A stretch of DNA of 64,000 nucleotides, taken from Desulfobacula toluolica Tol2 (GTDB lineage Bacteria > Desulfobacterota > Desulfobacteria > Desulfobacterales > Desulfobacteraceae). The position numbers and the translations under genes were made by a program. Positions 1 through 64,000 of this stretch are shown here, piece by piece. How positions within the stretch are numbered: position 1 is the first letter of the stretch; every line of letters starts with the position of its first letter. Below the pieces are notes generated by a model. It saw only the letters and a list, made by a program, of their open reading frames with translations, was not told the DNA's origin and did not search any database. Location of the stretch: the NCBI RefSeq assembly GCF_000307105.1, contig NC_018645.1, positions 1,004,578 through 1,068,577 of the forward strand. Reading direction: 5' to 3'.

Positions 1-2243
1 TTGATCAAAAAACCGTCAAGGCCGACCGTTTGTGCCTGACTCATTACCTCTTCCCTGCCAAATGCAGTGACCATGAGAATTGCCGGAATTTTTGCTATGC
101 CGCTGTCTTCTTTGATACGTCTTGCCGTTTCGATACCATCCATTCCATTCATCTGCCAGTCCATGAGTACAAGGTCGTAGGGCGCTTTTTTCGAGCTTGT
201 CTTGAGTTCTGAAATAGCTGCTTCCCCAGACGGCACCTCTGATACGTTAAAGTGGAATTCTTTCATAAGATCCCTGAGAATTTCCCGTGACTTTTCATTG
301 TCATCCACAATCAACACCCGCATTCCGTGAAGTTCTCCAGGGCTTATCATCGGTATAAAGGGCTTTTGGGTCTGAACGCCGAACTCAGCAGTAAAGGTAA
401 AGGTGCTTCCCTCTCCGTAAATACTTTTTACTGATATTTCACCTCCCATCATGCCAACCAGCTGCTTGCTGATCGTAAGCCCCAGCCCGGTTCCTCCGTA
501 TTGTCTTGTGGTTGACCCGTCTGCCTGGCTAAAAGACTGGAAAAGTTTGCTGATCTGATCTTGGGTCATGCCTATACCGCTGTCTGAAACTGAAAACTGC
601 AATCTGGCTCTGGCCTTTTCAGGATCTTCGTTCAGAAGGGCCACTTTGATCAGAATCTGGCCGTTAAGGGTGAACTTGATACTGTTTCCGGCAAGGTTAA
701 TCAAAATCTGGCCCAGCCTGAGGGGATCACCCACAAGACCGAGCGGGACGTCCCGGCTGACATCAAACAGAAGCTCAAGACCCTTTTCTTCCGCTTTAAT
801 ATTGATCAGGTTGACCACATTGTCCAGAACTGCTTGAAGATCAAACTCAATAGACTCTATGCTCAGTTTGTTTGCCTCAATTTTGGAAAAATCCAGAATA
901 TCATTGATAATGCCGAGCAACGAGAGTCCCGATGCTTCTATCTTATTCAGGTAATCATTTTGTTTGGGTGTCATATCTGTTTTTTGTGCAAGATGGGCAA
1001 GACCGATAATTGCGTTCATCGGGGTTCTGATTTCATGGCTCATATTGGCCAGAAATTCGCTTTTGGACCGGGATGCCTCTTCAGCCGCAATCCTTGCTTT
1101 TTCCGCTTTGATTTTTTCTTTTTGCCCGGTAGTATCCACCAGGGAGCCTTCATAGTAGAGCAGGTTATCGTGTGAATCTTTTACAGACTGTCCCGATGCC
1201 ACTCCCCAGAATATACTGCCGTCTTTGCGTTTGAACTGCCTCTCAAAACCCGTGAGCCTGATTTCTTTTTTAACCATATCTGTGAAATCGGCATGATCGT
1301 CAGGATTTGCATAGCATTGTTTTGAAACATCATTGACCAGGCGTATCATTTCGTCCGGATCTGCATATCCCAGCATTCTGGCCATGGCCGGGTTGGCGCT
1401 GATGATGCCGCCGGAAGGAGAAACCTGAAAAAGCCCTTCACTGGCATTTTCAAATATTTTCCGATACTTTTTTTCAGATTCCATAATGGATTTGGTTAAC
1501 CGGCTTGAATTTTGAATCATCTTGTTAAAGCTCTCTTCGAGAATCTTTAATTCAGTTCCCGCTTTGGCCCGGAGATTGATTTTAATCCCTTCAAGATTCG
1601 TTAAATCCAGACGGGACACTTCCATGGCCATTTGGCGAAGAGGTCTGCTCAAGCGGCCGTGGGCTGCCCATAAAAAAAGGCACCACAAAGAAATTGTTTT
1701 TATAATGGCAAAGATAATGATCCGGATGAATCCGTTTTTTACCTTGGAAAAAATAATTTTTTTACTTGAATAAAGTGTGCCCCTGCCAATCTTTACCAGG
1801 GATGCCGGTTGATAAATAGTAAAGGAATGGTCAATGAGACTGCTTGCAGCATCTGATGAAGATCGGCTTTTCTCTTTTGCATTGATGATAATCTGTTGGC
1901 CGTCAGGTCCGATCACCGAGCCAATGGCAATGGATGTTACCGGGATATCGGGATTTACAGGTTCAATTTTAATCCCCACAAGTATCGGGACATTATACAT
2001 GCCGTCTACAATGGAATTGAGCTGTTCATCGTTCATGTCAAACAAAGAAGTTGATAGGCCGTCCTCAAATGTCTTTTGAAGAAGAACAAGTTCATCTTTC
2101 ACCATTTTTTTTGCCGACAGGTATTCCATGACCATATGTCCCAAGGTGATGGAAATAGAGATAAGAAAGTAAATGGCAAAAACAATTTTTAAGAGTTGAT
2201 AAGCGACCGAATTCCTTAATTTAACGGACTGTTCTTTTTTCAT
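1..2243 (-). CDS. hybrid sensor histidine kinase (3' end outside window)
   Basis: The ATG lies at 2243-2241 and the frame stays open to base 1, giving 747 visible codons; the C-terminus is cut by the window edge. A hydrophobic segment near residues 13-31 is followed by a sensor region of about 130 residues and a second hydrophobic segment. Next come a HAMP-like linker, a PAS domain (about 260-370), HisKA with MSHEIRTPMNA (phospho-acceptor His403) and HATPase_c with the TGLGLTIS box. The start of a receiver domain follows (VLIVDDN; acceptor aspartate in LVLMDWQMNG, about D695). This is a membrane kinase that autophosphorylates and passes phosphate to its own receiver. The ligand is unknown. 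The upstream region carries an AT-rich TATAAT-like element. The call is firm; the stimulus is not. Confidence 0.93.
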   Translation of the reverse strand, partial: MKKEQSVKLRNSVAYQLLKIVFAIYFLISISITLGHMVMEYLSAKKMVKDELVLLQKTFEDGLSTSLFDMNDEQLNSIVDGMYNVPILVGIKIEPVNPDIPVTSIAIGSVIGPDGQQIIINAKEKSRSSSDAASSLIDHSFTIYQPASLVKIGRGTLYSSKKIIFSKVKNGFIRIIIFAIIKTISLWCLFLWAAHGRLSRPLRQMAMEVSRLDLTNLEGIKINLRAKAGTELKILEESFNKMIQNSSRLTKSIMESEKKYRKIFENASEGLFQVSPSGGIISANPAMARMLGYADPDEMIRLVNDVSKQCYANPDDHADFTDMVKKEIRLTGFERQFKRKDGSIFWGVASGQSVKDSHDNLLYYEGSLVDTTGQKEKIKAEKARIAAEEASRSKSEFLANMSHEIRTPMNAIIGLAHLAQKTDMTPKQNDYLNKIEASGLSLLGIINDILDFSKIEANKLSIESIEFDLQAVLDNVVNLINIKAEEKGLELLFDVSRDVPLGLVGDPLRLGQILINLAGNSIKFTLNGQILIKVALLNEDPEKARARLQFSVSDSGIGMTQDQISKLFQSFSQADGSTTRQYGGTGLGLTISKQLVGMMGGEISVKSIYGEGSTFTFTAEFGVQTQKPFIPMISPGELHGMRVLIVDDNEKSREILRDLMKEFHFNVSEVPSGEAAISELKTSSKKAPYDLVLMDWQMNGMDGIETARRIKEDSGIAKIPAILMVTAFGREEVMSQAQTVGLDGFLI

Positions 2244-2422
2244 TTATCTCTTTCCAATTGAGTAATTATACTATATTTTAGACCACGTTATCTGGAAAAA
2301 TTTAAAGATCTTGGATTTTAAGCAACATTAAGGATGAACTATATATTAACCGATAATCATTAGTCAATTTAGAAAAACTATTTTTTTTAAAATAAAATAT
2401 CTTCAATATTCGAGAGTAAATA

Positions 2423-4111
2423 ATGTTAATTTTAAATTCGGAAAACTGGATCAAGAAAAGAAATAAATTCATAGACAAATGCCGAATCTGTCACAATGAA
2501 TTGCTCAAAACCTGTTCAGAACCGGATGCGGTATCTGCTCAAATACTTTCCGATTGCGTTTCCCGCAACAGGGAAACCGATTTTGGCAGGCGACACAATT
2601 TCGGACAGATAAAAACCCTTACGGATTATCGCCGCGCAGTACCCATTCATCAATACGCTGATCTTGAACCATGGATACAACAGATTCTGGAAGGCAAAGA
2701 GCGTGTATTAACCGTTGATGCTCCCTATACCATGCTGAAAACTTCCGGAACAACCGGTTCTTCAAAAGCCATTCCCCATACAGCCCACTGGCGATACAGG
2801 TATCGCGGGCCGATTATTTATGCCTTGTGGGGGGCTTATGGGAAATATTTCCCCCAGCTCTGGGATCATCCTTACGCCACACTTGATTTCTTGTGGGAAC
2901 GTGAACTTCCAAAGGACTTTATCGGAAAGATCCCTCATCAGGGAATTACCAACCGGGAGATCTCTCTGGGAAAAACAGATTTTACACCTCCTTGGTATAA
3001 TGCTCCCTGGGTGGATTTCACAGATGACAGTTCCGGATTTATGGAACGCATATATCTGAGAATACGGCATTTTATCGGACAAAACTTGAGAATGCTTGCA
3101 GTTATCCAGCCCAACCGGCTGCTGTTAATGGTGCAGATTCTGTCAGACATGGCCGAACGTTTGATCGAGGATGTCCATAATGGTGAATTATGCGGAAAAC
3201 CTTTGTTTGAACCCAAACCGGAACTTTCAGCCCGGCTTGAAAAACTGGTGCAAAAAGACGGGATCTTACTTCCCAAGTCTGTATGGCCGAATCTGGATTT
3301 GATTGCCTGCTGGAAGTCAAAACAGCTTGGTTTATATCTTGAACAGATACCGGCGTTGTTTCCTGACACGAAAATTCTGCCCCTGCTCACAGGGTCAACC
3401 GAAGCAATGGTCACCTGTCCTGTTGATGATCACCCTGAAGCAGGCATTCTTACTCTCACCCAGGGAATCTATGAATTCATTCCCCATGACGATGAAAATC
3501 CTGATTTTTCTGAAGAAAATCCGGAAACTCTTTCTTATGACCAGCTGACCGTGGGAAAAATCTATAATGTGATCACAACCCAGGCCAATGGGCTGTATCG
3601 CTATGATATTGGAGATCTTTACCAGGTGGTTGGTTACCATGGCCGGGTTCCCCGCCTGGCCTTTGTCCGAAGGCAGGGTGTATACAGTTCTTTTAACGGA
3701 GAGAAATTGACGGAAACTCAGGTTATGGATGCTTTTCAGGCCGCTCTGGGGCAGTTGGGGCTGCCGTCTGTTCTTTATTCATGCTTTCCTGTCTGGTCAA
3801 ATCCGCCAAGGTATGTATTAATTGTCGAGGCCGGATCAGGCTGGCCAGTTTCGAGTATGGCCGGACTGCCCAAAGAATTTGACCTCGCCCTGGGCTATCT
3901 TAATTCGGAATATGAGGCAAGGATCAGGACAGGGCGGCTGGCCCGGTCTGTAGTCAAGCAGGTTGCTCCCGGAACTTTTCAGGACAATTGGAATGCCAAA
4001 GTGGCCCAAGGGGCCTGTGCCCCTCAGTTAAAACATCATTTTTGTCAGAAGGAGACCAGTCTGCTGGAAGAGATCGAATCTGCCGGTCTGGTCATTGAAA
4101 CATTTTTTTGA
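2423..4111 (+). CDS. GH3-family acyl-acid amido synthetase
   Basis: This 562-residue protein belongs to the GH3 branch of adenylate-forming (ANL) enzymes, which activate a carboxylic acid with ATP and join it to an amine, usually an amino acid. The ATP loop LKTSGTTGSSKAIPHT lies at residues 105-120. GH3-specific landmarks follow, including LLTGSTEAM near 325 and ANGLYRYDIGD near 388, with FNGEKLTE in the C-terminal lobe. Length is normal for bacterial GH3 proteins. The ATG at 2423 has only a weak GAGAG upstream. A methyltransferase gene follows after 28 bases and a peptidase gene after that, so it probably heads a three-gene operon. It faces a minus-strand operon with a GluTR-like gene. Substrates cannot be read from sequence. 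Confidence 0.88.
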   Translation: MLILNSENWIKKRNKFIDKCRICHNELLKTCSEPDAVSAQILSDCVSRNRETDFGRRHNFGQIKTLTDYRRAVPIHQYADLEPWIQQILEGKERVLTVDAPYTMLKTSGTTGSSKAIPHTAHWRYRYRGPIIYALWGAYGKYFPQLWDHPYATLDFLWERELPKDFIGKIPHQGITNREISLGKTDFTPPWYNAPWVDFTDDSSGFMERIYLRIRHFIGQNLRMLAVIQPNRLLLMVQILSDMAERLIEDVHNGELCGKPLFEPKPELSARLEKLVQKDGILLPKSVWPNLDLIACWKSKQLGLYLEQIPALFPDTKILPLLTGSTEAMVTCPVDDHPEAGILTLTQGIYEFIPHDDENPDFSEENPETLSYDQLTVGKIYNVITTQANGLYRYDIGDLYQVVGYHGRVPRLAFVRRQGVYSSFNGEKLTETQVMDAFQAALGQLGLPSVLYSCFPVWSNPPRYVLIVEAGSGWPVSSMAGLPKEFDLALGYLNSEYEARIRTGRLARSVVKQVAPGTFQDNWNAKVAQGACAPQLKHHFCQKETSLLEEIESAGLVIETFF

Positions 4112-4139
4112 TTTTTTCGTTTGAAAAGGAACTCCGCCC

Positions 4140-4937
4140 ATGGATCAAAATGCAAAAAGTCTGCTGTACAGACACCCTCACCTGTATGAAGCTCTCTACC
4201 CTACACCGGATCAGAAAACTTATGCAAGTCCCGCCATCTGTAACAAAATCTGCCATGCTTTTTTAAAGACCGGCCCACAATCAATTTTAGACATCGGCTG
4301 TGGAACAGGGCGTTACCTTAACTTTTTATCTGAAGGCTGTAAAAATTGCATTGGTGTGGATTTTCTGCCTGCCATGGTTGATTTTGCAGTATCCCAATAT
4401 GATCACATTGATTTTTTTCAGGGGGATATGCGAGAATTTCGCCTCAACCGAACCTTTGATCTGCTGATCTGTATGGGCTCGACTTTTCTGCACGCATTGA
4501 CAAACTCTGATATTGAAAGAACCCTGGAGACCTTTGCGGCACATTCCCACAGAGGAAGCCTACTGATACTGGATATCAAGAATTTTATGGGATTTGTCGA
4601 CAACTCAGTGGAAGAAAAGGTGGAAAAAGAGATCAACACGGATGAATTCAAAGGCAAATCCGTTACCAGCCGGACATTCAACCGTGCAAAACAGCTCTGG
4701 ATCTGGAAAAGAACCTGGTATATTCAAGATCATGACCCTGTGGAAGATTATCTGGAATTCAGAATGCTCTTTCCTCTGGAAATAGAACATTACCTTTCCC
4801 AAAGCGGCTTTTCCGTGATTGGGATGTTTGATAACCTTGATCTTGAGGAGAGCGATTTTAAAGGCGAACGGCTGTATATCGCGGCAACCTATACAGGAAA
4901 AAACCAAAGTCAGGTTTTAGCGGACGTTCAACCGTAA
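4140..4937 (+). CDS. class I SAM-dependent methyltransferase
   Basis: This 265-residue protein has a Rossmann methyltransferase fold. Motif I is ILDIGCGTGRYLNF at about residues 50-63. The acidic ribose-binding position is in NCIGVDFL and the post-II region in FDLLICMGSTF. The rest resembles small-molecule N- or O-methyltransferases with a beta-strand-rich cap (the WIWKRTWYIQDHDPVEDYLEF stretch). An AAGGA ribosome site sits just before the ATG. It lies 28 bases after the GH3 gene and 12 bases before the S9 peptidase, so it is co-transcribed with them. A second, unrelated-looking methyltransferase lies in the facing operon. The methyl acceptor is unknown. Confidence 0.85.
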   Translation: MDQNAKSLLYRHPHLYEALYPTPDQKTYASPAICNKICHAFLKTGPQSILDIGCGTGRYLNFLSEGCKNCIGVDFLPAMVDFAVSQYDHIDFFQGDMREFRLNRTFDLLICMGSTFLHALTNSDIERTLETFAAHSHRGSLLILDIKNFMGFVDNSVEEKVEKEINTDEFKGKSVTSRTFNRAKQLWIWKRTWYIQDHDPVEDYLEFRMLFPLEIEHYLSQSGFSVIGMFDNLDLEESDFKGERLYIAATYTGKNQSQVLADVQP

Positions 4938-4949
4938 CAAGGAGGAAGA

Positions 4950-7121
4950 ATGAAACCTTTATCCCGTTGTTTTATCCTGATTTGTTTTTTGGCTCTTTTT
5001 GTGGTTTTCTGTGGTTTTGCCCATGCCTTTACCGTTAAGGATATCCTGAGTGCTCCCTACCCGGAAAATCTGACGGCCGGATCAAATCTGCTGGCATGGA
5101 CCCTTAATGATGAGGGGGCGCGAAATATCTGGGTGGCCTCCGGGCCTGACTTCACTCCTGTGCAGGTGACACCGTACACTGGCGACAACGGCATAAAGCT
5201 GTCAAACCTTCTGGTGACCCCTGATGATGCCTATATCCTCTACAGCCGGGGCTCAGGCTCCATGCAACTGGAAACAACCGACATTGTTTCAGGGCCTTCC
5301 GGGTCCATCGGGGTTTACAGGCAGGGTGCTGCAACGCCGTCCAACCCTGCCAACAGCCCTGTGCAAACAGAGCGCGCCATCTGGGCGGTTTCTGTTAAAG
5401 GAGGGTTGCCTTGGAAACTTGCAAAGGGAAACAATCCTATGGTATCCCGGGACGGGAAAACCGTCACGTTCAACAGCCAGGGACAGTTCTTTGAGATTGC
5501 CTTTGATCCATCGGTCCGGGATGCAATGCCTGAACCCCGACCCATGTTCACCATCCAGGGCACAAATCAGAATGGTGTATGGTCTCCTGACGGTGAAACC
5601 CTGATGTTTGTCAGTGACCGTGACTCCCACAGCCTTATAGGGCTGTTTCACAGGAAAACAAGGCAGATTCAATGGATCATGCCCGGTGTTGACCGGGATA
5701 TGAGTCCTGTCTGGTCAACCGACGGCAGAAGGGTCGCCTTTGCCCGTGTGCCCGGCAAAACAAAACATGAGCTGTTTGATTTGACCGCAGAGTTTACATT
5801 TTCCATATGTGTAGCCGATGTGGCCACCGGCAAAGGGGATATCATCTGGCAGACCCCGGAAACCGGAGGATGGGCCCAGTGGTATCCGCCCTATGCAGAC
5901 TGGTTCGGTTCCGCTTTAAGGTGGACTCAAAACAACCGGCTGCTCTTTTATTCGGAACACCAGGGCAGGCTGCACATTTATTCAACAACACCTTCGGGAG
6001 AAGATCTCAAGGATCTGACACCGGGTGAATCCCAGGTTTGGGGCAGTACACTCACTTTGGACGGAACCATGCTTTATTACAGCAGCAACCGGAACACCCC
6101 TGATTACAGGCATATCTGGCAGACACCGACCAGTGGTGGCGACACGGTTCAGGTCACCAGGGGGGAGAGTGTTGAAACCAATCCGGTTATTTCTGGCAAG
6201 GGCGGGTTTATTGCATACCGGCGGGCCACCGGGGTGACGCCCCAGGCCGTTACTGTTCAGAAAATCAATGCCGACAAGTTCAGGACAATCTCTCCCAACC
6301 CGCTGCCCCAAAAGTTCCCTGATACCCTTGTTAAACCAAGGGTGATGATTTTTCCTTCAGATGATTTCCAGATCCACTGCCAGCTTTTCATGCCTGAATA
6401 TGCAGCACCCGGTTATAAACTGCCTGCAATTATTTTTGTTCACGGCGGCCCTTTTCGTCAGATGCTCCTGGGATGGAGTCACCGGCCAAGCTATTCCAAA
6501 ACCTATGCCATGAATCAATACCTTGCAAATAAAGGTTATATAGTGCTTTGTGTCAATTTTCGTTCAGGCACGGGATACGGACGTGCTTTTCGCCAGGCTG
6601 AAAATCAGGGTCCCCGGGGAGCTTCGGAATACAGGGATATCCAGGCGGCCATGGCCCGTCTGAGCCGTCTGCCAAATGTTGATCCCAAAAGGATCGGCAT
6701 CTGGGGTGAGTCCTGCGGCGGGTATCTCACCGCCCTTTCCCTTGCCAGAAATTCTGATCTCTTTGCCGCCGGAGTGGCTCTGGCCGGCATTTATGATTTT
6801 TCCTTCAGGGCCACCAATATGTCTGTTCCGGGAGGAGAATGGGGACTTCAGGGTGCCGAAGGCCTGGAAATTGCCTTTCAGTCTTCGCCGGTTGCAGATG
6901 TGGAGAATTGGAAATCTCCTGTGCTGCTTGTCCATGGAGATGACGACCGTTCCGTTCTTTTTGCTCAGACCGTGAATCTTGTCCAGGACTTAAGAAAACA
7001 GGGTGTTCCTGTGGAATTCATGGTTCTTCCCGGCGAAGACCATGATTTTGTTCTGCACGAAAACTGGGTTCGCACCCTTGAAGCTGCCGGGGCCTTTTTT
7101 GACCGGGTGTTGAAAAACTAA
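4950..7121 (+). CDS. exported S9-family (prolyl oligopeptidase-like) peptidase
   Basis: This 723-residue protein starts with a signal peptide (residues 1-27, ending FAHA). An N-terminal beta-propeller of TolB/DPP-IV type follows (WSPDGETLMFVSDRD, WSTDGRRVAFAR, YYSSNRNTPDYRHIW). The C-terminal alpha/beta-hydrolase domain starts near 455. The catalytic triad is visible: Ser588 in GESCGGY, Asp666 in HGDDDRSV, His698 in GEDHDF. Members cleave short peptides or dipeptides, here outside the cytoplasm. A strong AGGAGG precedes the ATG. It ends only 9 bases before the stop of the convergent phosphoesterase gene. Its role beside GH3 and methyltransferase genes could be hydrolysis of an amide-linked product, which is speculative. 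Confidence 0.9.
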   Translation: MKPLSRCFILICFLALFVVFCGFAHAFTVKDILSAPYPENLTAGSNLLAWTLNDEGARNIWVASGPDFTPVQVTPYTGDNGIKLSNLLVTPDDAYILYSRGSGSMQLETTDIVSGPSGSIGVYRQGAATPSNPANSPVQTERAIWAVSVKGGLPWKLAKGNNPMVSRDGKTVTFNSQGQFFEIAFDPSVRDAMPEPRPMFTIQGTNQNGVWSPDGETLMFVSDRDSHSLIGLFHRKTRQIQWIMPGVDRDMSPVWSTDGRRVAFARVPGKTKHELFDLTAEFTFSICVADVATGKGDIIWQTPETGGWAQWYPPYADWFGSALRWTQNNRLLFYSEHQGRLHIYSTTPSGEDLKDLTPGESQVWGSTLTLDGTMLYYSSNRNTPDYRHIWQTPTSGGDTVQVTRGESVETNPVISGKGGFIAYRRATGVTPQAVTVQKINADKFRTISPNPLPQKFPDTLVKPRVMIFPSDDFQIHCQLFMPEYAAPGYKLPAIIFVHGGPFRQMLLGWSHRPSYSKTYAMNQYLANKGYIVLCVNFRSGTGYGRAFRQAENQGPRGASEYRDIQAAMARLSRLPNVDPKRIGIWGESCGGYLTALSLARNSDLFAAGVALAGIYDFSFRATNMSVPGGEWGLQGAEGLEIAFQSSPVADVENWKSPVLLVHGDDDRSVLFAQTVNLVQDLRKQGVPVEFMVLPGEDHDFVLHENWVRTLEAAGAFFDRVLKN

Positions 7122-7130
7122 TCCGTCGGG

Positions 7131-9944
7131 TTAGTCATCATCAATTTTCCTTCCATGTTCTGATTCCAGTTCATGGGGGGAAAGGACTCTGGGGTCTCCG
7201 GGGTAAGGGGTGTCATACCCTTTTACAGTGTACCAGATTACCCGGTTCAGCATATCTTCGTCTGCGGCATCCGGTTTTGAGAAGTTCTGTTCAGCCATGG
7301 CCAGTGCCCATTCTTTTTCAAGGCCCTTCATAGCGGTCAGAGGCTTGTTCATCGTGTCCAGGGGAATTCTGGCTGGCTTTGCCTTAAAAGGCGTAAAGTC
7401 AGGCTTGTCCGTGAACACGGCCTTCATGGCCCGGGGATCAATGGCCATATCCATCTGGGTCATGGGCGGCAGTCCCAGAATATGTTCAATGGTCCGGGTG
7501 ATATCGAGCTGGGTATAATAGTTGCTGTTTACCACTTCTCTTCTGGTATAAGGGCTTATTACAAATCCAAGGGTTCTGTGCCCGTCCACATGGTCCACCC
7601 CGTTTTGCGCATCATCCTCAATAATAAAAATAATTGAATTTTTCCAATAAGGGCTGTGGCTGATTTTTTCCACAATTCTGCCAAGTGCCAGGTCATTATC
7701 CGCAACCATGGCTTCAGGTGTAGGATAACCCGGAAGGTTTCCCTGGGTATGATCCTGGCATATCAGCATAACGGAAAGGTTCGGCAGGTTATTGTCTGCC
7801 ACATATCGGTCAAACTCTTTCATCCACACTTGCACCCTGTACTGATCTGGAATTCCCGTGTTAAAGGGAGGAAACTCCCTGCAGAGCAGCCTGTCCAGGG
7901 AGGGAATATCAGATGAGGATCTTAATTTGACATGAAGTTCGCCGGTTTCCTCGCCGGCAAGGATACTGGTGTCTTGCCAAAAGGCTGCCCAGCTGCCGGC
8001 ATTGGTTACACCTCCGCCCAGCCAGGGAGCCTTGACCTTTGCCGGCGGCTTTACAGTGGGATTGACCCACGGCCCCATTTCCAGTCCGTTGGCGGTCAGT
8101 CCGTTGGCATATTCTCCATAGACACGGACGGATTTACCCAGGTTCAGAGCGTTTTCCCAAAGAAAACCACTTGGTGCATATACCAGGGCATCTCCCCCGT
8201 TAAACGGATAGGTTCTGGCATAGGTGGTCAGATCTTTTGCCAGATAATCAACCACAAAGGCCTGGGTAATCCATTGATGCCCCTCAGAAGAAATTGATCC
8301 TGAGTCGTAAAGGTTGTCAAACAGCATAAACTGCCGGGCCAGGGCATGGTGGTTGGGGGTTACATCCTGGCCGAATTGTACAAGTTTCGGGTCTCCGTTG
8401 CCTTTGGGCTTTTTGTTTTTATCTTTAAAATCACCGAAAATCTGGTCATAGGTTCTGTTTTCTTTGATGATATAAAATACATGTTTGAAAACAGACGGGT
8501 CGCCTGTTTTCTCAGGCAGAGGAACAGGATCAGGCTTTTTTGTGCCGGTCTTTTTTGCATCTTTTCTCCTGGACAGAGCAATCCAGGAGTTGTTTTCAAG
8601 GGTTTGGCGTGTATGGGCCTGAAGGGTATGGTAATCGGGAAATTCTATCATGGAGGCACTTCCCATATAGGCCATGGAGTTATGGCCTTTCCCCTGTGTG
8701 GGAGGACTTCCTGCAGGGCTTTTCCAGATGGTTGCAGGCCCCAGTGCCCCCACCCCTTTTGTATTGGCAACCAAAAGTTGTCTTTTTTCATTGTCCACAG
8801 CGATTCCTGAAGGATACCAGCCTGTGGGAATCAATCCTTGAAATTCCACCCCGCCGAACCGATGCCCAAGAGCGTAGACAGCAAGGCAGTTGCCGGCTCC
8901 AAGGCTGACCACCAGGCGGTTGTCCATTATAGCCAGGGCATTGGGAGAACTGCCGAATAATGCATTTTCAAAGGGTTTTATGGAGATGGTTTTGATTACC
9001 TTGTCAGACTCAATATCAATTACAGAGACATTGTCGCTGTTTGAATTGGCCACAAAAAGGCGCTTGCCTGCCACCAGCAGGCCTGAAGGGTGAAGCCCCA
9101 CCGGTATGGATGTGATTTGCTGATTTGTTTTGATATCCACCACAGATACGCTTCCTGTGATGGCACCGCCTGATATCGGGTCTGCAACAATGGGCGTGCC
9201 GCTTGAATCCACTGTAAAATCGCCTTGCCTTGCAGGACGTCCGCCCCTGTTGGACACATACACCTTACCATTACCGACAACCACGCCTGTTGGGACATTA
9301 CCCACAGCAATCTCCTTCAGCACTGCCCGGGTTGAGATATCAAATACAGCCAGAGAATTGTTGCGGCTCAGGGCAATATAAAGGGTTTTGCCGTCATCGG
9401 AAACGGCCAGCCCTATGGGGTTGGGATTATAATCCGCCCCTGGATAGTGTATCTTGCTAAGGGGCAGGGCTAACTGCTGCTCAAGGAAAAGTGTATTGTC
9501 GGAAAGGACGTTTGCAATGAGCAGATACCCGTCCGATTGGGAGGCAAACAGGAATTTGCCGTCTTTGGAATAGACAATACCGTTGGAGGAGGCTTTGAAA
9601 CCGTCCGGTGCAAACATTTGTTTGATTTCTCCTGTCCTGGAATCCATGACAATGATATTGTTTTTTGCGGCGTTGAGCAGTGCCACGGTTGTGCTGTCCG
9701 GACTCAGGGCAATACCGTTGGGACGTCCTTCAAATTCCACCTGGCGACCGGCGGGTTTAAGTATCCTGTTGGTGGGCAGGACAATGGTTCCGTCTTGTTG
9801 CCGACCCACTTGCCGCAATGGGTCATGCCCTGTATCAGAGCAATGAGCAGGGGTTTTGGTAAAGATGAGAAAAAAAGCAAGTAAAAACATCAAAATAAGG
9901 AAATTTGACCTTTTGGGCAATTGTATTGTTAAATTCATGTTCAT
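7131..9944 (-). CDS. exported YVTN beta-propeller / phosphoesterase (PF04185-type) fusion
   Basis: A 937-residue exported protein. A signal anchor occupies residues 12-33. It is followed by a seven-bladed YVTN-type propeller (residues about 60-430) with repeats such as GRPNGIALSPDST, VGNVPTGVVVGNG and VGLHPSGLLVAG. The C-terminal half (about 480-900) is a metal-dependent phosphoesterase of the acid phosphatase/phospholipase C superfamily. It shows FYIIKENRTYDQIFGD, NLYDSGSISSEGHQW, CQDHTQGN and EDDAQNGVDHVDGHRT, the usual metal-binding stretches. AGGAGC precedes the ATG. The start overlaps the stop of the GluTR-like gene by ATGA, so the two are translationally coupled. The substrate is probably a phosphate ester in the periplasm; its identity is unknown. 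Confidence 0.88.
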   Translation of the reverse strand: MNMNLTIQLPKRSNFLILMFLLAFFLIFTKTPAHCSDTGHDPLRQVGRQQDGTIVLPTNRILKPAGRQVEFEGRPNGIALSPDSTTVALLNAAKNNIIVMDSRTGEIKQMFAPDGFKASSNGIVYSKDGKFLFASQSDGYLLIANVLSDNTLFLEQQLALPLSKIHYPGADYNPNPIGLAVSDDGKTLYIALSRNNSLAVFDISTRAVLKEIAVGNVPTGVVVGNGKVYVSNRGGRPARQGDFTVDSSGTPIVADPISGGAITGSVSVVDIKTNQQITSIPVGLHPSGLLVAGKRLFVANSNSDNVSVIDIESDKVIKTISIKPFENALFGSSPNALAIMDNRLVVSLGAGNCLAVYALGHRFGGVEFQGLIPTGWYPSGIAVDNEKRQLLVANTKGVGALGPATIWKSPAGSPPTQGKGHNSMAYMGSASMIEFPDYHTLQAHTRQTLENNSWIALSRRKDAKKTGTKKPDPVPLPEKTGDPSVFKHVFYIIKENRTYDQIFGDFKDKNKKPKGNGDPKLVQFGQDVTPNHHALARQFMLFDNLYDSGSISSEGHQWITQAFVVDYLAKDLTTYARTYPFNGGDALVYAPSGFLWENALNLGKSVRVYGEYANGLTANGLEMGPWVNPTVKPPAKVKAPWLGGGVTNAGSWAAFWQDTSILAGEETGELHVKLRSSSDIPSLDRLLCREFPPFNTGIPDQYRVQVWMKEFDRYVADNNLPNLSVMLICQDHTQGNLPGYPTPEAMVADNDLALGRIVEKISHSPYWKNSIIFIIEDDAQNGVDHVDGHRTLGFVISPYTRREVVNSNYYTQLDITRTIEHILGLPPMTQMDMAIDPRAMKAVFTDKPDFTPFKAKPARIPLDTMNKPLTAMKGLEKEWALAMAEQNFSKPDAADEDMLNRVIWYTVKGYDTPYPGDPRVLSPHELESEHGRKIDDD

Positions 9945-10951
9945 TGGGCAGCTCCTGATGTTCTGTTTTTAATGTCGGTTTCAACAATTTTTTTTACAGG
10001 TAATAATTTTTGATTGGAACGGGTCACCTCGTTTAGATATGGATCATCATACATGGTAATATATGATTTGCCGCAGACCGTTTCCGGTTGAAACGCCGGT
10101 ATGGAGGACATATCAATGACGGATTTGCAACTATCCCGGGTAATGATGTCAAAAAGACGCGTCTGATAGGTGTCATCTATATTGGTAGTTGCGATAAAAC
10201 AGTGAAAAGGGTTGTCAAAGATTGTTTCTGGCAGTGTGTATAAAGAACATATCCTGAAGGGGTAGGGATTTTCTCTGTTTTTTTTGCGGAATTTTTTTGC
10301 AACTCTGGAAACCATTACCACGTTTTCATAATTGTTGGCACTTGCATACATGGCGACCTGCAGTGACAACATTCCTGCGCCTACAACAACAAGCGTATTG
10401 TCTTGTTTGCAGTCCGCCCATTTATTGATCAGGGAAAGGGAAAGGCCTTCATAATCGTCTGCTGCATAAAAATTGCGATTCTCCCGGATCTGTCTGGCTT
10501 TTTTTAATACTGTGTTTCCGAACTGCTGCATGATATGGCCGGAAGGCAATGAATTAACTGCCTGAGAAACCTGGTGATATATGAATTTTTCACCCAGGAT
10601 GATGGATTTCACCCCGCAGCAGATTTTTATCAAACGGTTTTCAAGCTCAAATTTTTTTTTGATACGTCTGGCTTTGATTCCCAGAACAGCCTCAATAGGG
10701 TCTTTTTGGGGGGGGCAAGAAAAATAGACCTCTATTCTGTGGCATGTGCATACCAGCAGGGCATCTTTAAAGTGATCCAGGCTGTTCTGTTTTATTCTTG
10801 AGGAAAGCAAAGCCAGTTTTTTGGGATCAACAAAGGTGTGGTCAAGATAATAGCAGACATATTGATCATCAGTGGCCGTGGCTTGTGAAACTCTTAAATA
10901 GCTGTCTTTTCTATGATAACTGATAGTTCCCTCTCTTTTTCGGGATACCAT
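9941..10951 (-). CDS. glutamyl-tRNA reductase-like protein lacking the dimerisation domain
   Basis: 336 residues aligning by eye with HemA (GluTR). LLVCTCHRIEVYF matches the catalytic loop STCNRTE, with Cys70 at the thiol position. CCGVKSIILGEKFIYHQV matches the ASGLDSLVLGEPQI region. VVVGAGMLSLQVAMYA (188-203) is the NADPH-binding turn, and VIDMSSIPAFQPE matches IDLAVPRDIDPE. Differences are notable. The family's HLFRVA histidine is replaced (RLIKIC), the N of CNR is H, and the C-terminal dimerisation helices (about 90 residues) are absent. No hem gene is near; neighbours are a kinase, a methyltransferase and a phosphoesterase. I infer a HemA paralogue recruited to another pathway. Whether it still uses glutamyl-tRNA cannot be told. 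The start has no clear ribosome site. Confidence 0.72.
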   Translation of the reverse strand: MVSRKREGTISYHRKDSYLRVSQATATDDQYVCYYLDHTFVDPKKLALLSSRIKQNSLDHFKDALLVCTCHRIEVYFSCPPQKDPIEAVLGIKARRIKKKFELENRLIKICCGVKSIILGEKFIYHQVSQAVNSLPSGHIMQQFGNTVLKKARQIRENRNFYAADDYEGLSLSLINKWADCKQDNTLVVVGAGMLSLQVAMYASANNYENVVMVSRVAKKFRKKNRENPYPFRICSLYTLPETIFDNPFHCFIATTNIDDTYQTRLFDIITRDSCKSVIDMSSIPAFQPETVCGKSYITMYDDPYLNEVTRSNQKLLPVKKIVETDIKNRTSGAAQ

Positions 10952-10984
10952 GCCGTTATGTGAAAAATGGCACCTTTGTCCCGC

Positions 10985-11851
10985 TTATATTTGTTTAAAC
11001 TCCACCCAGAGTCTTTCAAAATTCAGTTGATGGCCCCTGGCGATTTTCTGATAATCCAGATCAAGGGCATAGTGACTTTCCGCAACCGGGCTCCACAGGT
11101 ATGTCCAGAGTTCTGATGCACATTTCAAGGCAATAAAACGCCGGCGCAATTCATCTGTCACCCTTGATTGAAAATAGGTTGCCAGAATCCGGTCTTCTTG
11201 ATCCGGGTGCAGATCGCAAAAAGAACAGAAACATGCAAGATCAAATAAAGCCGTGTTAAATCCCGCATACTCCCAGTCAATTATCCAGAACCTTTGTCCG
11301 TCATCAATAAAATTGGATGCCAAAAGGTCGTTGTGAGTCACAACGGGTTTAATATTTCCAACCGCTTTCTCCAGAGCCGAATTTATGTTCATAAGACGGG
11401 GCAGTTGTACAGACAGCGGATGATTTGAATCCCTGAGGATGGCTGCATAATTACGGCAGACATGGAATACCCAGAACATGAGAACCGGTCCCCTGATGTG
11501 ATGGATAATCTGCCGGTGGCATTCTTGAATCAACGGGACCAGGCGATTTAAATTGTTTTGTTTGGCAATGTCTTGTTTTGTAAGGGTTTTCCCTTGAATA
11601 TACCGGGTTACCATGACACCGGGTTCGTGCCAGACGACTTCAGGAGAAATGCCTGCTGCATGTGCTGCCCTGGAAATTGCCAGTTCATTGGACCGCATCA
11701 CGCAATGGACATCCAGATCATGCCCCAGGCGTACAAAAAAAGACTCTCCCCCATCCTCAACAAAAAAGTTGTGGTTGCTGTGTCCCCCTTTTATCTCTTC
11801 AGGGGTAACGTTTCCTTTCCAGCAGCCTAATCTGCAAATTTTGTCTTTCAT
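10985..11851 (-). CDS. choline kinase / aminoglycoside phosphotransferase-like kinase
   Basis: A protein-kinase-like small-molecule phosphotransferase of 288 residues from the ATG at 11851. The frame stays open to 11983, but that start would overlap the upstream methyltransferase by 113 bases, and homology-like sequence begins at MKDKICRLG. FFVRLG contributes the ATP-binding N-lobe. THNDLLASNFIDD is the Brenner motif (HxDxxxxN type, here HND) and IIDWEYAG the metal-binding motif, typical of choline/ethanolamine/LicA kinases. It begins 19 bases after the methyltransferase stop with no strong ribosome site. The GluTR-like gene follows after about 33 bases. The phosphorylated alcohol is unknown. 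Confidence 0.85.
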   Translation of the reverse strand: MKDKICRLGCWKGNVTPEEIKGGHSNHNFFVEDGGESFFVRLGHDLDVHCVMRSNELAISRAAHAAGISPEVVWHEPGVMVTRYIQGKTLTKQDIAKQNNLNRLVPLIQECHRQIIHHIRGPVLMFWVFHVCRNYAAILRDSNHPLSVQLPRLMNINSALEKAVGNIKPVVTHNDLLASNFIDDGQRFWIIDWEYAGFNTALFDLACFCSFCDLHPDQEDRILATYFQSRVTDELRRRFIALKCASELWTYLWSPVAESHYALDLDYQKIARGHQLNFERLWVEFKQI

Positions 11852-11870
11852 TGCAACATTGGACTGTGAG

Positions 11871-12704
11871 TCAGTTTCGGGCAGCAGCAACAAAGGTGGT
11901 CTGGCCGATATGTTTCCTTGACCGGTCTTGGGTTTCAACATAAGATGCAAGTGTTCCGTCAGCCTCCATTTTGGAGACCTCATTTTGAATGCGTTTCAAT
12001 TCTGTGTCAGTAACCAGTGCAAATGTGGAGTCCCCATCCCGCCATTCTTTTTTCAAGGGCCCCAGTTTGTCAAAATAGTCGGCACCGCGGCACATGGCAT
12101 CCAGCGCCACAAACCGACCGTTTATGGAAAATCCTGATGCTGTCAACAACATGGCCAGGGTGTCCAGAGGCAGATAACGACGGCATAGTTTTTCCACAGC
12201 TTCCGGAATCAGTTTGTAGAACCAGTATCCATTCCTTATCTGTTCATGGGAGCTTGTGTTGATAATGAGGCTGCCGCCGGGCTTCAATACCCGATGAAAT
12301 TCCATAAACACCCTGCGGCAGACTGGAAAGTCAGCATCTTGCATCTCCTCCAGATGATGCAGCACCTGGTTGACCATAATCGCATCAAAGCTCTTGTTTT
12401 TAAACGGCATTTGATCAATACTTGACTGGTGGAATTCAATTCGCCCCTGGTCAGCATGGGATTTAAATTTTTCCGCTGCAATGTCAAGCATTCCCTGGTT
12501 AAGATCGACAGCTTTGATCTGGCCTACATGAGGCAAGATTGACCGGGAGTAATTACCGGTTCCGCACCCGGCGTCCAGGAGCTTTATCTGATCAAGGGGG
12601 CGGCCCGGTTTTGCCAGAACACCGAGTATGATTTCCACACCTGCCGGTATCCGGGTTTTATCATAGCTTCTGGAAGTTTTTGTGTAGTTTTCGAATTTGC
12701 TCAT
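11871..12704 (-). CDS. class I SAM-dependent methyltransferase (UbiE-like)
   Basis: 277 residues. Motif I is LLDAGCGTGNYSRSI (about 43-57). IKAVDLNQGMLDIA gives the acidic ribose-binding position, FDAIMVNQVLHHLE is motif II, and VLKPGGSLIINTSS is motif III, the order typical of UbiE/COQ5-like and small-molecule methyltransferases. It starts 6 bases after the stop of the PotD-like gene with no separate ribosome site, so it is probably translated by coupling, and it continues into the kinase gene. With the plus-strand methyltransferase the cluster has two methylation steps. The substrate is unknown. Confidence 0.87.
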   Translation of the reverse strand: MSKFENYTKTSRSYDKTRIPAGVEIILGVLAKPGRPLDQIKLLDAGCGTGNYSRSILPHVGQIKAVDLNQGMLDIAAEKFKSHADQGRIEFHQSSIDQMPFKNKSFDAIMVNQVLHHLEEMQDADFPVCRRVFMEFHRVLKPGGSLIINTSSHEQIRNGYWFYKLIPEAVEKLCRRYLPLDTLAMLLTASGFSINGRFVALDAMCRGADYFDKLGPLKKEWRDGDSTFALVTDTELKRIQNEVSKMEADGTLASYVETQDRSRKHIGQTTFVAAARN

Positions 12705-12710
12705 GGATGC

Positions 12711-13832
12711 TTATTCTTGTTTGCTTTCTGTTAATGCCACATCTTTGCTGGCGTTTTTCCATAAAACTTTTAAGCCGTTGCGATCTCTTTTTTCTTTGAT
12801 TGTGGGATAAAAATGATGGTATTTGGCAAGATAGTCAGGGTCATCAAGGTGGAACTCTTTTATTTTTTCCTGGGGCAGCCCGTCCACAATATTTCGGGTG
12901 ACCGGCGCAGAGGTCAGGTAGTTCACAACCACCTCTATCTGATATTTTTTACCAAGGGTGTAATTAATCCATTCTTCAGCCACTTTTTTTAAAAATGGTT
13001 TGTTTTTCAGCGAATGGGCAATGGCATGGGAGTCAATCCAGGCAGGAGAGCCTTCCTGGGGGTCCACCATCTTCCATTTATCTTCTTTTTGATTAAGACC
13101 GGAGAGGGACCAGCCCCAGGATGTGCCAAGATACAATCCTTTGAAGTGGTGCGGAGAATCAATACCCGGCCAGAATGAATGTGCATTTTCCACCAGAGTT
13201 CTTAATTTTGCATGAAAAGTCTCATTATTAAGTTTTGCAAAATTAGACATGTCATGCACATCATATCCTAATGCCAGGGCTGTGATATAAATATTGACTT
13301 CTGTTGTGCCTTTGGTGATGGTGTATTTTCCCTTGTATTGCTCATCCCACAGTATATTCCAGGTTTTTGGCGGTGTGGGAAAGTATTTGGTATTGTACAC
13401 CAAGCCGTATGCACCATGGGCAATTGGTGCGGCATACACTTTTCCGTTGAAGGTCGTATAGGGTTCAAATGATTTAAGCACATATTTGTAATTGGGAATG
13501 TTTTCCAGGTTGAGGGGGAGGGCCAGATTGTTATCTACGAATTTCCAGCGCCCGTCATTTAAAATATGCTGGGTCGGTACAAAAATATCTGCCTTACCTG
13601 TCCTGACCGGAACAAAGATTTCAGTTGTATCCTGAAGATAAGTCCGATTGATTTTTACTTTTTTGTCGTATTTTTGTTCAATAAAGGCCTCAAACTCAGC
13701 CACATATTTGTCTGGCGCATATCCATCCCAGGTCAGAAGATTTAAGATATTGTCTGCCTGCGCACAAGATGGTACAAAAAACAATACAATGCCCATCAAA
13801 AATGACAAAACCAGATATTTTGTTTTTTTCAT
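12711..13832 (-). CDS. PotD-like extracellular solute-binding protein
   Basis: 373 residues with a signal peptide (residues 1-26, SCAQA). The mature part is a type II periplasmic binding protein of the spermidine/putrescine (PotD/PotF) family: LLTWDGYAPDKYVAEFE, GKADIFVPTQH, YAAPIAHGAYGLVYN and GTSWGWSLSGLN. AGGGGGG precedes the ATG. It heads the five-gene minus operon (methyltransferase, kinase, GluTR-like, phosphoesterase). No ABC permease or ATPase is beside it, so it is an orphan binding protein. It may bring a cationic precursor or product to the cluster's exported enzymes, or share a transporter encoded elsewhere. Family call is strong; ligand uncertain. Confidence 0.85.
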   Translation of the reverse strand: MKKTKYLVLSFLMGIVLFFVPSCAQADNILNLLTWDGYAPDKYVAEFEAFIEQKYDKKVKINRTYLQDTTEIFVPVRTGKADIFVPTQHILNDGRWKFVDNNLALPLNLENIPNYKYVLKSFEPYTTFNGKVYAAPIAHGAYGLVYNTKYFPTPPKTWNILWDEQYKGKYTITKGTTEVNIYITALALGYDVHDMSNFAKLNNETFHAKLRTLVENAHSFWPGIDSPHHFKGLYLGTSWGWSLSGLNQKEDKWKMVDPQEGSPAWIDSHAIAHSLKNKPFLKKVAEEWINYTLGKKYQIEVVVNYLTSAPVTRNIVDGLPQEKIKEFHLDDPDYLAKYHHFYPTIKEKRDRNGLKVLWKNASKDVALTESKQE

Positions 13833-13846
13833 ATCCCCCCTAATTC

Positions 13847-13955
13847 ATATGAAAGTCTTGAAAAATCCAAACAGTGACTTGCATATTTTGTTGTGGGCAA
13901 AACAATATGACCAGATTGTTGTATAAAATGGCCAGATCTGCCCGTGGCAGTTAGT
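13847..13955 (+). repeat. two-hairpin intergenic repeat, copy 1
   Basis: Hairpin 1 pairs ATATGAAAGTC (13847-13857) with GACTTGCATAT (13876-13886), one mismatch, around the loop core AAAAATCCAAACA. Hairpin 2 pairs GTGGGCA near 13893 with TGCCCG near 13939, and the element ends in GTGGCAGTTA. Here the second half is longer by about 20 bases and holds an extra AACAAT/ATTGTT hairpin. The element is closely related to the copies at 20519 and 27315. It lies just upstream of the minus-strand PotD-like gene. Confidence 0.75.
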
Positions 13956-13961
13956 AAAATT

Positions 13962-14044
13962 TATGACTTGAAAAATTTACACAAAGACTTTTAATCTTTG
14001 TTATGAGTAAATTTTAAATGAAAGAGTTAACTTTACTCATGAAG
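13962..14044 (+). repeat. diverged copy of the two-hairpin repeat
   Basis: Lies directly after copy 1 in the same direction. TACACAAAGACTTTTAATC and TTTGTTATGAG align with TCCACACATAGACTTTCAATC and TTTGTTGTGG of the 20.5-kb copy. The left arm of hairpin 1 is lost. The second hairpin is kept with different bases: ATGAGTAAA (14003-14011) pairs perfectly with TTTACTCAT, where the other copies have GTGGGCA/TGCCC. This looks like paired base changes, so the hairpin rather than the exact sequence seems conserved. Confidence 0.5.
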
Positions 14045-14111
14045 GTTTTATATAAAAGGTTTTGAAAAGAATCAATAGTGGAAAATTTATGTTTTGAAGA
14101 AAAATAAGGAT

Positions 14112-14501
14112 TTATTTGTGGCGGGATAAAAATTTCATATAAAAAAGACAGCCCAATATGCTTCCGGCACAGTCTGCTATAAAGTCATAGACAGAGGCAG
14201 ACCGTGCCGCCACAAATGCCTGGTGGACTTCATCTGATAATCCATAAAAACAGGCAAAAAGAATGGTAACAATCTTGATTTTTAAGGGGGACCAGAAGGG
14301 CTTTCCTTCTTTAAGGCTTATGGCAGTAAGGATAGCCAGAAAGGCATACCCCCCGAAATGAAGCACCTTGTCCGCATGGGGGAATGAAGATCCTGAAACC
14401 ACTCCCGGATAGGAAGACTGCCAGAAAATTAAGGTACAAAATATAATTACCGGCAGTCTGTAAAAAACAATCCTGCCCAGGGTTCTAGAAAATGGGCTCA
14501 T
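14112..14501 (-). CDS. VanZ-like membrane protein
   Basis: 129 residues with about four hydrophobic segments. It shows VanZ-family marks: HADKVLHFGGYAFLAI (His and Tyr of the second segment), GLSDEVHQAFV (DExHQ) and SVYDFIADCAGSILG. Family members are small membrane proteins, one of which gives low-level teicoplanin resistance; most have no known role. The start overlaps the end of thrS by 17 bases, so it is the second gene of a thrS operon. In many bacteria infC-rpmI-rplT follow thrS; here they do not. Confidence 0.8.
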   Translation of the reverse strand: MSPFSRTLGRIVFYRLPVIIFCTLIFWQSSYPGVVSGSSFPHADKVLHFGGYAFLAILTAISLKEGKPFWSPLKIKIVTILFACFYGLSDEVHQAFVAARSASVYDFIADCAGSILGCLFYMKFLSRHK

Positions 14502-16410
14502 TCAGTGTTCTTTCCTTGATATGGTGCGATACCGGCGCAACAAAATCAAACATGTCGATTCCCATCCTGACCTCTCCGTCAAGGGTTCTCACGGAAAGTG
14601 TCTTGGTTTCCTTTTCCTTGTCCCCTATGGTGAGGATCAGCGGAACGTAATTTAGCTGGGCATCTCTGATTTTCTTTTTAAGGGTTTCGCTTCGTTTGTC
14701 CACCTCGCACCTGATTTGATACGTTTCAAGTTCTGATTTGAGTTGGTCGGCATAATCCGCCAGATCCTGGTTGATGGGCAAAAGGATTGCCTGGACAGGT
14801 GCCAGCCACAAGGGAAATTTGCCTGCAAAATGTTCCACAAGAATACCGAAAAACCGTTCCAAAGATCCGTAAATGACACGGTGGATCATTACTGGCCGGT
14901 GTTTTTCATTGTCCTTGCCCTTGTAGGTCAGGTCAAATCGTTCCGGCAACGACATGTCCAGCTGCACAGTTCCGCATTGCCAGGTTCTTCCTAAGGCATC
15001 CTTGATGTGAATATCAATTTTGGGGCCGTAGAATGCGCCGTCCCCTTCATTGATGAAAAATTTCTGGCCATAACGCTCTAAGGCGGACTTAAGACCGTTT
15101 GTTGCATTTTCCCATTGCTCGTCAGACCCGATTGATTTTTTGGGCCGGGTTGACAATTCCAGATGAAAATTCAGGCCGAACCGGCTGTAGATTACCTTTG
15201 CCAGTATCAATACCCTGAGAACTTCGCTTTCGATTTGATCCGGTGTCATGAAAATATGGGCGTCATCCTGATGAAAAGCCCTGACCCTGAAAAGGCCGGA
15301 AAGCGCACCGGAAAGCTCATGGCGGTGAACCATGCCGATTTCACCAACCCTCAAGGGCAGATCCCGGTAGGAGTAAGCTTTTGTTTTGTACAGCAGCATG
15401 CCGCCTGGGCAGTTCATGGGCTTGATGGCATATTCTTCATCATCAATTACCGAGGTGTACATGTTTTCCCGGTAATTTTCCCAGTGCCCGCTTTGCTCCC
15501 AGAGTTTGCGGTTGAGCATGACAGGAGTTTTTGTTTCCACATACCCTGCAGCTTTGTGTTCTTCGCGCCAGTAGTCCAGGAGTGTATTCCATACCTCAAT
15601 GCCTTTTGCATGGAAAAAGGGCATGCCGGCTGCTTCATCATGAAAAGAGTAAAGATCCAGTTTGGTGCCAAGCTTGCGGTGATCCCTTTTTTTTGCTTCC
15701 TCAATCATGTGAATATATTTGTTGAGCTTTTTTTTATCAAAAAAGGATATGCCGTAAAGCCGCTGAAGCTGTTCTCTTGTCTGGTCCGCTCTCCAGTAGG
15801 CACCTGAGATTTTTAATAATTTAAATCCTTTGATCATGCCGGTATGGGGAATGTGGGGGCCCCGGCAAAGGTCAATAAATTTGCCGTTCTGGTAAAGGGA
15901 TATTTCCTGTGCTTCGTCAAGGTCATTAATTATTTCAAGTTTAAACGGGTTGTCCTTGAATATCTCAAGGGCTTCTTGTTTTGAAACCACCTGTCGTTCA
16001 AAGGTATTCTTGGCCTTGATGATTTTTTTCATTTCATCTTCAATGGCACCAAGGTCATCTTTTGAAATCGGTTCCATGTCGATGTCATAGTAGAACCCGT
16101 CTTCCACCACAGGACCGATGGTCAGTTTTGCCTCTGCATAAATATTTAATACGGCTTCCGCCATGACATGGGCAGACGAATGTCTCAGGATCTCAAGCCC
16201 TTCATCGTCATTGGCAGTAATGAAACTGATGGCGGTGTCTTCTGTGATTTGTCCGTTTAAATCCAAAAGCCGGTCATCAATTTTCATTGCCACGCAGTTT
16301 CTGGCAAATCCGTCTGAAATACTTTTGGCAACATCCATGCCTGTGGGGATGTTTTCAAAGCTCTTTATACTATTGTCTGGAAATGTTATGTTAATCATCT
16401 TGTTTTCCAT
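14485..16410 (-). CDS. thrS: threonyl-tRNA synthetase
   Basis: 641 residues, full length. It has an N-terminal TGS domain (1-62), an editing-associated domain with HSSAHVMAEAV near 77, and a class II core. Zinc ligands lie in KPMNCPGGM, the MVHRHE box, and PVMIHRVIYGSLERF. The HGTP anticodon-binding domain is near 545-635. It charges tRNA-Thr in the cytoplasm. The ATG at 16410 has no clear ribosome site; an ATG four codons on (MINITF, 16398) with GGA upstream is an alternative. No T-box leader is visible in the 72 bases before it. It is divergent from rnd and overlaps the vanZ-like gene downstream. Confidence 0.97.
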   Translation of the reverse strand: MENKMINITFPDNSIKSFENIPTGMDVAKSISDGFARNCVAMKIDDRLLDLNGQITEDTAISFITANDDEGLEILRHSSAHVMAEAVLNIYAEAKLTIGPVVEDGFYYDIDMEPISKDDLGAIEDEMKKIIKAKNTFERQVVSKQEALEIFKDNPFKLEIINDLDEAQEISLYQNGKFIDLCRGPHIPHTGMIKGFKLLKISGAYWRADQTREQLQRLYGISFFDKKKLNKYIHMIEEAKKRDHRKLGTKLDLYSFHDEAAGMPFFHAKGIEVWNTLLDYWREEHKAAGYVETKTPVMLNRKLWEQSGHWENYRENMYTSVIDDEEYAIKPMNCPGGMLLYKTKAYSYRDLPLRVGEIGMVHRHELSGALSGLFRVRAFHQDDAHIFMTPDQIESEVLRVLILAKVIYSRFGLNFHLELSTRPKKSIGSDEQWENATNGLKSALERYGQKFFINEGDGAFYGPKIDIHIKDALGRTWQCGTVQLDMSLPERFDLTYKGKDNEKHRPVMIHRVIYGSLERFFGILVEHFAGKFPLWLAPVQAILLPINQDLADYADQLKSELETYQIRCEVDKRSETLKKKIRDAQLNYVPLILTIGDKEKETKTLSVRTLDGEVRMGIDMFDFVAPVSHHIKERTLNEPIF

Positions 16411-16482
16411 TGGGTTTTGTTATCTGTTAAAATAAAACATGAATTTTAGAAGAACTGGTGTAAACAATCAAGGGAAAAAATA

Positions 16483-17616
16483 TTGAATTACAAGTTTATT
16501 GAATCTGAATCAGAATTGAACCATGTCTGTGATGATCTGTTAAAGGAAAAAATAATTGCTGTTGATCTGGAAGCGGATTCAATGCATTGTTTTAAGGAGA
16601 AAATCTGCCTGATCCAGATTGCCTCTGCAAAAGAAGCGTTTTTAGTTGATCCTTTTGAAATCAAGAAGATTTCATCTTTTTTAAACGTGCTTGAAAATAA
16701 TGATGTTATGAAAGTGTTTCACGGGTCTGATTTTGATATCAGAAGTCTTGACAGGGATTATCATGTGCAGGTGAATAATCTTTTTGACACTGAGATCGCC
16801 TGCCGGTTTTTAGGCATCAAAGAGCGGGGGCTTGCAGCCCTGTTAAAAAGAAATTTTGACGTTGATGCAGACAAGAAATTTCAAAAGGTGGACTGGGCAC
16901 AACGTCCGCTAAAGCAGGCAATGATTGAATATTCCGTGGGGGACGTGGCATACCTGGTAGAACTGCAGGATATTATTCATGGACGGCTTAAGGAAAAAAA
17001 ACGTCTTGCCTGGGCAAAAGAAGAATTTGAAATACAGGCACAGGTCCGGTATGAAAATAATCATACATTTCCCTTGTTTAAAAAATTTAAGGGTGCCGGT
17101 AAAATGGATAACAGGAGCCTTGCGGTTCTGGAAAATCTGCTGCAGATGAGGCTTTCCATTGCCCAAAAAAAAGATCAGCCCTTGTTTAAAGTTATTTCAA
17201 ATCCTTCGTTAATGACCATGGCCTGCGAGAAACCCTTGACAATCGATCGTATCCTGAAGATACGGGCATTGAGCAGAAAACAGGCGGACATGTATGGAAA
17301 CCTTTGTGTGGAGGCTGTGGTTAAGGCCATGGAATTGGAGCATAGGGCGTTGCCCTCATATCCGAAAACCAGAAGACCCAAAAAGGATGATTTGATACAG
17401 GAACGGATCAAACGGCTGAAAAAGATGAGAGAAAAATTAAGCGGTTCCTTGGGAATTGAACCTGGGTTTTTATTGAACAATGCAGTGATTTCATGTGTTG
17501 CGGCTGAAAATCCTGCAACACCTGAAGAGCTTTTAAAAATTGAACAGGTCCGGCAGTGGCAGGTGGAAGCCATGGGCCGGGATATTATTTCACTGCTTGG
17601 ATATTGCAGGGCATGA
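16483..17616 (+). CDS. rnd: ribonuclease D
   Basis: 377 residues beginning at a TTG codon, chosen because AAGGGA lies 8 bases upstream and the fold starts at once. The DEDDy 3'-5' exonuclease domain shows IAVDLEADSM (Asp and Glu), FHGSDFDIRSL (Asp) and YSVGDVAYL (Tyr and Asp). An HRDC domain follows (about residues 210-290). It trims 3' ends of tRNA precursors and other structured RNAs. dapF begins 12 bases after its stop, so the two are co-transcribed. Confidence 0.93.
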   Translation: MNYKFIESESELNHVCDDLLKEKIIAVDLEADSMHCFKEKICLIQIASAKEAFLVDPFEIKKISSFLNVLENNDVMKVFHGSDFDIRSLDRDYHVQVNNLFDTEIACRFLGIKERGLAALLKRNFDVDADKKFQKVDWAQRPLKQAMIEYSVGDVAYLVELQDIIHGRLKEKKRLAWAKEEFEIQAQVRYENNHTFPLFKKFKGAGKMDNRSLAVLENLLQMRLSIAQKKDQPLFKVISNPSLMTMACEKPLTIDRILKIRALSRKQADMYGNLCVEAVVKAMELEHRALPSYPKTRRPKKDDLIQERIKRLKKMREKLSGSLGIEPGFLLNNAVISCVAAENPATPEELLKIEQVRQWQVEAMGRDIISLLGYCRA

Positions 17617-17628
17617 CGGACGGAAAAT

Positions 17629-18474
17629 ATGGAAATTGAATTTATTAAAATGCAGGGCCTTGGCAATGATTTTATTCTTCTGGATAACAGGAAAGGTGAC
17701 ATCAGGCACCCTTATCCAGACCTGTCAAAAAAACTTTGTTCAAGGCATTTCGGCATTGGAGCCGATGGTATGATCCTTATTCTTAAATCCGTGGCCCAAG
17801 ATATTAAATTCAGGATATATAATTCTGACGGATCACAGGCCCAGATGTGCGGCAACGGCATGCGTTGTTTTGCTAAAATCCTGTATGAGAACAAGATATT
17901 GCCACAAAAGAAAATGCGTGTGGATACAAAGGCAGGCACCGTTATTCCCGAGGTGATCACAGATGAGGCGGGTCGGGTAAGTTCGGTAAGGGTTGATATG
18001 GGCGAACCCGTGCTTTTTTGCCGGGATATTCCGTTTAAAAGCCCCAATGAGATTGCCGTAGAAGAGTTTTTGACCGTAGGGGACAAGGAGTGTGGCATTA
18101 TCCCTGTGTCCATGGGAAACCCCCATGCCGTTATGTTTGTTGATGATCTGGAAAGAGTGGATGTCAAAAAAATCGGCCGGTCAATTGAGACTCATGAAAG
18201 GTTTCCTGAAAAGACAAATGTTGAGTTTGTTGAAGTGGTAAATGATAAGGAATTAAAAATGAAGGTATGGGAAAGGGGGGCGGGGATGACTCTGGCCTGC
18301 GGTACAGGTGCCTGTGCCGCTCTGGTTGCCGCTAACCTGACGGGCAGGACGTCAAAAAGCGCTGTTGTTCATCTTGATGGAGGAGACCTTGACATTCAAT
18401 GGAACAAAGAGACCAACCATGTCTTTAAGACCGGTCCTGCCACAAAGGTATTTGAGGGGCGGATAAGAATTTGA
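17629..18474 (+). CDS. dapF: diaminopimelate epimerase
   Basis: 281 residues, full length for the family. Both active-site cysteines are present, in NSDGSQAQMCGNGMRCFAK (near residue 74) and MTLACGTGACAAL (near 224). It converts LL- to meso-diaminopimelate for peptidoglycan and lysine. GACGGA precedes the ATG. It follows rnd closely and converges with the PocR-domain gene across a nested inverted repeat. Confidence 0.96.
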   Translation: MEIEFIKMQGLGNDFILLDNRKGDIRHPYPDLSKKLCSRHFGIGADGMILILKSVAQDIKFRIYNSDGSQAQMCGNGMRCFAKILYENKILPQKKMRVDTKAGTVIPEVITDEAGRVSSVRVDMGEPVLFCRDIPFKSPNEIAVEEFLTVGDKECGIIPVSMGNPHAVMFVDDLERVDVKKIGRSIETHERFPEKTNVEFVEVVNDKELKMKVWERGAGMTLACGTGACAALVAANLTGRTSKSAVVHLDGGDLDIQWNKETNHVFKTGPATKVFEGRIRI

Positions 18475-18510
18475 AACCCTGAAGTTTGAGTTTTTTTAAT
18501 CTGGTGGTTC

Positions 18511-18590
18511 AATACCAGGTGTTTTGATTTCAGGCGGGTTAATTTCAGGCAGCCAAAATTAACCCTGTTACTATCCTTGTGCCTGGTTAT
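18511..18590. repeat. nested inverted repeat between convergent genes
   Basis: Inner perfect arms GGGTTAATTT (18536-18545) and AAATTAACCC (18556-18565) are enclosed by outer arms AATACCAGG and CCTGGTTATT. ATTTCAGGC occurs twice within it. No long T-run follows on either strand, so it is not a classic intrinsic terminator, although its place between dapF and the PocR gene fits transcript ending. Confidence 0.6.
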
Positions 18591-19084
18591 TTCGGCATGA
18601 TGTCTTCCAGGTATGATTGAACAAAATCAATGAATGTTTTTATCTCTTGTTCAGACGTTTTTTTAACATTATCGACTTTTGATTCCAATTTCAGATCATC
18701 TTTGTCAATTGCTTTTTCAATAAAGAAAGTTTCAACTTCACAATCCGGGAGAAGATGACCGCAGCCGCCCACAGTACCCAAAAATTCCTGTTTATAAAAA
18801 ATCGGGACGGCAAATTTAACAAACCCTGCATCACATTCATCCACAACAGGTTCTTTTGTTTTTTGGGTTTCTGATGTAAAATATTGATTTGCAATTGCAC
18901 ATATGGCGGCAATACCCTCAGGATAAGACTTGACGGTCGGGCAGACTTCATTCGCCCAGTTTGCATAGGATGTTATGCGGTTTCCGTTTTTGTCATACAC
19001 ACACGAATTCATTCCGGAGCGCTTGTGTAATTCTTTTTCAAAGGCTTCCCATTTTTCTATGGAAGTGATGTCGGTAAGATCCAT
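18587..19084 (-). CDS. stand-alone PocR-type sensory domain protein
   Basis: 165 residues consisting of one PocR ligand-binding domain, a PAS-like fold first seen in the PocR regulator of propanediol use. Visible marks include GMNSCVYDKNGNRITSYANW, CPTVKSYPEG, CDAGFVKFAVPIFYKQEFLG and TVGGCGHLLP. It contains several cysteines that could hold a metal or redox group. There is no DNA-binding or kinase domain. It sits downstream of the HdrD-like gene on the same strand, separated by 208 bases. Function beyond small-molecule or redox sensing is unknown. Confidence 0.8.
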   Translation of the reverse strand: MDLTDITSIEKWEAFEKELHKRSGMNSCVYDKNGNRITSYANWANEVCPTVKSYPEGIAAICAIANQYFTSETQKTKEPVVDECDAGFVKFAVPIFYKQEFLGTVGGCGHLLPDCEVETFFIEKAIDKDDLKLESKVDNVKKTSEQEIKTFIDFVQSYLEDIMPK

Positions 19085-19292
19085 TTGATTCCTCTTTATT
19101 TGTTGTGGCAGAGTGAACTGCCATGGCCGTTATTACGTCAGTAATATACGCGATGATCATGTTTTTTGAAAGTCTGTTTGAAAATTATTTGTAACACATA
19201 ATATAGCATCAGCTTAATTCGCATCAACTTGTTTGACTCTTTAAACCAAGTAAGTGAGCGTCTGCTAAGCTTAAGTCCGAAATTTGAGTAGC

Positions 19293-20501
19293 TTACATTA
19301 TCAGAGACTCAGATGCCAGATAAGCCACTGTATGGATTTTTATGCCCAGATTATAATGAGCGGACAATTCTTCTATCTGCCGGTAGCATGACAGACATGC
19401 CGTGGCAAGATGAGGCAGACTGGCTGCCTTTATCTGGTCGGCTTTTGGTTTTCCTGTGATCATTCTTTTTTTTGTGCTGTTACCGTCCTGCAACATGCCT
19501 CCTCCTCCTCCGCAGCAGATTGCGTCTTCCCTGTTGGGGGTAAGTTCCACAACTCCCTGGCAGACCATGGAAAGCAATTGTCTCGGGGCGTCATATCCTC
19601 CTGATTTTCTGGAAATATTGCAGGGATCATGGTATGCGATTTTATAGGGATGTACGCCGGGGTCAAATTTAAGAATTCCTTTTCGGGCATACTGCACAAC
19701 CAGTTCGGGCATGCTGACAACTTCAAATTTTGGTTTTCTTCCGATAATGTCTTCAAGGAGGTATTTTAATACATGGTAACCATGGCCGCATTCTCCAAGC
19801 ACAAGGGTTTCAATGCCGAGTTCTTCAGCCGGTTCAACCACCATCAGTGCCATTTTTTTTGTGATGTCATCCTTGCCCACAAAATATCCCCAGTTGGTGA
19901 CGTCTGAATGGCGGGCAGACATGGTCCATGGTTCTTTTATGGCATAAAAAAGTTTTGCCATGGCCGTCAATTGAAGCAGGTTGACGCCCAGTTCTCTTGG
20001 GTTGGGAAGGTAGAGAAGCTTTGCACCTTTTTGATCATGGGGGATTTGAGCTTTAGGATCATTTATTTCATCAGCAAATTCTTCGCTGACCCATTCAACG
20101 GTTTCTACAAATTCTTCTTTGCTCAGACCGTTGACATCGCCCACTTCCATTCGGTTTTTAATTCCTTGTTTAAGATCTTCAGGGATTTTCTCATCTGCAA
20201 TGGCAAGGCTTCTGGCTTTTGCTACAATTTTGTCCATGCAGATCCCCATGGGGCAAACCTGGGTGCAGCGGTTGCAGATCAGGCAGTCCCAGAGCATATG
20301 GCTGTTTACAAGCTGCTCGTCAAGCCCAAGGGCGGCCATGCGGATGATCTGGCGGGGCAGGGGGCCGCCTTCCCCTTCAAACCAGGTACACCTGGAGGTA
20401 CATGCCCCGCAGGTGAGGCATTCAAGACTATTGTGACCCGGAGACAATTGTTTGAGCAGGGTATACAGAACAGAATCTTTATTTATCGTTGCATGATCCA
20501 T
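19293..20501 (-). CDS. HdrD-like (HdrC-HdrB fused) iron-sulfur protein, cysteine form
   Basis: 402 residues. The N-terminal HdrC-like part has two [4Fe-4S] motifs: CLTCGACTSRC (near 35) and CLICNRCTQVCPMG (near 75). In the C-terminal HdrB-like part the first CCG motif is reduced to LGECGHGYH, while the second is complete: DPCNISRKSGG, ICCGGGGGM and CLSCYRQ. Such proteins carry electrons to disulfide-type or other acceptors in heterodisulfide-reductase complexes. The upstream gene is an HdrA-MvhD fusion, so together they form a soluble electron-transfer unit. The protein at 39764 is a close paralogue in which the LGEC cysteine is replaced by selenocysteine. AAAAAGGAA precedes the ATG. Confidence 0.87.
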   Translation of the reverse strand: MDHATINKDSVLYTLLKQLSPGHNSLECLTCGACTSRCTWFEGEGGPLPRQIIRMAALGLDEQLVNSHMLWDCLICNRCTQVCPMGICMDKIVAKARSLAIADEKIPEDLKQGIKNRMEVGDVNGLSKEEFVETVEWVSEEFADEINDPKAQIPHDQKGAKLLYLPNPRELGVNLLQLTAMAKLFYAIKEPWTMSARHSDVTNWGYFVGKDDITKKMALMVVEPAEELGIETLVLGECGHGYHVLKYLLEDIIGRKPKFEVVSMPELVVQYARKGILKFDPGVHPYKIAYHDPCNISRKSGGYDAPRQLLSMVCQGVVELTPNREDAICCGGGGGMLQDGNSTKKRMITGKPKADQIKAASLPHLATACLSCYRQIEELSAHYNLGIKIHTVAYLASESLIM

Positions 20502-20518
20502 ATGTTTTTCCTTTTTAT

Positions 20519-20607
20519 AAAAAAGTCTTTAAAAATCCACACATAGACTTTCAATCTTTGTTGTGGCAAACCAAGATGAAAGACCAGGTCTGCGCATGCC
20601 AGTTATT
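20519..20607 (+). repeat. two-hairpin intergenic repeat, copy 2
   Basis: Lies between the HdrD-like and HdrA-like genes. Hairpin 1 pairs AAAGTCT with AGACTTT around AAAAATCCACACA. The second part reads GTGGCAAACC, then GGTCTGC and GCATGCCAGTTA. Orientation is the same as in the other copies, although the flanking genes here are on the minus strand. Confidence 0.7.
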
Positions 20608-23161
20608 CTGATGCCTTTGCAATAATGCGTTTGAATTTTGCAGTTTCATTGGCTGCAACAGGTTCCCACATTATTTTGGATGCCGCAACTCCCGGAAGAC
20701 GCGATATGTTTTTCACGCTGGTCTCGGCAACACGGCTGCCAGCAAAAGAACGGCAGTTTTCTTCGTGGCACCCGCTGACAATCACTTGTGCAGCACCGTT
20801 TAAAAGAGCTTTTAAAATGATGTCGCTGCTGATTCTGCAGACACAGGGAATTTTAATCAATGTGATATTATCCGGCAGGCAAAGATTGTTTGCAGCAAGG
20901 GCAGCCGACCGTTCGCAGGCCAGGATGACAATTTTGTTTGTTTCAATTTTTTGGGCAATCAGGTCATTGCTCAGTTCTTTTGACTCAATGGCATATGCCG
21001 GGCAGTTGGACACACAAAGATGACATGAAAAACATGAGTTTGGTACAATCTGGGGCCGGTTTTTTTCATTCATGACAATGGCGCCATGAGGGCAGATCCG
21101 TATACAGGTAAGACACTGGGCACATTTTTTCTGATTGATTTCAACCCCGGTATCTATTTGAGGTGAATCCAATTTGGCCTGATCCAATTTAGTCCAATAA
21201 GGTGCCTGGGAAGAAAGTTCAGATAAAATATCTTTTATTTCATTGTTTAAATCCTCCTGGTCTGTCTCGTCATGACCGCTTCCGGCAAAAAAGATGCCTT
21301 TTCTGGAAGACCTGGTCAACCTGTGGCGGGTGTTGGCAGATTGCAGAAAGCCTTGTTTGTCAAGGGGCTGCCGTAGAAGGGCTGCAGCATCTTTAAATTC
21401 TGTGCCGGGAAGGACGACCGGGGGCAATACAAGGCAGTCACAATTGAGGTTCAGCTCAATGAAAGGCAAGGTGGCCTCTTTGAGTTTGATTAAAAAGCCG
21501 TTGCCTGAATCCCGGATATCAATGTCATCACTGGTTTCAAATCTGAGGAAATCAACACCTTGCTGTCTGGCCGTGTCGTAGAGGCGCTGGCCGGATTCTC
21601 CGTGTACCAGCATTTTGTTCATGATGACAGAGATGTTTTTTCTCAGCGATCGTGCTTTGATGGCAGTATTAAGGGCGAGCCTTGCAGATGATTTGAATTC
21701 AGGGCCGTGATAATCCAGCAGGACGGCAATGTTGTCCGGGCAATCATCAGGTGTTTTCTCAATCATTTGGGAGAGTGCATCAAGGCTTGCGGGCTTGTTG
21801 GTCAGGCCTGAAAGCGGCTTTTGTGACTGTATGGGCTCATGGGCCGCAATGATGGCGGCGCAGGTCAATGTTGTTTTTTTACTCCCAATAGATTCATCAA
21901 AAGGAGATTCATAAAAGATGGAAAAGTTTCCGGCAGTGCCGGATATGGAAATAAGTTTGCTGTTGTTCAAGATTGTTACCTGGGTATCATCGCAAAGATT
22001 TGTTCCCGGTCCGAAAAGATAGGTGCTATATCCTTTTGCAGCGATGGCCATTGCGGTCTGGTCGGCCTGTGAACCTTGTCCGAAAACCGCAATGCCCGGT
22101 TTTTTGTCGTGTGTCAACCCGAGTTCGTCAATGATCCTGGCTGCTGCCATTCTGCCATCCTGTTGAGAGGCAAGTATGTCTTTGGGGCCCTTGGCACACC
22201 CTGCAACACTTACATCAGCTGACAGCATTGCCTGGTCTGTATTGAAAAAACCCCATGAATTGGGGCTTATGCCCAGCAGCTTTGCTGTGTTCTCAAGGTT
22301 CTGGGACGGCTGCATGCCAACGGACAGAACAATAAGATCAAAGGCTCTGGCAATCCTGGTTTGATTTTTTGGGGTTTGATTGTTTTTAGTTTGGTTCTCT
22401 TTGGCTTCCGTCATGATGGTCAGCATCTTGGTTTCCGCATCTTCAAGTATTTCGGCAGGAACGCCCTGGATCAGCTCAATATTTTTAGAAAGGGTGCTAA
22501 AAAGGGGTCTTACCTCTTTGCCAATGATCTGAAGATCCATGTGGAAGAGGGTGATATCGGCCTCAGGGTAAAGATGAACCAGTTTGTTGGCATGGCGCAT
22601 GGAGATTTTACAGCAGACCTGGGAACAATAATCTTTTCCCTGCTCACGGTTCCTGGACCCAACGCACTGGATAAAGGCGATTTTTGGGTCAGCTTTTCCG
22701 TTCAAGTATTCTGAAAGGGTTTCTTCTTTCAAAAGGGTATTTAGCCGGGCCGTGGTAATTACGTTTTCATATGCATCATGGTGAAGGGACTTGATCTGAA
22801 CAGGATCAAAAGGTGAAAATCCTGTGGCCAGTATTATTTTTTCAACAAAAAAGGTCTCTTTGTTGTTAAGGCCCACCTCATACCCTTGGTCTTTTTTGAT
22901 CAGGGTTTCAACCATGGCATCAAGGTGACAAGTCACATTTTTCTGTTTCAGGATCTGATCTGCCATTTCAATACTCAGGCATGCCCCGCAGTTTTCACAG
23001 CTGCCGGTTGCCATGCATGCCCACAGGGCGGCATGCCCGCCAAGGGTGTCGTCTTTTTCCACCAGGTGTACGATAATATCCTGATGGGAAAGGGTTTGCG
23101 CCGCAGATATTCCTGCAACGCCCCCTCCTATAATCAGGATACTCGGGGTTGTTTTTTTCAT
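20603..23161 (-). CDS. HdrA-like flavoprotein with ferredoxin and MvhD domains
   Basis: 852 residues from the ATG at 23161, which has AAGGA upstream; the frame is open to 23269 but the added 36 residues lack homology-like features. Domains in order: FAD-binding GGGVAGISAA (near 10), the CENCGAC cysteine cluster (near 60), the HdrA signature QCVGSRNREQGKDYCSQVCC (near 205), a second NAD/FAD-like region, two ferredoxin motifs (CAQCLTCIRICPHG, CFSCHLCVSNCPAYA) and a C-terminal MvhD-like domain. The architecture resembles QmoB/HdrA of sulfate reducers. In the MvhD part the usual FCCxxC start is eroded (ILACERSAALAA). It probably works with the HdrD-like protein encoded next. Confidence 0.85.
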   Translation of the reverse strand: MKKTTPSILIIGGGVAGISAAQTLSHQDIIVHLVEKDDTLGGHAALWACMATGSCENCGACLSIEMADQILKQKNVTCHLDAMVETLIKKDQGYEVGLNNKETFFVEKIILATGFSPFDPVQIKSLHHDAYENVITTARLNTLLKEETLSEYLNGKADPKIAFIQCVGSRNREQGKDYCSQVCCKISMRHANKLVHLYPEADITLFHMDLQIIGKEVRPLFSTLSKNIELIQGVPAEILEDAETKMLTIMTEAKENQTKNNQTPKNQTRIARAFDLIVLSVGMQPSQNLENTAKLLGISPNSWGFFNTDQAMLSADVSVAGCAKGPKDILASQQDGRMAAARIIDELGLTHDKKPGIAVFGQGSQADQTAMAIAAKGYSTYLFGPGTNLCDDTQVTILNNSKLISISGTAGNFSIFYESPFDESIGSKKTTLTCAAIIAAHEPIQSQKPLSGLTNKPASLDALSQMIEKTPDDCPDNIAVLLDYHGPEFKSSARLALNTAIKARSLRKNISVIMNKMLVHGESGQRLYDTARQQGVDFLRFETSDDIDIRDSGNGFLIKLKEATLPFIELNLNCDCLVLPPVVLPGTEFKDAAALLRQPLDKQGFLQSANTRHRLTRSSRKGIFFAGSGHDETDQEDLNNEIKDILSELSSQAPYWTKLDQAKLDSPQIDTGVEINQKKCAQCLTCIRICPHGAIVMNEKNRPQIVPNSCFSCHLCVSNCPAYAIESKELSNDLIAQKIETNKIVILACERSAALAANNLCLPDNITLIKIPCVCRISSDIILKALLNGAAQVIVSGCHEENCRSFAGSRVAETSVKNISRLPGVAASKIMWEPVAANETAKFKRIIAKASE

Positions 23162-23307
23162 ATGAATTTTCCTTACCGATCCAGAGGTTTTAAAAATTTG
23201 TTTTTTAAAAGAGATCATGTGCTTTAAGATGACATTTTCAAAATATAAAAAGAACAGGTATGATGTCAAACGATTATTGTTTTTAAATCGGATGTGTTAT
23301 TTTATGG

Positions 23308-23327
23308 AGATTTCAAATTTGAAATCT
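23308..23327. promoter_or_regulatory. perfect 20-bp palindrome in a divergent promoter region
   Basis: AGATTTCAAATTTGAAATCT is fully self-complementary. It lies between the divergent HdrA-like gene (starts 23161, minus) and the CoA-disulfide-reductase-like gene (starts 23415, plus). Position and symmetry suggest an operator for a dimeric regulator controlling both directions. The regulator is unknown. Confidence 0.55.
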
Positions 23328-23414
23328 TTGATTATAATAAATATGGAATAACAATAAAAAGGTCACTTGTTTTGTAAAAACATGGTTTTAATCAAAGTGA
23401 CAAAAGGGAGTAGA

Positions 23415-25121
23415 ATGGTGAAACGCGTTATTATTGTCGGAGCGGTTGCTTTGGGGCCCAAAGTAGCCTGCAGACTGAGAAGACTTGATCCTGAAATCCA
23501 GATCACGGTTGTAGACCGGGATAACCTTATTTCTTACGGGGGCTGCGGCATCCCTTATTATGTGGGTGGGGATATTGCTGATATAGAAGGGCTTTGTTCA
23601 ACTTCATCTCATGTTGTAAGAGACCCTGAATTTTTCAGAACCTGTAAAGGCGTTAAAATTATGCCCGGGGTTGAAGCCATGGGTATCAACAGAAAAGAAA
23701 AAAAACTGGATATTCAACATCTGTCAGACGGGAGAAAAGAATCCCTGGAATATGACAAACTCGTGATTGCCACAGGTGCAACACCCTTCAGACCACCAAT
23801 CCCCGGGGCAGACCTTCCCATGGTCTTCACGGTGTCAAATCTTCATAATGCCAAGGACATCAAGGATAAAATTTCAAAGGGCCATGTGGGAAAAGCCGTG
23901 GTCATCGGTGCAGGTGCCATTGGTATTGAAATGGCTGAAGCGCTTACCGATCTGTGGGGGGTTGAAACCACCATCATAGAAATGGCAGATCAGGTTCTGC
24001 CTACGGCCCTGGGAAAAAATATGTCAAAAGTTGTGGAAAATCAGCTTGAAAAACATGGTGTCAAAGTAATGCTGTCTGAAAAGGTGGAATGCATCAATGG
24101 TGATGCCGACTCACAGGTCACCTCGGTTGAAACCGGCAACGGCACCATGGAATGTGATATGGTTGTGCTGTCTGCGGGTGTCAGGCCAAATACGAAGTTT
24201 GCCGCAGATTCGGGCCTGGCCGTGGGCCTTTCCGGTGCCCTGCTTGTGGACAGGTGTATGAAGACAACTGATCCCGACATTTATGCCGGGGGGGATTGTG
24301 TCGAGCTTAGAAATCTTGTGAGCGGCGAAAATATGACCATGCCTCTGGGATCTCTTGCCAACAGGCAGGGCAGGATCATTGCCAACAATATTCATGGCAG
24401 GGCAAGTCAGTTCAACGGAACCGTTGGGACTTTTTGCATCAAGGTGTTTGACATGGGGGTTGCCACAGCAGGGTTGACATCTGATCAGGCAAAGGCAAAC
24501 GGTTTTGATCCGGTTCATGCCATTGTATCACAGCCTGACCGGGCTCATTTTTATCCTTCTGCCCAGCTTATGTTCATCAAACTGATTGCGGACAGTAAAA
24601 CTAGAAAAATTTTAGGAATTGAGGCTGTGGGCGGACAGGACGATGCCATCAAGGCCCGTGTTGATGCGATTGCGCCTTTATTACAGCTCGGTCTGAATGT
24701 GGATGATGTGTGTGTGCTTGAAACAGGGTATGCACCGCCGTTTGCATCTGCCATGGACATTATCAACAACGCGGGCAATGCGCTGGACAATATCCTGGAA
24801 AATCTGAACAAGCCCATAGATGTTATTGATTTTGTGGAAGCGTTTAAAAATGATGAAATCAAGGTACTGGATGTCAGGGAGCCTAAAGAGGCGGAACCGT
24901 TTGTTGAAAAATACCGGGACCGCTGGATGAATATTCCCCAGTCTGAACTGCGGGAAAGATTTAATGAAGTATCAAGAACAGATCCTGTATGTCTTGTGTG
25001 CGGTACAGGGGCCCGCTCTTATGAATGCCAGACCCTGTTTGTCCACAACGGATTTACCAATACAATAAATGTTCAGGGCGGCCATGCCATGATCAGTATT
25101 ATTGATCCTGAATTCATCTAA
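23415..25121 (+). CDS. CoA-disulfide reductase-like NAD(P)H flavoprotein with C-terminal rhodanese domain
   Basis: 568 residues from the ATG at 23415 (GGGAG 5 bases upstream; the open frame extends to 23367 without a ribosome site). It has an FAD domain (VKRVIIVGAVALGPKVACRL), the single active cysteine in SYGGCGIPYYVGG (about residue 43), an NAD(P)H domain (AVVIGAGAIGIEMAEAL), a GGDC-containing second FAD motif and a dimerisation domain. The rhodanese domain at the C-terminus has CGTGAR as active loop. Such fusions reduce CoA disulfide, CoA persulfide or polysulfide. It is divergent from the Hdr pair across a palindrome, suggesting a shared thiol or sulfur role. A terminator follows. Confidence 0.9.
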   Translation: MVKRVIIVGAVALGPKVACRLRRLDPEIQITVVDRDNLISYGGCGIPYYVGGDIADIEGLCSTSSHVVRDPEFFRTCKGVKIMPGVEAMGINRKEKKLDIQHLSDGRKESLEYDKLVIATGATPFRPPIPGADLPMVFTVSNLHNAKDIKDKISKGHVGKAVVIGAGAIGIEMAEALTDLWGVETTIIEMADQVLPTALGKNMSKVVENQLEKHGVKVMLSEKVECINGDADSQVTSVETGNGTMECDMVVLSAGVRPNTKFAADSGLAVGLSGALLVDRCMKTTDPDIYAGGDCVELRNLVSGENMTMPLGSLANRQGRIIANNIHGRASQFNGTVGTFCIKVFDMGVATAGLTSDQAKANGFDPVHAIVSQPDRAHFYPSAQLMFIKLIADSKTRKILGIEAVGGQDDAIKARVDAIAPLLQLGLNVDDVCVLETGYAPPFASAMDIINNAGNALDNILENLNKPIDVIDFVEAFKNDEIKVLDVREPKEAEPFVEKYRDRWMNIPQSELRERFNEVSRTDPVCLVCGTGARSYECQTLFVHNGFTNTINVQGGHAMISIIDPEFI

Positions 25122-25145
25122 ATTCGCTTGCGTTAAGTTTTAGAT

Positions 25146-25190
25146 ACAACGGTCTCAAATTTTTTTTTGAGGCCGTTGTTGTTTTGTTTT
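25146..25190 (+). terminator. intrinsic terminator
   Basis: Arms ACAACGGTCTCAAA and TTTGAGGCCGTTGT (14 pairs with one G-U) are followed by GTTTTGTTTTC. It ends the flavoprotein gene transcript. Confidence 0.85.
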
Positions 25191-25275
25191 CAGGGACACA
25201 TTTGAATGGATTTTTTGTCTGAAACTGCCCATGGATCACAGAATAAAATAAACTGTTGCCTCAAGTCCGGGTGTC

Positions 25276-26151
25276 CTACATCTGCGTTGCAGATAAAAGC
25301 GCTGCTGCAATTATAAGCAGGGAGATGAACAGTGCCATGGTATTTTTTTGAGGAAAATTGATCGTTCTGTTCAAAGGAAAAAAAAAGATGCCGGACAACA
25401 CTCCGCAAAGGAAACCAAAAACATGTGCCCACACATCTGTTCGCTCTCCCTGGCTGAACATGCCGACCAGAACGGCACCGGCAATCATGGGCAAAAGCGT
25501 GTTCCAGCGAAAGGGTTTTCCTGTTTGCGTTATCCGGAAGGCCACAAGAAGCCCGGCTGCTCCCATGACGGATGTGGATGCGCCAATGGAAAGATGGGCG
25601 GTTTTATGAAAATGGGCATTGATAAGATTACCGGCGGTTCCGGTAAACAACAGCATAAAAGGTCCTGCGCCAAATCCTGAAAGACTTATGACAGGTGCCC
25701 CGAAAATGAGCAGGCCTGCCATATTTCCCAGCAGATGACGGGCATCCGAATGCAGCAGCAGGGCTGTAACAGCTCTGTAGGTCTCTCCCTGGAGGATGAA
25801 AAGAGCTGATACTCCATATTTGAATATCATATCCTCGTGGATGTGATATTCAAGGCAGCTCACATGAATCAGGCAGAGAAGCCCCATGATAAAAAAAGCA
25901 GGAATTGATTTAAAGGAAGAGATTGGAATTTGCTGCAATTGCTGTTTGAGCCTGTTATATTTATTTTCTTTATAATATGCCTCAATCGTTGCCAGGGCTT
26001 TTTGTCGGTCTTTGGAGCTTACCAGGATATCAAAGGCTTTGTGTAAACCTTCTGCATGTGCCTTAATATTTTGAGAAGTCAAAATCAGGATAATCAGATC
26101 TGCCTTTTCGCCGGAAAGGCCGGTAAATAACTTTTCTAAATCCTTGCTCAT
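25276..26151 (-). CDS. rhomboid-family intramembrane serine protease
   Basis: 291 residues. A soluble N-terminal region (about 1-75) resembles small signal-transducing domains. It is followed by about seven membrane segments. Rhomboid marks: HLLGNMAGLLIFG in the second core segment, the catalytic serine in SIGASTSVMGAAGL, and the catalytic histidine in VWAHVFGFLCGVLSG. The GxSx motif reads GAST rather than the common GASG. It cleaves membrane proteins inside the bilayer; substrates are unknown. No ribosome site is obvious before the ATG. Confidence 0.87.
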   Translation of the reverse strand: MSKDLEKLFTGLSGEKADLIILILTSQNIKAHAEGLHKAFDILVSSKDRQKALATIEAYYKENKYNRLKQQLQQIPISSFKSIPAFFIMGLLCLIHVSCLEYHIHEDMIFKYGVSALFILQGETYRAVTALLLHSDARHLLGNMAGLLIFGAPVISLSGFGAGPFMLLFTGTAGNLINAHFHKTAHLSIGASTSVMGAAGLLVAFRITQTGKPFRWNTLLPMIAGAVLVGMFSQGERTDVWAHVFGFLCGVLSGIFFFPLNRTINFPQKNTMALFISLLIIAAALLSATQM

Positions 26152-26565
26152 GGGTTAAAGGGTTTTACTCTTTTGGAGCAATGGTTTTAAAATGATAGCC
26201 ACGGCCATATTTGGTCTTTTTAAGACTTTACTATAATTTAAAACAGTGTTTTTCATTTTAAATTGTATATAAGATTATCAGGAGAAAAGAAATATGCAAA
26301 TATTCGGATTTAAAATTAATGGCAATAAAATTGATAAGGTGTATTTTTTTGCTGATTTGAAATAGCAAACCTCAAGGGATTGCTTATTGAACAAAATTAT
26401 TGTGGTTTTTATAATACAGGTAATCAATTCTGGTGTAATACAATAAAATGTGATACCTGATTTTAGTTGGGTGGATAAACTATTTTTCTCTAATGAGAAG
26501 ATGAAAATCATGGTTATTTTTTCAAAGTTATAATACTTTTATTTTTAAAAAAGATTGATTCTATT
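26152..26565. other. AT-rich intergenic stretch
   Basis: Separates the divergent rhomboid and PilZ genes. It holds the decayed FAH-gene start at 26252-26365. Beyond this I see only AT-rich sequence and no second conserved reading frame. Confidence 0.5.
26252..26365 (+). pseudogene. decayed duplicate of the FAH-gene leader and first codons
   Basis: The stretch 26252-26345 matches 27441-27532, the leader and first codons of the FAH-family gene. Both contain AATTGTATATA, ATTATCAGG, GAAAA, ATGCAAATA and CAATAAAATT at the same spacing. Here translation from the ATG at 26294 gives MQIFGFKINGNKIDKVYFF and a TAG stop at 26363-26365 after 23 codons. The real gene starts MQILRFESDDNKIY. It is a partial duplication that has decayed, with the PilZ gene now lying between the two copies. 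Alternatively it is a tiny leader peptide gene. Confidence 0.65.
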
Positions 26566-27216
26566 ATGGAAAAAAGAATAAACATCGGCAGGGACCTGAT
26601 TTGTGATATTGATATTGGAACCAAACTTAGCATTAAGATTGAAGACATTGCACTTCCCATTACCAGCAGCTTTGTGGGTATGGAAAAAGGGGAATATTTC
26701 ATACTCAAACAACCGTCTCCTTTTTCCACTATCAAGCCTAAACTTTTTCCCGGTAATCAGCTGATTGTTAAATATCTGTCAAATGGTATGATATATGTTT
26801 TTGCCAGTAATATTATTGAGACTCTTTCCAAACCGATCCGTGTTGTTATTTTAGAATACCCTGCCAGGGTTATTGAGCGAAAACTTCGTTCGGAAGACAG
26901 GGCCGGTTGCAGTCTTGCAGCCGGTATCGTTTTTAAAGGTACGCCCAAGAATGTGGTTATCCGGGATATTAATATGACAGGCTGTCGTATTACCGTCACA
27001 TATAAGCCCAGCGAGAAAAATCATATTGCAAAAAAGTCAGACGCTTTGAAAATATCCATTCGCTTGCCTGGAACAAGCCGGGATATCATGATTGCCGGAA
27101 TCGTCAGAAATGTCCAAAAGAAAGGTCTGTCCGTATCCTACGGTGTTCAGTTTGATACTGTTCCTGTTGATGTCCAGGACAGTATTAAAAATTATATTGC
27201 AACAATTCAGATATAG
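26566..27216 (+). CDS. PilZ-domain (YcgR-like) cyclic-di-GMP binding protein
   Basis: 216 residues. The N-terminal half (1-100) is a YcgR-type beta-barrel (GTKLSIKIEDIALPITSSFVG, PGNQLIVKYL). The C-terminal half is a PilZ domain. The arginine motif is RVIERKLRSEDR (near 104-115) and the second motif is DINMTGCRI, matching DxSxxG with N and T in the middle. Such proteins bind cyclic di-GMP and slow flagella or alter the cell surface. No ribosome site is clear at the ATG. No flagellar genes are nearby. Confidence 0.82.
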   Translation: MEKRINIGRDLICDIDIGTKLSIKIEDIALPITSSFVGMEKGEYFILKQPSPFSTIKPKLFPGNQLIVKYLSNGMIYVFASNIIETLSKPIRVVILEYPARVIERKLRSEDRAGCSLAAGIVFKGTPKNVVIRDINMTGCRITVTYKPSEKNHIAKKSDALKISIRLPGTSRDIMIAGIVRNVQKKGLSVSYGVQFDTVPVDVQDSIKNYIATIQI

Positions 27217-27314
27217 GCATATCAAATATTTGTAATATTAGAAAATCTGACGTTCCGGTTAAGGAAAGACCGGTCAATAGTTTTTTAAAATTTCCGCTCA
27301 CAGGTTTATTTTTA

Positions 27315-27407
27315 TATGAAAGTCTTCAAAAATCCAAACAGCGACTTTCATGTTTTATTGTGGGCAAACCGGAATGAAATACCAGGTCTGCCCGTGGCAG
27401 TTATATG
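27315..27407 (+). repeat. two-hairpin intergenic repeat, copy 3 (best preserved)
   Basis: Hairpin 1 pairs ATGAAAGTC perfectly with GACTTTCAT around the loop AAAAATCCAAACA. Hairpin 2 pairs GGGCAAACC with GGTCTGCCC (one mismatch). The end reads CGTGGCAGTTAT. It lies 100 bases after the PilZ gene and upstream of the FAH-family gene. It matches copies at 13.85 and 20.52 kb in order and spacing. Confidence 0.78.
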
Positions 27408-27482
27408 AAGGAACTTATAACTATTTGGAATCAAAACTATTTTGTTTTTAATTGTATATAGAATTATCAGGGGAAAATAAAC

Positions 27483-28292
27483 ATGCAAATACTAAGGTTT
27501 GAAAGTGATGACAATAAAATTTATACAGGGTGTGACTTTGATAACGGCAAAGCATCCGTGATTGAGGGGGATATTTATTCTGATTTTTTCATTACGGAAA
27601 AACAAAAACCGGTTAAAACATTTTTACCGCCGGTTTCTCCGGCTGTTATTTTCTGCATTGGCTTGAATTATAAGCTCCATGCAAAAGAGACCGGCATGGC
27701 ATTGCCGAAATATCCGGTGGTTTTTATGAAAAATATCAGTTCTGCAGCAGGCCATCTGGAGGATGTCAGGATTCCGGCCTCCTGCGTAAAAGTCCCGGAA
27801 GTGGATTATGAGGCCGAGCTTGCCGTGGTCATCAAGAAAAACACCAGAAATGTCTCGCCGGAAAAGGCGCTGGATCATGTCCTGGGATATACCTGCGCCA
27901 ATGATATATCCGCCAGAAGATGGCAGAAGCATGGCGGCGGCGGGCAATGGATAAAGGGGAAAAGCTTTGACACCTTTTGTCCCCTTGGCCCTTGCCTTGT
28001 GACTGCAGATGAACTTGAAGCCCCGGATCAACTGGATATTGAATGTGTGTTAAACGGTAATACCATGCAGAAAAGCAATACCAGCGACATGATTTTTTCA
28101 GTGGGCCAAATCATTTCTTATCTGTCTGAGTCAACCACCCTGGTTCCGGGAACCCTTATTCTTACAGGAACTCCCAGCGGTGTCGGATTTACCAGAAAAC
28201 CGCCGGTTTATCTTGCTCCTGGGGATGTGCTGGAAACAAAAATTGAAAAAATCGGTGTGCTGAAAAATCAGATAAGCCTTGACCGGGAATAA
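27483..28292 (+). CDS. fumarylacetoacetate hydrolase-family protein
   Basis: 269 residues. The FAH fold is seen from about residue 65: FCIGLNYKLHAKETG, PVVFMKN, VDYEAELAVVI (metal-binding acidic residues), GYTCANDISARRWQ, KSFDTFCPLGPCLV and LILTGTPSGVGF. The family includes acylpyruvate hydrolases, 2-keto-4-pentenoate hydratases and oxaloacetate decarboxylases, and the sequence alone does not choose among them. GGGGA precedes the ATG. A strong hairpin terminator lies just after its end, shared with the convergent zraP-like gene. Confidence 0.88.
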   Translation: MQILRFESDDNKIYTGCDFDNGKASVIEGDIYSDFFITEKQKPVKTFLPPVSPAVIFCIGLNYKLHAKETGMALPKYPVVFMKNISSAAGHLEDVRIPASCVKVPEVDYEAELAVVIKKNTRNVSPEKALDHVLGYTCANDISARRWQKHGGGGQWIKGKSFDTFCPLGPCLVTADELEAPDQLDIECVLNGNTMQKSNTSDMIFSVGQIISYLSESTTLVPGTLILTGTPSGVGFTRKPPVYLAPGDVLETKIEKIGVLKNQISLDRE

Positions 28293-28310
28293 ACATGCCT
28301 TGAACAAGAA

Positions 28311-28351
28311 TAAAAAACCCGCCCGAAAGATGGTGTCATCCTTTCGGGCGG
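28311..28351 (-). terminator. intrinsic terminator (best on minus strand)
   Basis: Perfect arms CCGCCCGAAAG (28319-28329) and CTTTCGGGCGG (28341-28351). On the minus strand the stem is followed by GTTTTTTATT, so it ends the zraP-like transcript. It may also slow plus-strand transcription from the FAH gene. Confidence 0.88.
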
Positions 28352-28376
28352 TTAAGATCGCAAATCATATCAGCAT

Positions 28377-28868
28377 TTAATTGTTATACCTTCCGCAGCC
28401 CTGTCCCTGTGATCCTCTGTGTTTGCCTTTGCCTGACCATCCGTCATGGCCCCGGCCAAAACCCTGGCCCATATTCAGTCCGGGAGCGATCTTTTTTGCT
28501 TCCAGTTGAAAGTCGATCCGTTTATCTCTTAACTTTTTTTGCAGGTCTGCAAGATCCTGGGAAAAGCTGTCCAGCTTTGCCCTGTCAGGCTGGGAGGTTT
28601 CCATAAGCAGTCTCATTTCCTGCTTTTTTTGAAATTTTTCAGACCTGATTGCATAGGTCTCGTCAATGAATTTTTGCCGAAGGGTGTTGAGTTCATCTTT
28701 TTGTTCTTTGGACAGATCGTTCCATATGGCCTGTCCTCCATATCCGGGGCAGTTTTGATTAAAACCCTGGCCCATGCTTTGGCCTTTGGCCGGTCCCCAT
28801 GCAAATACGCTTCCTGCCACCATGGCAACCATAAGTAAAGAACTGATGATAAGAGTTAGTTTTTTCAT
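28377..28868 (-). CDS. ZraP/Spy-like periplasmic protein
   Basis: 163 residues with a signal peptide (MKKLTLIISSLLMVAMVAGS...). The middle is mostly helical with an LTxxQ-like heavy-metal-resistance motif (LSKEQKDELNTLRQKFIDE, then MRLLMETSQPDRAKLDSF). The C-terminus is rich in Gly, His and Cys (GKGKHRGSQGQGCGRYNN), suited to metal binding. ZraP proteins are zinc-binding periplasmic chaperones that damp the ZraSR response. A perfect sigma-54 promoter lies upstream, and a kinase plus sigma-54 regulator are encoded divergently, the zraP/zraSR arrangement. GGAGA precedes the ATG. Confidence 0.83.
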   Translation of the reverse strand: MKKLTLIISSLLMVAMVAGSVFAWGPAKGQSMGQGFNQNCPGYGGQAIWNDLSKEQKDELNTLRQKFIDETYAIRSEKFQKKQEMRLLMETSQPDRAKLDSFSQDLADLQKKLRDKRIDFQLEAKKIAPGLNMGQGFGRGHDGWSGKGKHRGSQGQGCGRYNN

Positions 28869-28937
28869 AATAATCTCCTGTTGTTATTGGTTTGTTTGTC
28901 AAATGATCTTTTTGATCGTTTTCTGAAATAGATTAAA

Positions 28938-28953
28938 GCAAATGGTGTGCCAC
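28938..28953 (-). promoter_or_regulatory. sigma-54 (-24/-12) promoter of the zraP-like gene
   Basis: On the minus strand the sequence reads TGGCACACCATTTGC, an exact TGGCAC-N5-TTGC match with GG and GC ten bases apart. It is 70 bases before the zraP-like start, and a sigma-54 activator gene is next door. Confidence 0.88.
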
Positions 28954-28965
28954 GAAAAATAATAT

Positions 28966-28990
28966 TTCTTAATTCATTGAATTTTAAGAA
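28966..28990. promoter_or_regulatory. imperfect palindrome, possible activator site
   Basis: TTCTTAATTCA faces TTGAATTTTAAGAA just upstream of the -24 box. A second inverted pair, GTATACTTT and AAAGTATCC, lies near 29042-29071. Either could bind the ZraR-like regulator; the first is closer to the promoter than such sites usually are. Confidence 0.4.
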
Positions 28991-29130
28991 TATATTGGAA
29001 ATAATGTGAAATAAGAGATTGATAGTGAATTTGGGGTAGTGTATACTTTTTACCCATGCTAAAGTATCCAGTTGGATATAAAATACCCGGAATCAGGGTG
29101 TCTGAAAATTAATGGAGACTTTGAATAAAA

Positions 29131-30942
29131 ATGAAAAAACATGCGGTTTTTTTTGTATCACCCCTTTTAATGGCAGGTGTGCTATTGATCCTGCTGCCTA
29201 TCTTTACACTTATGACCCTGGACCGGCTTGAACGGCAAAAGGAATTTTCTTTTCAACGGCTGCTGGAAAAGGGAGTCTCTTTGATCAGGACCTTTGAGGC
29301 AGGAACAAGAACCGGGATGTTCACCATGCGGTGGGGGGCACAAAGAATCCAGGCAATGCTGTTGGAAACCTCGTTTCAGCCTGAAGTTGTTTATATGATG
29401 ATCACATCAAAGGACGGCCGTATACTGGCACACTCGGATGCTGCCATGGTAGGGCAAATCTTTGATGCCATGCCGGATACGGCTAAGATAAACAAAGATA
29501 CTGCAAAGGTCTATCACAGGGTCAGGCAGCAAAAAGACAAGGATGAGGTATTTGAAGTTTTCAAGCGGTTTGTGCCGATCCGTCCACGATTCAAGCGCGG
29601 ACATATGCGGATGCACGGCATGCCGATCCGTCTGCAGGATAACCTTCCAAACCGGCAGGAGAGCTTTCAGGACCGGCAGGAGAGGCAAAGAGAAACAATG
29701 GACTGGAGCCGGCCGTATTTTCAGGGCCAGGGTGAAGAACTGACGGAAATGGCGGAGCATTATCTTTTTGCAGGGCTTTCAATGGAACGAGAAAAATTTG
29801 CACGGACCAGGCTTTTAAAGGAGACGGTATGGCGCGGGACATTCTTTTTTCTGCTGGGATGTGCCGGAATGGTTGCATTGTTCGCATTCCAGGCATACCG
29901 TTCTGCCAGGGCATCTTTGACCAGCGTAAAGGCGTTTTCCGATACTGTGATCCAGAACATGCCGTCAGGACTGGTGACCATGAATTTATATCATGACATC
30001 ACCTCGGTTAACCGGTCTGCAAAAAAAATCTTTGGCGGGGATTTAACATCGCCGTTTCCGCAATTGGTTGAATTAATTGAATTGATTGATGAGATGACCA
30101 GCTCCCAGGAGATGGTCAACCGGGAGATCACTCTTAAAAGTGTTAGCGGCAGTAATATTCGCCTGGATGTCACGGCATCTCCTATCAGGGACAGTGAAAA
30201 TCAAGTCATGGGATTTTTATTTCTTTTCAGGGATCTCACCCAGATATGGGAGTTGAAAAAACAGGTGGAAACAAACAAGCGGCTTGCAGCCATCGGAAAG
30301 CTTGCAGCAGGCGTTGCCCATGAGATCCGAAATCCTTTGAGTTCCATCAAAGGGTTTGCCACCTATTTCAGCAAGCGGTATGAAGATAATGCCACAGATA
30401 GTGAGACAGCCCTGATAATGGTCAAGGAAGTTGAACGGATCAACCGGTCAATTACTCAATTGCTTGAATTTGCAAAACCCATGGTGGTTGAAAAAAAACA
30501 GGTGGATCTACATGATCTGGTTGATCATTCTCTCAAACTTGTTCACCATGACCTGATTCAAAAGAAAATAGAGACCAAGGTTGATATTGATTTAAAACAA
30601 CCGTTCATTTATACGGATGGCGACCGTATGAATCAGGTGCTGTTAAATTTATATATCAATGCCATTCAGGCATTGGGGGACCGGGGGCGACTGGAAATCC
30701 GGGTGCAGGATGCCGCAAAAATACCAGGACACATTGAAATAAGGGTTATGGATAACGGCAGCGGTATTGATGAACAGGCCATTGACCTGGTTTTTGATCC
30801 TTATTTTACAACCCGCTCCACAGGAACGGGGCTTGGGCTTTCAATTGTTCACAGGATAATTGAAAACCTTAACGGCAGCATCCGTGTGGAAAGTACAAAA
30901 GGGCGCGGCACCTGTTTTATTATTAATTTGCCGGTTTCATAA
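29131..30942 (+). CDS. ZraS-like membrane sensor histidine kinase
   Basis: 603 residues. A membrane segment (about 7-25) is followed by a periplasmic sensor of about 200 residues with a His/Met/Arg-rich stretch (RGHMRMHGMPIRLQ) that could bind metal. A second membrane segment lies near 232-250. A PAS domain (about 265-375) precedes HisKA, whose acceptor is His near 397 in AAGVAHEIRNPLSS. HATPase_c carries DNGSGI and STGTGLGLSI. It phosphorylates the regulator encoded 56 bases downstream. It is divergent from the zraP-like gene. The stimulus is probably zinc, other metal or envelope stress. Confidence 0.9.
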   Translation: MKKHAVFFVSPLLMAGVLLILLPIFTLMTLDRLERQKEFSFQRLLEKGVSLIRTFEAGTRTGMFTMRWGAQRIQAMLLETSFQPEVVYMMITSKDGRILAHSDAAMVGQIFDAMPDTAKINKDTAKVYHRVRQQKDKDEVFEVFKRFVPIRPRFKRGHMRMHGMPIRLQDNLPNRQESFQDRQERQRETMDWSRPYFQGQGEELTEMAEHYLFAGLSMEREKFARTRLLKETVWRGTFFFLLGCAGMVALFAFQAYRSARASLTSVKAFSDTVIQNMPSGLVTMNLYHDITSVNRSAKKIFGGDLTSPFPQLVELIELIDEMTSSQEMVNREITLKSVSGSNIRLDVTASPIRDSENQVMGFLFLFRDLTQIWELKKQVETNKRLAAIGKLAAGVAHEIRNPLSSIKGFATYFSKRYEDNATDSETALIMVKEVERINRSITQLLEFAKPMVVEKKQVDLHDLVDHSLKLVHHDLIQKKIETKVDIDLKQPFIYTDGDRMNQVLLNLYINAIQALGDRGRLEIRVQDAAKIPGHIEIRVMDNGSGIDEQAIDLVFDPYFTTRSTGTGLGLSIVHRIIENLNGSIRVESTKGRGTCFIINLPVS

Positions 30943-30998
30943 AAGAAAAAAAGCCGGATATAACAGCCTGAGGATAAAATTCAGAGGATAAAAAATAA

Positions 30999-32345
30999 AT
31001 GAAAAAAATACTTGTGGTTGACGATGACAGGGCACATGCCATGATGCTCAAAACTTTGATGACGGATTGGGGGTATCAGGTTCTTCTGGCAGATGACGGG
31101 ATAATTGGCGTGGAAATGGTAAAAGCACAGCCTTTTGATTTGATTCTGATGGACATGAAAATGGTGAAAATGTCGGGAATGGAAGCATTGCAGCATATAA
31201 AAGCTTATAATCCGTCCCTGCCGGTGATTATCATGACTGCCTATTCATCGGTTCAAACCGCTATAAAGGCCTTGAAAATAGGTGCTTATGACTATCTGAC
31301 CAAACCCCTGGATTTTGATAAGCTCAAACTTACCATTGAACGTATATTTGAAAGTATTTTTTTGAAAACCGAAAATCAGGATTTGAAAACCCGGTTAAAG
31401 GCGCGATCCTTTGACCATGATATTATCGGCAAAAGCCCTGCCATACTTTCTTTGCTGGATACCATCCATATGGTGGCCCCCACGGATGCCAATGTGCTGG
31501 TTACAGGGGAATCCGGAACCGGCAAGGAGCTGGTTTCATCTGCCATTCATTTTAATTCGTTGAGAAAAGATCAGCCTTTTGTGCGAATCAATTGCGCTGC
31601 TATCACTGAAACCCTTCTGGAATCAGAGCTGTTCGGTCATGAAAAAGGAGCCTTCACCGGTGCGGACAGAAGAAGGAAAGGAAAGTTTCTGCTGGCTGAC
31701 AAGGGCAGTATTCTGCTGGATGAGATTGGTGAGATGAGTCTTGGCATGCAGGCAAAATTGTTGAGGGTGATCCAGGAGAAGGAAATTACACCCGTGGGAA
31801 GTGATCAAAACATTAATACGGATGTTCGGATTATTGCGGCAACCAATAAAGACTTAAAAAAATGGTCTGAACAGGGAAAATTTAGACAGGATTTATATTA
31901 TCGGCTTAATGTTGTGACTGTTGAAATACCTGCGTTGAGAGAGAGAAAAGAAGATATTCCAACCCTTGCCCTTCATTTTCTGGAAATGTTTGCAAAGAAA
32001 AACAAACGTGATATCAAAGGTTTTTCACCCGATGCCATGGATGCCATGATCAGGTATGGGTGGGAAGGCAATGTCAGGGAGTTGATGAACAGTGTGGAAA
32101 GGGGGGTTGTGCTTGCCAGGTCCGATTTTATCTGTCTTGAAGACCTGCCATTTGCCACAATCAAAGAAGCAGACGGCATTGATGCAGGAACGGACTTTGG
32201 AAACATCAGGCTGTCACAGGTAGAGCAAAAAGCCATTCTTTCCACCCTTGAATCCGCCGGCGGCAACAAGAGTGAGGCGGCCAGGAGACTTGGGATTACA
32301 AGAAAAACCTTATTTAAAAAATTAAAACAATATGGGAAAATCTAA
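30999..32345 (+). CDS. sigma-54-dependent response regulator (NtrC/ZraR type)
   Basis: 448 residues. The receiver domain has LVVDDD and acceptor aspartate in LILMDMKMVKM. The AAA+ domain has Walker A GESGTGKE, the sigma-54 contact loop GAFTGA, Walker B GSILLDEIGEM and the arginine-finger region FRQDLYYRLNV. A Fis-type helix-turn-helix closes the protein (NKSEAARRLGITRKTLFKKL). When phosphorylated it should activate the sigma-54 promoter at 28938-28953. It is co-transcribed with the kinase, and a small open frame overlaps its end. Confidence 0.94.
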   Translation: MKKILVVDDDRAHAMMLKTLMTDWGYQVLLADDGIIGVEMVKAQPFDLILMDMKMVKMSGMEALQHIKAYNPSLPVIIMTAYSSVQTAIKALKIGAYDYLTKPLDFDKLKLTIERIFESIFLKTENQDLKTRLKARSFDHDIIGKSPAILSLLDTIHMVAPTDANVLVTGESGTGKELVSSAIHFNSLRKDQPFVRINCAAITETLLESELFGHEKGAFTGADRRRKGKFLLADKGSILLDEIGEMSLGMQAKLLRVIQEKEITPVGSDQNINTDVRIIAATNKDLKKWSEQGKFRQDLYYRLNVVTVEIPALRERKEDIPTLALHFLEMFAKKNKRDIKGFSPDAMDAMIRYGWEGNVRELMNSVERGVVLARSDFICLEDLPFATIKEADGIDAGTDFGNIRLSQVEQKAILSTLESAGGNKSEAARRLGITRKTLFKKLKQYGKI

Positions 32346-32349
32346 ATCA

Positions 32350-32547
32350 ATGAAAAATTTAAAAACAGATATCAAACTTAAGGACTGCATGGTTGAAGCC
32401 ATTGGGGGCATATCAGACTTTATCACCCGGACAACAGGGACAAAACCTGAACAAGAAGAAATTGCCGCAGCACTATCAAAGTATTTCGTGCTAAAGGAAA
32501 TACTTGAATTTATTCAAATGGAACGGCAGGAAAAAAAAGACCAGTAA
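32350..32547 (+). CDS. small hypothetical protein after the ZraR-like gene
   Basis: 65 residues from ATG 32350 (an in-frame ATG at 32332 overlaps the regulator gene). It is soluble, charged and helical, with IGGISDFITRTTGTKPEQEE followed by a lysine-rich tail. I do not recognise it. It ends two bases before the convergent tyrA stop. It is probably co-transcribed with the two-component genes. Confidence 0.5.
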   Translation: MKNLKTDIKLKDCMVEAIGGISDFITRTTGTKPEQEEIAAALSKYFVLKEILEFIQMERQEKKDQ

Positions 32548-32549
32548 AG

Positions 32550-33692
32550 TTAAAACCGTTCCGTAAGCTTGTTGATTAAAAATGTGCTTTCACGCATGGC
32601 CTGTTCACTGAACGGGCCAAACCACCGGGCAATGTGTTTGAATTTTGAAATAAAGAGGTCTTTATCATTTTTTTCCAGCATTTCAAAATGCTGGCTTAAA
32701 GAAGAAATAAACTCTTTTAAAAGATTCCGACGTTCCGGGGTCGCAAAAATTATTTCCGCATAAAGCGAGCTGTCCTGGGCAAATAAGCGCCCTACCATTC
32801 CCAGCTCAAGGCGGTAAATCGGGCTTGAAAATTCAAGGGTTCTTTCAAGAGGTGTGCCCCGTTCATATAAAAACTGCCCGAAACAGAACGTGGCGAAATG
32901 GCGAAGTGCCTGGACAATTTCCATTATTTCGTCATGCTCTGCAGCGCTGGATTCAACAATAATCCCCCCCCATAGCGTAAGCTGTTCTTTCAGCCACTTG
33001 CAGCGATCTGAATCTCTTCCCGGTGTGACCACAATGATCTGTTTGTCAAGGGAACCCGACGTGGGTCCGAATATGGGATGAAGTCCTGTCACAGGTCCCG
33101 GATGGGCAGCAAGCATTTTTTCCAATGGTTTGGTTTTTATGCTGGTCAGATCCGCAAGAAGGGTTTTGGGTTCAAGAAAGGGTACGATCTGTTCAATAAT
33201 AGTTTCGGTTTTTTCAATGGGAACTGAAATCAGGCAAAGATCAACGTTTTTGCAAAGTTGTTTTGCATTGTCCCAATCTTGTCTCGTAAGGATTTTAACG
33301 TCATAACCGGATTTGAGAAACAGTGAAGCAAAAAATCTTCCCATCTGGCCCGCCCCCCCGACGATCAGTACCTTGGCACCCGGTCTGATGCCTTTGTGTT
33401 CCATCTGGCCGGTCTGCTCGACACGGGACTGCCTTAAAATCACCCGGTAAAGGTCTTCCATGAAATCCGGGTCAAGATTGGCGTTTTGTGCCTGAATTCT
33501 CAGTTTTGAGATCAGATCTTCTTCCCTGGCAGGATGATATACGGGTATCTGGTGTTTTTTCTTTAGCTTGACCACATGTTCAACCTGAGCATGGCGTTGC
33601 TTGAGAAGGGAAAGAATTTGTGAATCAATGTTATCTATTTTTGTTCGTAACGGAATGATTTTTGTGTTAAATGTTTGATCGTCGTTTCCCAT
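32550..33692 (-). CDS. tyrA: bifunctional chorismate mutase / prephenate dehydrogenase (T-protein)
   Basis: 380 residues, close to E. coli TyrA in length and order. The N-terminal chorismate mutase (AroQ) helices span about 10-95: LRTKIDNIDSQILSLLKQRH, VVKLKKKHQIPVYHPAREED. The prephenate dehydrogenase domain follows: VLIVGGAGQMGRFFASL for NAD, ISVPIEKTETII, and the substrate signature GLHPIFGPT near 198. It converts chorismate through prephenate to 4-hydroxyphenylpyruvate in tyrosine synthesis. AAGAGA precedes the ATG. Confidence 0.93.
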   Translation of the reverse strand: MGNDDQTFNTKIIPLRTKIDNIDSQILSLLKQRHAQVEHVVKLKKKHQIPVYHPAREEDLISKLRIQAQNANLDPDFMEDLYRVILRQSRVEQTGQMEHKGIRPGAKVLIVGGAGQMGRFFASLFLKSGYDVKILTRQDWDNAKQLCKNVDLCLISVPIEKTETIIEQIVPFLEPKTLLADLTSIKTKPLEKMLAAHPGPVTGLHPIFGPTSGSLDKQIIVVTPGRDSDRCKWLKEQLTLWGGIIVESSAAEHDEIMEIVQALRHFATFCFGQFLYERGTPLERTLEFSSPIYRLELGMVGRLFAQDSSLYAEIIFATPERRNLLKEFISSLSQHFEMLEKNDKDLFISKFKHIARWFGPFSEQAMRESTFLINKLTERF

Positions 33693-34059
33693 ATTATCTC
33701 TTCTTTTAAATCGTTAACCCCAAAATGGCATGAATTATCACTAAATTATGATAATTTCAAGAACAATTGATGGTTTTAATGAACCAATGCTGTGGCCAGG
33801 GTTAATTATCCAAAGGGGTGCAGGATTAGAGGGTGATGTATTATAAACGTTTTAAATATTGTATGACCATGATTTTTATATGGATTTTATTATGAAAATA
33901 GTTTAAATAAATAAAATCACTCTTTAAAAATAAAAAATCCTTTAACGTGATTCTCAATTGGCCTTTTTCTATTTAAGATATCGCGCTTATTTCAATTTCA
34001 CCTTCACATGAAAATGGCTGAATAGGAATTCTTAAAAATATTATAACAGGATATTTAAT
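33693..34059. other. intergenic region between divergent tyrA and kinase genes
   Basis: 367 AT-rich bases. The only clear structure is an inverted repeat, AATTATCA (33733-33740) and TGATAATT (33749-33756), 41 bases before the tyrA start, which could be an operator. No gene is seen. Confidence 0.5.
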
Positions 34060-35637
34060 ATGACTTATCGACGAGAAGATATTGAAAATCAGTTAAAAAA
34101 TTCAGGTGATCAGTTTATCCATGTTCTGGATAATCTTAATTCCGCCATATCTGTTGTGGACATGGATACTTATGAATTGTTGTTTGTCAATAAAACCTTT
34201 GCCCGATATTTTGGAAAGTGTACATCTGATTTGATGGGAAGGATCTGCTGGGACGTGTTTTTTGAAAATAAGAAAACGCCATGCAGGTATTGTACTAACG
34301 GGAAAATGGTGGATAAAAACGGTCAGCCAACCGGGCTTCATGTCCGTGACTTTGAAAATAGATATTTAAATAGAGTATTTGAAATTACAGATCAGGCCAT
34401 CCAGTGGTCAGATGGCAGGTTGGTAAAATTGAGTGTTGCAACGGATATTACAGAACGCAAATTAAGGGAAAAAGAAAAGGTTGATGCATTGAAGTTTTCA
34501 TTTGATCAGGGAAAATATGCTCTGGTCGGTCAGGTGGCAGGGAAAATGGCTCATGATTTTAATAATATACTGGGGGCCATCATGGGAAATGCTGAGATTT
34601 CGCTTCTGGATTGCCGGGAAGAAGAGACCATAGAAAACTTGCAAATTATCCTGGAACAGACAATACGGGGGAAAAATCTGACCCGGAACCTTGTGGCATT
34701 TGCAAAAGACCAGGAAATTAAAGAAGAATATTTTAATATTCATTCAATGATCAATCTGGTAATTCACTTGCTGGACAAAGATCTTGACGATACAGTTGTC
34801 GTGAGAAACTTTAACTCTGATCTGCCTGAACTGCTGGCTGATCCCGGTATGATCGAGCATGCGCTGGTTAACCTTGTTCAGAACGCGATTCATGCCATGA
34901 GTCTTGTAAAAAAACCGGAGCTTACCATAAAAACATATGTCAGATCAAAAAATCTGTTTGTTGAGATCATTGACAATGGGTGCGGGATTCCTGATGAATA
35001 TCATGAGGATATCTATTCTCCATCATTTACCTTGAAAGGCAGCAGAGATTTTACAGGGGCATACAGAGTTGGTATCAAAGGGACAGGATATGGCCTGTCC
35101 AATGTTAAAAAGTATATTGAAAAACATAAGGGCAGCATTTGTTTTGAAAGCAAAACAAATCAAGGAACCAAATTTATTATTTCCGTTCCTATCATTAAAA
35201 AAGACCTGACAAAAAATGAAAAACGCCTTGTTTTACAAAAAAAAGTCATCAAAGGAAGAAGAATCCTTTTGGTGGAAGATGAGCCTTCCATATCAAAAGT
35301 TCAATATAAAATATTATCAAGTGAGCCATTTTGTCACAAGATCACAATTGCGCAAACCGGTGAAATAGCCATGGATGAATATGATAACGGTGAATTTGAT
35401 CTGATCAGCCTGGATTATTTACTGCCGGGAAATTTTAACGGGTTTGACATATACAGGCATATTCGTACAAAAGATAAGAATCTCCCCATTATTTTTGTGT
35501 CTGGAAATTTCGCTTTCCTGGAATCCATAAAAGAGTTGTTAAAAACCGATAAAAATATGGATTATGTGTCCAAACCATGTGAAAATATTGTGTATGCCAC
35601 GACCATTAATAAATGGCTTCAAAAGCAATCAAGTTAA
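34060..35637 (+). CDS. PAS-domain hybrid histidine kinase with receiver
   Basis: 525 residues, no membrane segment, so cytosolic. The PAS domain (about 18-135) has a cysteine-containing CRYCTNG motif like that of other redox-type PAS domains. HisKA is atypical (KMAHDFNNILGAIMGNAEIS, His near 168), as in the ATPase-coupled HisKA family with an HDFNN box. HATPase_c has DNGCGIP and GTGYGLSNVKKYIEKH. The receiver domain has LLVEDE and acceptor aspartate in LISLDYLLPG. AGGAT precedes the ATG. No partner gene is adjacent. Confidence 0.9.
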   Translation: MTYRREDIENQLKNSGDQFIHVLDNLNSAISVVDMDTYELLFVNKTFARYFGKCTSDLMGRICWDVFFENKKTPCRYCTNGKMVDKNGQPTGLHVRDFENRYLNRVFEITDQAIQWSDGRLVKLSVATDITERKLREKEKVDALKFSFDQGKYALVGQVAGKMAHDFNNILGAIMGNAEISLLDCREEETIENLQIILEQTIRGKNLTRNLVAFAKDQEIKEEYFNIHSMINLVIHLLDKDLDDTVVVRNFNSDLPELLADPGMIEHALVNLVQNAIHAMSLVKKPELTIKTYVRSKNLFVEIIDNGCGIPDEYHEDIYSPSFTLKGSRDFTGAYRVGIKGTGYGLSNVKKYIEKHKGSICFESKTNQGTKFIISVPIIKKDLTKNEKRLVLQKKVIKGRRILLVEDEPSISKVQYKILSSEPFCHKITIAQTGEIAMDEYDNGEFDLISLDYLLPGNFNGFDIYRHIRTKDKNLPIIFVSGNFAFLESIKELLKTDKNMDYVSKPCENIVYATTINKWLQKQSS

Positions 35638-36098
<461 letters not shown>

Positions 36099-37922
36099 AT
36101 GGCTGATCACACTCCAAAGCTCCTGGATGCACTGGATGCATTTGAGGAAGGTATTTATATCATCAATGAAGATTATACCGTGGAATACATGAATAAATTC
36201 ATGAAAGAGTTGTTTGGGGACGGGGTAGGCAAAAAATGCCATGAGGTGCTGATCGGATCTGGCATCCCTTGCACCTGGTGTAAATATACTGAAATATTTG
36301 ACCAAAATGAAACCCATCACAGCGAGGTGCATATTGAATCGGTTGATAAAATATTTGCCCTGTCTGAACTTCCTGTAACCAACCAGGACGGAACCAAATC
36401 CAAGTTGTCCATATACCGGGATATTACTCACAGTGTTCGGCAGGAGGAAAAACTCAAATCCTCCGAGGAAAGTTATCAGCGGCTGTTTAAACATGTGGGG
36501 TGTGGCGTGTTTATCAGCAGCCGGGAGGGGCGGTTCCTTGATGTTAATCCTGCTTTGTTGAAAATGCTCGGTTATACGGACAAGGAAGAGTTTCTTTTGC
36601 TTGATCTTGCAAGGGACGTTTATTTGACGCCCGGAGACAGACAAAAATATACACAGATAATAGAAAAAACAGGCCATGTTGTTGATTACGAGTTAAAATG
36701 GCGGCGGCGGGACGGGAATATTATCCATATTCTGTTAACCAGCACTGTCCGTTATGATGCCAATGGGGAAAGTCTTGGCTATGAAGGCATTGTCGTGGAT
36801 CAGACCCGGAGAAAAAAACACGAGGACCAGATCAAAAAAGCCCATGATTTTTTGGATAAGATCATTTCGTGTTCTCCCAACGCCATTATGGCAATGGACT
36901 TGAGAGGAGTGATCCGGCTGTGGAATAAGAGTGCAGAAGATATCTTCGGGTTTAAGGCTGCCCAGGTGGTTAAAAAAATGACCATTCAGCAGATTTTTTC
37001 AAAAAAACTGGCTAAAACGGTTATGGAAATGATGCGCAGCGAAAATTATGGGGGCAAAGGAAAACTGAACTCCTATCCATTGAATTTTGAACGCGATGAC
37101 GGCGAATTGGTTGAAGGAAATCTTTCTGCAGGCATTATTTATGATGAAAAAGGCAATGAATGGGCAACGGTCGGGCTGTTTGTGGATTTAAAGGAGCGGC
37201 TTAAAACAGAAAGAGAACTCAGTGCGGCAAGACAGCACCTGCTTCAGTCGGAAAAACTGGCTGCCATGGGTCGGCTCACCTCCCAGATCGCACACGAACT
37301 GAACAATCCGCTGTTTGGCATCATGAACACCCTGGAGTTGATGAAAACCGAGATTTCACCTCAAAATAAGCGAAGAAAACTTCTGGACATGTCGTTGTCG
37401 GAAATTGAACGGCTGGCGGATATGCTCAAAAAAATGCTGTCGTTTTCAAAACCGGATCAGGACAAACGCATTAAGATTGATATTAATGTTGTGCTTGATG
37501 AGCTGCTGTTGCTTTACGAAAAACGGTTCAGGGAAAGCGGCATAAAATTAAAACTTGATCTTGTTCGTGATTCGGAGGAAATCCTGGCCTCAAGGGATCA
37601 ATTGCGCCAGGTTTTTATCAACCTGTTCTCCAATTCCATGTATGCCATGCCTGACGGCGGTACGCTTGAAATATCTACAAAAATTATTTCAGACAATCTT
37701 TATGTAAGTGTCAAGGACACTGGAACCGGAATCAAGCCCGAACATATTGAAAAGGTGTTTCATTCTTTTTTTACAACCAAGAAACAGAATGTTCAGGGCG
37801 TGGGGCTGGGCCTTTCCGTCTGCTATGGGTTTATCAAGGATCATGGTGGAGATATTGTTGTTGAATCTGAAGAGGGAAAATGGACAAAGTTTACCATTAT
37901 GCTTCCCCTTGCCGGCAAATAG
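36099..37922 (+). CDS. multi-PAS sensor histidine kinase
   Basis: 607 residues from the ATG at 36099, chosen because AAGGAG lies 7 bases upstream; a TTG at 36057 opens the same frame without such support. There are no membrane segments. Three PAS domains follow one another (about 1-115, 120-245, 250-380). The first has a CTWCKY cysteine motif. HisKA is at MGRLTSQIAHELNNPLFGIM (His near 412). HATPase_c has DTGTGIKPEH and GVGLGLSVCYG. A 13-bp hairpin overlaps the end. It lies upstream of the HTH-receiver gene, a possible but unproved partner. Confidence 0.9.
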   Translation: MADHTPKLLDALDAFEEGIYIINEDYTVEYMNKFMKELFGDGVGKKCHEVLIGSGIPCTWCKYTEIFDQNETHHSEVHIESVDKIFALSELPVTNQDGTKSKLSIYRDITHSVRQEEKLKSSEESYQRLFKHVGCGVFISSREGRFLDVNPALLKMLGYTDKEEFLLLDLARDVYLTPGDRQKYTQIIEKTGHVVDYELKWRRRDGNIIHILLTSTVRYDANGESLGYEGIVVDQTRRKKHEDQIKKAHDFLDKIISCSPNAIMAMDLRGVIRLWNKSAEDIFGFKAAQVVKKMTIQQIFSKKLAKTVMEMMRSENYGGKGKLNSYPLNFERDDGELVEGNLSAGIIYDEKGNEWATVGLFVDLKERLKTERELSAARQHLLQSEKLAAMGRLTSQIAHELNNPLFGIMNTLELMKTEISPQNKRRKLLDMSLSEIERLADMLKKMLSFSKPDQDKRIKIDINVVLDELLLLYEKRFRESGIKLKLDLVRDSEEILASRDQLRQVFINLFSNSMYAMPDGGTLEISTKIISDNLYVSVKDTGTGIKPEHIEKVFHSFFTTKKQNVQGVGLGLSVCYGFIKDHGGDIVVESEEGKWTKFTIMLPLAGK

Positions 37923-37957
37923 GCGACAATCAGTTTGCCGCGGTACTGATTATCGCC
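37922..37957 (+). terminator. stem-loop at the end of the PAS kinase gene
   Basis: GGCGACAATCAGT (37922-37934) pairs with ACTGATTATCGCC (37945-37957) with one mismatch. No T-run follows, so it is either a 3'-end stabiliser or a factor-dependent stop. Confidence 0.45.
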
Positions 37958-38233
37958 GTGAACGGCTTGTTTGGCGGCTGATTTGCGAAAAGATTTCTTT
38001 GTATCATGGATTTATTTAAAAAAAACAGGCGGTTGTTTTTTTTAAAATAGATTTGATTTTTTTTATGTTTGCTGTTTTCATGAAAAGCCTTTGTGGTCTT
38101 GTGTTTTTCGCCGAATCGGGTGCTTGTTGTGTAAGCTATGGTTATTATAGGAATTAATAATGCTTGACAAAGTATATTATATAAAATAACTATAATAACT
38201 GAACCCATAAAAAATCGTCTAGAAGGAGGTGTT
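37923..38233. other. leader region of the met/hdr gene block
   Basis: Holds a stem-loop at its left end and a perfect 12-bp inverted repeat, TTTAAAAAAAAC (38015-38026) and GTTTTTTTTAAA (38035-38046). A TTGACA box lies at 38164-38169, followed by AT-rich sequence and TATAAT at 38191-38196 (21-base spacing, wider than ideal). A very strong AAGGAGGTG ribosome site precedes the next gene. This is the likely main promoter of the block that follows. Confidence 0.5.
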
Positions 38234-38824
38234 ATGGAAGACACGTTGACTGTATTCACTGCAAGCAAATACTGCAATGTTTCGTCTAAGACCATCATCA
38301 ACTGGGTGGAAGCCGGTCATATTAAGGCGTATCGCACTGTTGGCGGACATCGCAGGATCAAAAAATCTGATCTTGAAGCGTTTATGCAAAGCCAGGGAAT
38401 TCCCATTCCTGAGGCGAAAGAAGGCGGCTCCGGAAAAAAGATTCTTGTTGTGGATGACGATATGATCATTGTAGAGTCAATCGTACAGGCATTGGAAGAA
38501 GATGAATTTGACTATGAAGTTATTTCAGCCTCGGACGGTTTTGAAGCCGGGCTTCAAGTCAATCATTTTCATCCGGATCTGTTGATTCTGGACATTATGA
38601 TGCCGGATATCAAAGGCTATGATGTCTGTAAAAAGATCAAGGCAAACGAAAAAACAAAACATACCAAGATTATCGTGTTATCAGCATACCTGGATGACGA
38701 TAAATTTGCCCGTATGAAAGAGTATGGTGCTGATGTTTGTTTTTCAAAGCCGTTGCCCCTGCCCAAGCTCAAAAAAGAAGTGGCTAAATTGCTTGGATTA
38801 ACAGCTGAAGGAGGCAGATCATGA
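38234..38824 (+). CDS. excisionase-type HTH plus receiver-domain regulator
   Basis: 196 residues with reversed order for a response regulator. The N-terminus (1-55) is a MerR/excisionase-type winged helix (LTVFTASKYCNVSSKTIINW, YRTVGGHRRIKKSDLEAF). A receiver domain follows from about 70, with ILVVDDD, acceptor aspartate in LLILDIMMPDIKGYD, and FSKPLPLPKL. The first gene of the met/hdr block, it overlaps the MetF-like gene by ATGA, so it is likely to control this block. The HTH may need phosphorylation of the receiver for DNA binding. Confidence 0.85.
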   Translation: MEDTLTVFTASKYCNVSSKTIINWVEAGHIKAYRTVGGHRRIKKSDLEAFMQSQGIPIPEAKEGGSGKKILVVDDDMIIVESIVQALEEDEFDYEVISASDGFEAGLQVNHFHPDLLILDIMMPDIKGYDVCKKIKANEKTKHTKIIVLSAYLDDDKFARMKEYGADVCFSKPLPLPKLKKEVAKLLGLTAEGGRS

Positions 38825-39699
38825 ATTTAAAAGAATCATTAGAAAAAAAGAGATTTGTCGTGACATCCGAAGTACAGGTTCCCCTCGGTGATGAAGAATC
38901 CGAGGGGCTGGTTGAAAGCCTTGGACGGGTAAAAGGCCGCGTGGACGGTTTGTCAATCGCTGAAATAGAACTTGAAGGTGTTGTAAGCGACACCATTAAA
39001 ACCTGCGGTCTGTTAAAAGAGAACAACCTGAATGCAATTTATCAAACCACCACAAGAGATAAAAACCGGTTTCAGTTGCAAAAGGATTTGACACTGGCCC
39101 ATGAAACAGGTGTTGACAATCTTCTGGTGTTTACCGAAGACTACAGGATTTCCGGGGATACACTTCAGGAATCCATGTTCTTTCATGTTGATTCCGGCAA
39201 ACTGGGATCAGTCCTGAATCACTTGAAACAAGGGGTGACCATTGAAGGAAAAGAGCTTGAGAGTAAAGTTGAATTTTCCCTTGGCTCCGGGATTGAAACC
39301 CCCTGGGGAAAAAGCATGCCAAAACGCGGCATGGAGGAAATGGAAGATATGATGAATGTGGGGGCGGGATATTTTTTGACAACGCCTATTTTTGATATTG
39401 ATCAGTTTGCAAAGTTCATGAAGCAGGTTGAGCCTTTTAGAGTTCCGGTTATTGCCGAAGTCATGATTCTAAGAACAGCAGGAATGGGAAAATTTTTGAA
39501 TCGCCATTTTAAATCCGGACTTGTGCCTGAATGGGTTATCCAAAAGCTGATGAATGCAACAAACAAAAAAAAGGCAAGTATGGAGCTTTTCGCCGACACG
39601 GTTAAAAGTTTGAAAGATATCTGCCAGGGGGTTCATATTGTAACTCTTGGGGGGGTTGATAACCTGGTGCAGTATTTGAATGCTGCCAAATTAAGATAA
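38821..39699 (+). CDS. diverged MetF-like (methylenetetrahydrofolate reductase family) protein
   Basis: 292 residues with the MTHFR TIM-barrel pattern: FVVTSEVQVPLG at the first strand (MetF: FAFTGECGPPKG), IYQTTTRDKNRF (MetF: MVCRDRNR), VDNLLVFTEDY in place of MLCLSGDH, and GAGYFLTTPIFDIDQFAKFM matching GADFIQTQCIFNMEKF. The family's folate-contact region is changed. It may be a second reductase form, or a subunit paired with the MetF encoded at 46969. It is translationally coupled to the HTH-receiver gene and followed by the HdrD-like selenoprotein gene. Confidence 0.8.
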   Translation: MNLKESLEKKRFVVTSEVQVPLGDEESEGLVESLGRVKGRVDGLSIAEIELEGVVSDTIKTCGLLKENNLNAIYQTTTRDKNRFQLQKDLTLAHETGVDNLLVFTEDYRISGDTLQESMFFHVDSGKLGSVLNHLKQGVTIEGKELESKVEFSLGSGIETPWGKSMPKRGMEEMEDMMNVGAGYFLTTPIFDIDQFAKFMKQVEPFRVPVIAEVMILRTAGMGKFLNRHFKSGLVPEWVIQKLMNATNKKKASMELFADTVKSLKDICQGVHIVTLGGVDNLVQYLNAAKLR

Positions 39700-39763
39700 A
39701 AAAACACCAGAACAAGAAAGCATTAAGACAAGGGAGAATTATTAAGTAAGGGGGAATTTTAAA

Positions 39764-41050
39764 ATGGCAGAGGCAATTAAGATTGATGAACTGGACATTG
39801 AACTTAAAGATGCCGTCCTGGAAAAGGTGCCGGACGCAAATTTTGATCTTTGTCTGACGTGCGGAACCTGTACCGGGGGGTGTGCAGCCTCGGAACTGTT
39901 TGATATGGACCCCAGAAAACTTATTCGGATGCTGAATCTGGGCATGGACGATGAAATTCTCAAAAGCGACTGGAAATGGGTGTGCAGCATGTGCGCACGA
40001 TGCGTGGCAGCCTGTCCCATGAACATCAATATTCCGGCCCTGGTTTATAATATTCGCAATATGGTTCCACGGGAAAAACGGCCCAAGGGGATTCTCGGGT
40101 CTTGTGACCAGCATATCAAGACAGGCAGTGCCATGGGCGCGAAAAAGGATGATTTTGAATTCACTGTGCTGGATGTAGCTGATGAGATAAGAGAAGACCA
40201 TCCCGGGTTTGAGGATCTTCAGGTGTCTGTGGACCGGGAAGGCGCGGCAATGGTTTTGAACCAGAACTCAAGAGAACCTGTGACCGAACCCGAGGAAATG
40301 GGGCCGTTATGGAAAATTCTTCACACTGTGGGTGCTGACTGGACCTATCCTTCGGTGATGTGGGCCGGAGAAAATTATTGCATGTTCATGGCTGATAATG
40401 AGGGATGGAAATATATTATCGAGGAATTTGTTCATCATGTGGACAATAACTTGAAAAGCCCCCTTGTGGTCAATACAGAGTGAGGTCACTCATATTTTGC
40501 GATCCTGGAAGGATTGCGAAGATTTAACATTCCCCATAAGTTTAAACTTGTTACGATTATTGAACTCTACGCACAGTGGATCAGGGAAGGCAAACTCAAG
40601 GTAAATTCAGACTGGAATAAAGAGATCGGCGCTAAATTTACAGTGCAGGACCCCTGCAATATCGGACGAAAAACCGGGTCAAATAAAATTGTGGATGATT
40701 TGCGGTTTGTCATTAAAACCGTTGTGGGTGAGCAAAATTTTATTGATACGGTTCCCAACCGGGAGAACAACTATTGCTGCGGCGGCGGCGGTGGTGCTTT
40801 GCAGGCTGGATTTCCCGATCAGAGAAGGGCCTACGGCAGAACCAAATTCAATCAGCTTGCGGCAACCGGTGCAACTTATGTGATCGCACCCTGTCACAAT
40901 TGTCACGGCCAGATTGAAGATATTGGCGAGCAATTTGGCGGCAATTATCATGTGGTTCATTTGTGGACTATCATTTGCCTTGCCATGGGGGTGCTTGCCG
41001 ATACGGAACGAACCTATCTTGGGCCGGATCTGGCCGGCGTGGGACTATAA
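39764..41050 (+). CDS. HdrD-like (HdrC-HdrB fused) iron-sulfur selenoprotein
   Basis: 428 residues if the in-frame TGA at 40481-40483 (codon 240) is read as selenocysteine. Conventional reading gives two pieces in the same frame, 39764-40483 and 40514-41050. The N-terminal part has CLTCGTCTGGC and CSMCARCVAACPMN [4Fe-4S] motifs. The Sec lies in VVNTE-U-GHSYF, exactly where the paralogue at 19293 has LVLGE-C-GHGYH. The C-terminal CCG motif is complete: DPCNIGRKTG, NYCCGGGGGAL, APCHNCHGQIED. An 11-pair hairpin starts 11 bases after the TGA. It is the HdrB/HdrC-type electron carrier of the cluster. Sec here should lower the redox potential or change acceptor chemistry. Confidence 0.88.
40495..40521 (+). 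promoter_or_regulatory. bacterial SECIS-like hairpin (HdrD-like gene)
   Basis: TTTTGCGATCC (40495-40505) pairs with GGATTGCGAAG (40511-40521) through Watson-Crick and G-U pairs around a TGGAA loop. It starts 11 bases after the TGA, the spacing of the E. coli fdhF SECIS, and would recruit SelB. Confidence 0.78.
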
Positions 41051-41065
41051 AAAGGAGGAATCCAA

Positions 41066-44000
41066 ATGGCCGAAAAAGGTAGAGGGTCGGTAATGGTTGT
41101 GGGTGCCGGCATTGCAGGTATCCAGGCGTCACTGGATCTGGCGGATTCGGGATATTTTGTATACCTTGCGGATAAAAACACAGCCATCGGCGGAACAATG
41201 GCGCAACTGGATAAAACCTTTCCCACCAATGACTGCTCCATGTGCATTATTTCGCCAAAACTGGTTGAAGCAGGCAGACACCTGAACATAAAATTGTTAA
41301 CCATGACCGAGATTGATGGAGTTACCGGCGTTGAAGGGGATTTTACAATAACATTAAAGGAAAAACCGCGATTTATTGACCTGGAAAAATGCACGGCCTG
41401 CGGGGAATGTTCCGCTGTCTGCCCGGTGGAGCTTCCCAGCCGGTTTGACGAGGAGCTGGGAAACCGCAAGGCCGCGTTTAAACTGTATCCCCAGGCCATG
41501 CCGTCGGGTTATGCCATTGAGAAAAAAGACAAGGCCCCCTGTCGTCTGACATGTCCTGCCGGGCTGAATGTTCAAGGATATGTCCAGATGGTCAAGCAGG
41601 GTAAGTACAGAGAATCATTGGAAATCATCATGGAACAGCTTCCCCTGCCCGGAGTGCTGGGTCGTATCTGTCCTCATGAATGCGAGGATGCCTGCCGAAG
41701 GTGCCAGGTGGATGAGCCAGTGGCCATCCGGGATTTGAAACGGCTTGCAGCAGACAGTTTTGATCCAAGGGATGTGAAGATTGAGTGTGCGCTCAGGATC
41801 GGCAAAAAAGTGGCTGTCATCGGTTCCGGCCCGGCTGGTTTGTCAGCAGGATATCATTTGGCCAGAAAAGGGGTGGATGTAACCATATTTGAAGCATTGC
41901 CCGAGGCCGGAGGTATGCTGAGGGTGGGCATTCCCGACCATCGCCTGCCCCGGGAGGTACTGGACAAAGATATTGAAGTGGTCACCAACCTGGGTGTTGA
42001 CATTAAATTTAATGTCTGTCTTGGCAGGGATTTTACCGTGGACAGCCTTATGGCGGATGGTTTTGATGCGGTTTTCCTCGGTCTGGGCGCCCATAAGGGA
42101 ATTGCCCTGGGCATTCCAGGAGAAGGATTTGACGGGGTGAGGCAGGGCGTGGATTTTCTGCGGGAACTCAACCTGTCCGGGAAAACCAGGGTGGGCAAGC
42201 AAGTGGCGATTGTCGGCGGCGGCAATGTGGCCATTGACGTGGCCAGGTCTGCGGTCAGGCTGGGGGCAAAAGAGGTCACCATCCTCTATCGCAGAACCAG
42301 AAAAGAGATGCCGGCCTGGGAAGAGGAGATCCGGGCTGCAGAAGAGGAAGGCGTTGATATCGTCTATCTTGCCGCCCCTCAGAAGCTCATGGAAGAAAAC
42401 GGGAAACTGGCTGCTGTGCGGGTGATCAAAATGGAACTGGGCGAACCTGATGCCTCGGGCAGAAGACGTCCCATCCCTGTGCCGGGCAGTGAATACGATA
42501 TTGAAATTGATCAGCTTATTTGCGCAATCGGTCAGCGCCCGGATCTTACCGCCCTGAAAGATATGGCAGGTGTGAACATCACCAAATGGGACACCACCCG
42601 GGTGAATCCGTTGACCCTTGCCACGGACCGGGAAGGGGTGTTTGCGGGCGGGGATCTTCAGACAGGTCCCAGTGTCGCCATTGCAGCCGTGGCAGCCGGT
42701 ATGGAGGCGGCTGAATCCATTTTCCGGTATCTTCAAGGATTGGATATGGAAGAGGGAAGACAACTGCCAGTGGTTGAAAATCCAAAGTTCCAGCCGATTG
42801 CAGAAGATATGAAAACTGAAAACCGTTATAAAATGCCTGAACTTGCCCTGGAAGACCGGGCCGGTAATTTTAATGAGGTGGAGCTGGGATTAGGTGAGGC
42901 AGAAGGCAGAAAAGAGGCGGCAAGATGCCTGAACTGCGGATATTGTTCCGAATGCATGCAGTGCGTGGATGCCTGCCTTGCCAATGCAGTGGATCATTCC
43001 ATGACCGGCAGAACCCACACCATCAACGTGGGGGCGGTTATTCTTTCTCCCGGGTTTACCCCTTTTGAACCAACGCAGATGACCTCCTATTGTTACGGCC
43101 ACAGCCCCAATGTCATGACCAGCCTGGAGTTTGAAAGAATTTTGTCGGCTTCCGGGCCATATGGCGGTCACCTGGTCCGGCCCTCAGACAATGAGGAACC
43201 CAGAAAGATCGCCTGGCTTCAGTGCGTGGGATCAAGGGATATCAATAAAGGTGATCATTCATATTGTTCGGGAGTCTGCTGCATGTATGCCAACAAACAG
43301 GCGGTGATTGCCAAGGAACACAGTGGCAAAAATCTTGATACTGCAATTTTTTTCATGGATATGAGAACCCATGGAAAAGAGTTTGACAAGTATAATATGA
43401 GAGCCCAGGATGACAGCGGGGTCCGGTTTATTCGGTCAAGAATTCATTCCGTATTTCCCGAACCCGGAGATTTCTACAGGATTGTGTACTCTTCTGAGGC
43501 CGGTCACATGGTTGAGGAAATTTTTGACATGGTGGTGCTGTCCATAGGGCTTTCACCCAATAAGGACGCCCAAAGATTGGCGGATAAAATGGGCATTGAA
43601 CTGAATCATCACGGGTTTGCCCGTACTGATAACCTGTCGCCTGTGTGTACCAGCAAAAAAGGGATCTATGTGTGCGGCACTTTCCAGGAGCCCAAGGATA
43701 TTCCCGCTTGTGTTATGGAAGCTTCGGCGGCTGCGGCCAGTGCATCCATGGCCTTACAGGATGCCAGGTGGAGCCAGACCAGAACCAAAGAACTGCCGCC
43801 GGAGAGCGATTTTTCAGGGCAGGCTCCCCGCATCGGTGTGTTTGTGTGTAACTGCGGCATCAATATCGGCGGTATTGCCGATGTTCCGGCAGTCAGGGAT
43901 TATGCGGCAACATTGCCCCATGTCGTCCATGTGGAGGACAATTTGTTTACCTGTTCCCAGGATTCCCAGGATCACATGAAACAGGTGATTCAAGAGCATG

Positions 44001-45499
44001 ATCTTAACCGGGTGGTGGTGGCATCCTGTTCACCCCGAACCCATGAACCATTGTTCCAGGAGACCATAAGGGATGCAGGCCTGAACAAATATCTGTTTGA
44101 GATGGCTAATATTCGGGATCAAAATACCTGGGTTCACATGAACGACCCGGATAAAGCCACTCAAAAAGCCAAGGACCTGGTTCGAATGGCCGTGGCCAAA
44201 GCCGCATTTGTAGAACCCTTGCACCAGGTGGCCCTGGAGATTAAAAAATCTTTGCTTGTGGTGGGCGGCGGCGTGGCTGGTATGGAAGCAGCTCTTTGTG
44301 CAGCAGGCCAGGGGGTTGACGTTCATCTGGTGGAAAAAACAGCAGTTCTGGGGGGTGTTGCCAGGAATCTGAATGCCACCTGGAAAGGGGAAAATATCCC
44401 TGATTATCTTGAAAGCCTGATTGCCAAAACCCATGCAAGTGAAGCTATTCATCTGTATCTGGATTCTCAAATAGAATCCTTTACAGGCTCCATGGGCAAT
44501 TTTATCACCATCGTTAAAAACAATGAAACCGGACAGCAAAGCAGCATTGAACATGGGGCCGCCGTTCTTGCCACCGGCGGAAAAGAATACAAGCCCCATG
44601 AATATCTTTACGGCGAACACCCCGATGTCCTGACTCATCTGGATATGGATGCGGCATTGCGGGAAAAGGACTCTCGAATTGAAAAGGCAAAGTCTGTTGT
44701 GTTTATCCAGTGTGTAGGCTCCAGAAATGAGCAGAACCCTTATTGCAGCAAGGTTTGCTGCACCCATAGCCTGAAAAGTGCCATTGCCTTAAAAGAAATG
44801 GACAGGCGAAAAAAAGTTTATGTTATTTACCGGGATCTTCGCTCTTATGGTTTCAGAGAAGACCTGTACCAGACAGCACGGGGCCTGGGCATTTTGTTTA
44901 TCCGGTATGATCTGGAAAAAATGCCGGTCTTGAGGGAAAATGCCAATAAACTGCTGGAATTGTCCGTGATTGATCATATCCTGCAGATGCCGGTGACCAT
45001 TCATCCCGACCTGGTGGTTCTGGCTTCGGGGGTTGTGCCGGGGGACAACAAGAATTTGTTTGAAAAATTAAAAGTGCCGACAAACGCTGAAGGGTTCCTG
45101 GTGGAGGCCCATGCCAAGCTGCGGCCCGTGGATTTCGCATCGGACGGGTTGTTTGTGGCGGGCCTTGCCCATTATCCCAAACCTGTTGAAGAGAGTATTG
45201 CCCAGGCAAGGGCGGCGGTTGCCAGGGCCATGACCATTCTTTCCAGGGACTCGTTGATGGTGGGCGGTGTGGTGGCCAGGGTGACTCCTGAAAAATGTGC
45301 GGTCTGCCTGACCTGTGTGAGGACCTGTCCCTATGGTATTCCTTATATCCATGAGGACGGATATGCTCAGATTGATGCTTCCGAGTGTCATGGATGCGGG
45401 GCTTGTGTGGCGGAGTGTCCGGGCAAGGCAATCCGGCTGGATCATTTTACGGATCAGCAGATAATGGCAAAGACGGATGCGCTTTTTGAAGATGCATAA
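41066..45499 (+). CDS. hdrA: giant HdrA-type flavoprotein with embedded GltD-like NAD(P)H module
   Basis: 1477 residues. In order: HdrA-type FAD domain (VVGAGIAGIQAS, near 12); ferredoxin motif CTACGECSAVCP (near 112); an inserted GltD/NfnB-like module (about 160-580) with CRLTCPAGLNVQGYV, FAD site VIGSGPAGLSAGYHLA and NAD(P)H site VAIVGGGNVAIDVA; cysteine cluster CLNCGYCSECMQCVDAC (near 622); HdrA signature QCVGSRDINKGDHSYCSGVCC; a second HdrA copy (about 920-1390) with VFVCNCGINIGG, VVGGGVAGMEAAL and QCVGSRNEQNPYCSKVCC; and two C-terminal [4Fe-4S] motifs. Three flavins and at least five clusters are predicted. It suits electron bifurcation between NAD(P)H, ferredoxin and the Hdr/Met partners. 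GGAGG precedes the ATG. Confidence 0.9.
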   Translation: MAEKGRGSVMVVGAGIAGIQASLDLADSGYFVYLADKNTAIGGTMAQLDKTFPTNDCSMCIISPKLVEAGRHLNIKLLTMTEIDGVTGVEGDFTITLKEKPRFIDLEKCTACGECSAVCPVELPSRFDEELGNRKAAFKLYPQAMPSGYAIEKKDKAPCRLTCPAGLNVQGYVQMVKQGKYRESLEIIMEQLPLPGVLGRICPHECEDACRRCQVDEPVAIRDLKRLAADSFDPRDVKIECALRIGKKVAVIGSGPAGLSAGYHLARKGVDVTIFEALPEAGGMLRVGIPDHRLPREVLDKDIEVVTNLGVDIKFNVCLGRDFTVDSLMADGFDAVFLGLGAHKGIALGIPGEGFDGVRQGVDFLRELNLSGKTRVGKQVAIVGGGNVAIDVARSAVRLGAKEVTILYRRTRKEMPAWEEEIRAAEEEGVDIVYLAAPQKLMEENGKLAAVRVIKMELGEPDASGRRRPIPVPGSEYDIEIDQLICAIGQRPDLTALKDMAGVNITKWDTTRVNPLTLATDREGVFAGGDLQTGPSVAIAAVAAGMEAAESIFRYLQGLDMEEGRQLPVVENPKFQPIAEDMKTENRYKMPELALEDRAGNFNEVELGLGEAEGRKEAARCLNCGYCSECMQCVDACLANAVDHSMTGRTHTINVGAVILSPGFTPFEPTQMTSYCYGHSPNVMTSLEFERILSASGPYGGHLVRPSDNEEPRKIAWLQCVGSRDINKGDHSYCSGVCCMYANKQAVIAKEHSGKNLDTAIFFMDMRTHGKEFDKYNMRAQDDSGVRFIRSRIHSVFPEPGDFYRIVYSSEAGHMVEEIFDMVVLSIGLSPNKDAQRLADKMGIELNHHGFARTDNLSPVCTSKKGIYVCGTFQEPKDIPACVMEASAAAASASMALQDARWSQTRTKELPPESDFSGQAPRIGVFVCNCGINIGGIADVPAVRDYAATLPHVVHVEDNLFTCSQDSQDHMKQVIQEHDLNRVVVASCSPRTHEPLFQETIRDAGLNKYLFEMANIRDQNTWVHMNDPDKATQKAKDLVRMAVAKAAFVEPLHQVALEIKKSLLVVGGGVAGMEAALCAAGQGVDVHLVEKTAVLGGVARNLNATWKGENIPDYLESLIAKTHASEAIHLYLDSQIESFTGSMGNFITIVKNNETGQQSSIEHGAAVLATGGKEYKPHEYLYGEHPDVLTHLDMDAALREKDSRIEKAKSVVFIQCVGSRNEQNPYCSKVCCTHSLKSAIALKEMDRRKKVYVIYRDLRSYGFREDLYQTARGLGILFIRYDLEKMPVLRENANKLLELSVIDHILQMPVTIHPDLVVLASGVVPGDNKNLFEKLKVPTNAEGFLVEAHAKLRPVDFASDGLFVAGLAHYPKPVEESIAQARAAVARAMTILSRDSLMVGGVVARVTPEKCAVCLTCVRTCPYGIPYIHEDGYAQIDASECHGCGACVAECPGKAIRLDHFTDQQIMAKTDALFEDA

Positions 45500-45536
45500 A
45501 AGGTTTATGATGTTTGATTGTTTGCAGGCTTTTAGT

Positions 45537-45604
45537 GTTTATAAGCTTTGAATGTTTGTAAAATTTGAACGGTTGTAAAATTTGTATGTTTATAAGTTTT
45601 TAAT
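45537..45604 (+). repeat. short degenerate direct repeats between hdrA and mvhD
   Basis: GTTTATAAGCTTTGAAT recurs as GTTTATAAGTTTTTAAT about 51 bases on. Between them TTTGTAAAATTTG and GTTGTAAAATTTG form a second pair. They are AT-rich and may simply be slippage products. Confidence 0.5.
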
Positions 45605-45635
45605 ATTCATAAGCGTTGATGAACGGAGGTTAAAC

Positions 45636-46061
45636 ATGACCCGGGAATTTGAACCCAGGATAATCGCATTCTGCTGCCAGTATTGAGCTTATGCAGCCGG
45701 GGACCTGGCAGGTTCCATGAGACTGTCCTATCCAGCAGACGTTAAAATTATTCAGGTGCCCTGCACGGGACGGGTGGACATTCTTCACCTGCTGAATGCC
45801 ATTGAAGACGGAGCGGACGGGGTTTATGTGGCGGGATGCCTTGAAGGAGAGTGCCATTTTAAAGAGGGCAATTTTAAGGCCCGAAAAAAAGTGGAATATG
45901 TTCAACGGACATTGACGGAGCTTGGCATTGAGCCTGAACGGGTGCGGATGTACAATCTTTCGTCGGCCCAGGGTGCGAGATTTGCCGAGATTGCCAATGA
46001 GATGGTGGCCTGCATCAGGGAGTTGGGGCCAAGTCCGGTGAAAAAACACCATGCAGCGTGA
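45636..46061 (+). CDS. mvhD: MvhD/FrhD-type electron-transfer selenoprotein
   Basis: 141 residues, reading TGA at 45684-45686 (codon 17) as selenocysteine. GGAGG lies 6 bases before the ATG at 45636. The start MTREFEPRIIAFCCQY-U-AYAAGDLAG matches the family motif FCCxxCxYxxADLAG, with Sec at the third cysteine. Later marks VPCTGRVDILHLL, GVYVAGCLEGECHF and FAEIANEM are typical. A frame starting at 45717 would lose the cluster-binding motif and is rejected. MvhD holds a [2Fe-2S] cluster and passes electrons to HdrA; in acetogens it is part of the MetVF-Hdr complex. Sec-containing F420-hydrogenase delta/MvhD proteins are known from methanogens and deltaproteobacteria. Confidence 0.9.
45698..45719 (+). 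promoter_or_regulatory. bacterial SECIS-like hairpin (mvhD)
   Basis: GGGACCT (45700-45706) and AGGTTCC (45710-45716) pair around a GGC loop with one G-U, and outer bases extend the stem. It begins 11 bases after the TGA, as in the other selenoprotein gene of this block. Confidence 0.78.
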
Positions 46062-46155
46062 AGTTTTAAGCGAAACAAAAATTTTCATACTGTTAAATTG
46101 TGCCAAAAAAAAATTCAAGTTTTTGGAATGGTTAAAAAAACAATAGAGGTGAATC

Positions 46156-46833
46156 ATGATAGTAGCAGATCGAAAATCTCTTCCTGAGATATTGGCGATG
46201 GTTGAAAATGATAAAAAAATTCTCATCATCGGGTGCAAAGGGTGCGTTACTGTCTGTAATGTCGGGGGATTAAAGGAGGTTGAAATACTGGCCTCGGTAA
46301 TTAAAATCGCCAGAAAGAAAAATGGAAACGACATTGAAATTGATACTCAGGTTCTGGAAAGACAGTGCGACACCGAATATGTGGCCGGGATAAGCGATAC
46401 CGTAGGGGATTATGATGCGGTTGTATCTCTTGCCTGCGGCGTGGGGCCCCAGTTTTTATCTGAAATGTACAAAGACCAGACCTTTTATCCCGGGGTCAAC
46501 ACCACCTTTTTCGGCGGTGCCACCCAGCACGGGATCTGGGAGGAGAGGTGCGCGGGCTGCGGCACCTGTGTGATTCACGATTTCGGCGGGCTGTGCCCCA
46601 TATCAAGGTGTGCCAAAAGCCTTATGAACGGCCCCTGCGGCGGATCATCCAACGGGATTTGCGAGGTAAACAAAGACACGGTGTGTGTCTGGGATTTGAT
46701 TGTCCGCAAAAAAATGGAGGCTGGAAAACTCGAAGACCTGATGGGTCTCAAGGGGATAAAAAACTGGCGCACGGCACGGGATGGCGGACCGAGAAGAAGC
46801 ATACGCGAAGAATTGGTCAAGGGCAACATATAA
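46156..46833 (+). CDS. metV: MetV: iron-sulfur partner of methylenetetrahydrofolate reductase
   Basis: 225 residues. The N-terminal part has LIIGCKGCVTVCNVGGLKE, and a C-terminal cysteine region reads ERCAGCGTCVIHDFGG, CPISRCAKSLMNGPCGG and CEVNKDTVC, the MetV / MTHFR C-terminal zinc- and cluster-binding pattern. In Moorella-type acetogens MetV forms the core with MetF and links it to Hdr subunits. AGAGGTG precedes the ATG. metF follows after 135 bases. Confidence 0.9.
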   Translation: MIVADRKSLPEILAMVENDKKILIIGCKGCVTVCNVGGLKEVEILASVIKIARKKNGNDIEIDTQVLERQCDTEYVAGISDTVGDYDAVVSLACGVGPQFLSEMYKDQTFYPGVNTTFFGGATQHGIWEERCAGCGTCVIHDFGGLCPISRCAKSLMNGPCGGSSNGICEVNKDTVCVWDLIVRKKMEAGKLEDLMGLKGIKNWRTARDGGPRRSIREELVKGNI

Positions 46834-46968
46834 ATGCCACAGGCAGAGTCGGGATTTTATTTGGATCTGTCCGCAATATCCTAAAGGGCAGAAACCAAAG
46901 ATGTAACGTTTTTTGTTTGAATTTTTTGAGAAGTTTTAGATAAAAAACTGACAAAGGAGAAGACTCAA

Positions 46969-47937
46969 ATGAATGAGCTTAAGTCAGGCAGCGAATTTAA
47001 ACCAGGAAATGATCTTAAGTCGGGAAGTAATCTTGAAAAGGTTCTAAAGGCCGGTTATTTCGCATTCACAGGAGAGTGCGGCCCCCCCAAAGGTGCCAAT
47101 GTCCGGCATCTGAAAGAAAAATTTCAATATCTCAAAGGCAATGTGGATGCTGTGAATATGACCGATAACCAGACAGCAGTGGTCAGGATGTCTTCTCTTG
47201 CAGGGTCGGCTCTGTTGGTTGAAGAAGGGCTGGAACCCAATTTTCAGATGGTCTGCCGGGACCGCAACCGCCTGGCCATCATGAGCGATATTTTGGGTGC
47301 CTATGCCCTGGGTATTCGGAATATGCTGTGTCTTTCCGGGGATCACCAGACATTTGGCAACCATCCTGAAGCCAAAAATGTTCATGATATTGATTCCATG
47401 CAGCTTATCTCAGTAGTAAAAAAGATGAGGGATGAGGAAAAGTTCATTAACGGTGAGGAAATTGATGTTGCACCCCGGATGTTCATTGGTGCGGCATGCA
47501 ACCCTTTTGCCGACCCCTATGAATACCGGGTATACCGGCTGGCCAATAAAATAGAAGCCGGGGCTGATTTTATTCAGACCCAGTGTATCTTTAACATGGA
47601 AAAGTTCCGGGATTTCATGAAAAAGGCTGTGGACATGGGGCTTCATGAACGCTGCTATATTCTGGCCGGAGTTACCCCCATGAAAAATGCGGGTATGGCC
47701 AATTTCATGTCAAAATTCGTGCCTGGCATGGACATTCCCGATTCTCTGATCAAGCGCCTCAAGGGTGTGGACAAGCGTGACCAGGCAGAAGAGGGCATCA
47801 AGTTCGCCCTGGAACAGGTGGAAGAATTCAAACAGATGGAAGGGGTTTCAGGGGTACACATGATGGCCATTGAATGGGAACACAAGATGCCTGAAATCGC
47901 CGAACGGGCGGGGATGTTGCCCAGGCCTGCGGTGTAG
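46969..47937 (+). CDS. metF: methylenetetrahydrofolate reductase
   Basis: 322 residues. The MTHFR TIM barrel has FAFTGECGPPKGANV at strand 1, VNMTDNQTAVVRM, CRDRNRLAIMSDILGAYALG, MLCLSGDHQTFGNHP, GAACNPF, and DFIQTQCIFNMEKF. It interconverts methylene- and methyl-tetrahydrofolate using FMN/FAD and, with MetV and the Hdr/Mvh proteins, probably ferredoxin or NAD(P)H. In sulfate reducers that oxidise acetate it runs toward methylene-THF. The first 20 residues hold a small repeat (ELKSGS, DLKSGS) not seen in typical MetF. AAAGGAGAAG precedes the ATG. A terminator follows, so this is the last gene of the block. Confidence 0.92.
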   Translation: MNELKSGSEFKPGNDLKSGSNLEKVLKAGYFAFTGECGPPKGANVRHLKEKFQYLKGNVDAVNMTDNQTAVVRMSSLAGSALLVEEGLEPNFQMVCRDRNRLAIMSDILGAYALGIRNMLCLSGDHQTFGNHPEAKNVHDIDSMQLISVVKKMRDEEKFINGEEIDVAPRMFIGAACNPFADPYEYRVYRLANKIEAGADFIQTQCIFNMEKFRDFMKKAVDMGLHERCYILAGVTPMKNAGMANFMSKFVPGMDIPDSLIKRLKGVDKRDQAEEGIKFALEQVEEFKQMEGVSGVHMMAIEWEHKMPEIAERAGMLPRPAV

Positions 47938-47976
47938 GGCATGGCATCCGGTTGTTTGACCTGGGTATCAAAAGCA

Positions 47977-48018
47977 GCGCGGCCTTACGGAAGCTGTTTT
48001 CCGGGCCGCTCTTTTTTG
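47977..48018 (+). terminator. intrinsic terminator of the met/hdr block
   Basis: GCGGCC (47979-47984) pairs with GGCCGC (48004-48009), with an inner CGGAA/TTCCG stem, followed directly by TCTTTTTTG. It closes the transcript after metF. Confidence 0.82.
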
Positions 48019-48049
48019 AAAACCGTTTAAGCCCTAAGGCAGCTGAACG

Positions 48050-49285
48050 TTATTTCTCCGGGATATCCGCAGGTTTCTCCAGGGCGCTTAATCTTCTTTG
48101 AATTCCCCATTCAAGTCTCTGGATGTCAAATTCAGGAACACGGTATTGTTGGAAAATTTCCTTCCATTTTGAGACGGCGGAAAGGACGTCGTCAATAATA
48201 CCCTCTGTCCGGGGAATTTTAAGTTTTTTACCGATTTGCTGTAATGTAAGCCGGTTGGGAGGCAACTGCCCGGATCCCATCGGGAAAGATAAAACATGCT
48301 CTCTTCTTTCATATAAATCCGGCAACACATCGTATGCCGGAGACAAACAAAAACCAGGCTCTTTATGGAGTATGCAGAAATTTTTCAGATGATCATCGGT
48401 ATTCCCGATTGCCGCATTGAAAGTCATCTGGCGAAACAGCATGGGGATATCGACAGATGGTTGAAAACTGTATTTTCTGAGGATTTCAAACAGGTCTTTG
48501 TATCCCAGTTGATAGTATCCTTCCGCCTGCAGCAGTGTCTGCATGCTGATCATGTGATACCGACCGCCGTGTTCGGAAATATCAAATCTCTTTATCAGTA
48601 AAATATTTCGGCCGCCAACTTCCCTGATTTCAAAATCAGGTACATCCAGGCCGGACAACCTTGCCATTTCAAGGCATCCAGCCTCAATCCGTTCAACGCA
48701 AAAAGAATCATCATGCTTTGGGAATTTTGCAAGGCACAGATATCCAGGCTCCCTTTGAACAAGGGTTTTTGGCCTGGCTCCGCCGGGAGAACTGCCATGG
48801 ACAAACAGCAATTTTAATTGTTTTTCATTCACCGGCAGTCCCGCATCATATCGCAGGGCCGCCTCTAAAAGATCCGGCAGGCTTACAATATCAGCCGGCT
48901 GATTGATATGCGTTATCTGCCCTTTTGGCGCAAATGACAAGGCCCCCAATCCATTGGCTCCCAAAACCCCAAGCAGATTTGGCGGGCGCTGTTCGCTGCG
49001 GGGCAGCCCGGCTTTCTGTATCAGGATTTTCCTGCCCCAATTATCTGGCAGAGCGTCTTCAAAAACAGCGTGAATCCCTTCCGGCCTTTGTACGGTAAAC
49101 TCTTCCTGTCTCAGAGGAAGGGTTACGGGATCCAAAGGGAAAGCCTTTGGATGCTCAAGATATTCCCGGGTATATTGAAAGGCCCCGGGAATGATACCTT
49201 TTTTGTCTGGTTCCCTGGTGACGATTTCCCCGCAATTGATGGTTGTGTTATCGGGAAGGGTGATGTTAACGTCCAGCCAGATCAT
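48050..49285 (-). CDS. hipA: HipA-type toxin kinase
   Basis: 411 residues of the HipA family, serine kinases that phosphorylate glutamyl-tRNA synthetase or other targets and cause dormancy. Seen: the N-subdomain 1, VHGSSPGGARPKTLV (ATP-binding glycine loop, near 165-180), catalytic loop GNTDDHLKNFCI, and metal motif LSPAYDVLP. The start overlaps the hipB stop by ATGA, so antitoxin and toxin are coupled. Length is slightly shorter than E. coli HipA (440). Confidence 0.9.
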   Translation of the reverse strand: MIWLDVNITLPDNTTINCGEIVTREPDKKGIIPGAFQYTREYLEHPKAFPLDPVTLPLRQEEFTVQRPEGIHAVFEDALPDNWGRKILIQKAGLPRSEQRPPNLLGVLGANGLGALSFAPKGQITHINQPADIVSLPDLLEAALRYDAGLPVNEKQLKLLFVHGSSPGGARPKTLVQREPGYLCLAKFPKHDDSFCVERIEAGCLEMARLSGLDVPDFEIREVGGRNILLIKRFDISEHGGRYHMISMQTLLQAEGYYQLGYKDLFEILRKYSFQPSVDIPMLFRQMTFNAAIGNTDDHLKNFCILHKEPGFCLSPAYDVLPDLYERREHVLSFPMGSGQLPPNRLTLQQIGKKLKIPRTEGIIDDVLSAVSKWKEIFQQYRVPEFDIQRLEWGIQRRLSALEKPADIPEK

Positions 49286-49578
49286 TTTTTTATCCTCTTT
49301 TTGCCAGCCCGTTGCCTGGGTTTGTCCCGCTTTTGATTCCGGACCTCTTCAAATAAGGATTTTCGGGGGGCCAGCAGATAATCCAGGTCGTCAAGCCTGT
49401 CAAGCACGGCCAAGGCTTTTTCCCACTTGCCGATTGATATTGAAGGGTCCCCTTGTTCCATTTTATAGAGTGTGGGAATCGACACGCCGATTCGAAAGGC
49501 AAACTCCCTTTGCGGATCATTACGTTCCAGCCGGGCTTTTTTCAGGCGTTGCCCCAATTGTTTTATTTTATCATCCAC
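49282..49578 (-). CDS. hipB: HipB-type antitoxin
   Basis: 98 residues. An XRE-type helix-turn-helix (LGQRLKKARLERNDPQREFA, then IGVSIPTLYKMEQGDPSIS) fills residues 8-65. A basic tail (RDKPRQRAGKKRIKK) follows. It should bind HipA and repress the operon. The region upstream is extremely AT-rich; I could not pick out a certain operator. Confidence 0.88.
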   Translation of the reverse strand: MDDKIKQLGQRLKKARLERNDPQREFAFRIGVSIPTLYKMEQGDPSISIGKWEKALAVLDRLDDLDYLLAPRKSLFEEVRNQKRDKPRQRAGKKRIKK

Positions 49579-49710
49579 GGGTTCTATCCATCCTGAAATT
49601 GATTCAATATAAAACTAATAAATATTCTTTTTATATAATTAAATTGTAAATAAAACAAATATTATTTAATGTTATTTTTTATAAAAATTAAAAGTCCGCT
49701 ATCAAAAAGG

Positions 49711-49754
49711 GAGCCAGCCTGACGGGAATATTTTTCAGGCTGGCTCTTTTTTTT
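49711..49754. terminator. bidirectional intrinsic terminator
   Basis: Perfect arms GAGCCAGCCTGA (49711-49722) and TCAGGCTGGCTC (49735-49746). Eight Ts follow on the plus strand, and CCCTTTTTG on the minus strand. On the minus strand it ends the 49759-50487 gene. No plus-strand gene precedes it. Confidence 0.88.
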
Positions 49755-49758
49755 AAAT

Positions 49759-50487
49759 TTATCTATCAAGACGGTTTAGATATTCGAGAATTTGTTCGTT
49801 ATTCATACGGCTTTGGCGGTCTCCCATTTTTTTATTCATGTTGATTCGGGTCTCATATTCTGAAATCAAGTCACGATGCCCTGTACTATCTGCCTGGGTT
49901 AGAAAAGTTGTGCCATAGGGAAGGTGACTTGGATCAAAGGACAATATTGCATGATCAAGCAAGGATATTTCACCGGCATCATATAATTTTTGCGACAACT
50001 CAGCGGTCTCATCCGTAGTTATATTGCGGACGTCGTATTTTGAGGCTGTTTTTTGCCAAATGGATTCAGATCCTGTCAAAGCCGCATTCCCGGCGGAATC
50101 ATCCTGCATGGCAGATTCAGCCGCAAGACGTTTCTGGATCTCTTCTGAGATGGTTTTTTCAATGGCAGCACGGTCTTTGGGCGACATTTTGCCAAGGTCT
50201 TCTTGTGTAATCCCCATTGCCATAAGGATTTCATCTCTGAGTTTCTCTATTCTTCGTACCCGAAGTTCCTTGAAATAGCCGGCAAACCCTTTTTCTTTGA
50301 TTATGGCGACATCGTCACTCGCATGGGAATTATCTGCCTGGTTTTGCCTGGTATTGACAGTATTTTCCATCTGCTTTTCCAAAAGCTCGGCAAACTGGCC
50401 TAATGTGTCTGTTATCTTTTGATTACAGGGTACTATGGTCGTCAGGGATAGTGATTTTACAGGAATTGAAGTCGTTTCAATGGTCAT
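49759..50487 (-). CDS. hypothetical protein
   Basis: 242 residues; I do not recognise it. It is soluble, without signal peptide. A mainly helical middle part (FKELRVRRIEKLRDEILMAM, LGKMSPKDRAAIEKTISEEI) is followed by a conserved-looking stretch YDVRNITTDETAELSQKLYD and AGEISLLDHAILSFDPSHLP, which has the feel of a real domain. AAGGAGAAAAAT gives a good ribosome site, and a terminator follows, so it is a single-gene transcript. Position next to hipBA and a palindromic region suggests accessory DNA. Confidence 0.6.
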   Translation of the reverse strand: MTIETTSIPVKSLSLTTIVPCNQKITDTLGQFAELLEKQMENTVNTRQNQADNSHASDDVAIIKEKGFAGYFKELRVRRIEKLRDEILMAMGITQEDLGKMSPKDRAAIEKTISEEIQKRLAAESAMQDDSAGNAALTGSESIWQKTASKYDVRNITTDETAELSQKLYDAGEISLLDHAILSFDPSHLPYGTTFLTQADSTGHRDLISEYETRINMNKKMGDRQSRMNNEQILEYLNRLDR

Positions 50488-50643
50488 ATTTTTCTCCTTT
50501 TGTCCTTGTTGTAGTCCTCATGTTATAAAAAGCAAAATTCCGGCCAGGCTAAATATTATTTTGAGGAACAGGGATTCAATAATACTCGAATTTAATAAAG
50601 ATCAAGTTCATGTGTGTTTGTTTTAAGAAATTTTCATATTGAC

Positions 50644-50691
50644 GCACGACACAAAGTCGTGACACATTAATGTCGCTCTTTAGTGTCGTGC
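50644..50691. repeat. GCACGACAC / GTGTCGTGC inverted repeat
   Basis: GCACGACAC (50644-50652) and GTGTCGTGC (50683-50691) are perfect 9-bp arms. The interior holds further GTCGTGACAC and ATGTCGC fragments that can form smaller hairpins. Similar GTGACA and TGTCGCGTGTC words recur to 50762. Confidence 0.65.
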
Positions 50692-50771
50692 ATTGTGAAT
50701 GCGTGACAGATAAATTTGTTTTTCACAAATTTTATAAAGGAAAGAATGCATGTCGCGTGTCATGCCTGCCT

Positions 50772-50875
50772 AAGAGTTTGATCTATCTGGTGCTGCTGAA
50801 AGCCTCAGTCATTCTCAATAGAAAACAATTAAGTGATCTGGCTGTTAATCATGCATTGTCACTTTGGACTGGTTG
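50772..50875 (+). pseudogene. remnant of rplT (ribosomal protein L20) C-terminus
   Basis: The plus-strand frame gives KASVILNRKQLSDLAVNH, the well-known L20 segment (KKASVILNRKxLSDLAV). Before it, SLIYLVLL resembles the SFIxGLK stretch with small insertions. The frame then runs into an unrelated LSLWTG and stop. No infC, rpmI or L20 N-terminal half is present, so it is a broken 3' fragment, probably a by-product of past insertion. Confidence 0.68.
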
Positions 50876-51233
50876 AGAGATTGAAATTATGGGGCTGTTG
50901 TACGGTGAATACAGTTTTAAATGTATAACGCATTAAAAACTGGACAATCGAATAATATATTGATAATACATATGAAATCAATTTTATTTCATGTCTCCAG
51001 TTCATATTGCTCACAAATTGATCCGCTGATTCAAAAATATTGATTAGGTGCTGACAACAAACACGATTTCATCCGTTGAGGGAGACTTGTAAATAATTAT
51101 ATTTTACTCAAAGCTCCGTTTTTTTTATTCTGATTTTTTAAAACAACTGTTTATCCAGCCTTTTTCAGTTTACTGAAAACCGGACAATTGAGTTTTATCA
51201 AAGCACTTAAAATCATAAAAAGGAGAAGAGCAA

Positions 51234-53150
51234 ATGTTTAAAAACATGAAACTTGGTACGAAAATTTTCAGTGGGTTCGCCCTGGTACTTGTTTTTCTTT
51301 GTATCGTTGCCTTTATCGGGTTTAAAAGCCTGTCAGGAGTGATTGACCGGGTGGACAAGGCCGATGATGTGAATCGTATCGTTAAAATGATTTTGGACAC
51401 CCGCCAGCAGGAGAAAAATTATATTATCAGGGGGGATCACTCTTATATAAAAAAAGTTGAAGAAGATATAGAAAAGCTTGTGGAACAGGCTATTAAAACA
51501 AAAAACAAGTTTGATCAGGCCATAAACAAAGATCAGATGGACCAGGTGATTGAAAAAGCAACTGCTTATTCCAATGCATTTAAGGAATATGTGGAACTGG
51601 ATCATCAAAAAGAGAATGCCATGAAAGAAATGCGCTCCATGGCAAGAAAAGTTTTAGCACAGTCTGAAGCCATAAGGGAAGATCAAAAACTACAATTGAC
51701 TCAAGCAATGAAAAAATTTGCCGGCGATGATGTTATCAATGATAAGCTTAAAAAAGCGGATGATGCCAACAGGCTGATCAAATGGTTTATGGACGGTCGT
51801 AAAAACGAAAAAGAATTCATCATATCCAAAGGAGAAAACAAGTGGCGGGAGAATGTTGATACAAACCTGGCAAAAATCCTGGCGTTGTCATATGATTTGA
51901 AATTACGGTTTAAACAAAGCCGGAATATTGAACAGATAACTTCTGTTATTGCGGCTATCCGGCAATATGATAAAGCTTTTAATAATTTTGCAGAACTTAT
52001 GAAAACACAAAAAATTACCGATGACAGGATGGTCAAGTCAGCAAGGGGTGTCAATGAAGTCTGTACGGCAGCAAGGGGGGATCAAAAGGCAAAAATGGGA
52101 CGGCAGATTTCAACTGCAAATAGCATCATGCTAACCGGAACAATTATTGCGATTTTTCTGGGTCTTTTATTTGCATTCATTATTACAAGAATCATTACCA
52201 AGCCACTGAACATAGTAATCCAGGGTCTGGGCGAAGGAGCCAGCCAAGTTGCCTCAGCTTCTGGCCAAGTGTCTTCAACCAGTCAGTCACTGGCTGAGGG
52301 CTCTTCAGAGCAAGCAGCTTCCATAGAAGAGACTTCGTCATCCATGGAGGAAATGTCTTCAATGACAAAGAGAAATGCTGAAAATGCAGGACAGGCCGAT
52401 GCGATCATGAAAGATTCAAGTAAGGTTGTCAGCGCTGCCAATGAATCAATGACTCAACTGACCCAATCCATGAAAGAGATTTCAAACGCCAGTAAAAAAA
52501 CTTCTAAAATCATAAAAACCATTGATGAGATTGCTTTTCAAACCAATCTTCTGGCGCTTAATGCTGCTGTTGAGGCTGCCAGAGCAGGAGAAGCAGGCGC
52601 AGGATTTGCCGTTGTGGCAGATGAAGTAAGAAACCTGGCCATGAGGGCCGCAGATGCTGCAAATGAAACTTCTTCGCTGATAGAAGGAACCGTTAACAAG
52701 GTCAATAATGGTTCCAGGCTGGTTTCAACTGCCAATGAAGCATTTTGTAAAGTTACTGAAAGTTCAGGACAGGTAGCCGCTCTAATATCAGAGATATCAC
52801 ATGCTTCCAAAGAGCAGTCTGATGGAATCGAGCAGGTTAACAGTGCTATCGGTGAGATGGATAAGGTTATTCAACAAAATGCGGCTAATGCTGAAGAATC
52901 TGCTTCTGCATCAGAAGAGTTGAGTGCCCAGGCAGAACATCTCAAAGAATTTGTAGCAGACCTTGTTTCTCTTGTTACCGGGGACAAGAATAGAAGCTCT
53001 GGAAGGTCTTATGGAATAATAACCCGAAAGATTTCAGCAAAACATGACGAAGCTTCAGTTCAGGGCAATAAAATATTGTCCGGTGCAAAGGAAGTCCGGC
53101 CGGACCAGGAGATACGGTTTGTCAAAGATGATGATTTTGAATCTTTTTGA
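51234..53150 (+). CDS. methyl-accepting chemotaxis protein with HBM-type sensor
   Basis: 638 residues. A membrane segment (10-32) is followed by an all-helical sensor (about 35-295) with two similar modules, [20 protein letters not shown] and [20 protein letters not shown]. This is the helical bimodular (HBM) pattern known from McpS-like receptors of organic acids. A second membrane segment (about 300-320) leads to the signalling hairpin with [20 protein letters not shown] and [16 protein letters not shown] at the tip. Glu/Gln methylation segments flank it. The tail ends DDDFESF. AAAAGGAGAAG precedes the ATG. No che genes are adjacent. Confidence 0.93.
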
Positions 53151-53312
53151 TTGATTTCTGGCGAGCTTTGTCTGAAAAAGGCATCCCTTCCGTGCGACTA
53201 CTTGCCTCACTGCTTCTATCCGGTACTGTTCGCACAGACACATGAAAACATCGACAAGGCCAACACGGGTGCTGGCAGACTGCAGACAAAGCCGCCGCTG
53301 TATTTTTCCCTG

Positions 53313-53999
53313 TTAAATCTCCTGAAGCTTGCCAAAATCTTTTTCCAGTTCCCTGGCCTTGTCGTTTTGTCCCTGCTGCTCAAGGCTTTTGATGATTTCT
53401 TTGAATTTTTCTTCCAGTTTTGGAAGAATATCGTTACGGATGTTTTCCTGCATCTCTTTGCTTGATGATTCAAGCCTGGTTTTAAGTTCTGATAATTTTT
53501 TTTTCAAGTTTTTATATTGATCTGATTCCGGGATTTTTTCAATGTCTGTAAGCATTTTGGAAAAAGCATTTTCAAGTGTCTGGCCCAGGGATTCAAGGGC
53601 TTTGGCATAAGGGATGAGAGTACGTTTAGAGGTGCCTTGAACAATTGTGCCTGGGTCAAGTTTTTTGCCGCCCGGATTGTTCTGTTCCAAAAAAACAGCT
53701 TTGGATTCTGATTTTGAGTTTGAGGAAAGAGGCGATACATCAATGTAAAACTGTGTATCTTCGGTGGCTGCATGGGAAAATTCTTTCTGGATTTGGATTG
53801 AGACAAGAAAGTCGGCATCCTTGGTATAGGATATGGTTTTGACTTTACCTATGGTGGTTGAGTTGAAGATCACCGGGTCATTTTGTTTAAGACCGTCAAT
53901 TTGTTTGAATTGAACAGACAGGGTTAGACCGGTGCAGGCGCTCAAAAAAAAGAGGCTTGCAAGCAGGCCAAAAATTGTGGATTTTAACGTCAGAGTCAT
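53313..53999 (-). CDS. MlaD-domain lipoprotein
   Basis: 228 residues from the ATG at 53999, which has AAGGAG upstream; the frame is open to 54056. A lipoprotein signal ends in FFLSACTGL, with the lipobox cysteine near residue 22. An MlaD/MCE domain follows (LTLSVQFKQIDGLKQNDPVI, STTIGKVKTISY). The C-terminal half is a long charged coiled coil. It resembles PqiB/MlaD-type components of phospholipid transport between membranes, but no permease or ATPase is near. It converges with the chemoreceptor gene. Confidence 0.78.
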   Translation of the reverse strand: MTLTLKSTIFGLLASLFFLSACTGLTLSVQFKQIDGLKQNDPVIFNSTTIGKVKTISYTKDADFLVSIQIQKEFSHAATEDTQFYIDVSPLSSNSKSESKAVFLEQNNPGGKKLDPGTIVQGTSKRTLIPYAKALESLGQTLENAFSKMLTDIEKIPESDQYKNLKKKLSELKTRLESSSKEMQENIRNDILPKLEEKFKEIIKSLEQQGQNDKARELEKDFGKLQEI

Positions 54000-54217
54000 G
54001 ACTTCGTGTTCTCCTTGATCTTTTTTGTAAGTGTTTCTTTGTTTTATCGAATCCAATAAAGCAAAAATTTGATTTTATTATTTGATCACATCGTAATATT
54101 CATAACCTTTATTGTATCATTTTTAGAAATATCCACAACAAATTTGTCGTTACATGAGGAGAAGCCCAAGTATTTGTAGTCAGTAATTTATGAAAAATAA
54201 ATTCATATGATCTGTTC

Positions 54218-57200
54218 CTAAAAATGCTTAACACCAGGCCTGCGGACTGAAAACAGCGTGCTGAAAAACACCGGCACGACAAACAGGGTCAGCAGCGTGG
54301 CAAAGCTGAGGCCTCCCATGATGGTTGCGGCCATGGGGCTGAAAAAGGCATCTGTCAGCAGCGGAATCATGCCGAGTACGGTGGTGAAGGTCGCCATGGT
54401 GACCGGGCGGATACGGCTGGCGGAAGACTCAACCACAGCCGTAAACGGTTCCTTTCCGTCGGCGAGTTCCGCCTTGATCTGATCGAGCAAGACGATTTCG
54501 TTTTTGATCAACATGCCAAACAGACTTAAAAAACCGAGCATGGCCATGAATCCGAATGCCTTGTCGGCAATGAGCATGCCGGGGGCTACGCCCACAACAA
54601 CAAGCGGCAGTCCCATGAAAATGATAAGGGGATACCGCAGGCTGTTAAAGAGAAGAACGGTGACAAGAAACATTCCGGCAAAGGCAATTGGAAAATTGGA
54701 CATCAGTTTGGTGTTGGCTTCGATTTGCTCCTCATGTTCGCCGCCCCATTCCAGGTTGTAGCCTGGAGGCAGTTTTAATTTTTTCTCAATGATCGGGGAT
54801 AATTGGCGAAACAGCGCGTCAGTGGTGCCTTCACGCTGTTTGCAGAGGACCCGCAGGGTGCGTTTCTGGTTGAGGCGGTGGATGACGCTGTCCTCCACCC
54901 CGGTGATTGTCCTGTTGGTCACCTGTTGCACGGGCACCCATTTATTTTTTGCTTGGCTGAACACCTGCACCTCATCAAAAAAGTCGATATTATTACGCTG
55001 CTTTTTCGGCGGCCGCAGGATAATGGGGAGCAAATCATCTCTATGCCTGTACTGGCCAACAACAGAGCCGGTAAAGTTCATGGCAATGGAGGAGCCAATC
55101 TCCGGACGGGAAATCCCCAGACCCTGTGCCCGAAGGTCTGCAAAATCAACTTTGCTGACCTTGATCTGGTTGCCCCAGTCCGTACGGATACTGCGGCTGT
55201 TGGGATTTTCAGCCATGATTTTTTTGACCTGCCCGGCAAGATTGCGCAGAATTTTTGTTTCCGGCCCACTCAGACGGGCTATCACGGCACCGCCACCCGG
55301 GCCGAGTTTAAAGGCGTCTACACTGCCTATGACCTGTGGAACCTCCTTGTCCAGGTATTGTTGAATGTTTTTTTTCAGTTCAGGAACCCGGCGGAAATCA
55401 TCCACATCAATCAGCAGTTGAGCATATGCACTGTCCGGCATCTCCGGGGAAAAGGTCAGCAGAAAGCGCAGCGGCCCCCGACCGATAAAGCCTGAAATAT
55501 TCTGCACTCCTTCAAGGCGGGCAACGTATTTTTCAACCTGTTCAAGCTGCTTTTCAGTGCTGTTGATATGAGTCCCCTGGGGCATCCAGATATCAACGGT
55601 GAACTGTGAGCGGTTTGTATCGGGCATAAAATCCTGCTTAACATGACTAAAGCCCCACACGGCGACCACCAGCAATCCTATGACTCCTGTCAGGGTCAGC
55701 CACCGGTGATCAATGGCTTTTCCGACAATGGTTTTGTAATATTTGAAAAAGCGTTGTGAATGTTTTTTTTTGCCATTGTTTTTGGGAACAGGCAATATCA
55801 TGACACAAAAACAGGGTACAGTGGTGATGGCGAAAAACCAGCTCAGTCCCAAAGAGATACATATCACCTGGAACAGACTGGCCAGCCATTCGCCGGTCAT
55901 ATCCTTGGACAGGGAGATGGCGGCAAAGGCCAGAATGGCGATAATGGTCGCGCCCAGCAGGGGCCACATGGTCTCTTTGACCGACTGATCGGCGGCTTCT
56001 TCTCGCCCGATGCCCTGGCGCATTTTGATGATGATTCCTTCCGTAACAACGATGGCATTGTCCACCAGCATGCCAAGGGCGATAATCAACGCACCCAGAG
56101 AGATTCGCTGCAAGGTGATGCCATAGGATTTCATGACCATCAGGGTCGCAAAAATGGTGAGAATCAGCACAAAACCGATGATAATACCCTCGCGCCAGCC
56201 CATGAAAACAACCAGCAGCAGAATAACAATGACAACTGCACTGATAAGGTTGGAGACAAATCCTGAAACCGACTTTTCAACTATTTTGGATTGACTGGTG
56301 ATGGTATGGATGTTTATGCCAAAGGGGGTATTTGCCTGCAGTTCTTGAAGGCGTTGATCAATGGAATCGCCCATGGAAATGACATTACCGCCGGATATGG
56401 TTGAGATGCCTATGGCCACGGCCTCTTTTCCGTTGTAGCACATGAGTTCCGCAGCCGGTGTGATAATGTCATGTCTTATCCTGGCAATTTCTTTCAGCCT
56501 GATCATGCTACCTTCGGAGCCGCTTATGAGCTGGTTGGCGATATCCTCTATTGAGGTGTAATCTCCTGTAATGCGAAAAGGGATGTATTCCGAACCTACC
56601 TGCACGGCTCCTGCCGGGGTGACGCTGTTTTGACCGTTGAGAGTGTCAAAGATTGTGTTGGGATTCAAGCCAAGTTGTGTCAGTTTGGCCCGGTCAATTT
56701 CGATAAAAACAGCTTCTCTGGGAAGGCCCCAGAAATCAATTCGGCCTACATCGTTGCAGGTGAGCAGTTCCCGGCGCAAATCTTCCGCATATGCCTTAAG
56801 CTGCTTTTTATCATATCCGTCTCCGGTGATGGCAAAAAGTACCCCGTAAACATCACCGAAATCATCATTGACTATTGGCGTCTGACATCCCGCAGGCAGT
56901 TGGCCGTTGACAGAACCCACCTTGCGGCGCAGCTCGTCCCATACCTGGGGAAGATTGTGTTTGTCGTAAATTTCTTGTGTCTCTGCAAAAATAATCGAAA
57001 CGCCTGCTCTGGATATGGAGCGGACCTCCTTGAGCTGTTTTAATTGCTGGATGGCAGTTTCAATGGGTTCGGTCACCTCAAGCTCCACCTGTTTTGCAGA
57101 CGCTCCAGGGTAATGGGTATGGATCACTGTTTCTTTGATGGTGAATTCCGGGTCTTCCAGGCGTCCGATATTCAGGAAACTGAATATTCCGCCAAGGGCA

Positions 57201-57265
57201 ATAATGGTGCTGAAAACCAGGGTGACCACTTTGTAGCGGACAGCATATAAACATAGATTATTCAT
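54218..57265 (-). CDS. RND multidrug efflux permease
   Basis: 1015 residues of the HAE1/AcrB type. A first membrane helix (about 13-32) is followed by a large periplasmic loop, helices 2-6 (about 335-470), a second periplasmic loop and helices 8-12. Seen: NIGRLEDPEFTIKETVIHTH, HYPGASAKQVELEVTEPIE, ALGMLVDNAIVVTEGI (helix 4 proton-relay aspartates), and GFLSLFGMLIKNEIVLLDQI near the end. The inner-membrane pump uses proton flow. It overlaps the adaptor gene by ATGA. No outer-membrane TolC-like gene follows. Confidence 0.94.
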   Translation of the reverse strand: MNNLCLYAVRYKVVTLVFSTIIALGGIFSFLNIGRLEDPEFTIKETVIHTHYPGASAKQVELEVTEPIETAIQQLKQLKEVRSISRAGVSIIFAETQEIYDKHNLPQVWDELRRKVGSVNGQLPAGCQTPIVNDDFGDVYGVLFAITGDGYDKKQLKAYAEDLRRELLTCNDVGRIDFWGLPREAVFIEIDRAKLTQLGLNPNTIFDTLNGQNSVTPAGAVQVGSEYIPFRITGDYTSIEDIANQLISGSEGSMIRLKEIARIRHDIITPAAELMCYNGKEAVAIGISTISGGNVISMGDSIDQRLQELQANTPFGINIHTITSQSKIVEKSVSGFVSNLISAVVIVILLLVVFMGWREGIIIGFVLILTIFATLMVMKSYGITLQRISLGALIIALGMLVDNAIVVTEGIIIKMRQGIGREEAADQSVKETMWPLLGATIIAILAFAAISLSKDMTGEWLASLFQVICISLGLSWFFAITTVPCFCVMILPVPKNNGKKKHSQRFFKYYKTIVGKAIDHRWLTLTGVIGLLVVAVWGFSHVKQDFMPDTNRSQFTVDIWMPQGTHINSTEKQLEQVEKYVARLEGVQNISGFIGRGPLRFLLTFSPEMPDSAYAQLLIDVDDFRRVPELKKNIQQYLDKEVPQVIGSVDAFKLGPGGGAVIARLSGPETKILRNLAGQVKKIMAENPNSRSIRTDWGNQIKVSKVDFADLRAQGLGISRPEIGSSIAMNFTGSVVGQYRHRDDLLPIILRPPKKQRNNIDFFDEVQVFSQAKNKWVPVQQVTNRTITGVEDSVIHRLNQKRTLRVLCKQREGTTDALFRQLSPIIEKKLKLPPGYNLEWGGEHEEQIEANTKLMSNFPIAFAGMFLVTVLLFNSLRYPLIIFMGLPLVVVGVAPGMLIADKAFGFMAMLGFLSLFGMLIKNEIVLLDQIKAELADGKEPFTAVVESSASRIRPVTMATFTTVLGMIPLLTDAFFSPMAATIMGGLSFATLLTLFVVPVFFSTLFSVRRPGVKHF

Positions 57266-58383
57266 CCTTCCAGTCCTTTTTTACCGGCCTTCATCGGGCG
57301 AACTCGTTGTTCTTCGTCAAGGCTGTGTAAACCGGCGGTTGCCACCAGTTCATCAGATCTTATCCCTTTGGTCACTTCGATGCTGTTGCCATGCATTGGG
57401 CCTATAACTACCTGCTGTTTTCGGGCTTTTTGTGTTTGTGGATCGACAATCCAGACATATGGATCAGCATTGGGATCAAAAACCACGGCCTCAACCGGAA
57501 TCAGTACGGAGAAATTTTTTGCCTTGGTTTTTGCAGATTGTTTAACAATACCGCTGACCGTTGCCGTCATGCCGGGGAGAATATGCATATCTGCCGGAGA
57601 GGGCAGTTTGATAATCAAGGCGTAGGTGCGGGTGTCATTGCTTGATTCCATTCTCAGCTCCATTGCCTCGGCTGCAAATGTGAGATCCGGATTTGCATCA
57701 AAACAGACATTCAGCTGATCCAGTATCTCTGTCCCTCCAAGGGCAACCAGTTGTTCCGGCAACTGCACTTCAACTTCTATTCCGGAAACATCCTGCAGCA
57801 GGAGAACCGGTTCTCCTTTGTTCACATGCTCTTTTCTCTCTGCATAGCGTTTTGATACCAGGCCGTCAAAGGGAGTGATAAGCCGGGTATCGGTCAGGGC
57901 CTTTTCCTTCATGTCCAGTTCAGCCCGGGCGATATCATGGACGGATTGCGCAGTATCAAACTGGGCTTTGCTCACCACATTTTCCTTATAAAGCTTTGAA
58001 GTACGCTGAAAATTCAGTTTTGAAGCCTGATATCCGGCCCTTGCCGCCCTGACTGCGTATAGATGATTCTTATGTTCAAGAGATGCAAGCAAATATCCTT
58101 TTTTTACCTGTTGTCCTTCAAGAATGTTCAGCTGTTCGATCTGGCCCGCTATTTGAAAAGACAGTTCAGCTCGTCGAGCAGCTTTAACTTTACCTGGAAA
58201 CCGGAAGTTCTGTGCATTCAGGTATGGTTTTGCCAGGGCCGTTGGAATCGGTTGGACAATGTGTTTTTCTGCTCGATTCTGCACAGAAATGATTTTGGAA
58301 AGCAGCAGATCTTCAGTGCCCGGGAAAAGCAGTATAAAAGCCGGCAGCGCTAAAGCGACTATACATGCGATTGTTTTTTTCAT
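57262..58383 (-). CDS. RND efflux periplasmic adaptor (membrane fusion protein)
   Basis: 373 residues from the ATG at 58383, which has AAGGA upstream; six more codons upstream are open. There is a signal/anchor segment (1-22), a lipoyl half-motif (FPGKVKAARRAELSFQIAGQ, then LEGQQVKKGYLLASLEHKN), a helical hairpin, second half-motif TPFDGLVSKRYAERKEHVNKG, and a beta-barrel with a C-terminal membrane-proximal domain. It links the permease to an outer-membrane channel. It is the first gene of the two-gene efflux operon and is preceded by a palindrome and the motif shared with the marR promoter. Confidence 0.92.
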   Translation of the reverse strand: MKKTIACIVALALPAFILLFPGTEDLLLSKIISVQNRAEKHIVQPIPTALAKPYLNAQNFRFPGKVKAARRAELSFQIAGQIEQLNILEGQQVKKGYLLASLEHKNHLYAVRAARAGYQASKLNFQRTSKLYKENVVSKAQFDTAQSVHDIARAELDMKEKALTDTRLITPFDGLVSKRYAERKEHVNKGEPVLLLQDVSGIEVEVQLPEQLVALGGTEILDQLNVCFDANPDLTFAAEAMELRMESSNDTRTYALIIKLPSPADMHILPGMTATVSGIVKQSAKTKAKNFSVLIPVEAVVFDPNADPYVWIVDPQTQKARKQQVVIGPMHGNSIEVTKGIRSDELVATAGLHSLDEEQRVRPMKAGKKGLEG

Positions 58384-58414
58384 GATTATTTCCTTTTGCA
58401 AGTCTATTAAGTTA

Positions 58415-58427
58415 CTTAACTATTTTT
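58415..58427. promoter_or_regulatory. putative MarR operator before the efflux operon
   Basis: CTTAACTATTTTT at 58415-58427 is repeated exactly at 58928-58940 before the marR gene. Here it overlaps a perfect palindrome, TTAAGT-T-ACTTAA. Shared sites before regulator and target suggest autoregulation by the MarR protein. Confidence 0.6.
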
Positions 58428-58446
58428 ATAAAAAAATATAGCACCG

Positions 58447-58908
58447 TTATTTGGTGTTCAACCGTTCATCCATAATAGAATTAAGGTTGTCCAATAATTC
58501 GTTCAACCGTATCAGAACGTCAATTTCCACACAGTCAAATGTTTTCAGAATACGTTTAAGATCCTGGCTATGCATCCTGGCGTGCGCTTCAAAGGTCTGC
58601 CAACCCAGAGGTGTCAGGGAAAGCTGTAACTCCTTATTGCTGTGGCCGGCCTGTTTTTTGATCACAAATCCCTGCATAGTTAATTTGGAGACCAGTTGGG
58701 AAGCTGCGCTTTTGGTAAAACCGAAATATTTGGCGATTTCTGTCACATTGGTACACTTTTTTTCACCAATGCTTTCAATGGCGTGGGCTTCACGCGTTGA
58801 AACACTTACGTCGCAGGTAACGCCAATGGACAATGTTTCCACCTCGGCAAACTTGCGGGTAATCTGCATGAGAGTATTTATAACTTTTTTTTTCAGTTCC
58901 TGATTCAT
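58447..58908 (-). CDS. MarR-family transcriptional regulator
   Basis: 153 residues. Winged helix-turn-helix: CTNVTEIAKYFGFTKSAASQ is the recognition region, LVSKLTMQGFVIKKQAGHSN leads into the wing, and KELQLSLTPLGWQTFEAH follows. It lies immediately upstream of the RND efflux operon on the same strand and is likely its repressor. A 13-base motif is shared by its own promoter and the efflux promoter. Confidence 0.9.
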   Translation of the reverse strand: MNQELKKKVINTLMQITRKFAEVETLSIGVTCDVSVSTREAHAIESIGEKKCTNVTEIAKYFGFTKSAASQLVSKLTMQGFVIKKQAGHSNKELQLSLTPLGWQTFEAHARMHSQDLKRILKTFDCVEIDVLIRLNELLDNLNSIMDERLNTK

Positions 58909-58927
58909 AAAATAGATAATAAAGCAC

Positions 58928-58940
58928 CTTAACTATTTTT
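58928..58940. promoter_or_regulatory. putative MarR operator before marR
   Basis: CTTAACTATTTTT, 20 bases before the marR start, identical to the site at 58415-58427 and in the same orientation. Confidence 0.55.
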
Positions 58941-59166
58941 GCAATATTTTTTTAACGCTGCCGTCCGGATCAGGTGGCATCGATTCATAACAAACTGACG
59001 GCAAAGATTGTTTACAGCCTATGTGAAACCATCAAAACACGACAGTATGTTGTTGTTTTTCGCACAAATTTAGTTATAGTGACGACCTATAATCTCATTT
59101 CAAGCAGATCTCGGTATTTTTAAAAAAACATTAATTCGGTCAAAATTTTGATACCGGCGAAAAAGA

Positions 59167-60264
59167 TTAGAATCCGGGATAAACAAAGATTCCGCGTTTG
59201 CTAAGATCAATGTCTGTGCCTATAAACCGGGTAAGGTATTCCTGGTGAACAGAACGCGGATCAAAATTTAAAAACAGATCGGGATGAAACCATTTGGCAA
59301 GATATGCAAGGGAAATGACAAAGGCGGGTGTATAAAGAAAATGCGGACTTATCATGTACACGGCATTGTTTTTGACTGCTTTGCACTCGGCCAGAAAAGG
59401 AATTTGCATAAGCTGTTGTCTGTAAGAAGAAACAATTGAGCTGTCAACCATATCCGGGCCAAAACCATTTGAAATTGAATCTTCACAGATGATAATATCA
59501 ATGTCCTGCTGTGTCAGCCATTCAGGATCAATTGATTGTATCCATCCTCCATAGGCATTTAAATCCGCGGCAACATTTATTCCGCCTGCGATTTCATTGA
59601 TTGTCGTCATGCCGATGAATCGATTGGACATGGTCGTGAATTTTTCAACTTTTCCCGGACTCCATTTTAAAAAATATCTTTTTTTCTGTTCGGTCGCAAG
59701 TTTTGAAGTTTTGTCAAGAATTCTTTTCAGCACATTTTCATACCAACTTATATATTCTGAAATCTTATCGGTTTTTCCGAATATTGTGCCCAGAATTTCA
59801 AAATTTCTTTTTATGGTATGACGATCAAACAGATTCAGGGCAACCACCGGGATATGGGATTGGATTTTTTCGGCCATTTCTTCAAATCCCTTCATGGGAG
59901 CTTTAAAGGTCAGAAAACAATCGGCATTCAGCTCTAAAAGTCTTTCAAAATTGAGGCTGTAAGGAGATCCTTTTGTTGTATTGGAAGCGGGAATGCGATC
60001 AATGTCCGGATAAAAACCAGGGTTTAACACAACAATTTCCCGGGCAACGATTTTATCCCATGCCCCGGCTATTTTAAGGGCATCGGTAAGGCAAATGCCG
60101 GTGAAGGCCACTTTTTGCACAGGCTTTTTAATGGTAACAACCCGATTCAGAGCATCGGTCAAGGTTGTTTTTGTGCTATTATAATCTGCATTTGCAGCGA
60201 TTGCTGAACAAAATATCAGTACGCATAACAAGCAAAGTGTTAAGCAAATTGATTCTCGCCTCAT
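59167..60264 (-). CDS. ABC transporter periplasmic binding protein (BtuF/FepB type)
   Basis: 365 residues with a signal peptide (1-27, ANA). It has the cluster A-II binding fold for metal-chelates: TLTDALNRVVTIKKPVQKVA at the start, LLELNADCFLTFK, DPEWLTQQDIDIIICED, and a long inter-domain helix. Family members bind siderophores, haem or corrinoids. No permease or ATPase gene is beside it. Upstream on the same strand are a TonB receptor gene and, further, a cobalamin riboswitch, so a corrinoid or a siderophore are both possible ligands. GAGGTGG precedes the ATG. Confidence 0.85.
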   Translation of the reverse strand: MRRESICLTLCLLCVLIFCSAIAANADYNSTKTTLTDALNRVVTIKKPVQKVAFTGICLTDALKIAGAWDKIVAREIVVLNPGFYPDIDRIPASNTTKGSPYSLNFERLLELNADCFLTFKAPMKGFEEMAEKIQSHIPVVALNLFDRHTIKRNFEILGTIFGKTDKISEYISWYENVLKRILDKTSKLATEQKKRYFLKWSPGKVEKFTTMSNRFIGMTTINEIAGGINVAADLNAYGGWIQSIDPEWLTQQDIDIIICEDSISNGFGPDMVDSSIVSSYRQQLMQIPFLAECKAVKNNAVYMISPHFLYTPAFVISLAYLAKWFHPDLFLNFDPRSVHQEYLTRFIGTDIDLSKRGIFVYPGF

Positions 60265-60449
60265 AACACCACCTCGTTTTTATATTCCTTAAATGATGCA
60301 CTTTGATTCCTAAGCTTTTAGCGCTTTTATCACTGTTATCATCGGCATTTATTTTGTGTAGTTGTTTTTTTATTTTTCACACCGCATCAGTTCATTATGC
60401 TTTCTTGGTTTATGCTTTCTTCGTTTATTTTAAATTATATTTTGGTTTT

Positions 60450-62525
60450 TTAAAATTTGAGAGCGGCTATCAGGCCAAATACTCTGGGAGAGCCAACATT
60501 ATTGAGAACCCCTATGTTTGTAAAATATTCCTGATCAAAGATATTTTTACCATAACAATATAGTTCCCATGATGAAGCTTCGTATCCTATTTTTGCATTG
60601 TATATCTCATAAGCTTTTTGTTTTTTTGTATTAGCCGAGTCAAAATAGCTGTCACCATAGCCGATAATATCAGCACGGGCAAAAAAGCCTGAGTCGTGAA
60701 GGTACGAAATGGCAAAATTAAAACTGTATTCCGGTGTTCGGATCAATTTTTTTCCAGAATAATCCGTGGTTTCATCAAAAATATACTCATCATATTCTCC
60801 GCCAATCATTCCTAAAGCAGCAGTAATATCAAGGCCGTTCATCACATTTAATATAGCTTCAATTTCAATGCCCTGGCTGTGTGCCGCTCCTGCATTTGAT
60901 GCCACAAATGTTCCGCTGTCAATGCCTTCTATCAGAACATGTATATCTTTGATGTCCATATAATACATGGCTGCATTTAATATGAGTCTGTTATCAAAAC
61001 TTTTTGTTTTAATTCCCATCTCATAATTGACGGATGTTTGATTATCAATTCTTGCAAAATCTTTATTTGCCTCGCAAAAATTGTATCCTCCGGCCAGATA
61101 CCCCTTGGCCACACTTGTATAAACCATGAAATTGTCATTGTGATTCCATGAAAGAACGCCTTTGGGAATAAAGGTATCCCAGTCATCTTCAGCATGATAG
61201 GTTACAGGATCTTTTACAAGCTCTTTGGTATCTGTGCGGCTTTCTTCATATCTGTAATCCATTTCAATATCTGTTTGCTCATATCTCAGGCCGGTGGTGA
61301 AATTGAATTTTCCAAAGGGCAGGGTAACTTCTCCAAATGCCGCCAGAGTATCATTATATGTTTTTGCAGGCCAATCCATATATGTATCATAGCCCAGCAT
61401 AGCAGTGGTATTAAATGCAGCAAACATATTTTTATTATCCACGTCCTCTTTTGAGAAAAACAGTCCGCCCATCCATTTTAAAGCATTGGGGCCGGGTGAT
61501 TGAATACGCAGTTCCTGTGTAAAACCGGTTACCTCCTGGTCCATACCCCCGTCAATCATGGATGCCCCTTCATGCAGTCTTTCGCTGAATCGTTCAATTT
61601 TTGAATCACTGTATGTGGTAATTGATTTGAGTTCTGCATTCTCCAGGCTGTAATTTATGCCAAGACTGGAATTAAAGATGTCTTTTGTTAATTCATCATC
61701 TGGGTTTTTATATGAGTGATAGCTGACTTGATTTTCAGTCTTGTAAATTGTCGGTGTGTGTCCGCCTGAACGGTTGGCAAACGATGTATTAAAATCCATT
61801 TCCATTTTATCTGTTGGAAGCCAGTTGAGCCTGGCTCTAAAGCTGCTTTTATGAAAGCCGTCATAGGTGTCTTCATCAGGATGATCATTTGTCATATATC
61901 CGTCTGTTTGCCTGTAGTTTTCCGAAAGGCTGAAAAATAATTTATTATTGATGATGGGGCCGTTTATATACGCTTTTACCCCATATGTTTGATCTTCAGC
62001 AATCTCAGTGCTTATTTTTCCCTCCATAGTATTGCCTGGTTGCTTGGTGATAATGTTAACAATTCCTCCAATGGCATTTTTCCCATACAATACGCCCTGG
62101 GCGCCTCTCAATACTTCTACTCTTTCCACATTATTCAGATCTATATCCATAAACGGCACTTTATCGTTGGGAACACCATCAATATATATGACCACGGGAT
62201 TTTTAAATGTGTATTTGCTGCTGCTTAATCCTCTGAAGCTAACTTCTCTAAACCCGCCATTGTCATTTGCTTTAAAGTTGGGTACTAAATTCATAATGTC
62301 GGATAAATTATTAATATTTGCATCTTTGATATCTGTTTGAGTAAAAACACTTACCGCCGCCGGGATTTCCTGGATTTTTTGTTCATGTTTATTTGCTGTA
62401 ACCGTTATGTCATCAAAAGCATGTGTTTTGCTTTCATTTGCATTTGCTTTATTGAGAAAGATCAGCAGTACAACACTGAAAAAGAGAACAAAAATTGTAT
62501 GGTATTTTTTTGTTTGAATAGTCAC
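60450..62525 (-). CDS. TonB-dependent outer-membrane receptor
   Basis: 691 residues from a GTG with AAGGAG upstream. A signal peptide (1-29, ANA) is followed by the TonB box (DDITVTA) and plug domain (IPAAVSVFTQTDIKDANINN, LNNVERVEVLRGAQGVLYGK, GGIVNIITKQP). A 22-strand barrel follows to the terminal aromatic-type strand (FGLIAALKF). Plug sequence resembles siderophore receptors of the FyuA/pesticin group. The neighbouring binding protein and AraC regulator fit a regulated uptake set. The riboswitch upstream of the regulator raises the chance of corrinoid uptake. Confidence 0.92.
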   Translation of the reverse strand: MTIQTKKYHTIFVLFFSVVLLIFLNKANANESKTHAFDDITVTANKHEQKIQEIPAAVSVFTQTDIKDANINNLSDIMNLVPNFKANDNGGFREVSFRGLSSSKYTFKNPVVIYIDGVPNDKVPFMDIDLNNVERVEVLRGAQGVLYGKNAIGGIVNIITKQPGNTMEGKISTEIAEDQTYGVKAYINGPIINNKLFFSLSENYRQTDGYMTNDHPDEDTYDGFHKSSFRARLNWLPTDKMEMDFNTSFANRSGGHTPTIYKTENQVSYHSYKNPDDELTKDIFNSSLGINYSLENAELKSITTYSDSKIERFSERLHEGASMIDGGMDQEVTGFTQELRIQSPGPNALKWMGGLFFSKEDVDNKNMFAAFNTTAMLGYDTYMDWPAKTYNDTLAAFGEVTLPFGKFNFTTGLRYEQTDIEMDYRYEESRTDTKELVKDPVTYHAEDDWDTFIPKGVLSWNHNDNFMVYTSVAKGYLAGGYNFCEANKDFARIDNQTSVNYEMGIKTKSFDNRLILNAAMYYMDIKDIHVLIEGIDSGTFVASNAGAAHSQGIEIEAILNVMNGLDITAALGMIGGEYDEYIFDETTDYSGKKLIRTPEYSFNFAISYLHDSGFFARADIIGYGDSYFDSANTKKQKAYEIYNAKIGYEASSWELYCYGKNIFDQEYFTNIGVLNNVGSPRVFGLIAALKF

Positions 62526-62718
62526 TCCTTGCTCCTTGATATTGTATGATTAGGGTTCAGGTTAAAATTATCAACAGTGTCATGGGCATGCCGTCAATAT
62601 GGATCACAATGGAACTTTTGTTCATAAGCCACAGGACCGAACAGGTTCAAAGCAATCTTGCAGATATCTATATGCATAAAAAAAATATTTATGGCTATCA
62701 CTTGCGTTCATTTTTTTA

Positions 62719-63699
62719 TCACCATCGTTCATTTTGACGATATCGGCTGGGGGGTATGCCAAAATAATCCCTGAAGGCCTTTGCAAAATGGCTGGAACTT
62801 GAGTAACCAAGGGAATAAGCTATTTGAGTCATACTTAAGCTTTCGTCTTTAACAAGGGTTCTGGCTTTTTCAGCGCGTTTGAAACGAAGGTATTCTATAG
62901 GGGAAGTGCCGTAGAATTGATTGAAATCATTATAAAACTTGGTGCGGGAGACACCGACGGTCTTGGCCAGTTCAATTATATTTGGAGGGGTTTGAAGGTT
63001 ATTGGACAATAATTGCCCTGCATAATGTATTTTGTCGATATCATTGGCTTTTAAGCGTGGAGTCGGTTTTTGCTTGTGGGAGGCAGGTTTTATCTGGTTT
63101 AGTTTGCAAGCAATAAGTTCCATTGCTTTGGCTTCGATAAAAAAGCGATGGCTTGCTCCTTCATAAGGGCAGTGGATGATTTGTTGCAGTATCATGTGCA
63201 TGGAAGGGGTGATGATTTCCGTACAATTAAAAGGATCGCCGCTGTTCTTGTTATCTGTTAAAGGGGCTTTAAATTTTATGGGGATGTCGTGCAGTTCATC
63301 TTCCATCAATGTGTCCCAATAAGAGGGAGATATCAATATTACAACCATATATATCGGAGTCCCGGGCATATCTTCATAAAATCCATCCCGGTTCGGGAAA
63401 TAAAAAAATCCGCTTTCTCCATGGGTTATGGTCAGGCTTTGTTTTAAACAATGCAGAGTTAATTTTGTAGTGCCTGAAAGACAAAATCTGAAACCGAATT
63501 TGGGGGTGTCTCCATAGTGTTTGGCTTTGAGTCTGTCGGATTTGTTGTAATTACAGACATATACCTGGATACCACTTTTTAACCTGAACTCTTTTATGGT
63601 TCCTTTGCCTATTTTGTGGGGTAGTTTCCAGCAGGTCTCAAAATTGCCTTTTTCTACCGGAAAAGAATCCAACGTGTGACGTTTTAATTTTTTTTCCAT
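62719..63699 (-). CDS. AraC-family regulator (PchR/YbtA type)
   Basis: 326 residues. The N-terminal half is a ligand-sensing region of the type found in siderophore regulators (FRFCLSGTTKLTLHCL, GESGFFYFPNRDG). The C-terminal AraC domain has two helix-turn-helix units: IIELAKTVGVSRTKFYNDFN and MTQIAYSLGYSSSSHFAKAF. FRDYFGIPPSRYRQ closes it. It probably activates the TonB receptor gene 194 bases downstream. Its own transcript begins with a cobalamin riboswitch and terminator. The ribosome site is weak. Confidence 0.9.
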   Translation of the reverse strand: MEKKLKRHTLDSFPVEKGNFETCWKLPHKIGKGTIKEFRLKSGIQVYVCNYNKSDRLKAKHYGDTPKFGFRFCLSGTTKLTLHCLKQSLTITHGESGFFYFPNRDGFYEDMPGTPIYMVVILISPSYWDTLMEDELHDIPIKFKAPLTDNKNSGDPFNCTEIITPSMHMILQQIIHCPYEGASHRFFIEAKAMELIACKLNQIKPASHKQKPTPRLKANDIDKIHYAGQLLSNNLQTPPNIIELAKTVGVSRTKFYNDFNQFYGTSPIEYLRFKRAEKARTLVKDESLSMTQIAYSLGYSSSSHFAKAFRDYFGIPPSRYRQNERW

Positions 63700-63715
63700 T
63701 TTTTCATTTCTTTGC

Positions 63716-63762
63716 CCAAAATAAAAAATCCCCGAACCGTAAATAGTTTACGATCCGGGGAT
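63716..63762 (-). terminator. intrinsic terminator downstream of the riboswitch
   Basis: On the minus strand ATCCCCGGATCGTAAA pairs with TTTACGGTTCGGGGAT (mismatches in the middle), followed by TTTTTTATTTT. It lies between the cobalamin riboswitch and the AraC gene, the arrangement of transcriptional riboswitch control. Confidence 0.85.
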
Positions 63763-63825
63763 ATCCCTTTTTTATCCAATAGATCCAATGGAAACCGGCA
63801 TTGCCGTACACGGTTTTCCTATGTT

Positions 63826-63975
63826 TTACCAGGCAGGTATTCTGACTTGCGGATCATCCTCATGCCGCGCCTTCCCATTATATCAACAGTGGCATATTGC
63901 AGCATTTGTCACCGATTACAGCGGCGGGCCCGTTTCCGAATTACACGAAATTCCCTATTAAGCCGATGGCACCAG
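63826..63975 (-). ncRNA. cobalamin riboswitch
   Basis: Reading the minus strand gives the consensus in order: GGTGCC, AATAGGGAA, a region with AATTCGGAAACGG, CCCGCCGCTGTAA, GCCACTG, GGGAAGG, GATGATCC, AGTCAGAATACCTGCC. GCCACTG and the paired CCTGCCTGG/GGTGCC ends match the family. It should bind adenosyl- or other cobalamins and, through the terminator at 63716-63762, reduce expression of the AraC-type regulator when cobalamin is plentiful. Confidence 0.93.
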
Positions 63976-64000
63976 ATAAAATTTACTTTGTGCTACAGAA

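Follow-up and report, generated by a model that had tools for sequence, protein, structure and literature searches.

The gene at positions 39764–41050 almost certainly encodes a single 428-residue selenoprotein, in which an in-frame TGA is read as selenocysteine (Sec) at residue 240. It lies in a window, i.e. the whole stretch of 64,000 nucleotides that was analyzed, covering positions 1004578–1068577 of a single-contig genome of 5,197,905 bases. Among named organisms, its nearest relatives in the searches are Desulfobacula, Desulfotignum, and Desulfospira. With good confidence, the gene and its surroundings are best explained by a selenoprotein whose Sec-240 would be placed at a non-cubane iron-sulfur cluster and that would form an arm of a MetFV–HdrA–MvhD complex.

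The original prediction described a continuous HdrC–HdrB-type protein split by an in-frame TGA. Indeed, the frame of 39764–41050 is interrupted solely by this TGA, and reading through it yields the 428 residues (Table 1). Pfam assigns the first half to dicluster ferredoxin families and the second half to one CCG domain. Together with the alignment and the EtfD profile, these matches describe an HdrD-like protein, in which an N-terminal HdrC-like dicluster part (C30, C33, C36, C40, C74, C77, C80, and C84) is joined to an HdrB-like part. The cysteines of the CCG domain (C298, C338, C339, C377, and C380) are the counterparts of the non-cubane cluster ligands of EtfD. The joined protein outscores either half on the TmcB, HmcF, and DsrK models, yet stays under every cut-off. 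Two cases in the window show a pair of stop-free segments, each 150 codons or longer, joined by a TGA; none arose in 50 shuffles that roughly preserved dinucleotides. Judged from their sequences, the members of the second pair (16447–18472) are two ordinary adjacent genes sharing a frame. The HdrD-like gene stands out from this background because the TGA, the hairpin behind it, and the coding character on both sides are conserved.

Table 1. Positions of the features in the window
Feature	Positions	Strand	Evidence
Distant Cys paralogue (ECGH)	19293–20501	−	sequence match and Pfam
Response-regulator protein with HTH of MerR type, conserved as first gene	38234–38824	+	Pfam and 15/15 long loci
Diverged methylenetetrahydrofolate-reductase (MTHFR)-like protein	38821–39699	+	Pfam MTHFR E 5e-18, conserved neighbor
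HdrD-like gene (HdrC–HdrB fusion, 428 aa with TGA translated as Sec)	39764–41050	+	frame, homologues, pN/pS
HdrC-like 2x[4Fe-4S] domain, residues 28–89	39845–40030	+	Pfam and alignment
Sec codon TGA, residue 240, motif TE-U-GH	40481–40483	+	frame, homologue column, alignment
Bacterial-type SECIS hairpin: stem 40496–40506 with 40510–40520, apical loop GGA 40507–40509	40496–40520	+	fold, covariation, model fit
CCG domain, residues 293–384	40640–40915	+	Pfam, alignment, EtfD profile alignment
HdrL-type HdrA, into which an NAD(P)H-dependent GltD-like module is inserted	41066–45499	+	profile matches, conserved neighbor
MvhD/FlpD, the second selenoprotein gene in the cluster, with in-frame TGA 45684–45686 (FCCQY-U-AY)	45636–46061	+	frame, Pfam, loci, hairpin
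MetV-like (methylene-THF reductase C-terminal family)	46156–46833	+	Pfam PF12225
MetF (methylenetetrahydrofolate reductase)	46969–47937	+	Pfam MTHFR E 1e-42

The codon for residue 240 is TGA in 107 of 151 covering tblastn matches, TGC in 41, TGT in two, and GCT in one; these matches include duplicates, as some contigs were fetched by two routes. The GCT row (L115_2990, a 25% identical paralogue) probably reflects an alignment offset and not a true non-Cys residue, because this protein has its own Cys (FSCPEGYH) seven residues further on. After removal of identical proteins, of matches covering fewer than 300 residues, and of the GCT row, 128 non-redundant homologues were left, 85 with Sec and 43 with Cys, and the TGA rows come from many assemblies. 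We aligned 42 of these proteins, chosen for spread: G241, the five C-terminal CCG cysteines, and the Sec or Cys at residue 240 are invariant, and H242 is kept in at least 90%. The expectation that homologues carry Cys at this column is thus borne out, with Sec or Cys in 42/42 aligned proteins and in 150/151 covering matches. The proposed match between NTE-U-GHSYF and LGE-C-GHGYH of the Cys paralogue in the window also holds, with one gap before the E. In one homologue (L129:1506-2822), PD-C-GGG replaces E-C-GH, so that the Cys is kept and the His that presumably caps the cluster is lost.

Selection on the protein was compared on the two sides of the TGA among 37 equal-length orthologues, which are related, so that their row counts are not independent. 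The mean pN/pS is 0.129 before the TGA and 0.115 after it, and downstream of the TGA all 37 orthologues show pN/pS below 0.25 with pN smaller than pS. Purifying selection is equal on both sides of the codon.

In a quick maximum-likelihood tree, rooted at the midpoint, Sec and Cys interchange at least five times, or four times when only well-supported branches are counted. The window protein falls into a 41-row all-Sec clade (of 128 rows) with eight Cys proteins as sister. A single gain of Sec followed by four reversions would be one reading among others; the five changes indicate that Cys does the job in the sister groups. Among the matches listed, the window's own genome holds two more TGA paralogues (at 2211983 and 4257167) and Cys paralogues at 3383749, at 2230190, and within the window (Table 1). 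Another genome carries a tandem pair of Sec HdrD-like genes (L112:1621-4715).

The RNA downstream of the codon folds into a hairpin that fits the published bacterial SECIS model and shows compensatory changes. It had been predicted to start 11 bases after the TGA; the hairpin is present, but the minimum-energy fold leaves 12 nt between TGA and stem, and 11 is reached only with an extra T·G wobble pair seen by eye. Over the first 45 nt after the codon, the mean fold z is −1.69 in the 85 Sec rows versus −0.35 in the 43 Cys rows (Mann-Whitney p = 2e-10, calculated on rows that are not independent). For covariation, 81 of the 85 Sec rows were aligned, with identical stretches dropped and the nine distant rows L120–L128 kept. 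Stem columns 16–26 pair with columns 30–40 in 86.1% of cells, versus at most 51.3% when the arms are slid, and the stem contains 66 doubly changed cells, against a shuffled mean of 29.6 and with none of 500 shuffles as high. Two of the five covariation measures do not exceed the shuffles in these 81 stretches, namely the number of pairs with a double change (six; 183/500 shuffles as high) and of further pair types (14; 241/500 as high). In 72 Sec rows, i.e. with the distant subfamily L120–L128 left out, pairs 22–34, 23–33, and 26–30 form in 94, 100, and 97%, whereas the Cys rows belonging to the same Sec-rich clade (21 of 22, all but L129) give 62, 67, and 24%. Of the bases involved, 30 and 33 fall on third positions of codons, and 34 usually opens a TTG or CTG leucine codon, so that the pairing is not readily explained by protein conservation.

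The bSECIS model requires a loop of 3–9 nt, a stem of 4–16 bp, a G within the first two loop bases, a spacing of 16–37 nt, and an MFE of at most −7.5 (PMC13188914). The window hairpin fits this model, with a spacing of 23 nt, a GGA loop, 14 counted pairs, and −13.5 kcal/mol. A loose form of the model is passed by 84/85 Sec rows and 18/43 Cys rows, and a strict form, which also demands the loop position and G[G/T] and was set after the Sec rows were seen, by 84/85 Sec versus 3/43 Cys rows. In the distant Sec subfamily L120–L128, which carries PE-U-GHAY and near forms, four of the nine members have the upper stem displaced by one base and a GGTC loop of four bases, and a fifth fits better when shifted; this is a natural change of register.

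The genome also provides the machinery for Sec insertion. Searches for selA, selB, selC, and selD, suggested as a check of the prediction, found all four above curated cut-offs, and selD itself carries a TGA. Two observations named beforehand as speaking against a selenoprotein, a non-Cys residue at this column in homologues and a lack of selB or selC, were looked for and neither was made. UGA codon 240 is very probably decoded by SelB and tRNA-Sec, steered by the hairpin 12 nt downstream.

An AlphaFold2 model of the protein (mean pLDDT 88.8, with the first 11 residues poor) matches EtfD best among PDB entries (TMq 0.71), followed by HdrB chains (TMq 0.44–0.46). In the profile alignment with EtfD (PDB code 9ojn), U240-G-H242-S243 falls on Cys581-Pro-His583-Cys584. 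According to the available text of the EtfD paper, the non-cubane cluster is held by Cys637, 672, 673, 709, 712, and His583, and Cys503, 538, 581, and 584 ligate a linear [3Fe-4S] cluster. The HdrD-like protein retains all six non-cubane ligands, five Cys and the His, whereas residue 240 is the only linear-cluster position with a conserved Cys-type residue. Because the non-cubane ligands are kept and those of the linear cluster are mostly lost, the most likely place for Sec-240 is next to the non-cubane cluster, where it would have no cluster of its own. No other Cys-type residue is conserved in the first CCG half, which is degenerate, and Sec-240 precedes by two residues H242, which corresponds to the His ligand of EtfD. 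The claim that Sec takes the place of a CCG-domain cysteine therefore needs qualification: the column is indeed a Sec/Cys column, but it is not one of the five ligands of the intact C-terminal CCG motif.

The HdrD-like gene is part of a conserved cluster in the order response regulator, MTHFR-like protein, HdrD-Sec, HdrA/GltD fusion, MvhD with TGA, MetV, and MetF. This order is found in 14 of 15 long loci, which we picked from those contigs of the orthologue clade that looked long enough, and hdrA and frhD/mvhD are neighbors of the HdrD-Sec gene in all 15. In the remaining locus (L175), no MetV or MetF match of at least 35% identity was found within the 14 kb fetched, where a diverged copy is possible, and MvhD has Cys in place of Sec. 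The TGA of the window's MvhD gene is followed by its own fitting SECIS-like hairpin. The product of the first gene (38234–38824, +) combines a receiver domain with a MerR-type HTH and may be the operon regulator, and that of the second (38821–39699) is a second, diverged MTHFR-like protein alongside MetF. No separate HdrB or HdrC was recognized by eye among ORFs of at least 90 aa between 38234 and 47937, and no membrane-partner family was found among the operon proteins scanned. Elsewhere in the window, a cobalamin riboswitch is located at 63815–63991 on the minus strand (116 bits).

Judged by this gene order, it appears quite likely that HdrD-Sec serves as the HdrBC-equivalent arm of a cytosolic, flavin-based (bi- or confurcating) MetFV–HdrA–MvhD complex in a reversible Wood-Ljungdahl methyl branch. 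Within the protein, as modeled on HdrB and EtfD, two ferredoxin clusters would feed one non-cubane [4Fe-4S] cluster on C298, C338, C339, C377, and C380. We somewhat favor an arrangement in which Sec-240 would face this cluster across a pseudo-twofold cleft as a redox-active selenol. The selenol could attack a disulfide or thiol substrate, or it could tune or ligate the cluster. The far-reaching version, in which Sec-240 would be an active-site selenol working directly with, or ligating, the non-cubane [4Fe-4S] cluster at the disulfide-handling center of a bifurcating methylene-THF reductase complex, is speculative and by itself rather unlikely.

Alternatively, the protein may be a genuine selenoprotein in which Sec-240 takes no part in substrate chemistry but is structural or tunes the potential (or is an occasional ligand), and which does no more than pass electrons between HdrA and MetFV. 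We consider this possible rather than probable. In EtfD, the closest solved fold, the same region serves electron transfer only and His583 makes the cluster non-catalytic, according to the available text of its paper. H242 is conserved in the HdrD-like protein too, and the operon reductase MetF could be the real acceptor. However, Sec is costly and occupies the redox-active position in most families, and residue 581 of EtfD is a ligand of a second cluster, whose remaining ligand positions lack a conserved Cys in the HdrD-like protein.

The readings that do without Sec have a negligible chance of being correct. Had an ordinary Cys gene suffered a nonsense mutation or decayed into a pseudogene, or been misread in sequencing, a single base change from TGC or TGT would be enough, and we would expect a plain gene caller to split the gene; however, the identical TGA recurs in 85/128 non-redundant homologues, with downstream coding and SECIS kept. 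Two products, a 239-aa N-terminal and a 178-aa C-terminal protein made by internal restart, could draw on a TTG start at 40514, but the TGA lies inside the first CCG half, the Cys-column homologues are single chains, and the hairpin would be purposeless and the silent-site pairing unexplained. Conservation rules out the pseudogene, sequencing-error, and two-gene readings.

The selenoprotein reading places the gene in a family that is already in print. The available text of Zhang and colleagues (PMC1794560) describes a Sec-containing Fe-S oxidoreductase (GlpC) family in Deltaproteobacteria, with operons containing hdrA, frhD, frhG, and frhA. In the accessible parts of two reviews, the 2022 one likewise lists a Sec Fe-S oxidoreductase-like (GlpC) family (PMC9312934), and the 2026 one gives the motif UGH and counts the family among selenoproteins with largely uncharacterized functions (PMC13188914). 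The published UGH corresponds to U240-G-H, and hdrA and frhD (MvhD) are co-operonic in both cases, whereas the published operons contain the hydrogenase genes frhG and frhA where we find an HdrA/GltD fusion, MetV, and MetF. We assign the protein to the GlpC family (COG0247/PTHR43551; listed record WP_174406253.1) by motif and gene neighbors. The genome paper of Desulfobacterium autotrophicum HRM2 names HdrD4 as a selenoprotein in its available part (PMC2702500); by that description, it too is a selenoprotein with HdrC and HdrB parts fused, from a sulfate reducer. For a marine deltaproteobacterium related to Desulfobacula, the available text of PMC8318568 reports Sec-containing Fe-S oxidoreductase and heterodisulfide reductase; that of PMC5109826 names other Sec genes, and that of PMC1088965 has no mention of a GlpC or Fe-S oxidoreductase selenoprotein. 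As the family was already in print, HdrD-Sec is less novel than the original prediction implied.

In contrast to the HdrD-like protein, which shares its five Cys and His ligands, EtfD from Mycobacterium smegmatis is membrane-bound, holds a second, linear [3Fe-4S] cluster, and has Cys for Sec. The best NCBIfam matches are DsrK, TmcB, and HmcF, with 115.5 of 400, 178.7 of 735, and 175.8 of 750 bits, far under the curated cut-offs, so that none of these identities was accepted; one TmcB (L103) and one HmcF (L152) carry ECGH, with Cys in place of the Sec. Nor was the protein classed as a true HdrD (CoB–CoM heterodisulfide reductase), which has two complete CCG motifs and two non-cubane clusters, since its first CCG motif is not complete and Pfam finds one CCG match. 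A MetFV–HdrABC–MvhD complex is known from Moorella thermoacetica, as the available text of PMC5861303 describes. MetF, MetV, HdrA, and MvhD are encoded together there as well as in the window and in 14/15 loci, whereas here a fused single-CCG Sec protein replaces HdrB and HdrC, and HdrA carries a GltD-like module.

The gene belongs to a kind already known, and its operon and site are now better defined; the conserved operon and the site of Sec-240 are what is added to the published record. Our analysis corrects the gene model where a gene caller would probably split 39764–41050, and it adds a widely conserved and well-supported Sec clade to a selenoprotein family listed with uncharacterized function. 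Through its conserved gene order, this GlpC-like family is linked to the Wood-Ljungdahl methyl branch as well as to electron bifurcation of the HdrA type. The EtfD alignment suggests a specific, testable position for the selenium, next to an unusual iron-sulfur cluster. If Sec-240 is indeed a selenol at the non-cubane cluster, this would represent new selenium-iron-sulfur chemistry in a complex with two selenoproteins.
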